Positions 1 through 41,317 of a DNA stretch of 41,317 bases are shown here, piece by piece. This stretch comes from a virus. The notes below the pieces were generated by a model. The model searched no databases. It saw nothing but the letters and a program-made list of their open reading frames with translations, and was not told where the DNA came from. Within the stretch, counting starts at the first letter, position 1, and each line of letters begins with the position of its first letter. The position numbers were made by a program, and so were the translations under genes. Location of the stretch: IMG/VR virus record IMGVR_UViG_3300037882_001825, positions 1 through 41,317 of that record. One strand, written 5' to 3'.

Positions 1-58
1 CCCAAACGCATTTTTTGGCAAAAGTTTGTCGAAAAATGATTATTCAACGGCATGGAAC

Positions 59-88
59 TTGACAGTAAGCGTCAACTAAGGGTAGGAT
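59..88 (+). promoter_or_regulatory. Candidate sigma70-type promoter upstream of the packaging genes
   Basis: A perfect -35 hexamer TTGACA (59-64) is followed by an 18-nt spacer and TAGGAT (83-88), which matches four of six positions of the -10 consensus. The -35 box is part of a short inverted repeat, TTGAC-N7-GTCAA (59-75), so it could also be an operator. It lies 37 nt upstream of the first gene of the HNH-terminase-portal run. Only the sequence match supports it. Confidence 0.4.
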
Positions 89-124
89 TTAGGTGTAACT
101 ACGAATCTGGAAAATCTTTTTGTC

Positions 125-433
125 ATGCCGAAAAGACCACTTGTACACCGACCTCGTATCGGGGCGCCCCATGTCCAGCCGTCTACCCATCGCCTCAATT
201 CTTACCAGAGGGGGTATGACCGTACACGGTGGGAGATGTTCAGGAAGGCGTGGCTGAGAGATCATCCGTTGTGTGTGCATTGTGAACGGGAAGGGTTGCT
301 GATTGCGGCAACGCAGGTTGACCATGTGATACCGCACAGGGGAGATGAAGTGTTGTTCTGGAGTGATACGAACGTCCAGGGGTTGTGCGCGTACCATCAC
401 GGGGTCAAGTCTGCTGGGGAGAGGCTGGGGTGA
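125..433 (+). CDS. HNH endonuclease, packaging-associated
   Basis: A 102-aa HNH-family nuclease. Zinc-binding and catalytic residues are visible in the expected order: C50-x2-C53, then D67-H68 of the DHVIPHRGD motif, N83, and C88-x2-HH91-92. HNH proteins of this size commonly sit just upstream of the terminase genes in HK97-like phages, where they assist terminase cleavage of concatemeric DNA. The small terminase gene starts 3 nt after the stop. The ATG lacks a strong Shine-Dalgarno sequence. Family assignment is firm; the role in packaging is inferred from position and family precedent. Confidence 0.85.
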   Translation: MPKRPLVHRPRIGAPHVQPSTHRLNSYQRGYDRTRWEMFRKAWLRDHPLCVHCEREGLLIAATQVDHVIPHRGDEVLFWSDTNVQGLCAYHHGVKSAGERLG

Positions 434-436
434 GTC

Positions 437-910
437 ATGGTAATGGGCAGGCCAAGGAAGCCGACACGCATCAAGGTAGTTGAGGGTACGGCCAGAGACG
501 ACCGGATGAACTTTCGTGAGCCGATGCCGAAGCGTGGCATCCCCAACTGCCCGTCGTTCTTGAGCAAGGCCGCGAAGAAGAAATGGAAAGAGATAGTTCC
601 CGAACTGGACCGGCTTGGCGTCATCACGTTGATTGATGGGGATGCTCTGGCCTGCTACTGCGAAGCGTGGGGGGAGTTCGAGGCGACGACGAAGATCATC
701 GCCAAGAACGGTCGGTTCACCAGCAACGCAGCAGGTACGCGAATATCACACCCTGCGGTTGCGCAACAGCGATCCGCGTGGGAAGCGATCAAGAAGTTCT
801 CTTGCATGTACGGGCTGGACCCGTCAAGCCGATCGAAGATTCAGGCGGCCCCGGTGGACAACGCCGACCCGTTCGAGCAGTTCCTTGAGAACAAGGGGGA
901 GACGGGCTAG
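437..910 (+). CDS. terS: Phage terminase small subunit, P27 family
   Basis: A 157-aa protein that opens with the basic MGRPRKPT segment typical of P27-type small terminases and continues with a helical body (about residues 40-130). It should recognise the phage packaging site and bring the large subunit to DNA. It lies between the HNH gene and the large terminase, and its TAG stop overlaps the large-subunit GTG by one base. A second in-frame ATG two codons in (443) is an equally good start. Confidence 0.85.
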   Translation: MVMGRPRKPTRIKVVEGTARDDRMNFREPMPKRGIPNCPSFLSKAAKKKWKEIVPELDRLGVITLIDGDALACYCEAWGEFEATTKIIAKNGRFTSNAAGTRISHPAVAQQRSAWEAIKKFSCMYGLDPSSRSKIQAAPVDNADPFEQFLENKGETG

Positions 911-3786
911 TGGCCACGGCATCACTTCCCGACCCTGTGACGCAATACGCCCGCGACGTGGTAGGGGGCACCATCGTCGCGGGCCGGTTAGTTCGTCTGG
1001 CCTGCGCCCGCCATCTTCACGACCTGGAACACGGGCACAAGCGCGGGCTGAAATGGGATTTGAAGGCAGTTCATCACGTCTTGAAGTTTTTCTCTTTCTT
1101 GCGGTTCTCGGACGGGGCATTCGAGGGCAAGCCTTTTATTCCGCAGCCCTTTCAGGCGTTCATCATCGGCAGCATTTTTGGCTGGAAGAATGCGGACGGG
1201 TACAGGCGATACAGGACCGGCTACGTCGAGCGCGGGAAAGGGTCTGGAAAGACCCCGGAAGCAGCAGCGATAGGCTTGTATTGCATGATCGCCGATGGTG
1301 AGGGGAGCGCGGAATGCTTCAGTGCTGCGACTGCACAGCATCAGGCGGCTATTTGCTTCCGTGACGCCAAGTTGTTTGCCCAGAACTCGCCGTCCTTGTC
1401 GAACCGAATCACGATCGGGCAGGCCAACCTTGGCTATGAAGCGAAGAACTCTTTCTTTCGTCCGGTGTCGGCTGAACATCGCGGCCTGGATGGCAAGCGC
1501 CCCCATTGTGCGATTGTCGATGAGTTGCATGAGCATCCCAACGACCTCGTGGTAGAGAAGATGCGAGCAGGGACCAAGGGGCGTCGTCAGGCGATTCAGT
1601 ACGAAATCACCAACAGCGGGCACGACCGAACCTCTGTTTGCTGGGCGCACCGCGAGTACAGCGTCAAGATCCTTGAAGGCTTCGATCAGGACGACGGGGC
1701 AAAGGATGACGCATGGTTCGCCTACGTTTGTCAACTCGACGCTTGCGAAGTCTGCCGGAACGAAGGTAAGACGATGCCGACGGACGGGTGTTCCGAGTGC
1801 GACCAGTGGGACGACGAGAAGGTTTGGATCAAGGCCAACCCCGGTCTTGGAACGATCCTTCCCATCGAGTATCTTCGCGGGCAGGTCCGCGAAGCGAAGG
1901 GCATGCCGTCGAAAGAGAACCTCGTCAAGCGGCTCAACTTCTGCTGCTGGTGCGTGACGCCAAACACCCTGATAACGATGGCCAACGGGGGCAGGAAACG
2001 AGCAGACCAGTTGCAAATTGGTGACAGAATCATCGCGTTTGATGAGGCAATTGGGTCGCTCGTTATCACAACAGTCAAAGCGGTTGCCGACAACGGTGTT
2101 CAGTCTGTCTTTAAGATCACAACTGCTCGCGGAAGAGTAATCACTGTAACAGGCAATCACCGATTTTGGAGTCGATACGGCAGGACGGATAACCCCAAAT
2201 ACGGATGGGTTGAAGCTGAAAAACTTCAACCTGGCTCTCGAGTTGCCGTTGCTCTCGGAGGGGCAGAGACAGAGTCACAATCCGCAATGGATCGTAGCGA
2301 AGCCTATTTACTTGGAGCGATGGCTGGAGACGGAACTTGCCGCCTCAAGAATCTTCGTTTCACAAACAGGGAACCTGCTCTTGTCGCGGCTTGTAACGAA
2401 ATTATGAAACCGCACGGTTGTGAATTTGCAACTCAGCCAAACGGCAAATATCACCATCACAGAAATATCGTCCGTCAACCCTGGGGGTCGGGATCTTGGC
2501 TCAAGAGATTGTTGCTAAAGCATCGGATGTCGGGGAAGAACTGCTACAACAAGCGAGTGCCTGAGCAGGTAATGACGGGCGGCCCTGAAGCATGGGAAGG
2601 GTTTCTTTCTGGCTATCTTGACACAGATGGATACGTTCTCAAAGGCATTGTGGCGTGGTGCAGTATCAATCACGATCTTCTGAGCGATTGTCAGCATTTG
2701 CTTGCACTACTCGGCGTGCAATCGTCACTAAATTCTGTAGACAATGAGAAGTGCCGAGAACCTTTTTGGCGACTCGAAGTAAGAGATAAGCGATCTCTTA
2801 GCGTTCTTGTTCATTTGCTCAAGCCATCGCACCCGCACAAGGCAAGGAAACTGACTCAACTCGATTTGGTTAATTACCGATGTGGAAACGGCCCTTGTCC
2901 GCAAGATGTTTCTAAATTTGATCGTATCGTTAGCGTCGAGCAACTTCCTCCAACTCAAACGCTTGGAATTGAAGTCAATGACGTTCATACGCACGTCACC
3001 AATGGGTTCATTACCCACAATACCGCAACGGAAACGCGAGCAATCCCGATGGACAAGTGGGATTGCTGCAAGCGAGATGTGGACTACGCGAAGTTGCTTG
3101 GACGCGACTGTTACGGCGGTCTGGACATTGGGGCAACGTCGGACTTTACCGCCTTCTCGCTGGTGTTTCCGCACGACGACGTGGAACACGTCGAAGTGCC
3201 GATTGATATTCGAGAACCACAGGGACACAAGCGATCATTGGCCCGCCGCTCGTTTACGCTGCTGTCGTGGTTCTGGCTGCCGGAACATCCGCGCAAACGC
3301 GGCGAGCGGGAGACTCGCCAGATCGACACATGGCGGCGAATGGGACTGGTACGGACGACGCCGGGCGAGGTGGTCGATTACGACCTCGTGCTGGAGGATA
3401 TTGTCGCCATTTGCAGCGACTACAGCCTGTGCTGCATCGGCTTCGATCGAGGATTTCAGGGGTCGCAGATGGGCAACAACCTGCTGAACCACTACGGCGA
3501 GCGCATGGTGAGAGAGTTCCCGCAGGGTATAATTTCCATGAATGCCCCATTTCGAGAGTTTCTCGAACTGATTATTCTTGGTCGGCTTCACCACGACGGC
3601 AATGCCGTGTTGCGGTGGATGGCGAGCAATACGGCGGCAGAAATTCGTGGCGGATTGATGAAGCCGAGCAAGGACAAAAGTGCCGAGAAGATTGACGGGA
3701 TCGTAAGCGCCGTGATGGGGCTGGGGGTAGCGATGGTAGGGGACGGCGAAACCAGTTGGTACACTCCAGGGGTATTGAGCAACTGA
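910..3786 (+). CDS. terL: Phage terminase large subunit interrupted by an intein
   Basis: The 958-aa precursor contains about 601 aa of terminase. The ATPase half has a Walker A, GKGSGKT (residues 109-115), and a Walker B ending in acidic residues (IVDE, 202-205). The nuclease half has D739 in GGLDIGATSDF and D929 in KIDGIVSA as likely metal ligands. Residues 348-704 are an intein placed right after the conserved NFCCW segment that links the two domains, so splicing is needed to make a continuous motor. GTG start at 910 overlaps the terS stop. It should power DNA entry into the prohead through the portal and cut concatemers. Confidence 0.93.
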   Translation: MATASLPDPVTQYARDVVGGTIVAGRLVRLACARHLHDLEHGHKRGLKWDLKAVHHVLKFFSFLRFSDGAFEGKPFIPQPFQAFIIGSIFGWKNADGYRRYRTGYVERGKGSGKTPEAAAIGLYCMIADGEGSAECFSAATAQHQAAICFRDAKLFAQNSPSLSNRITIGQANLGYEAKNSFFRPVSAEHRGLDGKRPHCAIVDELHEHPNDLVVEKMRAGTKGRRQAIQYEITNSGHDRTSVCWAHREYSVKILEGFDQDDGAKDDAWFAYVCQLDACEVCRNEGKTMPTDGCSECDQWDDEKVWIKANPGLGTILPIEYLRGQVREAKGMPSKENLVKRLNFCCWCVTPNTLITMANGGRKRADQLQIGDRIIAFDEAIGSLVITTVKAVADNGVQSVFKITTARGRVITVTGNHRFWSRYGRTDNPKYGWVEAEKLQPGSRVAVALGGAETESQSAMDRSEAYLLGAMAGDGTCRLKNLRFTNREPALVAACNEIMKPHGCEFATQPNGKYHHHRNIVRQPWGSGSWLKRLLLKHRMSGKNCYNKRVPEQVMTGGPEAWEGFLSGYLDTDGYVLKGIVAWCSINHDLLSDCQHLLALLGVQSSLNSVDNEKCREPFWRLEVRDKRSLSVLVHLLKPSHPHKARKLTQLDLVNYRCGNGPCPQDVSKFDRIVSVEQLPPTQTLGIEVNDVHTHVTNGFITHNTATETRAIPMDKWDCCKRDVDYAKLLGRDCYGGLDIGATSDFTAFSLVFPHDDVEHVEVPIDIREPQGHKRSLARRSFTLLSWFWLPEHPRKRGERETRQIDTWRRMGLVRTTPGEVVDYDLVLEDIVAICSDYSLCCIGFDRGFQGSQMGNNLLNHYGERMVREFPQGIISMNAPFREFLELIILGRLHHDGNAVLRWMASNTAAEIRGGLMKPSKDKSAEKIDGIVSAVMGLGVAMVGDGETSWYTPGVLSN
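1951..3021 (+). other. Intein with LAGLIDADG homing endonuclease inside terL
   Basis: A 357-aa in-frame insertion. It begins with Cys (CVTPNTLIT, splicing block A) and ends in VTNGFITHN, with terminal His-Asn, followed by Thr as the +1 extein residue. A block-B-like GNHRFW stretch follows about 70 aa in. Two LAGLIDADG motifs are visible: LLGAMAGDG (467-475) and FLSGYLDTDG (565-574). Both catalytic acids are present, so the endonuclease looks intact. Base composition appears more AT-rich than the flanking terminase, consistent with later arrival. A Cys/Thr junction pair is a known combination for class 1 inteins. Confidence 0.95.
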
Positions 3787-3947
3787 TGATCGCGTGGCTT
3801 GTCTCGAACGCGCGCAATCTACTTGCCGTGGCATCATTGCTGGCCATCGCTGTTGGCTTCTGGCTGGCGTGGCAGCCTCTTGGCTTTATCGTCCCTGGTA
3901 CGGTAGTTTTCGGCCTTCTGTGCTGGTCGCATTTACGGGGGGCGTGA
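3786..3947 (+). CDS. Small two-helix membrane protein
   Basis: A 53-aa protein starting at an ATG that overlaps the terL stop (TGATG). Two hydrophobic stretches are visible (about residues 11-28 and 31-46), separated by a short Trp/Pro turn, so it is probably a helical hairpin in the membrane. It resembles no family I recognise. Position between terminase and portal does not suggest a packaging role by itself. The start at 3786 is preferred because of the stop-start overlap. Confidence 0.55.
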   Translation: MIAWLVSNARNLLAVASLLAIAVGFWLAWQPLGFIVPGTVVFGLLCWSHLRGA

Positions 3948-4195
3948 TGGACCGTTCTCCCTTTCTGGTTCTGGCGGCAAGCGAGTGGCCGGTGGGTGGA
4001 TACCGGGTCTTGCACCGCTGCGCCGGACTGGAAGAGGCGATGAGGAAGGCTACCGAGTTCGCGGCCCTGCCCAATGGTCCCCATGCGACTTCTATCCGTG
4101 TGGTCGAATGCCGTGGCATGTGGGACATCGACGATAACTGGACCGCCTTGCATCGGCACGGACAGCCAGAACAAAAGGACGGTGATTCGTGCTGA
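3947..4195 (+). CDS. Hypothetical protein between terminase and portal
   Basis: An 82-aa acidic soluble protein with no recognised domain. Its ATG overlaps the upstream stop by one base and its own stop overlaps the portal GTG, so it is translationally coupled on both sides and probably real. The middle part (residues 25-70) looks like an alpha/beta fold with short hydrophobic strands. The function is unknown. Confidence 0.6.
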   Translation: MDRSPFLVLAASEWPVGGYRVLHRCAGLEEAMRKATEFAALPNGPHATSIRVVECRGMWDIDDNWTALHRHGQPEQKDGDSC

Positions 4196-5982
4196 ATCTT
4201 CTCCTTGGTCCGCGTCGCACTGAACTTGTCCACGACGAGGATCAGTGGCCATCGTCGTACATTGGCGGGCGCAAGACACTGGCCGGTGTCAACGTCAACG
4301 AGAGTCTGGCCCTGACGCTTTCGGCGGTCTGGTGCGCATCGCGGGTTCTGGCCGAACCGGGCAGCGATTTGCCGCTCATGACCTACGAGCGCACAGACAA
4401 CGAGAACCGGGAGCCGGCCAGAAACTTTAGCCTCTACTCATTGCTCAAGGATAATCCCAATTCCGAGATGGGCAGTAGCGTATTCCGTGAAGGACGCACG
4501 TTGCATCAGGTGAATTGGGGCAACGGGTTCGCCGAGATTGAACGGGCAGATCGCTACAACATCGCCAGCGAAGTCGTGTCCCTGTGGCCGATCCATCCAT
4601 CACGAGTACGCCCTGTCAACGATTACGACTACGACCTGAAAAATCGCCCGCTTGCTCCTGAGTTTGCCTACATCGTGAACAATGACGACGGGTCGCAGGT
4701 GGCCATGCGCGCCTCCGAAATGCTGCACGTCCCTGGAGCACTCTCGGAAGATGGCGTGTGGGGCAAGGGCGTCATTGGGCACGCCAGAGAAGCCATTGGC
4801 GGCTGTCTGGCGGTCAACCGACACGGCTACGCTTACTTCGGGACAGGGGCGCAGCCGCGTGGCGTCATCATGGCTCCGGGCATGAAAGACCCCGAACAAC
4901 GCAGGCAGTTTCGTAAGGAATGGAAGGAGATCCACGGGTCGCCGGACAGCGGTGAAATTGCCATTCTTCCCGTGGAAAGCAAGTACAACCCGATCTTTAT
5001 TTCCAATGAAGACTCGCAATTTCTGCAAACGCGCGAGTTCGACATTCGGGAGATTGCCCGTTGGTACAAGATACCGCCGTACATGCTGGCCGACCTCATG
5101 CGCGACGGCCACGGCAGCATCGAGCATATGGGCATGGAGTTCGTTATCTACTCCCTGATGCCGTGGCTGCGGAAGTGGGAAGAACAAATCAATTTGAAGT
5201 TGCTGAACCCACTTCAGAGGAAACGCTACTTCGTCGAACACAACCTCAATGGCTTGCTGCGCGGGGATATTGCGACACGCATGGCGGCGTACAACACGGC
5301 CATCATGATTGGCGTGATGACGATAAACGAGTGTCGGCGACTGGAGAACCTGAACGGCATCGGTGCCGACGGCGATGTGCATTATGTGCCGATGAACGTG
5401 CAGACGGCAGAGCAGGCTCGCAAGGGCGAAAATCAGGTGCAGCGTAGCAACGCACCGCCAGGCAGCGATCAGACAGGGCGAAAACCCATGCCGGACCCGA
5501 CCAATGGGCAAGCGCACGCGGGCGTTGAATTGATGCAGCGAGAACTCGGCGTGTTGCCGGAAACAAAAATGGTTTCAACCACAATCGCCGTGGCAAAGCC
5601 TCGTCGGGCCGCGATGGATAATGCCTCACGGCTGGTTCTGACGGACGTTCTTTCTCGTATGTTCCGCAAGGAAGCCAACGCGGCCACACGGGCAGCCAAG
5701 GGCAACGAGTTCGACAAGTGGCTGGCCGAGTTCTACGACGCTCACGAACCACTGTTGGCTGACGCACTGGCCCCCGCATGCAGCGTTCTCGACGCGGCGG
5801 GGCTGGAATACTCGTCGTCGTTTTTGTCGGTGCGATTGGTGGCCGAGAGCAAGGCGGAATTGCGGCTGGGGTACAATGCAGATACGCCGAGTGCTTTTGC
5901 CTTGCGGTTGGAGTCGTGGCCGACGAAGCGGGCACAGGAAACAGCGAGCAAGATTCTGCTGGGAGGATACGGCGATGCTTGA
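4189..5982 (+). CDS. Phage portal protein, HK97 family
   Basis: A 597-aa protein. The first ~410 residues match the HK97-type portal pattern: an N-terminal SAVWCASRVLAE helix segment, a central FDIREIARWYKIPPYMLAD region, and the C-terminal INECRRLENLNGIGADGD clip/stem signature. The dodecameric ring forms the DNA channel at one capsid vertex. It has a C-terminal extension of ~180 aa (residues 420-597), rich in Ala and charged helices, beyond the usual ~400 aa; its role is unclear. The GTG start overlaps the previous gene by 7 nt. Confidence 0.92.
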   Translation: MLNLLLGPRRTELVHDEDQWPSSYIGGRKTLAGVNVNESLALTLSAVWCASRVLAEPGSDLPLMTYERTDNENREPARNFSLYSLLKDNPNSEMGSSVFREGRTLHQVNWGNGFAEIERADRYNIASEVVSLWPIHPSRVRPVNDYDYDLKNRPLAPEFAYIVNNDDGSQVAMRASEMLHVPGALSEDGVWGKGVIGHAREAIGGCLAVNRHGYAYFGTGAQPRGVIMAPGMKDPEQRRQFRKEWKEIHGSPDSGEIAILPVESKYNPIFISNEDSQFLQTREFDIREIARWYKIPPYMLADLMRDGHGSIEHMGMEFVIYSLMPWLRKWEEQINLKLLNPLQRKRYFVEHNLNGLLRGDIATRMAAYNTAIMIGVMTINECRRLENLNGIGADGDVHYVPMNVQTAEQARKGENQVQRSNAPPGSDQTGRKPMPDPTNGQAHAGVELMQRELGVLPETKMVSTTIAVAKPRRAAMDNASRLVLTDVLSRMFRKEANAATRAAKGNEFDKWLAEFYDAHEPLLADALAPACSVLDAAGLEYSSSFLSVRLVAESKAELRLGYNADTPSAFALRLESWPTKRAQETASKILLGGYGDA

Positions 5983-6973
5983 TCTTCGCGTCATCAACAA
6001 TACCGTTTGGCTCGCCGAACCGAATTACATTCGGCAAGCAGTCGCCAAATTGCGGACCTTTGCCCACTGTCCCACAGCAAGGGAACTCGCCGAATACAGC
6101 CGAGAACGCAAGGCGGCAGCAAAGGCGTCGGCGCAGTCGGCAGACTCAACGTTCGCCGCCGTGGGTGTGGACTTGCCGGAAGAGAAGGCCGAAGGGGCAA
6201 AGTCCATTCGTGCTGTCAAAGGCAAGGTGGGTGTCATCGGGGTTTATGGGCCGATCCAGCAACGCTTGACGAGCGAATTGATGAAACTCGGCGGCACGGC
6301 CTGCGACGAGGTGAGTCTGGCTTTTGACGCCATGATGGCGGATCGTAGCATCGCGGCTATTGTGCTGCACATGGACTCGCCGGGGGGATCGTCCTACGGT
6401 GTCGAGGAACTGAGCGACAAAATCTACAACGCACGGGGTGAGAAGCCGATCTATGCGCACGCGGACAGCATGGCATGCTCGGCGGCATACTGGCTGGCCA
6501 GTGCGGCGGATATGGTGATTTGCACCCCTGGCGGGGACGTGGGCAGCGTGGGCGTCTACATGGTGCATGTGGACGAAAGCAAGGCACTCGAAGAAGAAGG
6601 CGTGTCTGTTACCGTCGTCAGCGCGGGCAAGTACAAGACGGAGTTGAGCAATGTTGCACCGCTGACGGATGACGCGAAGTCCTACCTGCAAGGGATGGTG
6701 AATGATACGCACGATACGTTCATCGGGGCGCTCAAGCGAAACCGCAATACCACGGCAGCCGACGTGCGCGACAACTATGGTCAAGGGCGAGTTCTGTCAG
6801 CGGCACAGGCATTGGCCGCAGGCATGACCGATCGAACCATGTCGTTCGAGCAATTGCTGGCCCGCCTGATTGGCCGCTCGTCGGACGATGGCAAGAAGGC
6901 ATCAGTAGATCAGGAGCGTCGGCGGCAAGCCCAGCGGAAGCGGCAAACAGAGTTGGTGGCTGCGTACAAGTGA
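5975..6973 (+). CDS. Prohead protease, S49 (SppA/ClpP-like) family
   Basis: A 332-aa serine protease. The conserved core spans residues 85-290: the DSPGG oxyanion-type loop (134-138), the nucleophile region ACSAAYWLA with S169 as probable catalytic Ser, and GKYKTE with K221 as probable general base, i.e. a Ser/Lys dyad. In phages this family cleaves the capsid N-terminal scaffold during prohead maturation. ATG at 5975 is chosen for its strong GGGAGGA ribosome binding site and its 8-nt overlap with the portal gene. The last ~30 residues are very basic. Confidence 0.9.
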   Translation: MLDLRVINNTVWLAEPNYIRQAVAKLRTFAHCPTARELAEYSRERKAAAKASAQSADSTFAAVGVDLPEEKAEGAKSIRAVKGKVGVIGVYGPIQQRLTSELMKLGGTACDEVSLAFDAMMADRSIAAIVLHMDSPGGSSYGVEELSDKIYNARGEKPIYAHADSMACSAAYWLASAADMVICTPGGDVGSVGVYMVHVDESKALEEEGVSVTVVSAGKYKTELSNVAPLTDDAKSYLQGMVNDTHDTFIGALKRNRNTTAADVRDNYGQGRVLSAAQALAAGMTDRTMSFEQLLARLIGRSSDDGKKASVDQERRRQAQRKRQTELVAAYK

Positions 6974-6989
6974 GAGCAACGCAACAGGT

Positions 6990-7150
6990 GGTAGGGGTAG
7001 AAACCCATCCATAAACAAGTGGTCCGCCTGCAAGTTAATGTGACTCGGCACACTCCGAGTTAAAGACAGCCGAAAGGCTGAAGGCAGCGTCTCGGTGGAG
7101 GCACAGGCCGACTACCTGCGAAGCCGGACGCGGCTAATCTTGCAGATCCG
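6990..7150 (+). ncRNA. Candidate structured RNA in a non-coding gap
   Basis: The 334-nt gap 6974-7307 has no convincing ORF but several strong hairpins. GGGT/ACCC pairs at 6995-7006. ACTCGG/CCGAGT is a perfect 6-bp stem at 7043-7060. CAGCC-GAAA-GGCTG at 7067-7080 has a stable GNRA tetraloop. A two-part stem at 7116-7145 has outer CTGCGA/TTGCAG and inner AGCCG-GACG-CGGCT, with a 4-nt 3' bulge. Density of perfect stems and the GNRA loop suggest a folded RNA or self-splicing remnant. I could not find the conserved core of group I or group II introns or of any riboswitch I know. Boundaries are approximate. Confidence 0.35.
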
Positions 7151-7307
7151 GGGAGCGAACAGCGGCCTTTAACGTCTCGCGGGAACTAACCCGTCAACAG
7201 TCGGACATGAGCGAAACGAACCTTTGGCTTAATCGCAAACCTGCTGCGTTGATTTTGAGGACGAAGCAATCCTGTTGTGTTACGGAATTTGCGGAGGCGT
7301 ACCGATA

Positions 7308-7532
7308 ATGCCAGTCACCAGCGTCGAAGAAACCCCTCCTTGGCGTTATTCCGCATCCGTCACCTTCCGCGACAAAGCCTGCGTGCCAAAGGTCAACGAT
7401 CCTTGGCCTGTCTTTCCTGGCTTTCTTGTCATGAATCATAAGATAGAGCGGAATGAACATGGCGAAGTAGTATTCCATTACGAACTGGTGCGGACGCCGG
7501 ATGATCCTCAACCCGATGCCGTCGTGGAGTAG
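7308..7532 (+). CDS. Hypothetical protein
   Basis: A 74-aa protein starting at an ATG preceded by GCGGAGG about 10 nt upstream. An upstream TTG at 7275 would add 11 residues but lacks such a site. It is mostly beta-strand-like with a C-terminal acidic tail. It is the first of four small overlapping or closely spaced genes placed between protease and capsid, where HK97-like phages usually have none. The function is unknown. Confidence 0.5.
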   Translation: MPVTSVEETPPWRYSASVTFRDKACVPKVNDPWPVFPGFLVMNHKIERNEHGEVVFHYELVRTPDDPQPDAVVE

Positions 7533-7534
7533 CC

Positions 7535-7717
7535 ATGCCTGCTCATTGCTTCTTCGTTCTGTATTACGAGGACTCTGCCGCCGATCGGGTGGATAACGTG
7601 TGTGAGCAATTGACGGAAGCCATGATGGGCGAACGGGCGATTGTCACCGCGCCGGACGGCATGATGATCGAGCAATTTGTTGTCGAGAAGGCCGCGCCGT
7701 GGGAGGATGATTCATGA
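7535..7717 (+). CDS. Hypothetical protein
   Basis: A 60-aa acidic protein that follows the previous stop by 2 nt and overlaps the next ATG (ATGA). No domain is recognised. Tight coupling on both sides is the main support that it is translated. Confidence 0.5.
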   Translation: MPAHCFFVLYYEDSAADRVDNVCEQLTEAMMGERAIVTAPDGMMIEQFVVEKAAPWEDDS

Positions 7718-8085
7718 CTGAGAAAATGTTCCTTGTCACGTTTGCCATCAGCGAAGTCGTAGAAGAAACGCTCAGCGATGAAAAGACGCTATCTCGCCAT
7801 CTGATCTCCTACGGTGAGTGCGTCACACCATCACCCGTTGGCTCGCTTCTGGCAACGCGCGACGAAGAAGTTAAACGGCAGGCTAAGATTTGCCGTCATC
7901 CGCAACATTCGTTGACGCCGCGTGAGTATCACATTGTTAACGTCGTTGAACTCACAAAGGAACAGGCCAACGTACTCTCACCGCCGAAACCTACACTCGC
8001 AGAGATGAAGGCCATGTTCGAGGAGTTTCGTCCGGTGAAGCCCGATGTTGTTGTGGAGGATCTCGCCAATGGCGATGCGCGGTAA
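7714..8085 (+). CDS. Hypothetical protein
   Basis: A 123-aa soluble protein starting in an ATGA overlap. It has an N-terminal beta-strand (MFLVTFAIS), a charged middle and a helical C-terminus (residues 88-115). No family is recognised. It shares its operon position with the flanking short genes and overlaps the small helix-turn-helix ORF at 8069. Confidence 0.5.
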   Translation: MTEKMFLVTFAISEVVEETLSDEKTLSRHLISYGECVTPSPVGSLLATRDEEVKRQAKICRHPQHSLTPREYHIVNVVELTKEQANVLSPPKPTLAEMKAMFEEFRPVKPDVVVEDLANGDAR

Positions 8086-8212
8086 ACCGCTGGACGCTCA
8101 GACCATACGCAAGATCCAGCGAACAAGAGAAGTGCAATCCATTCGCGGCACAGCAAAACTCGTAGGCACATCTCCTTCGACTGTCCAAAAATACGCCCGC
8201 AAAAAATCCTAA
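8069..8212 (+). CDS. Very small helix-turn-helix protein
   Basis: A 47-aa basic protein. Residues 13-42 read as a helix-turn-helix of the resolvase/transposase type: IRKIQRTREVQSIRGTAKLV, then GTSPSTVQKYARKK as the recognition helix. It overlaps the previous gene by 17 nt. Alone it could bind DNA as a small regulator; it could equally be a leftover of a larger DNA-binding protein. Nothing in the sequence identifies its target. Confidence 0.5.
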   Translation: MAMRGKPLDAQTIRKIQRTREVQSIRGTAKLVGTSPSTVQKYARKKS

Positions 8213-8259
8213 TTTGTAGTTTGGTACACCCCCCTTATAGACTTTCCACAGACATTCAA

Positions 8260-8337
8260 AGGTCTGGTGCCGTTGCACCTGGCCTGATTTCATCGAACGC
8301 CGTTGCGTTCGCTACTGGCAAGATCCTCCTTGCCGGT
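8260..8337 (+). promoter_or_regulatory. Three tandem hairpins in the capsid gene leader
   Basis: Three hairpins in a row end 66 nt before the capsid start. Hairpin 1 (8260-8285) pairs AGGTC-T-GGTGC with GCACC-T-GGCCT around a CGTT loop, with one mismatch and one wobble. Hairpin 2 (8294-8311) is a perfect 7-bp CGAACGC/GCGTTCG stem, also with a CGTT loop. Hairpin 3 (8314-8337) is a 9-bp ACTGGCAAG/CTTGCCGGT stem with a 6-nt loop. None is followed by a T run, so they are not obvious terminators. They could stabilise mRNA, be processed, or control capsid translation. Confidence 0.5.
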
Positions 8338-8403
8338 GTCGAATTGCGACGGCATTTGCGTTTGCACTTCTCCACACCGGCTTAACCGCAGAGGTTGACC
8401 CCG

Positions 8404-9918
8404 GTGAACAAGCTCAAAGAACTGCTTGCCAAACTGAAGGCGCACGACGAAAAGATCGACGCCCTCCTGGCTCACGATGAACTGACTGCGGAACAACAGG
8501 CGGATTACGACCGTCTCGTTGGCGAGCGTGCCTCGACGCTGGCCGCTTACAACCGCGAGAAAGATCGTGTGGCCCGCGAAGAGGAGCGTGAGCAACTCGA
8601 AGCCTCCACTGCCGACCGCGAGCGGCGCACCGTGGCCAGTACGCCCAGTACGTCGCCGCCAGCGCAGCGGCGAACCACACCGGACACCCCGAAGATTCCT
8701 GCCGTGGCGTCTGCGCCGAAGCGGAAACTTCCTTCCGGCATCGAGGTTGAAGAACGCTGGATCAACGACCCCAGCAAGGGTTTTTCCTCGCACGTCGAAT
8801 TCTTGCGTGCCGTCATGGATGCTGGGCAGGGCCAGCGGGTTGATTCCCGCCTTCGTCCGCTCGCCATGGCGCACCACCGAGAGGAAGAGGACGCCCCGCG
8901 CGGGGCTGATTACCTCGTGCCTCTGGCCTTCACCCCGTCCGTGTCGCGCACGTCCATGATTGACGCGCTGACCCGGCAGGCCACGGCTGGCAGCGACGAG
9001 GCAGGCACCTACAGCGACCCCTACGGCGGGGTGCTGGTGGGCAAGTCGTTCCGCCCGGATCTGCTGAAGGTGATGCCGGAAGGCGACCCGATGGGGCAGT
9101 ACACGACCAAGGTGCCGATGGACACCCCGACCGTGGAAATCCCGGCACGGGTGGACAAGAACCACACTTCCAGCGTCAGCGGCGGGCTGCGTGTTTATCG
9201 CCGCGCTGAAACGCAAACGGCCTCGTCGAGCCGGATGGAACTCGAAACCGTCGAACTCAAGGCGTCGGCTCTGTTCGGCACTGCCTACGCAACCGAGGAA
9301 CTGCTGGCCCGCTCGCTCATCTCGTTCTTGGCCATTTTGAAGGCTGGGTTCAGCGATGAGTTCAATAGCAAACTCATCCGTGAGCGTCTCGAAGGCACGG
9401 GCGTCGGCCAGTACGAAGGTGTCCTCAACACCGACTGTATCGTGAGCGTGGCAAAGGAAACGGGTCAGGCTGCCGACACGCTGCTGAAGGAAAACATCGA
9501 CAAGATGGTTTCGCGCTGCTGGCGTTATGGCGTGGCCATCTGGCTCGCCAATCACGACTGCATCCCGCAACTCATGTCCTTGACGCAGACTGTGGGGACG
9601 GGCGGCGTGCCGGTTTCTTACTTCCAGATGCAGCCGGGCGGGCAGGCGTCGTTGCTGGGGCGACCGCTGTTTTTCAGCGAGTACATGCCGAAGATCGGCG
9701 ACACAGGCGACCTGCTTCTGGGCAATTGGGCCGAGTACCTCGAAGGCACGCTGTCGCCGCTACAGAACTCGGAAAGCATGCACGTTCGCTTTCTTGAGCA
9801 CGAACGCACGTTCAAATTCTGGATGGAGAATGCGGGCAAGGTGTGGTGGCGCTCGGCACTCACCCCGGCCAAGAGTGCGCAAACGCTGTCTCCGTTCGTG
9901 AAACTCGACGCTCGATAA
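8404..9918 (+). CDS. Major capsid protein, HK97 fold
   Basis: A 504-aa protein. Residues 1-75 are a charged coiled-coil like the HK97 delta (scaffolding) domain, followed by a Pro/Thr/Ser-rich linker (80-105) where the S49 protease probably cuts. The rest fits the HK97 fold: E-loop region around PMDTPTVEIPA, the ELLARS helix, and a C-terminal P-domain ending VRFLEHERTFKFWMENAGKVWWRSALTPA. The GTG at 8404 is chosen because GAGG lies 9 nt upstream; a TTG at 8395 would add three residues. Family call is firm. Confidence 0.9.
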   Translation: MNKLKELLAKLKAHDEKIDALLAHDELTAEQQADYDRLVGERASTLAAYNREKDRVAREEEREQLEASTADRERRTVASTPSTSPPAQRRTTPDTPKIPAVASAPKRKLPSGIEVEERWINDPSKGFSSHVEFLRAVMDAGQGQRVDSRLRPLAMAHHREEEDAPRGADYLVPLAFTPSVSRTSMIDALTRQATAGSDEAGTYSDPYGGVLVGKSFRPDLLKVMPEGDPMGQYTTKVPMDTPTVEIPARVDKNHTSSVSGGLRVYRRAETQTASSSRMELETVELKASALFGTAYATEELLARSLISFLAILKAGFSDEFNSKLIRERLEGTGVGQYEGVLNTDCIVSVAKETGQAADTLLKENIDKMVSRCWRYGVAIWLANHDCIPQLMSLTQTVGTGGVPVSYFQMQPGGQASLLGRPLFFSEYMPKIGDTGDLLLGNWAEYLEGTLSPLQNSESMHVRFLEHERTFKFWMENAGKVWWRSALTPAKSAQTLSPFVKLDAR

Positions 9919-9964
9919 CCGGCACTATCCGGCTTTGCTGCCGGTTCATTGGGAGAAAATTAAC

Positions 9965-10438
9965 ATGGCTTCCGCAGTCGCAACGCAACACATTCGGGAC
10001 AGTTTTCTCTTCCAGGTGTGGGATCACGACCCCAATAGCGCCAGCGCCATCGTGACCACGCCCGACGGCGGCACGACTGACCGCTATGTGGACATGCGGC
10101 AGTATAGCCACTTTGCCGCCATCGCCATTCAAACCGTCATCGGTTCCAGCAGCGGCATCACCAAACTGGAGATCGTCGCCGCCGAGGACACGTCGGGAAC
10201 CAACATCACCGCCGTCAAGGATTCGGGCACGGTCGATGCTGATGCGTTGTGTGACTGGCTCATGGAGGAATGCTCGGCGGAAGAGATTGCTCAGTTGGCA
10301 TCGTCCACGGGCTACTCGCTTCGCTACGTCGCCGCGCGGGTCACGCAGTCGAACTCCGGCGATGAAGCCGTGGTGGTGTACTTCGGCATTCCGTGCCGAC
10401 GCTACCTGAATCTGACGCCGGCAACCACGATTGCGTAA
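9965..10438 (+). CDS. Putative head-associated structural protein
   Basis: A 157-aa protein directly after the capsid gene with a good GGGAG site before its ATG. It appears beta-rich with repeated Thr/Ser/Val stretches and a helical insert (residues 93-115). Position suggests a capsid decoration or head-completion protein, but I do not recognise the family. Confidence 0.5.
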   Translation: MASAVATQHIRDSFLFQVWDHDPNSASAIVTTPDGGTTDRYVDMRQYSHFAAIAIQTVIGSSSGITKLEIVAAEDTSGTNITAVKDSGTVDADALCDWLMEECSAEEIAQLASSTGYSLRYVAARVTQSNSGDEAVVVYFGIPCRRYLNLTPATTIA

Positions 10439-10453
10439 CAGGAGAGTTGCTCC

Positions 10454-10663
10454 GTGGCTGTGACGAAGTTTGACCACAAACAAGCCTGTGCTCCTCCTCC
10501 GGTGGATCGCCGCCAGTCGGCTATCGAAGCACTGGCCCGCGACATCTACCTGCGCATGGTGACGGGACCGGCAGGGCAAAGCAAAACGCTCGTGGCGCTT
10601 GCCGAAATGGCACGCACGCAAGCCAAAGCCTTCTACGACACTGAACCAACAATCGAGGGCTAA
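10454..10663 (+). CDS. Hypothetical small helical protein
   Basis: A 69-aa protein with a GTG start preceded by AGGAG. Residues 18-62 form a predicted continuous helix with regular Ala/Leu spacing (AIEALARDIYLRM, then LVALAEMARTQAKAFYD). It is placed in the head gene run; function unknown. Confidence 0.55.
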   Translation: MAVTKFDHKQACAPPPVDRRQSAIEALARDIYLRMVTGPAGQSKTLVALAEMARTQAKAFYDTEPTIEG

Positions 10664-10665
10664 AC

Positions 10666-11595
10666 ATGCCTCGCACGAGCATTCCGCAAGCCGGTGGTAA
10701 TCGCAAAGTCGCAGAGCACAACCTGTACGACTTCCGCGCCCTGATACCCGCCAGTACGGGCAACATTTTCTTCGTGGACTCGGCACAGACCTCCGGTTCC
10801 GGGCTGTCTCCCGAAGATCCTGTTTCGACCATCGACGCAGCGATCAACCTTTGCACGGCCTCCAATGGTGACATCATCGTCGTGATGGAAGGCCATTCGG
10901 AAACCATCTCCACGGCTGGTGCGATTGCGATGGACGTGGTTGGCGTGTCCATCATCGGGCTTGGACATGGGGCGTCTGTTCCGCTTGTTACCTTCAGCGA
11001 AACGGATGCAACGTGGGACATCAGCGCGGCAGATTGCCTGGTCAAGAACATTCGCGTGACGAGTTCAGTCAACGAACTGGTGACAATGTTCAGCGTCACT
11101 GCGGCCAATGTCACCATCGACGCCGTGAACTACGTCGATCCGGGGGCGGCCCTGGAAACGCTCCAGTTCCTTCTGACGACGAATGCTGCCGACTACCTGA
11201 CCATCAAGAACTGTCATCACGTTGCCTCGACCGCTGGGGCGAGCGCCCAGAAGTGGATCAGTCTGATCGGCGTGGAAGCCCCGCGCATTCTCGATTGCAC
11301 GTTCATTCTGGCTTTGTTCGACCATGCAACGACGGCGACCATTTCCGGGGATGCCAGCGTGCGACGCGCCGAAATCGGTCGCGTCCGCTGTCATCAGACC
11401 GGGTACTCATCGGCGATTGTGTCCGTGTTCCTGATTGCTTCGGGCGGCACGGGCATGACCTACGATTGCCGTTTGTACGCCGACACGGCGGCTCTGACCA
11501 CGATCAACGATTGTCCGACGTTTGCTCATTTCGAGAGCTACGTCAGCAACGACCTGGACAAGAACGGCATCATCGACCCCACGGTGGCAAGCTAA
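10666..11595 (+). CDS. Beta-helix-like structural protein (decoration or fibre)
   Basis: A 309-aa protein. The start of the domain, FVDSAQTSGSGLSPEDPVSTIDAA (about residues 36-60), matches the entry pattern of right-handed parallel beta-helix proteins, and the remaining 220 residues are regularly spaced short beta-strands with conserved Asn/Asp turns (NIRVTSS, DAVNYVDP, TIKNCHH, RILDCTF). No catalytic residues of polysaccharide lyases can be assigned. In the capsid neighbourhood it is more likely a capsid decoration or vertex protein than a tailspike, but that is inference. Confidence 0.6.
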   Translation: MPRTSIPQAGGNRKVAEHNLYDFRALIPASTGNIFFVDSAQTSGSGLSPEDPVSTIDAAINLCTASNGDIIVVMEGHSETISTAGAIAMDVVGVSIIGLGHGASVPLVTFSETDATWDISAADCLVKNIRVTSSVNELVTMFSVTAANVTIDAVNYVDPGAALETLQFLLTTNAADYLTIKNCHHVASTAGASAQKWISLIGVEAPRILDCTFILALFDHATTATISGDASVRRAEIGRVRCHQTGYSSAIVSVFLIASGGTGMTYDCRLYADTAALTTINDCPTFAHFESYVSNDLDKNGIIDPTVAS

Positions 11596-11607
11596 CGGAG
11601 GGGTTTT

Positions 11608-11883
11608 GTGGCCATCCGACTCGAAAGCACAACCCGACGCTTCATCGGTCTTTCCACCGATCCACGCCCGGTATCTGGGGCACAGGCCGATGGAGCGATT
11701 GCCGCAGAAATTCCTGTCGGGTCGAGCCTGCTGCTTACCGACACCTGGGAAATTGAACGCTGGGATGGGACGGCATGGCGGCACTCGGCACGGAGTGAAG
11801 AGATTGCTGAACGACTGGACGCTCAACTTGCCGTGATGCGTGAGATCAAGGACTTGCTTGAAGGGTTTTTCCACAGTCTCTAA
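11608..11883 (+). CDS. Hypothetical protein with C-terminal coiled coil
   Basis: A 91-aa protein, GTG start with a GGAGG site 7-9 nt upstream. The N-terminal part ends in DTWEIERWDGTAWRH, a beta-hairpin pattern frequent in small phage virion proteins. Residues 62-90 form a helix suitable for oligomerisation. Probably structural; function unknown. Confidence 0.55.
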   Translation: MAIRLESTTRRFIGLSTDPRPVSGAQADGAIAAEIPVGSSLLLTDTWEIERWDGTAWRHSARSEEIAERLDAQLAVMREIKDLLEGFFHSL

Positions 11884-11918
11884 TCCCGCCCAAAAGAACG
11901 CGGGGAAGGGGAACTTCA

Positions 11919-12557
11919 ATGTACGGATCACTGCCTTATTTCGACGGGTCCAAGGGTGACGCCAAGCCGGCTCTTTCTTCGGAGCGTGGGCTACTTACCC
12001 AGCAGGCACAGTCGCAACTCTTCCATGCCTCGCGGCAACGCAAGGTGTTCACGACGAGCATGGCGGCTGCGGGCGCAGTGCTGCCGATTTTCTCTGGCAC
12101 GACGCAGCAGTTTGGCCTGTTCAACCCGATGGGCAGCGGTCGCTTCTGCAACATCATCGAAATCGGCATGACGTATGTGGACACCACGGGCGCAGCCGGT
12201 GGCTACGTTCTGGCCCTGGTCAAGGACGCTGGCGGCGGCAAAGCGACGGGCGGCAACCTGACTTCCTACACCAAATTGTCGGTCTGGGATGCGATCAGCG
12301 ACGGCAACGAGGCCAGCGACTACAAGGCGTTCGGTCTGACGGCGTTTGGCTGCACCGCTCCCGTCATCTACCGGCATCTCGGTCAGAACCAACTGGTGAC
12401 GACTGCTGCCGATGCCACGACGGTTCCGTGGACGGCACGCCATCGTTTCGACGGCGATGTGGGTATTCGGCCCGGAACCGTCCTTTGCGTCGCTGGCAAC
12501 ATCGCCACGTTGACGAAGTGGGCCGTCAGCATCACCTGGTCCGAAGAACCAATCTAA
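11919..12557 (+). CDS. Putative virion structural protein, copy A of a tandem pair
   Basis: A 212-aa beta-rich protein, paralogous to the next gene. Shared features, in order, are an SER/ESR-x-L segment, SGTT, the LFNPMGSGRFCNIIEIG block aligning with LYNPLGSGVNAVIWYTG, and a C-terminal DGDVGIRPG...TWSEE block aligning with NGGLVLKPG...LWEEV. No family is recognised. Two copies side by side between capsid and connector genes suggest a multi-copy head or fibre component. Confidence 0.6.
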   Translation: MYGSLPYFDGSKGDAKPALSSERGLLTQQAQSQLFHASRQRKVFTTSMAAAGAVLPIFSGTTQQFGLFNPMGSGRFCNIIEIGMTYVDTTGAAGGYVLALVKDAGGGKATGGNLTSYTKLSVWDAISDGNEASDYKAFGLTAFGCTAPVIYRHLGQNQLVTTAADATTVPWTARHRFDGDVGIRPGTVLCVAGNIATLTKWAVSITWSEEPI

Positions 12558-12604
12558 CCCGCAACCGTGCATTCACAGCGGCGTGAGCCAAAAGGGGATA
12601 CGTC

Positions 12605-13249
12605 ATGTTTGGAACCGGACCTGGAACGATGCTGGCCAGCGTGGGACGCACCTCTGCTGGCGAAGGCAGTTACGAATCAGTCCAGATGGACGAGTCCCGA
12701 TCGCTGCGCACGATGCAAGGGCGACCGGCATTCTACGACGCTGTGATGCACGGCAACTGCTACGGCGTTGCCAATCAGGCGGGTGTGACAAGTCAGGCTG
12801 GCCTGTCCGGCACGACGCCGGTGCTTACCCTTTACAACCCGCTTGGCTCCGGGGTCAATGCGGTTATCTGGTACACGGGATCGACCTTTTCGGTTGCCTT
12901 TGCGGCGGCAGCGACGGTGTTTGTCGCCGTCGGCACCAACACGGCTGCGGCTGCCGTCACCGGGACATTGACCACGGCCCACCGCAATCTTCTTCTCGGC
13001 GCTGGCCAGGGGAACAAGGTGCAGGCGTTGCTTGCCGCAACGCTACCGGCAGCCCCGGTAGGCGTTGCCATTCTGGGCATGGGGTTGACCGGGGCAATTA
13101 CCACGGTGCCGCACATTCAGACGCTTGAACGCTGGTTCAATGGCGGACTGGTGCTGAAGCCTGGGTGCAATCTGAGCATTCAGACCAGCGCGGCCAGCGG
13201 CGCGAGCGGGACGTGGTGCGAATACCTCTGGGAAGAGGTGGCAGAGTGA
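12605..13249 (+). CDS. Putative virion structural protein, copy B of a tandem pair
   Basis: A 214-aa protein diverged from copy A (see 11919) but with the same layout: an ESRSL segment, SGTT, a LYNPLGSG block, a central Ala/Thr/Val-rich beta region (residues 95-175) and a terminal TWCEYLWEEV. Its stop overlaps the GTG of the connector gene. A structural role is inferred from position and duplication. Confidence 0.6.
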   Translation: MFGTGPGTMLASVGRTSAGEGSYESVQMDESRSLRTMQGRPAFYDAVMHGNCYGVANQAGVTSQAGLSGTTPVLTLYNPLGSGVNAVIWYTGSTFSVAFAAAATVFVAVGTNTAAAAVTGTLTTAHRNLLLGAGQGNKVQALLAATLPAAPVGVAILGMGLTGAITTVPHIQTLERWFNGGLVLKPGCNLSIQTSAASGASGTWCEYLWEEVAE

Positions 13250-13872
13250 ATTACAGCCCCTATCTGGAACCGATTCAGCCGCCGTTTATTACGTCGCTGC
13301 TCGGTCCTCTGGAGTTGGTCACGGCACCATCGGGGGCGCTTGTTTCCGTCACGACGGCGCAGGACTGGCTGCGTGTCGAGCACGACACGGATCAAACGCA
13401 AATCGCGGAGTTGGTCGAGGATGCCACGGAATACTGTGGCGAACTCATCAACGGACAAAGGCAATTGCGGCAGGCAACGTTCGATCTTCCTGTTGCCGAT
13501 TGGTGGTCATGGAAGTTGGAGTTGCCGCGCCCGCCGCTCGTATCGGTGGCGTGGGTGAAGTACCGGGATACGGCAGGCGATTTGCAAACGCTGGCCACAA
13601 CCTACTACGAGGTTCGCACGCCGGTCAAGATGCCGGGTCGCATTGAATGGATTACCACGAGCACGCTGCCGGAATTGCAGAGTGAGCGAGCGTATCCGAT
13701 CACCATTCGCTTCACCGCAGGGTACACAACGGCGACGCTGCCTGCCCCGATAAGGCGGGCAATTCAGTTTCTCGTGTCAGCGTGGTACGACGAGCGGATG
13801 CCGCGAAAACAGGACACAAGCGACACGGTAAGCAACCTGTTGCTTGGCTCTGGCTGGGGGAGTTATGGCTGA
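13246..13872 (+). CDS. Head-tail connector, gp6-like
   Basis: A 208-aa protein. Residues 35-75 carry the typical connector opening (VTTAQDWLRVEHDTDQTQI...LVEDATEYCGELI), and the C-terminal helix AIQFLVSAWYDERMP is also characteristic of HK97 gp6-like adaptor proteins, which bind below the portal. It is longer than the family's usual 100-ish residues because of a beta-rich middle part (residues 85-165). GTG at 13246 overlaps the previous stop. Confidence 0.8.
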   Translation: MNYSPYLEPIQPPFITSLLGPLELVTAPSGALVSVTTAQDWLRVEHDTDQTQIAELVEDATEYCGELINGQRQLRQATFDLPVADWWSWKLELPRPPLVSVAWVKYRDTAGDLQTLATTYYEVRTPVKMPGRIEWITTSTLPELQSERAYPITIRFTAGYTTATLPAPIRRAIQFLVSAWYDERMPRKQDTSDTVSNLLLGSGWGSYG

Positions 13873-14080
13873 ACCGAAAAACAAGACGCGCGCCCTGTTC
13901 TGCGACAATCACGGCAAAATCGTGACCAGTCTGTTTGTTTTGCGGGACAAGACGACGTTGACGCTGATGCACGACTACCCAGATTTCTTGCCTCAGCCGT
14001 CGTGGACGGCCAAAGGTCGCGGGTTTAGCCTGGAAATTCGCAGCGTGAACGGCAGAGTCCTTACCTGCGTGGAGGTCTAA
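13865..14080 (+). CDS. Hypothetical protein
   Basis: A 71-aa basic, beta-rich protein whose ATG overlaps the connector gene end by 8 nt. No domain is recognised. It is placed in the connector/neck gene run. Confidence 0.5.
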   Translation: MAEPKNKTRALFCDNHGKIVTSLFVLRDKTTLTLMHDYPDFLPQPSWTAKGRGFSLEIRSVNGRVLTCVEV

Positions 14081-14083
14081 CCA

Positions 14084-14449
14084 ATGGCTCTTTCTCTTGG
14101 CGTGACCCATCAGGCAATCCTGACTGCCGTTCACACGCTAACCGGGACGTTCATTTCCAGCGGGGACAACACCTACACGACCGCGCTGAGCGGCGAAGGG
14201 TCAACCACTTATACGTCATCGTCCAGTGTGCCGGTGACAAAGATCGCTTCAGGAACGGCAACGCTGTCCGGCGGCGCATTGACGATTGATTTAACGTCGC
14301 TTACGGGGTTGGCTGGAGAGGCCATCACGTTTAGCGGCCTGAAAGTGCAGTTCGCCTTCTTCCGTAATCCAACGAGCAGCGCGAACAACATTACGGTCGG
14401 ACGCGGTGCAACCAACGGCTACGGATTTGACGCGGCGGGCGGCTCATGA
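14084..14449 (+). CDS. Putative virion protein, cut by an in-frame TGA
   Basis: A 121-aa protein in the ATG-to-TGA form. It is Thr/Ser/Gly-rich and beta-strand-like, with a repeated STTYTSSSS-type segment, and ends at ATNGYGFDAAGGS. The same frame stays open for 45 codons after the TGA and encodes a natural-looking continuation, so the original gene was probably 14084-14587. TGG (Trp) to TGA is a one-base change that would explain the stop. Other genes here end in TGA, so TGA is not generally recoded. The short form may be non-functional, or read-through may make a minor long form. Confidence 0.6.
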   Translation: MALSLGVTHQAILTAVHTLTGTFISSGDNTYTTALSGEGSTTYTSSSSVPVTKIASGTATLSGGALTIDLTSLTGLAGEAITFSGLKVQFAFFRNPTSSANNITVGRGATNGYGFDAAGGS

Positions 14450-14587
14450 TCGATCATTCTTGACCCTGGTGCCTCGATATTAATTCGGGTTGCCGACAGC
14501 GCTCAAGACGTGGGCGCATCCGATCTGTCAATTGACCTGACGGGGACCGCATCGCAAACGCTTGAGTACATCCTCATCGCAGGATAA
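14450..14587 (+). other. In-frame continuation beyond the TGA (read-through or decayed end)
   Basis: From 14450 the frame of the preceding gene runs on for 45 sense codons to a TAA at 14585. It encodes a beta-rich segment starting SIILDPGASILIRVADSA and ending TLEYILIAG. No start codon or ribosome binding site introduces it, and coding character (third-position GC, plausible strands) continues without a break. Read as one protein the total would be about 167 residues. Confidence 0.55.
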
Positions 14588-14593
14588 CGAGTC

Positions 14594-14878
14594 ATGCAGT
14601 GCGGCAATGGCTACCGCGAAAAGGTGTGCTGGTCGCGTCCGCTGCCGGACGGCAAGTTTGAGTTTGTTGAAGAGTCTCTGGTGTTGTTGGTGCCGCTTGG
14701 CGGGGTGATCGCCGCGTTTCGGGTGGAAGAGTCTGCTGACATCGGCATCGCGGTTGGCTGGCTGGCCACGAAGAACTGGGCGCAGTATCGGGTGATCGAG
14801 GTAACGCCGTGTTCACAACAAAAAGTCGCGGTAATCCTCGACAGATACAGGCCGGTAGGCTCGACAAGCGGATCGTGA
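14594..14878 (+). CDS. Hypothetical protein, neck region
   Basis: A 94-aa beta-rich protein. It overlaps the head-tail joining gene by 70 nt in another frame, an unusually long overlap. The C-terminal residues (from QQKVAVILDRY) are encoded within the start of the next gene, so one of the two starts may be misplaced. No family is recognised. Confidence 0.45.
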   Translation: MQCGNGYREKVCWSRPLPDGKFEFVEESLVLLVPLGGVIAAFRVEESADIGIAVGWLATKNWAQYRVIEVTPCSQQKVAVILDRYRPVGSTSGS

Positions 14879-15168
14879 TTGAATCGCCGCAACTGGATGA
14901 GAACGAGTACGGCGGTGCCCCACGAAAGTACGCGGTTTTTCGGGAGTGTGCAGCGGCAGTCGTGCCCCTGGCGGGGTCGGAATTGGTGTGGGCACAACAA
15001 CTGCACGCAACGGCAACGCATCTGCTGGTGATTCGCTGGACACGCGGAATCACGCCAGCCATGCGGGTGAATTATCGGGGCAAGTTCTTCGAGATCGGTC
15101 TGGTGCTGGACCCCGAAGAACAGCGGCAGTTTCTTGAGTTGCTCTGTGTGGAAGAGGTCACGGGCTAA
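14809..15168 (+). CDS. Head-tail joining (head closure) protein
   Basis: A 119-aa protein of the phage head-tail joining family (SPP1 gp16 type). Visible signatures are AGRLDKRIVIESP at residues 15-27, AAAVVPLAGSELVWAQQLHATATHLLVIRW in the middle and MRVNYRGKFFEIGLVLDPEEQRQFLELLCVEE at the end. It closes the connector after packaging and forms the tail docking surface. The assigned GTG start gives the long overlap with the upstream gene; the conserved domain itself starts near residue 15. Confidence 0.85.
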   Translation: MFTTKSRGNPRQIQAGRLDKRIVIESPQLDENEYGGAPRKYAVFRECAAAVVPLAGSELVWAQQLHATATHLLVIRWTRGITPAMRVNYRGKFFEIGLVLDPEEQRQFLELLCVEEVTG

Positions 15169-15180
15169 AGGCGTTTGCCG

Positions 15181-15723
15181 ATGGCATGGACGTTCAAGGG
15201 GAGATTGGTTGGCGTGGAAGCAGCGGCAAAAGATTTACGCCGCTTCACTGTCGCTGTGCAAAAGAAGGTGTTGAAGAAGGCCATCACGAGGGGTTCGCAG
15301 ATTGTGTACAAGGCCGCTCGCCGAGTGGTCCCTGTGGATAGCAAACTCCTTCGCAAGAGCCTTTTTTACCGCGTGCGCGTGTATCGCAACAGCGGCGTGG
15401 TTATGTCCTTCATTGGCCCGCGCTATGGGTTCAGCAAGGATGTTCTCGGCAGGCCAAGGAACCCCGTACGCTACGCCCACATTATCCACAATGGGCGAAA
15501 GATGGTGGTTCCGAAGAAGGCAGGCGGATGGCTCAAGTGGCCGGTTGTGGGCGGTAAGTTTGTGCATGCCAAAAAGTCGAAGGCAGTTGCTGCCAACCCG
15601 TTCCTTCGCCGGACATTTAGCGGCACAAAAAGGCAAGTTGAGTTTGCCATGATCCGCGAGATTCATCTGGGGATCATGGCAGAACAGAGGCGACTGGCAG
15701 CATTGCGGAGGAAGGTGGCGTGA
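15181..15723 (+). CDS. HK97 gp10-like neck/tail completion protein
   Basis: A 180-aa very basic protein. The pattern of an early ALKDL-like helix (EAAAKDLRRF), the KKAITRGSQIVYKAARRVVPVDSKLLRKSL segment (about residues 37-65) and a C-terminal RNPFLRRTF-like block matches the HK97 gp10 family. ATG at 15181 is chosen over a TTG at 15175 because AAAGG sits 9 nt upstream. It comes directly before the tail terminator, as in related phages. Confidence 0.8.
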   Translation: MAWTFKGRLVGVEAAAKDLRRFTVAVQKKVLKKAITRGSQIVYKAARRVVPVDSKLLRKSLFYRVRVYRNSGVVMSFIGPRYGFSKDVLGRPRNPVRYAHIIHNGRKMVVPKKAGGWLKWPVVGGKFVHAKKSKAVAANPFLRRTFSGTKRQVEFAMIREIHLGIMAEQRRLAALRRKVA

Positions 15724-16157
15724 TTGCTTCGGGGTTGCGAAACCTGTTGATGACGACGCAGACGATCAACGATGTGGTGCGTCGGCGGGTCTACCCGGTT
15801 CGCGCGCCGCAGAACGCCAACTTCCCGCACATTGTCTACCGTCTGAGTTCTCTTCAGTTGACGGACGGTCTGGATATTGACGGCGACACCGCAGAGAGCC
15901 AGGGGCCGGATTCGGCGAACTTCGAGATTCGTTGCGCCGCGACCGAGTACGACGTGGCACATGAGTTGGCAGGGGCAGTGTTGACGCTTCTACGCGATCA
16001 TTCGGGCGTGATGGGGCTGAATTCGTCGCAGCGATGCAGGTATATCCGTGTGGAAAACATGCGTGATGAGGATGTGGAGCAACTACAGGGCCGCGACACG
16101 ACCGAGTTTGTGACTGTCGTAGACGCGCGCGTTGTTTACGACCCTACGGAGGTGTGA
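15720..16157 (+). CDS. Tail completion/terminator protein, DUF3168-like
   Basis: A 145-aa protein. It has a short N-terminal helix, RRRVYPVRAPQNANFPHIVYRLSS with the typical Pro-rich strand entry, and a C-terminal VVDARVVYDP strand, all matching DUF3168-type tail terminators that cap the tail tube at the head end. GTG overlaps the previous TGA (GTGA). Position between gp10-like and tail tube genes supports the call. Confidence 0.75.
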   Translation: MIASGLRNLLMTTQTINDVVRRRVYPVRAPQNANFPHIVYRLSSLQLTDGLDIDGDTAESQGPDSANFEIRCAATEYDVAHELAGAVLTLLRDHSGVMGLNSSQRCRYIRVENMRDEDVEQLQGRDTTEFVTVVDARVVYDPTEV

Positions 16158-16158
16158 G

Positions 16159-16590
16159 ATGGCTTGCAAGATGACTTCGGTAGGGGCAAAGCTCTACTAC
16201 GATGCCGATGGCGTCAGCACTTATACGCAACTGACCGGCATCATTTCCATGTCCGGTCCCGACCAGACCGTCGAAATGAAGGACCAGACGGACCTCGATT
16301 CGACTTCGGGCTGGAAAGAGTATTGCGCCGGCTTCAAGGACGGCGGCACGCTGACTGCGGTAATCCACGTCGTCAAGGCGATGATTAACACGATCCACGG
16401 CACGCTATTCGGCACCAACTACTATTGGGAAGTTCGTTTCCCCTTGCAGACTGGCGAATCCACAGCCAGCAAGTTTGGCTTCCAGGGAACGCTGAACGGA
16501 TGCTCGACGGAAATCCCCGCCGATGACACGGTGACGTGTCAAATCACGATCAAGGTAAATGGCCCGGTGACGTGGACGAGCGGCTCTTGA
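16159..16590 (+). CDS. Major tail tube protein
   Basis: A 143-aa protein. The segment VEMKDQTDLDSTSGWKEYCAGFKDGGTLTAVIHV (about residues 38-72) is the hallmark of siphophage tail tube proteins, and the remaining strands end in CQITIKVNGPVTW. The tube is built from stacked hexamers. ATG at 16159 follows GGAGG by 7 nt; upstream in-frame codons lie inside the previous gene. Confidence 0.85.
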   Translation: MACKMTSVGAKLYYDADGVSTYTQLTGIISMSGPDQTVEMKDQTDLDSTSGWKEYCAGFKDGGTLTAVIHVVKAMINTIHGTLFGTNYYWEVRFPLQTGESTASKFGFQGTLNGCSTEIPADDTVTCQITIKVNGPVTWTSGS

Positions 16591-16623
16591 TACAGACCTC
16601 GCCCGTTCCAGCAGAGAGACACC

Positions 16624-17085
16624 ATGAAGCGGCTGACGAAGCAAGACATCAAGGCAGTCAAGGACCGACCGATCATCGAATTCCCCGTTCCTGAATGGGG
16701 CGGTTCCGTACTACTGCGCGGGCTGTCCAGCACGGCCCGCGATGCCTGGGAAAAGGAATGCTCGATCGCCAAGAAGAACGGCGACGAGTTGCCGAATATG
16801 TGGCGGGCCAAGTTCGTCCGCTGCGGCATTGTCGGGGATGATGGCAAGCCGATGTTCGAGGAAAACGAACTGCGCGAATTGAGCGACAAAAGCACGGGCG
16901 TCATCGACACGCTGTTTGGCGAGGTGGCCAAACTCAGTCACATGACGAAGGAAACCGTGGAGGAGTTGGAAAAAAACTCCGAATCTCGCCTGAAAGACAA
17001 TTCTGGATCGAACTCAGTTACCGCTACGGAATCCTTGTTGACGACCTCCAGCAACGGGTTAGCGGCGACCACTTCGCCGAGTTGA
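16624..17085 (+). CDS. Tail assembly chaperone (G-like, zero-frame product)
   Basis: A 153-aa protein corresponding to lambda gpG. It has a folded N-terminal part (residues 5-110, including ILRGLSSTARDAWE-like and VIDTLFGEVAKLS helices). Its last ~35 residues (Ser/Thr/Asn-rich) look like out-of-frame coding, because the meaningful protein continues in the -1 frame after residue 118. Chaperones of this type bind the tape measure and recruit tube subunits. Confidence 0.8.
   Translation: MKRLTKQDIKAVKDRPIIEFPVPEWGGSVLLRGLSSTARDAWEKECSIAKKNGDELPNMWRAKFVRCGIVGDDGKPMFEENELRELSDKSTGVIDTLFGEVAKLSHMTKETVEELEKNSESRLKDNSGSNSVTATESLLTTSSNGLAATTSPS
16971..16977 (+). promoter_or_regulatory. -1 ribosomal frameshift site (A AAA AAC)
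   Basis: Zero-frame codons GAA AAA AAC place the canonical slippery heptamer A AAA AAC at residues 117-118 of the G-like chaperone. Slipping back one base gives a continuous frame from 16977 to 17315, starting LRISPERQFWIELSYRYGIL and running straight into the T-like ORF. The fusion would be about 230 aa. I see no unambiguous downstream stem, so any stimulator remains undefined. Confidence 0.85.
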
Positions 17086-17315
17086 TGGCTTACGAGCGCA
17101 TCAACCCTCATGCGGAATGGCGGGCGGATTTACGAGCCGCGCAAATCTGCACCTTGCTCGTCAACATCCACCGCGACCAAAAGAAAACGCAACCGGCGCG
17201 AACCGAGGACTTCATGCCGAAGTTCGAGAAGAAAGAGGAACAAACACCGGACCAGTATTTTGCGTGGGCCAAGGCCATGTTTGCACCAAAGGAAGATCAG
17301 AAGGAAAACGTGTAA
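17082..17315 (+). CDS. Tail assembly chaperone T-like domain (made as G-T fusion)
   Basis: The ORF from ATG 17082 encodes 77 aa (MMAYERINPHAEWRADLRAAQICTLL and onward), the second half of the GT chaperone. The coding sequence upstream in the same frame (16977-17081) is also protein-like, so the natural product is the frameshift fusion 16624-16977/16977-17315. The AYERINPHAEWRADLRAA pattern matches the T-domain of siphophage chaperones. The tape measure gene follows immediately. Confidence 0.75.
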   Translation: MMAYERINPHAEWRADLRAAQICTLLVNIHRDQKKTQPARTEDFMPKFEKKEEQTPDQYFAWAKAMFAPKEDQKENV

Positions 17316-19745
17316 GTGGCAAAATCCATTGCCAATCTGGCCATCAAACTAGCACTCGACGCGACTGCCATGTCGGGCGGTGTCAGCAGCGCGAAGAGTT
17401 CCATGAACAACCTATCGACTTCCGTGTCGGGAGCGATGGGCAGCATGGCGTCGAGCATTATCGACGCAGGGATGGCGGTTGCCGGGCTTGTCAAGGACTT
17501 CCTTGGCTTGCAGACGGGCATGGCAGCGGTACAAGTCGGTATCGACTTTGAACGGCAAATGTCGATCGTCAAGGCTGTCACGCAATCGACGGCTGACGAT
17601 TTTCACGAACTCCGCGAAGAAGCCCGCAAGATTGGCCGCGACACGGAATTTACCGCATCACAGGCCGCACAGGCGATGCAAAACCTTTCGCGTAGTGGTT
17701 TGGGCGTGGACGCCATTCTCGCGTCAAGCAAGGCCGTGGTGAACCTGGCCAGCGTGTTGTCCGTGGACATCCCACAGGCTGCACAATTGGCCGCTGACGT
17801 GCTACAGGGATTCCAGTTGAACGCCAGCGAACTCGGCGGCATCGTCGATGTGCTGGCCAAGGCGGCTGTCTCTGGTGCGGGTAGCGCCGACGATTTGAGC
17901 GATGCGTTCAAGTTCGTGGCATCGAGTGCCAGCATTGCCGGAAAGAGCGTGGATGAGACGACGGCAGCCCTGATTGTGCTGGGCAGACGCGGGTTGCGCG
18001 GCAGCGAGGCAGGTACGGCTCTGTCCCGCATGATGATGAAAATGTCGAAGATCACACCACAGGCGCAAACGGCGCTGGAAGAGTTGGGGATCACGTTCGA
18101 GGATAAGGAAGGGAACTTCAAGCACTTCGGCGACATTGTAGAGGAGTTGCATGCCAAACTCGGCAAGTTTGGCCGCGTCGAGGCTCTCGAAATCATCGGC
18201 AAGGTGTTTGACGTGCGGGCAGGACGTGCGGCGGCAATGCTGGCTTTCTTGAAAGAAGGCGGCAAGGAAATCCGCGCCATGGAGGCGAGCGTCAAGCAAG
18301 CCAAAAAAGACGGTCTTGCTGGTGGCGTTGCCGCCGAACAAATCAAGAACGTCTGGGGCGCAATCAAGATCGTACAGTCGTCGTGGGAAGGCTTGATGGA
18401 GTCGATATTTGCCTCTGTCCAGGGGCCGCTCAAACAGGCGATTGACACGTTCACCAGGTACATCAATCAGATTCGGGACGTGGTGGGCAAGACGGCAGAA
18501 ACCGTGTCGCAGACGCTTCAGCAAATCGGTGTTACCACCAAAAAAGCGATCGGCGATGCGGGCGGCGGTGACCACAAGAATACGGCGGAAATGTTGGCAG
18601 AAGCAGCAGGAAAGCCAAAGATCAACAACGCATCCAAACTCAACGAGGGGATATTCGAGGGGTTTCGCAAGATCAGCAATACCTCCATGAAGAAGTTCAT
18701 GGAGGTATTGCAAAAGGTCGTGGACTTTATCACGCCATTCGTCAACAAACTTGCCATCTTCAATGAACGAGGCATGGCTATTGCGCAGACGTTTAATGTG
18801 CTGGTGGCAGTCGGCAAGTTGTGGCTTAATGGTCTAATAGGAATCGCAAAGTTTGCCGCTCGCATATCTGTATTGGTTTTGGGAATGTCTGTGGATTTCG
18901 CCAATGCGTTTACCGACGATGCCATAGCGTCTGGGCGAGACGCTTTTATTGAGGGACTAATCTGGCTTGAGTTCCAACTGGAAAATATGGGACTTGTATT
19001 TGATTTGTGGTCGGCAACGTGGGCGGCGAATGTTTCTGCATTCATGGACTCGCTGAACGCACTCAAAACGGATGCTGGGCCGATCGCTGCGTGGCTAGGA
19101 AAGGTATTCGTTTCTTTAGGAAATGTCATTGCCGAGAGTTTCACAGGAGCAATGAGCGCGTTGCAAGAGAATTTCAAAAACTTCTCAAATGCTTTTACTG
19201 AATGGGCGAAAGATCCAACCAAAGGATTCAATTTCTCAGTGACCGGATTTGAAATCAAAGGCACGGTCGATACGTCAGGAAAACCTGATGTTCTTGGAAA
19301 TGTAAAGCCATCTCAGGCAACCATAGACGCGCAAAAGAAGGTTTTAGCCCTCGCGGAGCAGCGTGACAAGAAGTTCGACGACTTCCGCAAAAAGCGCCTC
19401 GACGAACTCAAGGCAGGCGACCCGCGATGGCTGATGGACGCCTTCAGCGAGGGGTTCAAGTCTCTATTCAGCGGCGACGGGCCTCTGGGCGGACCTGGCG
19501 AAAAAGGCGATGGCGAAAAAGGCGATGGCGGGCAGGCAAGCACCCAACTATCCGGGGCCGCTCTGTTGGGCAGCAAGGAGGCAGTGCAAGCCGAGTTGCG
19601 TTTTGCGCAGGAGAACCGTGTCACGTTTCCAGAAATGCAACTCAAGGAACAGCAGAAGGCCAACAAGATCCTTGAGGAGATCAAGCAACAGTTGAAGTTC
19701 CCGCCAAAGGTTGATTTCAACTTACCCAACAAGATACCGGGGTAG
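17316..19745 (+). CDS. Tail tape measure protein
   Basis: An 809-aa protein of the TP901 tape measure type. The conserved region runs from FERQMSIVKAVTQST (about residue 75) through DTEFTASQAAQAMQNLSRSG, DVLQGFQLNASELG, SGRRGLRGSEAGTALSRMMMKM-type segments to RAAAMLAFL (about 310). Hydrophobic segments at about residues 490-560 may insert into or cross the host membrane. It sets tail length. Bases ~18780-19330 look more AT-rich than the rest, suggesting mosaic exchange inside the gene. GTG start follows the chaperone stop directly. Confidence 0.9.
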   Translation: MAKSIANLAIKLALDATAMSGGVSSAKSSMNNLSTSVSGAMGSMASSIIDAGMAVAGLVKDFLGLQTGMAAVQVGIDFERQMSIVKAVTQSTADDFHELREEARKIGRDTEFTASQAAQAMQNLSRSGLGVDAILASSKAVVNLASVLSVDIPQAAQLAADVLQGFQLNASELGGIVDVLAKAAVSGAGSADDLSDAFKFVASSASIAGKSVDETTAALIVLGRRGLRGSEAGTALSRMMMKMSKITPQAQTALEELGITFEDKEGNFKHFGDIVEELHAKLGKFGRVEALEIIGKVFDVRAGRAAAMLAFLKEGGKEIRAMEASVKQAKKDGLAGGVAAEQIKNVWGAIKIVQSSWEGLMESIFASVQGPLKQAIDTFTRYINQIRDVVGKTAETVSQTLQQIGVTTKKAIGDAGGGDHKNTAEMLAEAAGKPKINNASKLNEGIFEGFRKISNTSMKKFMEVLQKVVDFITPFVNKLAIFNERGMAIAQTFNVLVAVGKLWLNGLIGIAKFAARISVLVLGMSVDFANAFTDDAIASGRDAFIEGLIWLEFQLENMGLVFDLWSATWAANVSAFMDSLNALKTDAGPIAAWLGKVFVSLGNVIAESFTGAMSALQENFKNFSNAFTEWAKDPTKGFNFSVTGFEIKGTVDTSGKPDVLGNVKPSQATIDAQKKVLALAEQRDKKFDDFRKKRLDELKAGDPRWLMDAFSEGFKSLFSGDGPLGGPGEKGDGEKGDGGQASTQLSGAALLGSKEAVQAELRFAQENRVTFPEMQLKEQQKANKILEEIKQQLKFPPKVDFNLPNKIPG
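19497..19526 (+). repeat. Tandem 15-nt repeat inside the tape measure gene
   Basis: Two exact copies of a 15-nt unit encode GEKGD GEKGD, followed by a partial GG. With the preceding GPLGGPGEKGD this gives a short collagen-like Gly-rich linker near the tape measure C-terminus. It is likely a flexible hinge and a slippage-prone site. Confidence 0.8.
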
Positions 19746-19749
19746 CTAA

Positions 19750-20832
19750 ATGTCGGTAGTGTCTTGTGTTGAACTGTTTGATGGGTCCAGTGGGTCCGCA
19801 GATAATCGCGGTCAGAGAAAGTACACGCGCAAATTCAGCGTCCAAACAAACAGCGTCTCTGACGGACCCTCTGTTGTCATTGACTACATCAACACCAACT
19901 CGGCGGCCTTGTTCAGTACCTACAGTCGCGGCAACGATAGTGACAGCGGATCGCTGGTCGAAAGCATAGACGTTGACGAGGATGGCTATTTGAAGTGGCT
20001 GGCCAGTATTCGCTACTCGACCATCACGCCCGATGAGCAGAAGGCCAACGAGAATCCAACCCTACGCCCCGCCGACGTTCGCTGGAACGTGAAGCGATTC
20101 AATAAGCCCATGACGATCGACTACAACGGTCTAACCATCGTCAACAGTGCTGACGACGCTTTTGATCCGCCCCTTGAAGTCGAAGTAGTTCGGCAGGTGT
20201 TGACGATCAGTCGCAATGAGGGCAGTTTCAACCCATCGTTGTCGCAAGAGTACGCAAACTCGATCAACTCGGACGTGTGGTATGGCGCTGAACCTGGAAC
20301 CGTCTTGTGTCATCCGTTCGAGGCTGAACGGCAGTATGAACAGAACATGTACTTCTGGCGGGTGACGTATCAGTTCGAGTTCGACCGGGACGGATTCTAT
20401 GCGATCGTCCTCGACCAGGGGTTCAATTACTACGCAGTCGGAACTGTAGCCAAGGAACTCAAGCCTATCAGAGACACTCAGGGATCTATCCCAAGCAACG
20501 CACAAATGCTCAACGGCAATGGCGGGAAACTCAAGGATTGCAAGACGACGCTTGGCATTGGCGCAAACGCTGCTCAGTTGTTTTTTGACTGCATCAATGC
20601 TGGAGTATTCCAGTCCGCAATTACGCCCTGTATTGTGCCGTTCGACGCGAAGATTGATGACGAGATTGTCACCGTCACCGCGTTTGGCGGCGGGCAAATC
20701 GTCAACGTGAAACGGGGTCAGTACGGGACCGCCGCAGCAGCGCACGCACTGGGCGCTGTCTTGCAAGCGCGACCCGTTTACCTCACATACACCAACCATC
20801 CATCGAAGCCTTTCGGAGCGCTTGGCTTGTAA
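19750..20832 (+). CDS. Putative minor tail protein
   Basis: A 360-aa protein directly after the tape measure, where distal-tail or baseplate hub proteins normally lie. It is beta-rich, with many aromatic residues (for example YEQNMYFWRVTYQFEFDRDGFYAIVLDQGFNYY). The C-terminal part (about residues 290-340) resembles the short DDEIVTVTAFGGGQIVNVKRGQYGT beta module that tail proteins use repeatedly. I do not recognise a named family. Confidence 0.55.
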   Translation: MSVVSCVELFDGSSGSADNRGQRKYTRKFSVQTNSVSDGPSVVIDYINTNSAALFSTYSRGNDSDSGSLVESIDVDEDGYLKWLASIRYSTITPDEQKANENPTLRPADVRWNVKRFNKPMTIDYNGLTIVNSADDAFDPPLEVEVVRQVLTISRNEGSFNPSLSQEYANSINSDVWYGAEPGTVLCHPFEAERQYEQNMYFWRVTYQFEFDRDGFYAIVLDQGFNYYAVGTVAKELKPIRDTQGSIPSNAQMLNGNGGKLKDCKTTLGIGANAAQLFFDCINAGVFQSAITPCIVPFDAKIDDEIVTVTAFGGGQIVNVKRGQYGTAAAAHALGAVLQARPVYLTYTNHPSKPFGALGL

Positions 20833-20847
20833 AAGGAGATTCCACCA

Positions 20848-21339
20848 ATGGCTCGCGTAGAAACTCAAGGGTCTGACCTTCATGTGGGCGGAACTTTGTC
20901 TTGCACGACATTCAGCCCGCCTGCCAGTTGCATTACCAACGCGGCAATTATCGGCGCGGCGGGCATTGTGGCAACCAAACTCGAACATCAGTTTCAACCC
21001 GTTTACCGGCAGGCAAGCGGAGCCATTAATGCCGATGCGACGGCGGCAATCCACGTTGGTTATGGGGCCACGGGTGACATCATTGGTTTTCGTGCTGGCA
21101 ACATCACGGCGGCAACTGGCTCTGACACGACGACGGTGGACCTGAAGAAGAATGGCACGACCGTATTGAGTGCGGTCATCACGCTCAACACGGCAGCATC
21201 GACGACATTGCAGACGGGTACACTTTCCACAACGACCTATGTTGCGGGAGACGTGTTTACGGTGGTGATTGACGCGACGGGCGTTGCCCCTGGACAGGGC
21301 GTGTGGGCACAACCGATCTTCCGAGAGGACGCGGCGTAA
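20848..21339 (+). CDS. Putative tail or virion structural protein
   Basis: A 163-aa protein with a strong AAAGGAG site. The N-terminal ~50 residues (TLSCTTFSPPASCITNAAI...TKLEHQ) are a fibre-like segment. The rest (QASGAINADATAAIHVGYG onward) is a compact beta domain ending in GVWAQPIF, a type common near phage tail fibres. Stop and next ATG overlap (TAATG). Confidence 0.6.
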   Translation: MARVETQGSDLHVGGTLSCTTFSPPASCITNAAIIGAAGIVATKLEHQFQPVYRQASGAINADATAAIHVGYGATGDIIGFRAGNITAATGSDTTTVDLKKNGTTVLSAVITLNTAASTTLQTGTLSTTTYVAGDVFTVVIDATGVAPGQGVWAQPIFREDAA

Positions 21340-23696
21340 TGTTCAGCGAGCGCGACGAAATGAGAATTGCTCGCTCCGTGGTATTCACGGAGTCCATTTC
21401 TCCATCCACACTGAAGCACCGCAGTGGTGGCGGCGCTCCCAATGTACCGGAAGTTCGGACGGCCAACATCACCTCGACGACTGTAGATGCGAACGGGCGC
21501 TATCCAGCACTGTTGCAGACGTACAACATGGATGATGAGGATTGGGACGACAACGATGAATGTCGAGTAGAGTCATTAGCAGGCGATTTGGGTCTTGGCC
21601 GAATTTCGGTGATTCGGATTGGCGACGATGGGACGTACCCGGTTTTTTCTGCTGGCTCAGGGATGGGGTCGGCGTCGGACACGGGATCTGCCAAGCGCTA
21701 CGTTCGCGCCGCAGCCACGGGCAACATCACTCTGAGCGGCGAGCAAACCATCGACGGCGTAAGCATCGTTGCCGACGAGGACGTTCTGGCTCCGGCACAA
21801 ACTGCGCCGGCGGAAAACGGCATCTACACAGCGGCCTCTGGGTCATGGACGCGGCGCTCTGACGCGGATTCGTGGGATGAATTGGTCGGCGCGTTGGTGG
21901 TGGTAACAGAGGGCACGACGCTTGCCGACACGCTCTGGATGTGTACCAGCGACGCGGGCGGCACGCTGGACAGCACGTCGGTGACGTGGCAGCGAATAGA
22001 CCCGGCAGTTGGTGCGCTAACCGTAGAGGCTGGGCCAACTGAAGCGTCAGGATCAGCCAGTAATGTGACGACGCTCAAGGTTAACAACGCAGATATTACT
22101 CAACCAAGCGCCAATGTCGCTTTGGTACAGATTCACGACGCGAGCGCCAGCCAATCAGGTTTGGTCAACCTCACGGCTCAGACATATCTTGGAGCCAAGA
22201 CTTTTGCCTCTGGCGTCACTATAAACAACCATCTTTCTCAGGACTATCAGGTAATTCTCACGTCCCTGACTGAGGAACTCGCATGGTTCAAAGCCGTCGC
22301 GGAAAATGCCAGCCAAAACAAACTTGATATCCAGGTGTCAATTGAAGATTCGACGCCTATGAGTTTGGTCGCTTCTCTGCGGTACCGCTCCAACGGGGGG
22401 ACGCCTACAGGGGTATTAGACATAACCACGACGGGCGGCGGCGGGGCGTCCGCGTTCTCCGTCAATTCGAGTATTGGAGGGTCTGGGACGGTCAGCGGAA
22501 TAACGTTCAGCGGTGGGCTATACATCAGTGGCGATACCTCCATTACCGTCAGTCAGATTTCCGACATTGGGTCAACGTATCAGCCCCTCGACGCGGACCT
22601 GACCGCAATCGCGGCCCTGGCCGGCACGGACAATATCTACTATCGCAGCGGCGCGAATACCTGGACGTCGGTAACGATCGGCACAGGCTTGGCCTTCAGC
22701 GGCGGCACGCTCAGCGCTTCAGGCTCCGGCGATGTTACGTCATCCGCCAACATCACAGATAACGCCGTTGTTCGCGGCGATGGCGGGGCAAAGGGCGTGC
22801 AGGATAGCGGCGTCCTCATCAACGACAGTGATGAGGTTTCCGGCGTAACCGAACTGACAATCAGCCTAACAAATACAGATACAACGACGGTAGCCAGCGT
22901 GTTCCAGTTGGAGCACCTGTCCAGCAATACTCCTGACGTTGGATTCGGCACCAGTTTCATAATGACGGCCAAATCCGCAACCGTTAATTCGCGGGAACTA
23001 CTATTAGTTAGTAGCTATTGGGCTACGGCTACAGACGCCAGCCGAAAAGCCCGCACAGTTTTCAGTGTCTACGACACCGCAGCCCGTGAAGCATTGCGGC
23101 TCGAAGCCAGTGGTTCAGCGGCAATGGTAGGCTTTCTTGGTACGGCAGCCGCCGTGCAACAGACGGGCGACGCTGGCACGGCGCTCGTTACTTTCGGCCT
23201 GATGAGCGGCACTCCGACTTTCGCCTTCCCCAATCTTACCGGCTTCGGAACCATCGTCCTCCATGACCAGCAGACCAGCGGCACCAACGGGGGTACATTC
23301 ACTTCTGGAGCCGATCGGACGCGCACGCTCAATACTGAGGTTTCGGACTCTGGTGGTAACTGCTCTCTGGCCAGCAATCAGTTTACCTTGACTGCCGGCA
23401 CTTACGAGATTCTTGCCTTTGCTCCGGCGGGCGGTGTCGATCAGCACCGGGCATTTCTGTACAACGCCACCGGCGCGACTACGCTACTGTCTGGCTCGGC
23501 AGCATGGACTTATAGCGGCGGCGGAAACGTCGTGATAGAAAACTCGATCATCACAGGAAAATTTACTGTTGCGGCGTCGCAAGCCCTGGAAATCAGGCAT
23601 CGCTGCACAACGACACGAGCCACCGATGGCTTCGGTGTGGCCAGCAGTCTTGGCACCGAGATTTACACGATTGTATTCCTCATGAGGGTCGCCTAA
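21339..23696 (+). CDS. Tail fibre protein
   Basis: A 785-aa protein. Residues ~125-210 are a recurrent fibre module (VRAAATGNITLSGEQTIDGVSIV... NGIYTAASGSWTRRSDADSW...TWQRI). Later modules include QPLDADLTAIAALAGTDNIYYRSG and repeated GxFSGGT strands. The last ~140 residues (from DQQTSGTNGGTF) look like a C1q/jelly-roll-type trimeric head (STGTYEI-like TAGTYEILAFAPA, RAFLYNATG) that probably binds the host. ATG at 21339 is chosen from the TAATG overlap. Confidence 0.8.
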   Translation: MFSERDEMRIARSVVFTESISPSTLKHRSGGGAPNVPEVRTANITSTTVDANGRYPALLQTYNMDDEDWDDNDECRVESLAGDLGLGRISVIRIGDDGTYPVFSAGSGMGSASDTGSAKRYVRAAATGNITLSGEQTIDGVSIVADEDVLAPAQTAPAENGIYTAASGSWTRRSDADSWDELVGALVVVTEGTTLADTLWMCTSDAGGTLDSTSVTWQRIDPAVGALTVEAGPTEASGSASNVTTLKVNNADITQPSANVALVQIHDASASQSGLVNLTAQTYLGAKTFASGVTINNHLSQDYQVILTSLTEELAWFKAVAENASQNKLDIQVSIEDSTPMSLVASLRYRSNGGTPTGVLDITTTGGGGASAFSVNSSIGGSGTVSGITFSGGLYISGDTSITVSQISDIGSTYQPLDADLTAIAALAGTDNIYYRSGANTWTSVTIGTGLAFSGGTLSASGSGDVTSSANITDNAVVRGDGGAKGVQDSGVLINDSDEVSGVTELTISLTNTDTTTVASVFQLEHLSSNTPDVGFGTSFIMTAKSATVNSRELLLVSSYWATATDASRKARTVFSVYDTAAREALRLEASGSAAMVGFLGTAAAVQQTGDAGTALVTFGLMSGTPTFAFPNLTGFGTIVLHDQQTSGTNGGTFTSGADRTRTLNTEVSDSGGNCSLASNQFTLTAGTYEILAFAPAGGVDQHRAFLYNATGATTLLSGSAAWTYSGGGNVVIENSIITGKFTVAASQALEIRHRCTTTRATDGFGVASSLGTEIYTIVFLMRVA

Positions 23697-24160
23697 TGGC
23701 CTACGACCTGCCAATCGCGCTCGAAGCCCTCACGAAGTCGGGCCGCATTCTCCCGACCGATGATTGGGGACCGTGTGCGCAGACCGGCACGCCCTACGCC
23801 GACTTCGCCGCGAAGTGGCGGGGCGTCTCGGCGGTGCCGACCGAGGCCGAGTTACAGGCCGCTTACGACGCAGCGATACCCACCAACGCCGCCGCGAAAG
23901 TGACCGTGGAGAGAGCGACCGCCAAGACGCGGCTACAGACTGCGGCGGAGGCCGGGGCGCGGGCTGATCGGGCAATCGTCGTGCTGACTGTGGATGAGAT
24001 CAATCGTATCTGCGATCGGCTTCAGGCACAGGATGCAGCGATTGCTTCAGCAACATCGCTGGCCAATCTCAAGGCGCTGTGGGCGGCGCTGCCGGCGATT
24101 CCTGACCGCACGCTTCAGCAGGCACGCACGGCATTGCACGCGGCGATTGATGGGGAGTAG
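23696..24160 (+). CDS. Putative tail fibre-associated protein
   Basis: A 154-aa, mostly helical protein that begins in a TAATG overlap with the fibre gene. The first 40 residues contain an aromatic DDWGPCAQTGTPYADFAAKW segment; residues 50-150 are Ala-rich helices. It is possibly a fibre assembly or connector protein by position. No family is recognised. The 144-nt gap after it (24161-24304) shows no clear ORF or hairpin. Confidence 0.5.
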   Translation: MAYDLPIALEALTKSGRILPTDDWGPCAQTGTPYADFAAKWRGVSAVPTEAELQAAYDAAIPTNAAAKVTVERATAKTRLQTAAEAGARADRAIVVLTVDEINRICDRLQAQDAAIASATSLANLKALWAALPAIPDRTLQQARTALHAAIDGE

Positions 24161-24304
24161 GGGAGATTTGCCGGCGAGGGGGTCGCTCTGTTACGATGGA
24201 ATGTCGAGAAAACGAGGCGATTCCTGATTTTCAGTGTCCACCAACTGCCGTGAAATGCGAGTAATCCGATAGGTTTCGCTCACTACCGGAAGGATGGATA
24301 CGAG

Positions 24305-24646
24305 ATGACGAAAGCAGAAAATATTCCTGAAGTGTCCGGGGCCGCCAGCACGCTCATCGGCTCCGTGCTGGCGGGTGTTGCCGCGATTCAGGCCATCGCC
24401 GAGAACGCCAGCCAGGAAACCAAGTGGACGGCAATGAGCGCCATTGCCGTCACCGTGGCGGGGTTGATTATCAACATCGTTACGCTGGTCATTCGGTCGC
24501 GGCGAGAAGCGCAGAAGGAAGATCGAGAGGCTGAATTCAAAGCCCAGCAGATGATTATTCAGCAGCAGCGGGACATCATCGCCACACTCTCGACGCAGGT
24601 AAGACCGCCCGCGAACGGCAACGGCAACGGTGGGGCAAAGCCCTAA
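24305..24646 (+). CDS. Membrane protein, holin-like
   Basis: A 113-aa protein. Two hydrophobic segments, TLIGSVLAGVAAIQAIA (residues 16-33) and AMSAIAVTVAGLIINIVTLVI (42-62), are followed by a charged helical tail (65-95) and an Asn/Gly-rich end. That layout, and the position after the tail genes and before a secreted protein, fit a class II-type holin, but no sequence family is identified. An AGGATGG-like site precedes the ATG. Confidence 0.5.
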   Translation: MTKAENIPEVSGAASTLIGSVLAGVAAIQAIAENASQETKWTAMSAIAVTVAGLIINIVTLVIRSRREAQKEDREAEFKAQQMIIQQQRDIIATLSTQVRPPANGNGNGGAKP

Positions 24647-24876
24647 TGTCCACGGAAGCGCAGATTGTGATTGTGGCCGTCGTGGCGGGCTTGCCTTCCA
24701 CGATTGCCTCAGTGACGGCGATGGTCATGGCGGTCCTCAAGGACCGGGCCGCAGCACGGGCAGAGGTCATCGCGGAGCGGGCGGAACGGGCAGCGGAACA
24801 GGCGCGTGCGGATGCCATCGCCGCGAAGATTACAGCAGAGCGACTGGCCGCGAAAGTGGAGGGCAGACAGCCGTAA
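24646..24876 (+). CDS. Membrane-anchored coiled-coil protein
   Basis: A 76-aa protein with a single N-terminal transmembrane helix (residues 6-29, IVIVAVVAGLPSTIASVTAMVMAVL) and a highly charged Ala/Glu/Arg helix behind it (31-72). The topology is like i-spanins or small lysis regulators. ATG overlaps the previous stop. Function is inferred from topology and neighbours only. Confidence 0.5.
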   Translation: MSTEAQIVIVAVVAGLPSTIASVTAMVMAVLKDRAAARAEVIAERAERAAEQARADAIAAKITAERLAAKVEGRQP

Positions 24877-24974
24877 TGCTGTGGCTGTGGATCTTCGCTC
24901 AACTCTGGTATCTGTGGGCATTCGCCCTGATTTTGCGGGTGGCGTGGGCCAATCGAAGGGACAGCGAATCATGA
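24876..24974 (+). CDS. Trp-rich single-helix membrane peptide
   Basis: A 32-aa ORF nested by overlaps on both sides (TAATG at the start, ATGA at the end). Residues 1-25 form a hydrophobic helix with five Trp; the tail is RRDSES. Exact stop/start coupling to both neighbours makes it a likely real microprotein of the lysis/membrane cluster. Confidence 0.5.
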   Translation: MLWLWIFAQLWYLWAFALILRVAWANRRDSES

Positions 24975-25195
24975 CAGCGGATCAACTCAGAAGTGCAACG
25001 GTCAAGGGCATCGACGACGCTCTCGGCTCTTTCCTGGCCCGCCGCCATATCGGCGCGGAGGGCTGCCGGATGCTGCGGGCGCAGCGGAATTACTGGGCTT
25101 ATGCGACGGAGGAGCAAGTGCAAAAACTGCTCACGCTGCTGCAACAGGAGCCGATGCGAGAGGAACCGGAACAGGAGACACCATGCGACGAATGA
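24971..25195 (+). CDS. Hypothetical small helical protein
   Basis: A 74-aa protein starting in an ATGA overlap and ending inside the start of the secreted protein gene. It looks helical and acidic at the C-terminus (QQEPMREEPEQETPCDE). No domain is recognised. Confidence 0.5.
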   Translation: MTADQLRSATVKGIDDALGSFLARRHIGAEGCRMLRAQRNYWAYATEEQVQKLLTLLQQEPMREEPEQETPCDE

Positions 25196-25869
25196 CGGGC
25201 GGAATGCTGGCCGTGTTACTGCTGGCCAGCATGTGCTGGGGGCAACAGGTGAAGTTGCCCGCCGAGGTCAAGGGCGAGGCGGGTGCGTTCATCAAGGTTC
25301 CTGCGGAAACCGACGGCAAGGAAGTGCGCTGGTATTCTCCCGACAAGGGCTTGCAGGTGTTTCCAGTCGAGTTGCTCCGCGACAGCAAGACGGCGGTGGT
25401 GACGGGGGCGAAGGGCCGCTATCGGCTGATTGCCTGGACTGCGAAGGGCGACGTTCCCAGCGATCCGGCTATCTGCACAGTCATCATCGGCGACGTTCCG
25501 CCTGGGCCTGGCCCGGTTCCGCCGGACCCTACCGACCCGCTGACAAAGACGCTGCAAGCCGCGTTCGACAAGGAATCAGCAGCGGACAAGGCCGCACTCA
25601 AGGCGAGTCTGACGGCGCTCTACAGGCAGGCCAGCGAAGTGACGAACAAGCCGGAAATCGTGACGTGGGGACAACTCTTCACGGTCATCAAGACGGCATC
25701 GGGCACCCTTGGTACGCTGGGCAAACTGCCGACGTTACAGGCTGCGGTGGGCGAGGAACTGAAGAAGGTTTTTCCCACGGATGCAGCCAAGACGATGACA
25801 ACGGATGATCGAGTGCTGGCAGCGCAGACGTTCAAGCGATTGGCGACGGCGATGGAGGGTGTAAGATGA
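25183..25869 (+). CDS. Secreted protein with N-terminal Ig-like domain
   Basis: A 228-aa protein. Residues 1-20 are a signal peptide (RR, hydrophobic core, cleavage near CWGQ). Residues 25-105 form a beta domain (KVPAETDGKEVRWYSPDKGLQVFP, then KGRYRLIAWTAKGDVPSDPAICTVIIG), followed by a Pro/Gly linker (PPGPGPVPPDP) and a helical C-terminal domain (120-228). I recall this architecture from planctomycete hypothetical proteins, which is part of the basis for the host guess. It acts in the periplasm or outside the cell; its job is unknown. Confidence 0.65.
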   Translation: MRRMTGGMLAVLLLASMCWGQQVKLPAEVKGEAGAFIKVPAETDGKEVRWYSPDKGLQVFPVELLRDSKTAVVTGAKGRYRLIAWTAKGDVPSDPAICTVIIGDVPPGPGPVPPDPTDPLTKTLQAAFDKESAADKAALKASLTALYRQASEVTNKPEIVTWGQLFTVIKTASGTLGTLGKLPTLQAAVGEELKKVFPTDAAKTMTTDDRVLAAQTFKRLATAMEGVR

Positions 25870-26942
25870 GCAAGCGAAAGTCTACTGCTCCATCCGACTT
25901 CAACCCCGTCAGTGTCGGCGGCGTCCCGCGACACGCTCGTACCATGCGAGCAATGAGCTTCTTCGACCGCCCGCCTGACGCAGACGATCCTAACGTAATT
26001 TGGGACTTCGGCTGGATCGCTCCTGACCTGCGTTCCACCGAGGAAAGCCGAGCGGATCAGCAAGCAAAGGCGTCGTTGGCTCCGTTCGTCCTGCAAGGGA
26101 AAAACCGCTACGGGGAAGAGCGGAAGGCGTTCCTGTGGGAGTGCTGGAAACACCCCGACGCCGTGGCTCAGATGAAGTTCGGGAAGGTGTACCCTGGCGT
26201 CCATCAAATCACTGGCAGTTGCGTAGGTGCGGGCGGATGCAACTACCTCTATTCGCTGGCCTGCGTGGAAATGATCCGCCTTGGCGAGCCGGAACTTGCC
26301 GTCGTTCCTTTCTGGCTACTGCCCTACGGTCGCTCCCGCTACTACCTGGGGGACCGTGGCCCTGGCGAAGGCTCGCTCGGCAGTACGTTTGCCAAGGCTG
26401 TTCTTGAGGATGGGTACATCGAGGCCGACCGCGACGGCCTGCCGACCTATACCAGCGACGACGGCCTGATCTGGGGGCGAAACGTCGAACTGTCGTGGAG
26501 CGACGGCGACGAAAAGAAAACGCTCGACCTGCTGCCACATTCTCGCAAGCATCTGGTGAAGACTTGCGCTCAGATCCGCAATGCTGACGATGCTCGTGAA
26601 GCGATTGTTGGCGGGTTCCCCTTCGGCTTTTGCGGTGACTGGGGCGGTCTGATGGAATGCCCTGTCACCGAGGGGGTGTTGCTCAATCGCCGAGCGGGGA
26701 GTTGGAATCATCAGCAATCATGTCATGGGTGGTGGGACCATCCGAAGCTAGGCGAGATTTTCTACATCCTCAATCAATGGGGACTTCGCACGCATGGAAT
26801 CTGTCCGACGGGAGCGCCTCCGGGCGGATACTGGATCAAAAAGAACGAAATGGAATATCAGTGTCGCAATGGGGAGTGTTTCGTGCCGTCGCAGTTCAAC
26901 GGGTTCCCTGCGCCTGACCGTCCCCTGTCCTGGATTTTCTGA
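25866..26942 (+). CDS. Papain-like (C1-type) cysteine peptidase
   Basis: A 358-aa protein. The papain catalytic layout can be traced: Q114 and C119 in VHQITGSCVGAGG (compare NQGxCGSCW), H287 in SCHGWW, and N303 in YILNQWG followed by GGYWIKK (compare NSWGxxWGxxGY). No signal peptide is visible. Located in the lysis/secretion cluster, it could be a peptidase endolysin, a virion-associated peptidase, or act on a host protein. Length exceeds a bare C1 domain because of a ~105-aa N-terminal part. ATG overlaps the previous stop (ATGA). Confidence 0.6.
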   Translation: MSKRKSTAPSDFNPVSVGGVPRHARTMRAMSFFDRPPDADDPNVIWDFGWIAPDLRSTEESRADQQAKASLAPFVLQGKNRYGEERKAFLWECWKHPDAVAQMKFGKVYPGVHQITGSCVGAGGCNYLYSLACVEMIRLGEPELAVVPFWLLPYGRSRYYLGDRGPGEGSLGSTFAKAVLEDGYIEADRDGLPTYTSDDGLIWGRNVELSWSDGDEKKTLDLLPHSRKHLVKTCAQIRNADDAREAIVGGFPFGFCGDWGGLMECPVTEGVLLNRRAGSWNHQQSCHGWWDHPKLGEIFYILNQWGLRTHGICPTGAPPGGYWIKKNEMEYQCRNGECFVPSQFNGFPAPDRPLSWIF

Positions 26943-26966
26943 GGTCGCCAAGAGGAGATAAAGCAC

Positions 26967-27299
26967 ATGGTATCGTACCCTGAAGGGCTGCCGTTCGACG
27001 CGGCAATGATCGTCACCAACGCTGTCCGCAATGGCTTGGCCGAAAAGGGCACGCACGGCGATTTAGCCTGTGTCGTGCATGCAGGCTGGAATCTGGTCGG
27101 CTTCGGCTTGGGCGTTGGCCTGCCCCACGTCCACACGTTCGCCGACGCGCGGACCAGCATTGCGGACCTGCCCGAATTGCTGTCGCCGCTGGCGGTCAAG
27201 GGCGACTTGCCTGCCGATGCGAAGGCGTTGCCGTGGGCGAAAATCCTGCCGTTGCTGTTCGCCTTGCTCCAGGTTCTTCTAGCCGAGAAGGAGGCATGA
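26967..27299 (+). CDS. Hypothetical protein with C-terminal membrane helix
   Basis: A 110-aa protein with a good AGGAG site. A Gly-rich stretch (NLVGFGLGVGLP, residues 43-54) and a hydrophobic C-terminal helix (ILPLLFALLQVLLAE, 92-106) are visible. The family is unknown. The tail helix suggests membrane association. Confidence 0.5.
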   Translation: MVSYPEGLPFDAAMIVTNAVRNGLAEKGTHGDLACVVHAGWNLVGFGLGVGLPHVHTFADARTSIADLPELLSPLAVKGDLPADAKALPWAKILPLLFALLQVLLAEKEA

Positions 27300-27303
27300 G
27301 CCG

Positions 27304-27744
27304 ATGCGATACTACTATCCGATCCTTGCCCTGCTGGCGGCTCTGGCGTGGCCGGCAACGGGCTATTCCCTCGATCATGACGCGGAAGCCCGTGCGGCTT
27401 TCGCAATGGCTCTGGCGTGCGAATCTGTGGCACGCAAACCAACGCCCGAACCAGACGTGACCCCGACCGTCAAGACCTGCCATTGCTCGACGAATTGCGT
27501 GTGCGGTTGCAATGAGGGCTTGCCGTGCGATTGTGCTGGCCAGCAAAGCCCGGTGAAACAGGCTGTACCGACGTCCTACGCGACGCTGGCGGAATGTCCG
27601 GCAGGCGGAACCTATCGGCAGTCGGGCGGGCGTTACTACCCCGTCTCGCCTACGATGACCTACGTTCAGCCGCAGCAATACGCACTGCCAACGCAGCGAT
27701 ACAGTTTCGCCAGCGGTGGCGGTTCGTGCGGGCCAGGCGGCTGA
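27304..27744 (+). CDS. Secreted Cys-rich protein
   Basis: A 146-aa protein with a signal peptide (residues 1-21). Residues 59-78 hold a dense Cys cluster, CHCSTNCVCGCNEGLPCDC, which could bind metal or form disulphides outside the cell. The C-terminal half is Tyr/Gln/Pro-rich (YVQPQQYALPTQRY), like flexible surface proteins. I recognise no enzyme domain. Confidence 0.55.
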   Translation: MRYYYPILALLAALAWPATGYSLDHDAEARAAFAMALACESVARKPTPEPDVTPTVKTCHCSTNCVCGCNEGLPCDCAGQQSPVKQAVPTSYATLAECPAGGTYRQSGGRYYPVSPTMTYVQPQQYALPTQRYSFASGGGSCGPGG

Positions 27745-27905
27745 CGATAGCGAACACGCTGCCCGGTCTGGGCAGTATGGACGCAGCGGATGGTAGTTCG
27801 TGGCGGGTGTGTACAGGAGAGGCACGCTCGCCAAAAGACAATCGGCTGCCGGGGGCCGTCTCTCTTCCGCTTCTGAGACGGTTCCCGCTTTCTGAGAAGG
27901 GGATC
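27745..27905 (+). other. Non-coding gap with two hairpins
   Basis: This stretch has no supported gene. It carries CTGCCC-GGTCT-GGGCAG at 27759-27775 and a 7-bp CCGTCTC/GAGACGG stem at 27856-27881. Neither has a T run, so termination is uncertain. They mark the border between the secreted-protein cluster and the small-gene cluster. Confidence 0.4.
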
Positions 27906-28112
27906 ATGGCACTTATGACCGAAAATGAACTGCAAGTCGCGAAGTCGTCATTGGCGAAGGAAATCCGTCAACGCATAGCGAAGATTCTCGACGAGTTGGA
28001 AAATCAAAGCGTCCTAGGTCACGACGGACCGGGTCTTCGCTGTCCTAAGTGCGGTTGCTCGATGGTCCACTATCGTCTCTATGGGTATCGCTGCATTCGT
28101 ATGTGCCAGTGA
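27906..28112 (+). CDS. Small zinc-ribbon protein
   Basis: A 68-aa protein. The N-terminal half is a charged helix (ENELQVAKSSLAKEIRQRIAKILDELE); the C-terminal half has CPKCGC...RCIRMC, a compact zinc-ribbon-like knuckle. ATG at 27906 is selected for its excellent GAGAAGGGG site. Function unknown; DNA or RNA binding is possible. Confidence 0.5.
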   Translation: MALMTENELQVAKSSLAKEIRQRIAKILDELENQSVLGHDGPGLRCPKCGCSMVHYRLYGYRCIRMCQ

Positions 28113-28202
28113 CATTCGCGCCGTCGGTGATTTTTCTGGGGCGAGAAAGAGGCGGCGGCGCGGGTCGGAGCGGCATCCAGAGGAGTCTCCATGCTGCTTC
28201 GT

Positions 28203-28232
28203 GTGCCGGGGGTGAGAGCCTCCGGCACTCTT
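28203..28232 (+). terminator. Hairpin with T-rich tail, first copy of a repeated element
   Basis: A GTGCCGG/CCGGCAC stem (28203-28228) is followed by TCTTTG. The 3' side, GTGAGAGCCTCCGGCAC (28212-28228), recurs exactly at 28458-28474, there followed by CATTTTTG. It looks like an imperfect intrinsic terminator that has been copied. A short ORF with a good AGAGGAG site (28191, 14 codons) runs through the stem and could be a leader peptide. Confidence 0.4.
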
Positions 28233-28248
28233 TGAAACAGGTGAATGT

Positions 28249-28461
28249 ATGCACGCGCACAAGTGGGCAGACATAACTGCGATGCAAGACGGAGTAAGTT
28301 GCCGCATTCGTTGGCTATGCTTATTGTGCGGCATGACGAAGACCGTGTCTGCGATAATACCTTCTGGGATGAATGATGTGATATGCGCGGCTGCTGACCC
28401 ACGGCTAACATTAGATGACGTGGCCGAGGTGGCGACGGATCGCGTAATGGGTGCGAAGTGA
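28249..28461 (+). CDS. Hypothetical small protein
   Basis: A 70-aa protein with an AGGTG site. It contains a WLCLLCGMTKT segment with C-x2-C, but no second pair, so a metal site is uncertain. It is flanked by the two copies of the repeated hairpin element, which hints at a cassette-like unit. Confidence 0.4.
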   Translation: MHAHKWADITAMQDGVSCRIRWLCLLCGMTKTVSAIIPSGMNDVICAAADPRLTLDDVAEVATDRVMGAK

Positions 28462-28474
28462 GAGCCTCCGGCAC
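28458..28474 (+). repeat. Second copy of the 17-nt hairpin element
   Basis: Exact repeat of 28212-28228. Here the 5' arm differs: the stem is GGTGC/GCACC and is followed by ATTTTTG, a better T run than in the first copy. It overlaps the end of the previous gene. Confidence 0.6.
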
Positions 28475-28502
28475 CATTTTTGAAACGGGGGGATGCAGGC
28501 CG

Positions 28503-28682
28503 ATGCACAGCGAACTTGTGACCGTTCTCGGCACGCTGCTATGCCTGTTCCTGCTGGCCTTGTGGTATTGCAGCCCCAAGCCACGCAAGCACGTTGGCCC
28601 GCTCAGTGATGCCGACGCGGACGACACGCCGGAGGACGACGGGCAAGACCCGGAGAAGATCGACCGGGAGGTCCAGCAGTGA
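28503..28682 (+). CDS. Small single-pass membrane protein
   Basis: A 59-aa protein with an N-terminal transmembrane helix (residues 5-22, VTVLGTLLCLFLLALWY) and an acidic tail (DADADDTPEDDGQDPEKIDRE). A GGGGGG site lies about 9 nt before the ATG. Its stop overlaps the next GTG. No family is recognised. Confidence 0.5.
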   Translation: MHSELVTVLGTLLCLFLLALWYCSPKPRKHVGPLSDADADDTPEDDGQDPEKIDREVQQ

Positions 28683-28960
28683 CGCGAGATGAGTTAATAG
28701 AGGTGTTTCACGGCATGACCATCGAGGAGATTGGCCGCGTCAGGGATCTTGCTTCCGAATATCTGAGCATGTGGTTTGGCTTCAGTACGACTGCGATGGC
28801 AAAAAGAACGCCAGAGTGGATTGATGCAGCCGCAAAAAGATTGGACGGGAAATTCTCGACTTGCTGCGAATGTGGCGAGGATTACCCAGCGAAAGAACAT
28901 CGCATTGACGGTGAAGTTTTCTGCGCGAAATGTCGGCCAATGTGGGAGACGAAGAAGTGA
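28679..28960 (+). CDS. Zinc-finger protein
   Basis: A 93-aa protein. It has an N-terminal helical part (MTRDELIEVFHGMTIEEIGRV) and a C-terminal Cys4 knuckle, CCECGEDYPAKEHRIDGEVFCAKC (about residues 62-85). It could bind nucleic acid. GTG start in a GTGA overlap; the end overlaps the next GTG. Confidence 0.55.
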   Translation: MTRDELIEVFHGMTIEEIGRVRDLASEYLSMWFGFSTTAMAKRTPEWIDAAAKRLDGKFSTCCECGEDYPAKEHRIDGEVFCAKCRPMWETKK

Positions 28961-29208
28961 GCCATCATGAAAGACCGTTGCGGGATTGGGACGCGATTGA
29001 GAAGTCTCGCGTCGAAGCGATCATGCTCGACACCGAACAGGATTGCCCGCATGGAATCTACACTCCCGCCGAAGTGTACGACCTCACGCGAGAGGTCTTG
29101 TTTTTGCGCGAGTCCCTGGAACACATTGCGGTGTCGAAAAACGCACAGGCAACCGCAAAGCGAGCTTTGAAAATCCTGCGTGAGAAAACGCCAGAGGTGC
29201 CAGAATGA
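28957..29208 (+). CDS. Hypothetical protein
   Basis: An 83-aa helical protein. GTG at 28957 is preferred over ATG 28930 because GGGAG is at the right distance and the codon overlaps the upstream stop. The GIYTPAEVYDLTREVLFLRESLEHIA segment suggests a helical adaptor. Function unknown. Confidence 0.5.
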   Translation: MSHHERPLRDWDAIEKSRVEAIMLDTEQDCPHGIYTPAEVYDLTREVLFLRESLEHIAVSKNAQATAKRALKILREKTPEVPE

Positions 29209-29510
29209 TTCCATCGCCGATTGGCGGCTCGTGCCCTGTCTGCGGCGAGCAATATGCGCACAGGGAAGATTGCGAATTAAAACCGAAGAGTGTTGCCGAA
29301 TACATGGCTGGAAAGCGTTGCAAGGGATTCAAGCCGACGCCTTTTTACAGCGTGGACGGCGACATGATCGAGGTCTACTTCAAGGACGATCTAGCCTACG
29401 CGCAGCCGCTCGCAGACGGCGTTGTTGCACTTCGTTCGCAGGCCACGGGCGAAATTGTCGGCATGAAAATTCACGGCGTCAAGCAGCTGATTGCAGAGGT
29501 GTCGGAATGA
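29205..29510 (+). CDS. Small Cys-motif protein
   Basis: A 101-aa protein beginning with CPVCGEQYAHREDC (C-x2-C-x6-H-x3-C), a likely zinc site, followed by a beta domain containing VDGDMIEVYFKDDLAY. ATG overlaps the preceding stop. The family is unknown; it belongs to the same coupled run as its neighbours. Confidence 0.5.
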   Translation: MIPSPIGGSCPVCGEQYAHREDCELKPKSVAEYMAGKRCKGFKPTPFYSVDGDMIEVYFKDDLAYAQPLADGVVALRSQATGEIVGMKIHGVKQLIAEVSE

Positions 29511-29581
29511 GCAACCTCCCGCAACCCCTTGATTTTGTCGTGTGGTGCGTGGTCCGCGAAGTGCGGCGGATATGGGGGTAA
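29507..29581 (+). CDS. 24-codon microprotein
   Basis: A 24-aa ORF (MSNLPQPLDFVVWCVVREVRRIWG) exactly bridging its neighbours: ATGA overlap at the start and TAATG overlap at the end. It may be a real membrane-associated peptide or serve to couple translation of the next gene. Confidence 0.4.
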   Translation: MSNLPQPLDFVVWCVVREVRRIWG

Positions 29582-30393
29582 TGCCCGTGGAAGTCACATC
29601 TGAGAGTCTGTTGGCAGAAGCGGATAAACTGTATCGACAGGCGTCCGGTCAATATCGTGATGGAATCATTTGCGTCGGCAGACTGCTACACGAGTTTGTG
29701 ATTGCCTATCTGATCGAGGGGGACAGCCTTCCAAATCATCGACGCCACAAAGCTAAAATTACACGAAAGACAGGCGTTCGACTTGCCGCCGAAAGACTTG
29801 GTGTAAAGCCTGACAGAGTTCATCATCTCATTCTTATAGCCATGTCCGCTGATCTTCTTTCAGATGGGGGAAACGTAGGTAATTTGGCGGCAGAGACAAT
29901 CTACCGATTCCGTGTGTTTATTTGCCGCGTAGGCTTTGGTGACGCCAAGGGACTCAGCAGCACAGTCAGAGAGATTAGTCGATGTGAAACGTGGGAAGTC
30001 AAACCAGAATTCCATGACGTAGCAAAGAAGATGTTTCGCCGTGCCGTTGTAGAAGGATGGGGGCAAATAAAGGCAACCGATGAAATAAAGAAAGTATTCG
30101 GGTCGCGGCCAAACCCCCGCCGCCGTAGCAACAACTATCGGGCTGTGAAAGTTGCGGATACAGACAGAGCCGACGACATCGACGAAGAGGATCACAACTT
30201 CCCGACGATGGAAGGCGTTCTCGGCTCGCTTGCCAAGGCATCGCCCGGCGACGTGTCAAACGAATGCCTCAAGATCGTGCTGGCCAGCGAAGAACCCTGG
30301 CAAGTCGCACAACGGCTCATTGCTGAGTTGCAGCGCATTCCACGCGAGAAGCCTTGCTCATTGCTATTTCAGACGGCCACTGACGAGGGGTAA
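29581..30393 (+). CDS. Hypothetical protein, possibly DNA-associated
   Basis: A 270-aa protein, helical, basic in the middle (residues 175-195, KKVFGSRPNPRRRSNN) and acidic after it (DTDRADDIDEEDHN). Helices around residues 50-75 (ITRKTGVRLAAERLGVKPDRVHHLI) resemble a helix-turn-helix. It appears more AT-rich than its neighbours. The first codons lie in a 19-nt repeat shared with the next gene (29575-29593 and 30387-30405). No family assignment. Confidence 0.5.
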   Translation: MPVEVTSESLLAEADKLYRQASGQYRDGIICVGRLLHEFVIAYLIEGDSLPNHRRHKAKITRKTGVRLAAERLGVKPDRVHHLILIAMSADLLSDGGNVGNLAAETIYRFRVFICRVGFGDAKGLSSTVREISRCETWEVKPEFHDVAKKMFRRAVVEGWGQIKATDEIKKVFGSRPNPRRRSNNYRAVKVADTDRADDIDEEDHNFPTMEGVLGSLAKASPGDVSNECLKIVLASEEPWQVAQRLIAELQRIPREKPCSLLFQTATDEG

Positions 30394-30761
30394 TGCCCGT
30401 GGAAGCCATCACCATTCTCTTCCTCTGGCTACCGCTCGGTTCGCTCGACCAACCTGTTTCTCTCGACGACCTGCGTGTATTCCCTTCCCGCGCCGATGCG
30501 ATCATGGTGACGGCGCGAACGTGGTCGATCTACTGCGACTATGACCGCGTACCGCCGCTGTTCTCACGCGAAGAATACGACTGGTGGTACGGCATGAAAA
30601 ACGACGCCTATTGCAGGTGGTATGTGTGGGACGATTTACGCCTGGCTTACGACGAATCAAGCCCCTTGCAGACGCGGCTATGCGTGCTGCGGCGACTGAG
30701 ATCGTGGATCGGACACAATGCCTACGGCAATGGTGGCATGCCTTCGTGTGTGCCGCCGTAG
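30393..30761 (+). CDS. Hypothetical protein
   Basis: A 122-aa protein, aromatic and Trp-rich (SREEYDWWYGMKNDAYCRWYVWDDLRLAYDE, residues 59-89). Start ATG lies in a TAATG overlap and in the second copy of the 19-nt repeat. It is the last gene before the strong terminator. No domain is recognised. Confidence 0.5.
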   Translation: MPVEAITILFLWLPLGSLDQPVSLDDLRVFPSRADAIMVTARTWSIYCDYDRVPPLFSREEYDWWYGMKNDAYCRWYVWDDLRLAYDESSPLQTRLCVLRRLRSWIGHNAYGNGGMPSCVPP

Positions 30762-30791
30762 CAAGCCCCGCCACGAGCGGGGGTCATGGTG

Positions 30792-30828
30792 CGCCGGGTG
30801 GGGAGCAATCTTCACCCGGCGTTTTTTT
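30792..30828 (+). terminator. Rho-independent terminator
   Basis: A perfect 9-bp stem, CGCCGGGTG/CACCCGGCG (30792-30800 and 30813-30821), with a 12-nt loop, is followed directly by seven T residues. It ends the long rightward transcription unit and separates it from the lysogeny control region. Confidence 0.93.
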
Positions 30829-30904
30829 GTCGCACTTCCCCTCCATCATCGCTATCGCGGTGGACCTGCGCGACCAGGGATACGAGTGAAAATCGGTTAA
30901 TTTT

Positions 30905-30937
30905 CCTATGTCGGACACTGCCGACATAGGATATACT
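30905..30937 (+). promoter_or_regulatory. Repressor promoter with 10-bp inverted-repeat operator
   Basis: CCTATGTCGG (30905-30914) and CCGACATAGG (30921-30930) form a perfect inverted repeat around a 6-nt centre. It abuts a -10 hexamer TATACT (30932-30937). The -35 position is poor. A protein bound here would cover the promoter, so autoregulation by the adjacent XRE repressor is likely. The ATAGGATATA segment at 30926-30935 recurs at the promoter at 31340. Confidence 0.65.
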
Positions 30938-30968
30938 CTCAATGCCCGCTACACTCTGGGAGGATGCA

Positions 30969-31244
30969 ATGGCCATAGGCGACCGCGACCGGATTGAGAC
31001 ACTACCCGACAAGCTCCGCGAACTTCGAGCCGCCCGTGGGCTATCACAGGCGGCACTGGCCGAACTCGCGGGGCTGGGTGTGGGCGACGTGAGTAAGTAT
31101 GAAGCGGGCCACAGGACGCCGGGGTTGCGTGTGGCGGCCCTGCTGGCGGGCGCTCTCGGCTGCACGGTCGATGAGATGCTCGCGCCGGTCCAGTCTGCGA
31201 CCGAGAAAAAGAAACGTGGACGCCCGAAAAAGGTCAATTTGTAG
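30969..31244 (+). CDS. XRE-family transcriptional regulator (probable phage repressor)
   Basis: A 91-aa protein. The helix-turn-helix covers about residues 12-70: KLRELRAARGLSQAALAELAGLGVGDVSKYEAGHRTPGLRVAALLAGALGCTVDEML. The basic tail KKKRGRPKK resembles an AT-hook. ATG at 30969 is chosen because GGGAGG lies 5 nt upstream; the ATG at 30942 is only 5 nt from the -10 box and so could only serve a leaderless transcript. It lacks a peptidase/dimerisation domain, so induction would not follow the LexA-like self-cleavage route. Confidence 0.8.
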   Translation: MAIGDRDRIETLPDKLRELRAARGLSQAALAELAGLGVGDVSKYEAGHRTPGLRVAALLAGALGCTVDEMLAPVQSATEKKKRGRPKKVNL

Positions 31245-31339
31245 GATAATTCGGAAATTCCCTAATTCCCGAAAATGGCGTCCTTATGCCGTTTTGGAGA
31301 GGTCAGAAAACTTTCTTGCACAAAATATCCTAAGTAGGC

Positions 31340-31368
31340 TTGACACTATCCGATATAGGATATATATT
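31340..31368 (+). promoter_or_regulatory. Strong sigma70 promoter with embedded operator
   Basis: Perfect -35 TTGACA (31340-31345), 17-nt spacer, and -10 TATATT (31363-31368). Inside the spacer lies TATCC-GATATA-GGATA (31347-31362), an inverted repeat, and ATAGGATATA (31355-31364), shared with the repressor promoter. It drives the small genes that follow and is presumably shut by the repressor. It is one of the best promoter matches in the window. Confidence 0.8.
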
Positions 31369-31383
31369 ATGTGTAGACAGGTG

Positions 31384-31427
31384 AATGACACCTGCGACCG
31401 AAACCCTGACAGGAGTGACTGAGATGA
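31384..31427 (+). repeat. Repeated 5' leader, copy 1
   Basis: About 43 nt (AATGACACCTGCGACCGAAA and on through a TGACAGGAG ribosome binding site to GAGATGA) is nearly identical to 31617-31661, with one insertion and a few changes. Each copy ends in the start codon of a small gene. CCTG/CAGG in the leader can pair and sequester the AGGAG, so it may tune translation. Confidence 0.7.
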
Positions 31428-31618
31428 GTACCCAACTGCAAGACCTGGCCAGTATTCGCGGCGAAACCCCGGTCCTCGTGGGCACGCAAAACGTGTCCCA
31501 CGATGCGGCAGAACTGTATCGGTTCGGCGACGGCACCGAAGTGATCGTGACCAACGCAGGATTGGTGGCAGAGGATGAGGACGGCTTCGCCGAGTTGCGG
31601 GCCGAGATTCTGGCGTAA
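31424..31618 (+). CDS. Small acidic protein, first gene after the regulated promoter
   Basis: A 64-aa protein. ATG 31424 has AGGAG 8 nt upstream; an earlier in-frame ATG at 31385 lies only about 10 nt after the expected transcription start. It has a beta-rich core (YRFGDGTEVIVTNAGLVAED). No family is recognised. Position makes it an early, repressor-controlled gene. Confidence 0.55.
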   Translation: MSTQLQDLASIRGETPVLVGTQNVSHDAAELYRFGDGTEVIVTNAGLVAEDEDGFAELRAEILA

Positions 31619-31661
31619 TGACACCTGCGACCGAAACCCCTGACAGGAGACACTGAGATGA
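31617..31661 (+). repeat. Repeated 5' leader, copy 2
   Basis: Second copy of the element at 31384-31427, again placed so that it supplies the ribosome binding site and start codon of the following small gene. It begins in the stop codon of the previous gene. Confidence 0.7.
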
Positions 31662-31879
31662 CGACCACGACCCGCACCGCGACTGAAATCGGCACCCGCA
31701 TTGGCCTGGCCATCGCCCGCGACGTGATCGCTAATAGCGATCTGCCCCGCGAGTGGACGGGCATCGAGGACCAGGACGGCGACCAGTTGACCGCCGCCGG
31801 CATCGAGCCGGGCACGCAGGAATGGGCTGAGGCCGAAAAGGCAGCCGAAGAGGCGTACACGGCCCGCCTGGCGAAGTAA
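31658..31879 (+). CDS. Small acidic protein
   Basis: A 73-aa protein, Thr/Ala-rich at the start and helical at the end (EWAEAEKAAEEAYTARLAK). It follows the second leader copy. Function unknown. The 72-nt gap after it holds a GCCCC/GGGGC stem. Confidence 0.5.
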   Translation: MTTTTRTATEIGTRIGLAIARDVIANSDLPREWTGIEDQDGDQLTAAGIEPGTQEWAEAEKAAEEAYTARLAK

Positions 31880-31951
31880 ACACACCCACCGACGCCCCTC
31901 GCCCGCCCACCGTCGGCGGGGCATCTGAGGCACCTGAAGAAGGAGACGCTG

Positions 31952-32149
31952 ATGCGGACGACTTTCCGCGACATGGACATTTCCGACCTGGGGCAAGACG
32001 CGACGGATGCCGACTTGCAAATGTTCCGCAACGCTTGCGTGTGTCGGCGGGCGACTACAGGCGAGAGTGACGAACAGGTGACGGAATGGATGTGGAACGA
32101 CGGCGATTGGATGGGGCAGGTGCAGGAGTATATCGAGGCTGTCGCGTAG
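31952..32149 (+). CDS. Small hypothetical protein
   Basis: A 65-aa acidic protein with an AAGGAGA site. It contains the aromatic EWMWNDGDWMGQVQEYIEAVA tail. Last gene before the att region. No family is recognised. Confidence 0.5.
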   Translation: MRTTFRDMDISDLGQDATDADLQMFRNACVCRRATTGESDEQVTEWMWNDGDWMGQVQEYIEAVA

Positions 32150-32162
32150 ACAGCACAGGTGA

Positions 32163-32186
32163 CAGCAACGACGTAACTCGTTGCTG
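32163..32186 (+). terminator. 9-bp hairpin next to the att site
   Basis: A perfect CAGCAACGA/TCGTTGCTG stem with a 6-nt loop, just after the last early gene. There is no T run, so it could be a factor-dependent terminator or a recombination arm structure. A second perfect stem, CAACCGC/GCGGTTG (32277-32302), lies on the other side of the att core. No gene is supported between 32150 and 32402. Confidence 0.4.
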
Positions 32187-32199
32187 CGTAATGCCCGTG

Positions 32200-32248
32200 C
32201 AAGTGTCTCATAAACCCTTGGAAGTGGGTCCGATTCCCACCCGTCCCA
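32200..32248 (+). other. Probable attP: 3' half of a tRNA-Met gene
   Basis: Reading onward there is an anticodon loop CTCATAA (32207-32213, anticodon CAT) inside a CAAGTGT/ACCCTTG stem with one mismatch, a variable region, a T-arm GTGGG-TCCGATT-CCCAC (32224-32240), an acceptor 3' strand CCGTCCC (32241-32247) and a discriminator A. The 5' half of a tRNA is absent. This is the usual form of a phage attachment site that restores the host tRNA on integration, and the integrase gene ends 155 nt away. Phage genes lie on both sides, which suggests attP and not attL/attR. Confidence 0.75.
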
Positions 32249-32402
32249 ATGGCAACAAGAGGCCAGCAACACCACGCAACCGCTCTGGAAACAGGGCGGT
32301 TGCTGCATTTCATGACCCTGTTCCACGCTCGCCAACACCCATGAACAGGCTCCAAAAACCACCAACGCTGTCCTTTGCGAAGACAGCAAACGCGACAGCA
32401 AA

Positions 32403-33569
32403 TCAGGACAGTTTCGGCATGCGCTGGACTGTCTCGCCGAGTTGCTCGATCTGCGATTTGCCGTACCTGGCCAGTGTCAATTTTGGGTCGCTGTGCCGCG
32501 CCAGTTGCATCGCGTCACGCAGGCTCACCCCAGCGGCCTCGAGGAGTGAAACGTAGGTGTGGCGATTTGCGTGAAAATCGGCGTAGAGGGGGCCGTCAGG
32601 GCCGTCGATGGCGTAGGGGATGCCGACACGAGCGAGGTCGATCCGCAACATCTCGGCGGCGCGGTGAAACCAGTTGCCCGGCCAGAGCGGCGCGGCAGTG
32701 TCCCGATCGGCGATGTACGCACGCAATAGATCGACCGTCTCGGCTGGGATCGGCTGGCGTGTCGGACGCCTATTTTTGCCACGTCGCGCGGCAAGAAGAA
32801 TGTGCGGTGTGGCATCGTCGAGGCAGAGTAGACCGGGCGTCAGGCTGGCAAGCTCGTTGGCGCGAAATCCCGTGGTGCAGGCCACAGAATAGAGTAGGTG
32901 GCGTTGCTCGGCGGTGAGATCCTTGACTCGCTCTCCACTGGCCAGCGTGGCCACCAGGAGACGCCCCAATTGCTCGACCGTGAGAGTGCGACGGGCACGC
33001 CGCTGGTCCGGTTCAACATCGAGGACAGGCAGGGTGTCGAGCAACGTCGGCGATACCAGCCGACGCGGGGGCGCAGCAAGCCAGCGGGCGAATGCCCGCA
33101 GGGACGTACGCCAGTGGTTTCGCGTCTGTGGCCCCCAGCCATCGCTTGCAGCCGTGCGAGCAAGCCACGACGACACAATGTCCGGCTGGATCTGTCGCGG
33201 CCATTGGAGGGCCAATTCGGAGGTCATGCGGCGATTGCGCGAGCCGACCCGACGGGCTTGCTCCTCGCTGGTGCCCCCGTCGAGCAGCGATTGCTCCCAC
33301 TGGTCGATGAGTGTGGACAGCACTGCCGCTTCGCCGACCGGCATGCCCGCCTGTTCCCGCTCCCCATCGACGATCATGCGGGCCAGAAGCGTCTCGGCGA
33401 CCTTGTAATTTGTGGCCAGCGGCACGCCTCGGCTGCGTCCTGGAATGCCGTATCCGTACCACTTGCGAGACTCGACCGTGTGCTTCTTCGCGCCGGGCGT
33501 TCCGGCGGGAACGTGCTTGCCGTTCGCATCGGTCCAGCGCGTGAATTTATGCTTGCGAATGCTTGCCAT
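32403..33569 (-). CDS. int: Tyrosine recombinase/integrase
   Basis: A 388-aa protein. The catalytic set is complete: R236 (TTGFRANELASL), K265 (RRGKNRRP), H333-x2-R336 (DFHANRH), H359 (LARHSD) and Y369 (LARYGK). An N-terminal arm-binding/core-binding part spans residues 1-185. It should integrate the phage at the tRNA-Met gene represented by the att site near its 3' end. It is transcribed leftward, opposite to most genes. The start ATG at 33569 has AAGGAG upstream on the minus strand. Confidence 0.93.
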   Translation of the reverse strand: MASIRKHKFTRWTDANGKHVPAGTPGAKKHTVESRKWYGYGIPGRSRGVPLATNYKVAETLLARMIVDGEREQAGMPVGEAAVLSTLIDQWEQSLLDGGTSEEQARRVGSRNRRMTSELALQWPRQIQPDIVSSWLARTAASDGWGPQTRNHWRTSLRAFARWLAAPPRRLVSPTLLDTLPVLDVEPDQRRARRTLTVEQLGRLLVATLASGERVKDLTAEQRHLLYSVACTTGFRANELASLTPGLLCLDDATPHILLAARRGKNRRPTRQPIPAETVDLLRAYIADRDTAAPLWPGNWFHRAAEMLRIDLARVGIPYAIDGPDGPLYADFHANRHTYVSLLEAAGVSLRDAMQLARHSDPKLTLARYGKSQIEQLGETVQRMPKLS

Positions 33570-33652
33570 TTATGGCCACTCCTTGCCCTTGGTTTTTGCG
33601 CCAGAGTAAGGCCAACGGTATCATTGAGCAAGAGGAAAAGAGAAACTCCATG

Positions 33653-33690
33653 ATTGACTATGTGTACTGTTGTGCAGTAGTCTATAAGGG
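33653..33690 (+). promoter_or_regulatory. Candidate promoter/operator in the integrase divergent region
   Basis: TTGACT (from 33653) and an inverted repeat TACTG-TTGTG-CAGTA (33665-33679) precede TCTATAAG. The -10 match is weak at the normal spacing. The segment lies between divergent integrase and regulator genes, so an operator is plausible; only the inverted repeat is clear. Confidence 0.35.
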
Positions 33691-33721
33691 AGAAACGGAG
33701 TTGGCGAGAGAGGCTAACATC

Positions 33722-34120
33722 ATGGTCCGTTCCACGCGGCAACTGCGGCACGAACTTGCGGCGCACGCTCACCAGATTGCCGGCCAGATTCGCGGGGTGC
33801 CGCGCAAGCCGGTGCGTGCGTGCGTGCGATCGAGGACGATGCAGGTGTGTGTCGAGGTAAACCCCGTCAACGCGGCAGAAACGCAGGCTTTCGTGAAGTA
33901 TCCAGGGCTGTTCCTGTCAGCGTTCGAGCAACTGGTGTGGGGTGTGGTTGACGAGAAAACACCCCTTGTGGCCAAGGAAATCGCCGTAAAAATCGGTCGC
34001 GCCTACGATGCCAAACTCAAGTATTTGCTGTTGAATCTGGAGGATCGCGGAGTCTTGACCCACGAGGACGGGCGCGGCTATTTGCGGGCCAGACAGGTCA
34101 ACCCAGGTGAACGCGGCTAG
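33722..34120 (+). CDS. Putative winged-helix DNA-binding protein
   Basis: A 132-aa protein. The C-terminal 55 residues (VDEKTPLVAKEIAVKIGRAYDAKLKYLLLNLEDRGVLTHEDGRGYLRA) read as a winged helix-turn-helix with a beta wing. The N-terminal part has a basic helix and a beta segment (VCVEVNP). ATG 33722 has GAGAGAGG upstream; ATG 33650 is an alternative that would add 24 residues and overlap the candidate operator. It lies divergent from int, so it may control integration or excision. Confidence 0.55.
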   Translation: MVRSTRQLRHELAAHAHQIAGQIRGVPRKPVRACVRSRTMQVCVEVNPVNAAETQAFVKYPGLFLSAFEQLVWGVVDEKTPLVAKEIAVKIGRAYDAKLKYLLLNLEDRGVLTHEDGRGYLRARQVNPGERG

Positions 34121-34205
34121 TCCACTTCTCGGCTCTTGAGTCCACTCAATCACGTCGGCAAAATGCCCCTCAGACGCGATGAATCACGCTCTGAGGACAC
34201 CAACC

Positions 34206-34415
34206 ATGACACGCTCGATCAACACGCCGGAAAAGGCACTTCTCAACCTCGCAGACGTACTGCGCTTGACGGGACTGTCCGATCCGACCTGGCGGCTGCT
34301 GGTGGCAACGGACAAGCGGCGAACCATGCCGCAACCCGTGGCCCTGCCGGGCCGTCGTAAGCGGTATCTGCGCTCGGATGTGCTGGCTTGGCTGGAGAGC
34401 TTGAGACGGGAGTAA
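34206..34415 (+). CDS. Excisionase/AlpA-like helix-turn-helix protein
   Basis: A 69-aa protein with a MerR-like winged helix: LLNLADVLRLTGLSDPTWRLLV, then PGRRKRYLRSDVLAWLESL as wing and terminal helix. This is the common form of phage/integrative-element excisionases and AlpA-type activators. ATG 34206 has GAGGAC 8 nt upstream. Together with the integrase it may set the direction of recombination. Confidence 0.7.
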   Translation: MTRSINTPEKALLNLADVLRLTGLSDPTWRLLVATDKRRTMPQPVALPGRRKRYLRSDVLAWLESLRRE

Positions 34416-34622
34416 CTACTCCTCACCCTTATTTTCCTTGGACAGTTGGTCGAGAGCTTTCTTGTGTTCTCGCACCAGGATCGGTGCGAGAACACGGGCC
34501 ACGAAGTCGTTCATTTTTTCCCCCGTCACTGCGGAAATGAGTTTCAGTTGCTTCCACATTTCCGCGTTGATTTTGACCGTGGTATCTCGTTTGGCGGCCA
34601 TCGCAACACCTGACGTACTCAT
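34416..34622 (-). CDS. Ribbon-helix-helix (CopG/Arc-like) regulator
   Basis: A 68-aa protein: a short beta-strand DTTVKINAEMW followed by two helices (KQLKLISAVTGEKMNDFVARVLAPILVREHKKAL), the ribbon-helix-helix pattern of CopG-type repressors and antitoxins. No toxin gene is next to it. ATG 34622 has GGAG 7 nt upstream on the minus strand; an internal ATG at 34601 is possible. It probably regulates the divergent promoter region 34640-34760. Confidence 0.65.
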   Translation of the reverse strand: MSTSGVAMAAKRDTTVKINAEMWKQLKLISAVTGEKMNDFVARVLAPILVREHKKALDQLSKENKGEE

Positions 34623-34648
34623 GAGATTACTCCATAGACACTCGGAAC

Positions 34649-34677
34649 ATTGTAACTATTCTCCCGTCGCCTATCAA
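34649..34677 (-). promoter_or_regulatory. Sigma70 promoter for the RHH gene, with repeated operator sites
   Basis: On the minus strand, TTGATA (34672-34677), 17 nt, TACAAT (34649-34654). The direct repeat AACTATTCT occurs at 34654-34662 and 34676-34684, exactly 22 nt apart, and a related AACTATCT at 34748-34755. Such two-turn spacing suits pairs of RHH dimers. On the plus strand TTGACA (34703) and TTGACG (34735) are possible -35 boxes of rightward promoters with weak -10 boxes. Confidence 0.65.
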
Positions 34678-34804
34678 CTATTCTAGGTTGGTTACTGGTT
34701 ACTTGACAGGAAAATTATTTTAAAGAAAATAGTCTTGACGAGCTGGTAACTATCTGTAAAGATACCCTCAGTGACAGAAACGAGACACCGAACTGGAGAC
34801 GACG

Positions 34805-35050
34805 ATGGCTTACATCATGGCAGACTTGGCAACTGGCTGGGTGGCAGGGTTCGACGCGAACGACGAGCCGATTTTCGAGAGCAAGCCTGCCTTGAAACAT
34901 CACACGGTTACACAGAACGAGTGGCTGTTTAGCATCGTGGTTGCTGCTGTTAAGTGCGGCATTGACAAAATCGACTTCGTTCGTGGTGGGATGATTGTCA
35001 AAACGAAAAACCTGGAGCAGTTGTTCGACGAATTGAAAATGGTGACGTAA
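34805..35050 (+). CDS. Hypothetical protein
   Basis: An 81-aa protein with a GGAGACG site. Compact alpha/beta fold (MADLATGWVAGFDANDEPIFESK, then helix and VRGGMIVKTKNLEQLFDELK). It is the first gene of the rightward early run after the regulatory region. The family is unknown. Confidence 0.5.
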   Translation: MAYIMADLATGWVAGFDANDEPIFESKPALKHHTVTQNEWLFSIVVAAVKCGIDKIDFVRGGMIVKTKNLEQLFDELKMVT

Positions 35051-35123
35051 CCAGCCCTGCCCCTCGCCCCTCACAATCGCCCCCAACCCGGCGGCAAGCC
35101 CGCCACGATGGAGGATGCGACCG

Positions 35124-35645
35124 ATGAAAACGATAGTCCGCGATCACCACGACCGCGAGCATGTTGTTGAGATACCGGAAGGCTATGTGCAGGTGCCTGC
35201 CGCGTTCGCCGAAGGCTGGCAACCCCACGTCGGCGACAGGTTTCTCGACATCAACGAACTCGATAGCAACGTCATCGTCTGGCGGAAAATCGTGGACGAG
35301 AAAGATTTGAACGGCGGCTTTCGCGCTAATGGCGTGTGCATCTTCGGCTGCCTGATTCGCAAGGCGGCTGAGACGACGGATACACGCATTCCCCCGACCG
35401 GCGGCAGTAGCACGGCACCACCGGCGAAGCGACGGTTGTATCAACTCCCCGATGGTAACTGGATTGATCCGAGGCTGATCGTTGGCGTGATGGCGTATCG
35501 AAACGAACACTCCTACGCTGGCCTGGAAATCAAGCCGAACTGTGTGGTTATCCACCTACTCGACGATGACACCCACTACATCGCTTTCTCTACGTTTGAG
35601 GCTGCGTGCGACGCTCGTGATGCGATTGCGGCAGTGTGTAAGTAG
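35124..35645 (+). CDS. Hypothetical protein
   Basis: A 173-aa protein in two parts joined by a Pro/Ser-rich linker (RIPPTGGSSTAPPAKRR, residues ~92-108). The N-terminal part has PEGYVQVPAAFAEGWQPHVGDRFLDINELD; the C-terminal part is beta-rich and ends in a helix FSTFEAACDARDAIAAVCK. ATG 35124 is preferred, with GGAGG about 10 nt upstream. After it, a perfect CGTGCCG/CGGCACG hairpin (35654-35674) may act as a terminator or processing site. Confidence 0.5.
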   Translation: MKTIVRDHHDREHVVEIPEGYVQVPAAFAEGWQPHVGDRFLDINELDSNVIVWRKIVDEKDLNGGFRANGVCIFGCLIRKAAETTDTRIPPTGGSSTAPPAKRRLYQLPDGNWIDPRLIVGVMAYRNEHSYAGLEIKPNCVVIHLLDDDTHYIAFSTFEAACDARDAIAAVCK

Positions 35646-35717
35646 TCCGGCAACGTGCCGCTCACGACGGCACGCCCGCTTCTGGGCGATTTGCGGACAC
35701 AACCAGGGAGACGAAAC

Positions 35718-36155
35718 ATGGTACACGAGTATCGAATCAAGGGGCCGCCACGGGAAGAGGGACACGGGCGAGAACCGTGGCAGCGGTCTCGGGCCATTCA
35801 GACGCCGAGCGGGTTATTCCAAATTTTGATTTCGGACTCCGACAATAACTATACGGCAGAGGTCCGTTTTGACGTGGATCGCCCCGGACACGAGAACCAG
35901 CAGAAGGCCAACGCGAACCGCATCGTGGCTTGCGTCAACGTCTGTGCCGGCATTCCCACCGCAGACCTGTTGGCACAGCCCACAGTGTCGCAGACCGTGC
36001 TGCGTATCGCGGAGTTGGTCGCGGCGGCGGAAGAGGCTGAGGCCGTTCTCGACGAAATCAACGACGACATCACTCTACTGCCGGACAGTCTCGCTATCAC
36101 GCGGGTTTCCTATCGCCTGCGCGCGGCAATCGCCGCGATGAAGGAGATGCAGTGA
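35718..36155 (+). CDS. Hypothetical phage protein
   Basis: A 145-aa protein. The segment NANRIVACVNVCAGIPTADL (about residues 65-84) matches a motif seen in many small phage proteins of unknown function. The C-terminal half is helical and acidic. GGGAG site at the right distance; the stop overlaps the next GTG. Confidence 0.55.
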   Translation: MVHEYRIKGPPREEGHGREPWQRSRAIQTPSGLFQILISDSDNNYTAEVRFDVDRPGHENQQKANANRIVACVNVCAGIPTADLLAQPTVSQTVLRIAELVAAAEEAEAVLDEINDDITLLPDSLAITRVSYRLRAAIAAMKEMQ

Positions 36156-36445
36156 GCATTGCATCCCAACTACGCGAACTCGACGACGCCCCACGCGGGC
36201 CAATCGAGTTCCGCGAATACGACCTCGCCGACGCATATTCCGAGTGGCAACACGACGTGAAGCATTTCGGCGAGCAACGCACGTTCGCTGAGTGGCTGCC
36301 GGAATTCATCGAGGCCACGCACTCCGAATGGCTCATGAGCCAGATACGGCTGGCGGACGAGGAAGCCGCGAAAACGCGGGCGATGGAAGCGGAACAGGCG
36401 CGGCAGGAGATGCCGTGTTACGACGACAGCGAGACACCTTTTTGA
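36152..36445 (+). CDS. Hypothetical protein
   Basis: A 97-aa acidic, aromatic helical protein with a GTG start in a GTGA overlap. No domain is recognised. It belongs to the coupled early gene run. Confidence 0.5.
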   Translation: MSIASQLRELDDAPRGPIEFREYDLADAYSEWQHDVKHFGEQRTFAEWLPEFIEATHSEWLMSQIRLADEEAAKTRAMEAEQARQEMPCYDDSETPF

Positions 36446-36454
36446 GGCTGAAAC

Positions 36455-36580
36455 ATGGTTGTCATCTGCTGCTACTGCAAATGCCTCATTCGCATTGTGG
36501 CGGGCGAAGGAACGTCGCACGGAATTTGTGCATCGTGCTACGCAAAGGCGATAGCCGAACTGGAGGGAAAGAAATCATGA
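36455..36580 (+). CDS. Small zinc-ribbon protein
   Basis: A 41-aa protein, MVVICCYCKCLIR...TSHGICASCYAKAI, with two C-x2-C pairs (C5/C8 or C6 region, and C25/C28). The SHGIC-x2-C pattern is that of short zinc-ribbon proteins. It overlaps the next ATG (ATGA). Probably metal-binding; target unknown. Confidence 0.5.
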   Translation: MVVICCYCKCLIRIVAGEGTSHGICASCYAKAIAELEGKKS

Positions 36581-36978
36581 CCCCACTCGCAAAAGCCGCA
36601 TGGGACTCGATCCAGCGGCAACTCAGCACCGACGCGCTCAACGTCCTCTGGCGTGGCCTGTGCAGCGCCGACAGCGGCATCATGCAGGGCGAGTCCGCGT
36701 ATCCGTCGCTGCATGGGCACGCTGGCCCGTGGCGTTTCCAGCGTGGCGACCCGCTCGCCTACGCCCTGTATCACACGGGCACAGTCGAGCGGCTGGACCT
36801 CGCCGAGGCCAACATGCGGACTGTGTTGTTCGCTGATGCCGAGATGGGCCGGGGCGCGGCGTTCTTTTGGTGGTGGGACTGCACGGGGCGAGACGTGGCG
36901 TTCGCGGAGTTGGCCGTGGTGGTGCAGGACGAATTACAGCGGCGGCTGGCGGTTGGCCTGCAACCGTCGGCGCAGTGA
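36577..36978 (+). CDS. Hypothetical protein
   Basis: A 133-aa protein starting in an ATGA overlap. Aromatic and Ala-rich (RGAAFFWWWDCTGRDVAFAELAVVVQDELQRRL). No family is recognised. Confidence 0.5.
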   Translation: MTPLAKAAWDSIQRQLSTDALNVLWRGLCSADSGIMQGESAYPSLHGHAGPWRFQRGDPLAYALYHTGTVERLDLAEANMRTVLFADAEMGRGAAFFWWWDCTGRDVAFAELAVVVQDELQRRLAVGLQPSAQ

Positions 36979-36996
36979 CAAAGGAGGACGAGAGCC

Positions 36997-37440
36997 ATGC
37001 GAACCGTACACACGCATCTGCGCTGGATGATCCGTGCGGACCTGCACACGCTCGTCCCCATCGACGCGGCGAGTCATCCCGACCCGTGGGATTACGACAA
37101 AATTACGTCAGAATTGCGTCACAATAACGTCATCGGCATGACTGCCGAAATGGACGGCGACCCGGTTGGCTACGCGCTGTACCGGCTCGATCGCTGTCAT
37201 ATCGAGATCCTGCGGATTGCCGTTGCCCCGGCCTTGCGGCGCTGCGGGATTGGCTCGCAGATGACGGCGAAACTCATGAGCAAGGTCAACGCGCATCGTC
37301 GCTGCTGGTTGTCGATGCGGGTGAGAGAGACGAACATCGCCGGCCAGCGGTTCCTTCTCTCGCGTGGGTTCGTGGTGCTGGGCATCCTGCGCGAGTTCTA
37401 CGGCTCTGAGGACGGCATCGTGTGGCAGTGCGAAAAGTGA
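36997..37440 (+). CDS. GNAT-family N-acetyltransferase
   Basis: A 147-aa protein resembling RimI-type acetyltransferases. Motif A, VAPALRRCGIGSQM (about residues 73-86), is the acetyl-CoA pyrophosphate-binding loop; strands ALYRLDRCHIEILRI before and WLSMRVRETNIAGQRFLLSRGF after complete the fold. It probably acetylates a protein N-terminus or small molecule. Whether it modifies host, rival or phage proteins is unknown. The first TIGR-like unit begins 6 nt after its stop. Confidence 0.8.
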   Translation: MRTVHTHLRWMIRADLHTLVPIDAASHPDPWDYDKITSELRHNNVIGMTAEMDGDPVGYALYRLDRCHIEILRIAVAPALRRCGIGSQMTAKLMSKVNAHRRCWLSMRVRETNIAGQRFLLSRGFVVLGILREFYGSEDGIVWQCEK

Positions 37441-37445
37441 AACTT

Positions 37446-37717
37446 TGTGCGGGCGAGTCCTGGCATGAAACCGAGGCATGACGTGCCCGCACATTTTGAC
37501 CAGCGTGGCGAGACATCAAGTGAAACCGAGTCATTGCCTTGCCACGCATTTTTGAGCCTTGTGCGGGCGAAAGGAACCGTGAAACCGATGCCGCCCTTGC
37601 CCGCACATTTTGGCCAGCGTGGCGAGAGACCCTGTGAAACCGAGTAGATTTCTGCCACGCATTTTGACCCTGTGTACTGGCGGGTGTGGACCTGAAACCG
37701 AGTGCGATATTGCCAGT
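37446..37717 (+). repeat. TIGR-like dual-guide RNA array, block 1 (5 units)
   Basis: Five units at 37446-37493, 37503-37547, 37560-37607, 37617-37660 and 37676-37717. Each has a stem ending GGC, GA (GG in unit 5), 9 variable nt (A), TGAAACCGA, 9 variable nt (B), T or TT, then GCC and the complementary stem. Stems: TGTGCGGGC, GCGTGGC, TGTGCGGGC, GCGTGGC, ACTGGC. A/B pairs: gtcctggca/ggcatgacg, gacatcaag/gtcattgcc, aaggaaccg/tgccgccct, gagaccctg/gtagatttc, gtgtggacc/gtgcgatat. Linkers are close to ATTTTGACC. The GA, TGA and CGA elements recall box C/D kink-turn pieces. No ORF is credible here. Confidence 0.85.
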
Positions 37718-37740
37718 TTTTCCCAAAGGAGACGAATCAA

Positions 37741-38253
37741 GTGGACTATCCAGCCGAAGTGTTGACCATCGTGAAAATGGCCGTGCAGAAGCACAGCGAC
37801 CCCGCCGAGGCCGTCGCACAGGCAGAGCGACAGATACGCGCCCTGCCCACGTTCGCCAGCCTGTTCGACACGCTCGTTCGGTCGGCAGTGACGGAACTGG
37901 TCTACGATCATCGGCACCTCGCCAACGTCGCCATGAGGCGGCAGGCTGGGCAGTACGGCAAGCCGGGCAAAGTCGTCGTGGGGGCGTCGGAGTCTGTGAA
38001 CAAGGTGTACGAGTCCTACTACCGCTATCGCATCGGGGCAACCATGCTGGGCAACCTGACGGGCGCGGAGTTGCTCGTTGTGGCGCAGACGGAACGGGCG
38101 TTGGCTGGCGGACACCTGTTCAACGCCCGGCTGTGCGAAGAACTCGGCGTGCTGGTGCCCGAAGAGAAGGCCGTGCAGGACGTGGTGAGCGAGAAGAGGC
38201 TGCGGGCACTCTTCGAGAAGCTGGCCGGAAAAGAGGGCGTTGAGGCGGCGTGA
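37741..38253 (+). CDS. Hypothetical protein embedded in the TIGR-like locus
   Basis: A 170-aa helical protein between array blocks 1 and 2. GTG start with AAAGGAG 9 nt upstream. It contains a basic middle segment (MRRQAGQYGKPGKVVVGASESVNKVYESYYRYRIG, about residues 66-100) that could contact RNA or DNA, and an acidic/Leu-rich end. No family is recognised. Its location, enclosed by guide-like arrays, makes it a candidate accessory component. Confidence 0.6.
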   Translation: MDYPAEVLTIVKMAVQKHSDPAEAVAQAERQIRALPTFASLFDTLVRSAVTELVYDHRHLANVAMRRQAGQYGKPGKVVVGASESVNKVYESYYRYRIGATMLGNLTGAELLVVAQTERALAGGHLFNARLCEELGVLVPEEKAVQDVVSEKRLRALFEKLAGKEGVEAA

Positions 38254-38260
38254 CGAATCT

Positions 38261-38699
38261 GTGCGGGGCGAAACCGGCCATGGAGCCGATGCCACTGTTG
38301 CCCCGCACTCAATCAACGCCTGACGAGAGGAGAATTGAAACCGTGCGTAGGGGTGTCAGGCGGTGAAACAACCCGGCGAAAGGCCGTTTGGAACCGTGAG
38401 TGGTGGTGCCGGGCCAAAACATCAGCGGCGAACGATGGCATGAAACCGAGAGCACGAGTGCCGCTGTGAAACGAACGCGGGCGAATGAAACAGTGAAACC
38501 GAGGCTGCTGTTGCCCGCGACCGAAACAACCTGAATCTTGTGCGGTGGCGAGCATGGATGTGAACCCGAGCGAAAACCTTGTCCCGCACATGAACCAACG
38601 CGCCGAACGAAGTCATGAAATCGTGTAGTCGATTGGCGCGTACGAAACATCCGGCTGGCGAGCTGGACGATGAAACCGAATTCGCTTCTGCCAGCCGGA
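38261..38699 (+). repeat. TIGR-like dual-guide RNA array, block 2 (8 units)
   Basis: Units at 38261-38308, 38318-38361, 38372-38413, 38423-38466, 38476-38519, 38539-38590, 38598-38641 and 38650-38699. Core variants are TGGAGCCGA, TGAAACCGT, TGGAACCGT, TGAAACCGA (x3), TGAACCCGA and TGAAATCGT. A/B pairs: aaccggcca/tgccactgt, gaggagaat/gcgtagggg, aaggccgtt/gagtggtgg, acgatggca/gagcacgag, atgaaacag/ggctgctgt, gcatggatg/gcgaaaacc, acgaagtca/gtagtcgat, gctggacga/attcgcttc. Stems (for example CAGCGGC, CGCGGGC, CGCGCC, TCCGGCTGGC) all differ yet pair with their partners. Linkers often contain GAAACAAC. Confidence 0.85.
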
Positions 38700-38717
38700 C
38701 CAACCTGGAGAGAAACC

Positions 38718-39527
38718 ATGATAGCGACAGAGACAACACCGACCGCGAAAATCTGTGCCGACCTGCAAGACCAGCAGCGTCAACGCTCCGTCATTCTGAA
38801 ATCAAGAAACATGCAGGCCAATCGCCTTCAGGCCATCGTGGCCGGCACGCTGGGCTATTCGTCCGGCATGGACGAAAAAGAGCGGCTGAAGAAATTCACC
38901 GAGGCGTCGGCGCTCATCAAGGAAGTCGTCGCCGGCACGAAGCGAGTGCCGATGGCTCCCGTCATTCGCACGACGCATATCGGTATCGAAGCGTTCGAGA
39001 CGCTCAAGGACGACCTGGAAAAACAGATGGTCAAACTGGTCAAGAAACTGCCATCGGCGGCGTGGGTGAGTGAGCCGGAGCAACGCGGCTTCGGCCTGCT
39101 GTTCCTGGCGATTGTTGTCGGCGAGTGTGGCGACCTGTGCGGCTACGCCAACCCCGGCAAGCTGTGGCGGCGTCTGGGCTGTGCGCCGTGGACGTTCGGC
39201 GGCAAAACAGCGATGGGGGCAACGTGGCGGGCAGGGAAAGAAGGCAAGTTGCCAGCCGACGAGTGGTCGCAGTTCGGCTACTCGCCGCGTAGGAGATCCA
39301 TCGCGTTCCTCATCGGCGAAGGCATCGTGAAGCAGAATGGCAGTGGCCCGTATCGGGCACGCTACGATGCGACGAAGGTGATGGCGCTCGAGAAACACGC
39401 AGATTGGAAACCGCTTCGTTGCCATCGCCACGCGATGCTGCTGGCCACGAAGATGCTGCTGAAGCAACTGTGGATCGACTGGCGCAGGCGTGCGGGCGAT
39501 TTGCCCGCCGATGCCTGGCAGGGCTGA
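38718..39527 (+). CDS. TasA-like protein: Nop/IS110-type RNA-binding domain, no nuclease
   Basis: A 269-aa protein. Residues 1-115 are helical (coiled-coil-like). Residues 118-258 resemble the C-terminal domain of IS110 transposases and the related Nop domain: EQRGFGLLFLAIVVGECGDLCGYANPGKLWRRLGCAPW (121-158), a basic loop, then helices to RHAMLLATKMLLKQLW (237-252). No DEDD/RuvC or HNH motif is present, and the IS110 Ser-Gly site is replaced by FGGK (160-163). Set between arrays of dual 9-nt-guide repeats, it fits the Nop-only Tas class, which would bind the guide RNAs. ATG 38718 follows GGAGAGAAACC. A decayed IS110 transposase is the alternative, but the matching array argues against it. Confidence 0.75.
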   Translation: MIATETTPTAKICADLQDQQRQRSVILKSRNMQANRLQAIVAGTLGYSSGMDEKERLKKFTEASALIKEVVAGTKRVPMAPVIRTTHIGIEAFETLKDDLEKQMVKLVKKLPSAAWVSEPEQRGFGLLFLAIVVGECGDLCGYANPGKLWRRLGCAPWTFGGKTAMGATWRAGKEGKLPADEWSQFGYSPRRRSIAFLIGEGIVKQNGSGPYRARYDATKVMALEKHADWKPLRCHRHAMLLATKMLLKQLWIDWRRRAGDLPADAWQG

Positions 39528-39532
39528 ATCAT

Positions 39533-39796
39533 GGGGCTGGCAAAAAACGCGTTGAAACCGACAGTTGGAGTGCCAGCCCCTTGAGCCATGACCGGCGATG
39601 ACGCTCGTGAAACCGAGGCCAGGCGTGCCGGTCTTGAAACAACACCTGACGATTGCTCCATTGCAACCGATGGCGATACTGTCAGGTGAGAAATTGCGTG
39701 GGCGAGGGTTCTATTGAAACCGAGTGTTTGGGTGCCCCCGCAATGAACGTTGAGCGGCGATACAGCAAGTGAAACCCGAATGGCAAACTGCCGCTC
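39533..39796 (+). repeat. TIGR-like dual-guide RNA array, block 3 (5 units)
   Basis: Units at 39533-39580, 39590-39633, 39643-39688, 39694-39743 and 39752-39796, starting 6 nt after the TasA-like stop. Stems: GGGGCTGGC, GACCGGC, CACCTGAC, TTGCGTGGGC (one mismatch), GAGCGGC. Cores: TGAAACCGA (x3), TGCAACCGA and TGAAACCCGA. A/B pairs: aaaacgcgt/cagttggag, tgacgctcg/ggccaggcg, ttgctccat/tggcgatac, gggttctat/gtgtttggg, tacagcaag/atggcaaac. The last unit is followed by about 65 nt without recognised structure before the next gene. Confidence 0.85.
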
Positions 39797-39862
39797 TCGA
39801 TAGACGCGACGTGATCCTGCCAGCCGCACCCGCAGCAGCGGTGGCGAACGGACGGAGCCAAA

Positions 39863-40111
39863 ATGGACCTGCGCGACTGGACATTACCGGGGCCAAGCTC
39901 ACTGCAACTGGACCTTGCAGACCTCGCCAAGTTTTTCTCGGTGTCGCAGGACACGATATGGCGCTGGATCGAAAAGGGTCAGTTTCCCTGCGGACTGATT
40001 CACGGCGGCAAGCCGACCTGGACAGGGGCAGAGATTGCGGCAGCGATCCTATTGCGAGGACGCTACTCCTCGAATGAAGGAAAACCGGAGCCGCAAACAG
40101 ACGCAAACTGA
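39863..40111 (+). CDS. Helix-turn-helix DNA-binding protein, AlpA-like
   Basis: An 82-aa protein. Residues 16-66 form a MerR/AlpA-type winged helix: LDLADLAKFFSVSQDTIWRWIEKGQFPCGLIHGGKPTWTGAEIAAAIL. The gene end overlaps the first iteron-like repeat (40098). It may bind those repeats. It directly follows array block 3, so control of the array or of the downstream replication genes is possible. Confidence 0.65.
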   Translation: MDLRDWTLPGPSSLQLDLADLAKFFSVSQDTIWRWIEKGQFPCGLIHGGKPTWTGAEIAAAILLRGRYSSNEGKPEPQTDAN

Positions 40112-40145
40112 GGGCAAACAGACGCAAACAGACGCATTTAGACGC
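40098..40145 (+). repeat. Iteron-like direct repeats
   Basis: CAGACGC at 40098-40104, 40119-40125 and 40129-40135, and TAGACGC at 40139-40145, mostly in the wider context GCAAACAGACGCAAA. Steps of 21, 10 and 10 nt put all sites on one helix face. Such phased repeats are typical of replication-initiator or regulator binding. No gene is supported from 40112 to 40219. Confidence 0.65.
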
Positions 40146-40219
40146 AAATGGTTTGTGGGGATTGCAGAGGCGAAAATCACGGTTAGTATTCATCACAGTC
40201 AACATGGAGGACATCGAAA

Positions 40220-40324
40220 ATGGAACTACTCAACAGCCTGGCGGACGTGGCGTTGTGGATCGCGGCCGCGACCGCGATTCCGCTGGCCTGCCTGGAGGCC
40301 GGGGGCTGGATACGACGACGGTGA
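40220..40324 (+). CDS. 34-aa membrane microprotein
   Basis: A 34-aa ORF (from MELLNSLADVALWIAAATAI to GGWIRRR) with GGAGG about 10 nt upstream. It contains one hydrophobic helix (residues 9-25) and a basic C-terminus. Small size limits confidence; the ribosome binding site and composition favour a real gene. Confidence 0.4.
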   Translation: MELLNSLADVALWIAAATAIPLACLEAGGWIRRR

Positions 40325-40360
40325 AGCACTGGACAGCGGGGTCCATCATAGCGGTAAGCC

Positions 40361-40633
40361 GTGAGTGCCGGGAGCCATCCTCCCCCCGCTGAAGTGCGAG
40401 CAACTGGAGGATGGCAGCGCGTCCGAAGCGCAGAGGGACGGCGAGAGAGTACGCTGCCGTGGCCTCGACCTAAACCCGCACGCTCTCAGCGGGCCAAACC
40501 ACGGAAGAGAGCAATCGTCGGGGGAGAAATCAGCGGGGCAGGGGGAAGAACGGTGGAACTTTCAGCGAGTCTTTACCGTCCCTGTCCCCGCTGTCCAAAC
40601 TGGAGAGAGGGCATTTTGGCGAGCGGCTTGTAG
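40361..40633 (+). CDS. Doubtful hypothetical ORF
   Basis: A 90-aa very basic ORF with GTG start and a C-x2-C (CPRCPNW) near its end. Another frame, 40365-40658, is equally open, and neither has a strong ribosome binding site. It may be non-coding. The stretch 40634-40738 has no gene; a TCCGATCATTCCGATGATCGAA inverted repeat near 40647-40667 is the only structure seen. Confidence 0.3.
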   Translation: MSAGSHPPPAEVRATGGWQRVRSAEGRRESTLPWPRPKPARSQRAKPRKRAIVGGEISGAGGRTVELSASLYRPCPRCPNWREGILASGL

Positions 40634-40738
40634 CGTGGGTGTCCGATCATTCCGATGATCGAACGACGTTAGCACTAGGTCCACCCCGGCTCGTTGCCGG
40701 GCGCTCGCAATGGTCCGGTAGCAATAAGGAGTAGCCAA

Positions 40739-41074
40739 ATGGCAATCACGAATCTGTCTTGCGCGAACATTGGGGCGTTAGATGACGGCGCTGCGGCGCT
40801 GGTCATCAACGCGGCAATCAATGAGGTGGTCGCCGACCTCGACGACCGAGGCGACGACGGCAAGCCGCGCCGCGTCGAGATCCTGATTGAAATGGTCAAG
40901 GCTGACGGGCTGACCGTGGCTCACGTCCAGGCCGGAGCCAAGGTGCCGAAACGGCGCACGGGCAGCACGTCGGGCAAGTTGCTGCTGGCCGGCAAACAAG
41001 CGGCGTTTTCGTTCTCGGAACATGCCCCGGAAGATCCGACGCAACACACCATCGACGAGTACACCAAGGAGTAA
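40739..41074 (+). CDS. Hypothetical protein
   Basis: A 111-aa protein with AAGGAG 8 nt before the ATG. N-terminal helices (DDGAAALVINAAINEVVADLDDR), a beta pair (RRVEILIEMVKADGLTVAHVQAGAKVPKRRTG) and an acidic end. No family is recognised. It begins a new run, probably of replication/recombination genes that continue past the window. Confidence 0.6.
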   Translation: MAITNLSCANIGALDDGAAALVINAAINEVVADLDDRGDDGKPRRVEILIEMVKADGLTVAHVQAGAKVPKRRTGSTSGKLLLAGKQAAFSFSEHAPEDPTQHTIDEYTKE

Positions 41075-41077
41075 CCC

Positions 41078-41317
41078 ATGCTGAAGGAAGCGTTAGATCG
41101 CGTAGTAGAGCTTGCTAATTCGGCGATGACACCGAAGGTCATTGACCTACCGAAAGAGCCGTCACACGTCTACGGCATCGTGCTTGATGGCAAGATGCAG
41201 GTAGAATCAGCGTTGCCAGCCAACCGCAACCACAACGTATTGTCGCTCGAAGCCGTGATGGAGTGGAGCGAGTGGCTCGGCGAGGACGTGGTAGTCTGGT
41301 ACAACCGCACGTCTGTC
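41078..41317 (+). CDS. Hypothetical protein, 3' end outside the window
   Basis: The first 80 residues of a gene that starts 3 nt after the previous stop, with AAGGAG upstream. It begins with a helix (LKEALDRVVELANSA), then beta-strands (HVYGIVLDGKMQVESALP). It has no stop in the window, so the full length is unknown. No family can be named from this part. Confidence 0.6.
   Translation, partial: MLKEALDRVVELANSAMTPKVIDLPKEPSHVYGIVLDGKMQVESALPANRNHNVLSLEAVMEWSEWLGEDVVVWYNRTSV

What the first reader, a model, noticed from the sequence alone, without database searches (positions are those of the whole stretch)
37446..39796. Phage-borne TIGR-like dual-guide RNA arrays with a Nop-domain protein
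Eighteen units share one plan: stem-GGC, GA, exactly 9 variable nt, TGAAACCGA (with variants), 9 variable nt, T, GCC-stem. The first variable segment is 9 nt in all 18; the second is 9 nt plus T in 16 and plus TT in two. They surround a 269-aa protein with an IS110/Nop-type domain. Tas proteins of TIGR-Tas systems share the Nop domain with IS110 and box C/D snoRNP proteins and use short RNAs with two ~9-nt guides, so the fit is close. Organisation in three blocks around two genes, and the particular core sequence, may be a new variant.
Basis: partly seen in the sequence, partly recalled or inferred. Interest (0 to 1): 0.96.

Follow-up and report, generated by a model that had tools for sequence, protein, structure and literature searches.

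The report
Phage two-gene stem-loop TIGR-Tas system
A temperate phage carries 18 small RNA hairpins, each holding two 9-letter guide sequences, around a gene for an RNA-guided DNA-binding (Tas) protein and a second, uncharacterised partner gene that stays next to it in relatives; duplicated hairpins keep their frame but carry different guides, which suggests the guides are replaced by a process not yet described.

Summary
Eighteen hairpin units (37445-39799, all + strand) share stem-C|GA-N9-TGAAACCGA-N9-TG-stem; the stems covary strongly across related contigs. ORF 38718-39527 is a Tas protein: NCBIfam TIGR_Tas E 3e-18 (below the curated cut-off), and its predicted fold matches TasR, TasH and IS110. 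It lacks the N-terminal nuclease part of TasR, so it is TasA-like. Stem-loop TIGR arrays with TasA in three sub-arrays are already published (PMC12045711), so the kind is known. The most likely action is RNA-guided binding of 18-bp DNA sites without cleavage; no target was found.

New here: (1) the gene at 37741-38253 belongs to an uncharacterised family directly upstream of tas in 36 loci, so these look like two-gene systems; (2) after block duplication the framework is 97-98% identical while guides are near chance similarity, pointing to guide-restricted replacement; (3) in relatives, units lie in frame inside the tas gene; (4) this clade uses a CGA box C against CCA in the wider clade, changed in edge and loop together. 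Verdict: a real, new variant of a known kind.

The parts
37445..37721 (+). Block 1: five stem-loop guide units (cores at 37452, 37507, 37566, 37621, 37679)
   Evidence: covariance model; motif and stem scan
37445..37645 (+). 114-bp two-unit duplication (units 1+2 and 3+4): framework 57/58 identical, guide positions 11/29
   Evidence: Fisher p 3e-10
37741..38253 (+). Partner gene (170 aa, GTG start, ribosome site AAAGGAG); uncharacterised, mostly helical family found directly upstream of tas
   Evidence: model pLDDT 79 without fold match
38260..38699 (+). Block 2: eight guide units (cores at 38267, 38322, 38375, 38427, 38480, 38547, 38602, 38657); 38322 and 38602 carry compensatory stem changes (GAC/GTC, GCC/GGC)
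38718..39527 (+). tas gene: 269-aa Nop-domain protein of TasA type (no RuvC or HNH nuclease part)
   Evidence: NCBIfam NF052498 E 2.8e-18; fold; PDB profile search top hit TasR 9mty E 0.001
39532..39799 (+). Block 3: five guide units (cores at 39539, 39594, 39648, 39701, 39756)

Best explanation
This is a stem-loop TIGR-TasA system of a temperate phage, in a two-gene form. The blocks are transcribed with the genes (inferred: all units lie on the strand of both genes). Each hairpin is released as a guide RNA (inferred; shown for another stem-loop TIGR locus in PMC12045711). A Tas dimer would hold it in a pseudo-symmetric way: CGA (box C) and TG (box D) occur once at the stem and once in the loop repeat, in the same register, with a G-C pair in both (shown in sequence). 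The two 9-nt guides would pair with opposite strands of an 18-bp site (inferred from TasR and TasH). With no nuclease domain on Tas, the complex most likely binds, unwinds and bends DNA without cutting, blocking transcription or replication of competing elements or tuning host or phage genes (inferred). The partner protein most likely is an obligate cofactor, either in processing and loading the hairpin or as the effector that a bare Nop protein lacks (inferred from its strict linkage only). Guides change independently of their framework (shown as a pattern; mechanism unknown).
For: Unit anatomy and counts. Stem covariation: 90.3% of cells paired against 63.7% shuffled, 141 double changes against 45, at most 42% when slid. 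Tas identity by profile and by fold. Box letters change together at edge and loop between clades (CGA/CGA here, CCA/CCA in L044, L045, L049, L066, L067; box D CG in L012). Partner directly upstream of tas in 36 loci and found once per genome in 7 of 10 bacterial genomes. Guides unique and at chance similarity in duplicated units.
Against: No expression data. No target found: own-locus matches equal shuffled guide pairs, one guide pair gave 4 exact viral hits against 8 for its control. The NCBIfam Tas score (66.7 bits) is below the curated cut-off of 100. The Tas model is weak in residues 141-193. The partner's function rests on linkage only, and late members of its iterative search score weakly on their own.
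Confidence: 0.8

Rival explanations
1. The hairpins are box C/D-like guides that direct Tas (and the partner) to RNA, for example host or phage transcripts, as snoRNAs do, rather than to DNA.
For: Box C/D logic and Nop fold are shared with snoRNPs; Tas here has no nuclease part; no DNA target was found.
Against: TasR cut single- and double-stranded DNA and not RNA, and both TasR and TasH pair the two guides with opposite DNA strands (PMC12045711). The model is closer to TasR and TasH than to Nop5 or Prp31. No fibrillarin or L7Ae-like gene was recognised among the genes of the module tested.
Confidence: 0.1
2. A transposon-like use: the units are bridge-RNA relatives that aid integration or mobility, for example by helping the phage integrase bend DNA.
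For: The module lies downstream of an integrase gene and the protein matches IS110 profiles; the TIGR-Tas paper itself suggests RNA-guided aid to integrases.
Against: The N-terminal DEDD transposase part of IS110 is missing: the NF033542 match covers only profile positions 118-263 of 343. Eighteen different guide pairs fit many targets, not one donor and one target.
Confidence: 0.06
3. The hairpins are terminators or mRNA-stability elements spread by chance duplication, unrelated to the nearby Nop protein.
For: Hairpins between genes are common in phages (general knowledge).
Against: Two fixed-length hypervariable segments in fixed register, doubled boxes, constant linkage to tas in relatives, no terminator-like sites on this strand, no Rfam match, units inside the tas coding frame in relatives.
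Confidence: 0.02
4. For the guide divergence only: the duplications are old, the framework is held by strong selection, and guides drifted or were selected by ordinary point mutation, with no dedicated replacement process.
For: No Cas1/Cas2 or reverse transcriptase was recognised among the module genes examined; slow divergence needs no new mechanism.
Against: In L030 the linker outside the hairpins is as well conserved as the stems while 27 of 36 guide positions differ; units with 90% or more flank identity have guides no more alike than unrelated units.
Confidence: 0.4

Closest known systems
Stem-loop TIGR-TasA system (Peromyscus leucopus gut contig; Faure et al. 2025, PMC12045711)
   Same: Nop-only Tas, tandem hairpins with two short guides between box C and box D, arrays in three sub-arrays around the gene(s).
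   Different: Here a conserved partner gene sits directly upstream of tas; box C is CGA; the loop repeat is fixed (TG-NNNN-CGA) and both guides are almost always exactly 9 nt. No partner gene is mentioned in that paper for stem-loop loci.
Dual-repeat TIGR arrays with TasA, TasR or TasH (PMC12045711; PDB 9mty, 9w04)
   Same: Two 9-nt guides, UG and C-type boxes that change together at edge and loop, Tas fold (Z 10-12), repeat-like loop segment.
   Different: Hairpin stems replace edge repeats; no nuclease domain; linker between units; partner gene instead of TasParB.
IS110 family RNA-guided transposases (IS621 bridge RNA)
   Same: Homologous Nop-like RNA-binding region (NF033542 E 3e-6; Z 9.4).
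   Different: No DEDD transposase domain here; many guide units instead of one bridge RNA.
Archaeal and eukaryotic box C/D snoRNPs (Nop5, Prp31)
   Same: Nop fold (Z 6.5-7.6), box C/D logic, two guides per RNA.
   Different: No k-turn protein or fibrillarin recognised in the module; a DNA rather than RNA target is expected.

Membership tests
TIGR-Tas, stem-loop array type | Nop-domain Tas protein next to the array | tested here: met
   Profile; fold. The NCBIfam score is below that model's cut-off.
[quoted passage not shown]
TIGR-Tas, stem-loop array type | Box motifs that change together between the stem side and the loop side | tested here: met
   CGA/CGA in the window clade, CCA/CCA in distant loci, box D CG in L012
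TIGR-Tas, stem-loop array type | Array transcribed and processed into hairpin RNAs bound by Tas | not testable with these tools
   Needs RNA sequencing of a pull-down
TIGR-Tas, stem-loop array type | Guides act in tandem on opposite strands of an 18-bp DNA target | tested here: inconclusive
   No target found in own loci or for one guide pair in viral contigs
TIGR-Tas, dual-repeat type | Constant edge repeat between units instead of variable palindromic stems | tested here: not met
   Window stems vary from unit to unit with compensatory changes
TasParB-associated TIGR-TasA | Partner with a ParB domain, dual-repeat arrays | tested here: not met
   No ParB family match for the partner in Pfam, PHROGs or NCBIfam; arrays are of stem-loop type. 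A very remote ParB relation is not excluded.
IS110 transposase | N-terminal DEDD transposase domain with one bridge RNA | tested here: not met
   The NF033542 match covers only profile positions 118-263 of 343 at 26 bits, cut-off 140; 18 guide units
Box C/D snoRNP | L7Ae k-turn binding and fibrillarin recruitment | not tested
   Only the genes of the module and its neighbours were scanned; no such protein was recognised there

The most novel reading that the evidence does not exclude
Stem-loop TIGR systems are obligate two-protein systems with a new partner family, and they possess a guide-replacement process that swaps the 9-nt guides while copying the unit framework unchanged: a further natural way, besides CRISPR adaptation and diversity-generating retroelements, to write new targeting sequences.
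Probability: 0.35. Interest if true: 0.92.

Novelty: new variant of a known kind. Interest (0 to 1): 0.74.

Why it matters
TIGR-Tas is the newest class of RNA-guided DNA-targeting systems, and the discovery paper lists as open how arrays gain guides and what nuclease-less Tas proteins do. A conserved partner gene gives a concrete candidate for the missing function. Duplicated blocks with identical frames and unrelated guides give a direct, testable footprint of guide turnover. In-frame units inside tas in relatives suggest that the effector's own message can be a guide source, which would tie guide release to shut-off of tas.

Tried and rejected
Self-targeting: each locus was searched for its own guide pairs in four geometries with 0-2 nt gap; real equals shuffled. 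Viral target for unit 38657: 4 hits against 8 for the order-reversed control, read as chance. Partner identity: Pfam, PHROGs, NCBIfam, PDB profile, Foldseek on PDB and BFVD, and VIA-align gave nothing convincing (best Z 3.9). Partner without tas: one viral scan with a 5-member alignment returned only contigs already known to carry tas; among 385 genomes of one bacterial class only the known locus gave a full-length hit, and 17 partial hits to the N-terminal part were not followed. Terminator hairpins: rejected. Known RNA family: no Rfam hit. Named phage relatives: only three distant Tas hits at 26-29% identity; no plasmid hit. Several distant loci (L037, L038, L041, L046, L047, L055, L058, L062, L068) gave no clear array of 30-nt-loop hairpins with the scan used.

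Full report
OBSERVATION. The window is a virus record of a temperate tailed phage: terminase, portal, major head protein, tape measure, and an integrase on the minus strand. Between 37445 and 39799 lie 18 hairpins on the + strand in blocks of 5, 8 and 5. The first block precedes a gene at 37741-38253, the second lies between it and the gene at 38718-39527, and the third follows. The core is stem-GGC|GA-N9-TGAAACCGA-N9-TG|CC-stem. A covariance model finds exactly these 18. It was built from 55 units including 16 of these, so the independent support is a stem-blind motif scan: 17 matches in this span and none elsewhere in the window or on the other strand. Single units fold as stable hairpins (z -2.3 to -5.4).

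SYMMETRY OF THE UNIT. Read with the TasR structure in mind (PMC12045711), the unit has box C (CGA) before each 9-nt guide and box D (TG) after each guide: once at the stem, once in the loop repeat TG-NNNN-CGA. The G of TG and the C of CGA can pair at both places; at the stem this is the innermost stem pair. That is what a symmetric Tas dimer would need. In distant loci box C is CCA at edge and loop together, and in the Rhizobium phage locus L012 box D is CG at both places. A loop of 30 nt stands out from neighbouring odd lengths (164 hairpins against 22 at 29 and 47 at 31; the raised even lengths above 30 are mostly the same hairpins with inner pairs open, as I read it). Over 55 units 90.3% of pair cells are standard pairs against 63.7% in shuffles, with 141 double changes against 45; sliding the register drops pairing to 34-42%.

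THE PROTEIN. ORF 38718-39527 matches NCBIfam NF052498 (TIGR-Tas) at E 2.8e-18, under the curated cut-off, and IS110 at 3e-6; all 8 homologues of alignment A3 match both. The AlphaFold2 model (mean pLDDT 72; weak in 141-193) gives TasH as the eight best Foldseek hits and, by VIA-align, TasR Z 11.8, TasH 10-11, IS621 9.4, Prp31 and Nop5 6.5-7.6. The alignment starts at residue 111 of TasR, so the nuclease part is missing: a TasA-like protein.

RELATIVES. Searches found Tas relatives in viral contigs and bacterial genomes. Sixteen loci, the window included, were scanned for this unit type and gave 171 units. No guide recurs among them, near-matches are at chance level, and the A and B guides show no mutual complementarity.

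THE PARTNER GENE. The gene between blocks 1 and 2 has a homologue just upstream of tas in L009 (37% identity). Profile searches over all six-frame ORFs of the fetched loci, made without use of position, found the family in 36 loci, each time upstream of tas on the same strand. Late members of the iteration score weakly on their own, but their position is independent support. Among 10 whole bacterial genomes it is found once in each of 7, and not at this threshold in 3; I checked by coordinates that the hit in the Bosea genome is the copy next to tas. One viral scan with close members returned only contigs already known to carry tas. No family library, solved structure or viral fold library names it. 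The TIGR-Tas paper states that TasA lacks clear associations with other proteins, apart from a ParB-like gene that goes with dual-repeat arrays; its neighbourhood clustering at 50% identity would tend to split a family whose members are 27-45% identical (my inference). Seventeen partial hits to the N-terminal 60-85 positions in genomes of one class remain unexplained.

GUIDE TURNOVER. In the window, units 1+2 and 3+4 are a 114-bp duplication: framework 57/58 identical, guide positions 11/29 (Fisher p 3e-10). In L030 a 150-bp two-unit duplication, which copies the end of tas, has framework 114/118 identical and guides 9/36 (p 2e-18). Across loci, unit pairs with 90% or more flank identity have a guide identity of 0.29, the same as unrelated units. 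Two units with different stems and four guides were copied together, so one-unit-at-a-time acquisition as in CRISPR does not by itself explain the block; either the guides were replaced afterwards or the copy was made with new guides. The mechanism is unknown. An old duplication with a strongly constrained framework is the main alternative, weakened by the conserved linker outside the hairpins.

UNITS INSIDE THE TAS GENE. In L013, L029, L030 and L031 units lie within the tas reading frame in one codon phase (GGC GA. ... GAA ACC GA.), encoding G-[DE]-...-ET-...-A; several end at the same AGPYR site (for L030 the phase is read from the translation, because the start coordinate used was off). L036 has one at a different loop (QGESAIETGPRDA, read from its translation). 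The window's Tas has no such insert (KQNGSGPYR). If such units are processed, they would cut the tas message: a built-in limit on Tas (inference).

TARGETS. None found. Own-locus matches equal shuffled pairs, and one guide pair gave fewer exact viral hits than its control. With 18 bp of information and one tested pair this says little about targets elsewhere.

MECHANISM. Shown: anatomy, covariation, Tas fold, partner linkage, guide-only divergence. Inferred: transcription, processing, dimer loading, DNA binding through both guides, blockage without cleavage, partner as cofactor. Membership in the stem-loop type of TIGR-Tas is met on the sequence and fold features; RNA and DNA activities cannot be tested here. 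The literature check is limited to the held open-access library; newer or subscription papers, and the supplements of PMC12045711, may already describe the partner.

Noticed in passing
window 910-3786: The terminase large subunit gene holds a probable intein: Hint/Intein_splicing matches at residues 348-704 with a LAGLIDADG domain at 564-632, between the ATPase and nuclease parts.
   Followed up: partly
L013 10625-10792 and 11018; L029 7592; L030 3519; L031 8040 and 8112; L036 10199: Guide units lie in frame inside the tas coding sequence in relatives, in the same codon phase, several at one homologous site ending in AGPYR. Absent from the window's tas.
   Followed up: partly
L036 8431-11449: An array of about 36 units, many at a regular 45-nt period, around partner and tas; looks halfway to a dual-repeat array.
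   Followed up: no
Tas proteins of L013, L019, L020, L023: Insertion with CxxCxGxG motifs like the DnaJ zinc region, near the C-terminal part; two members match DnaJ and anti-TRAP models weakly.
   Followed up: no
17 genomes of the class of G003 (e.g. loci L096-L106): Partial matches to the N-terminal 60-85 positions of the partner family (E 1e-5 to 6e-10) in genomes where no Tas was found at the threshold; possibly a shared helical domain.
   Followed up: no
L015, L017, L026: Further viral contigs with units of this type, where no tas gene was found in the piece fetched.
   Followed up: no
window 36997-37440: GNAT acetyltransferase (RimI-like, TIGR01575 E 2e-17, below cut-off) just upstream of block 1.
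   Followed up: no
window 39863-40111: Small helix-turn-helix protein with excisionase-like match just downstream of block 3 (HTH_17 E 2e-6, phrog_66 E 3e-7).
   Followed up: no
window 40093-40142: Short direct repeats GCAAACAGACGCAAAC..., three copies 10-21 bp apart, downstream of the module; possible binding sites.
   Followed up: no
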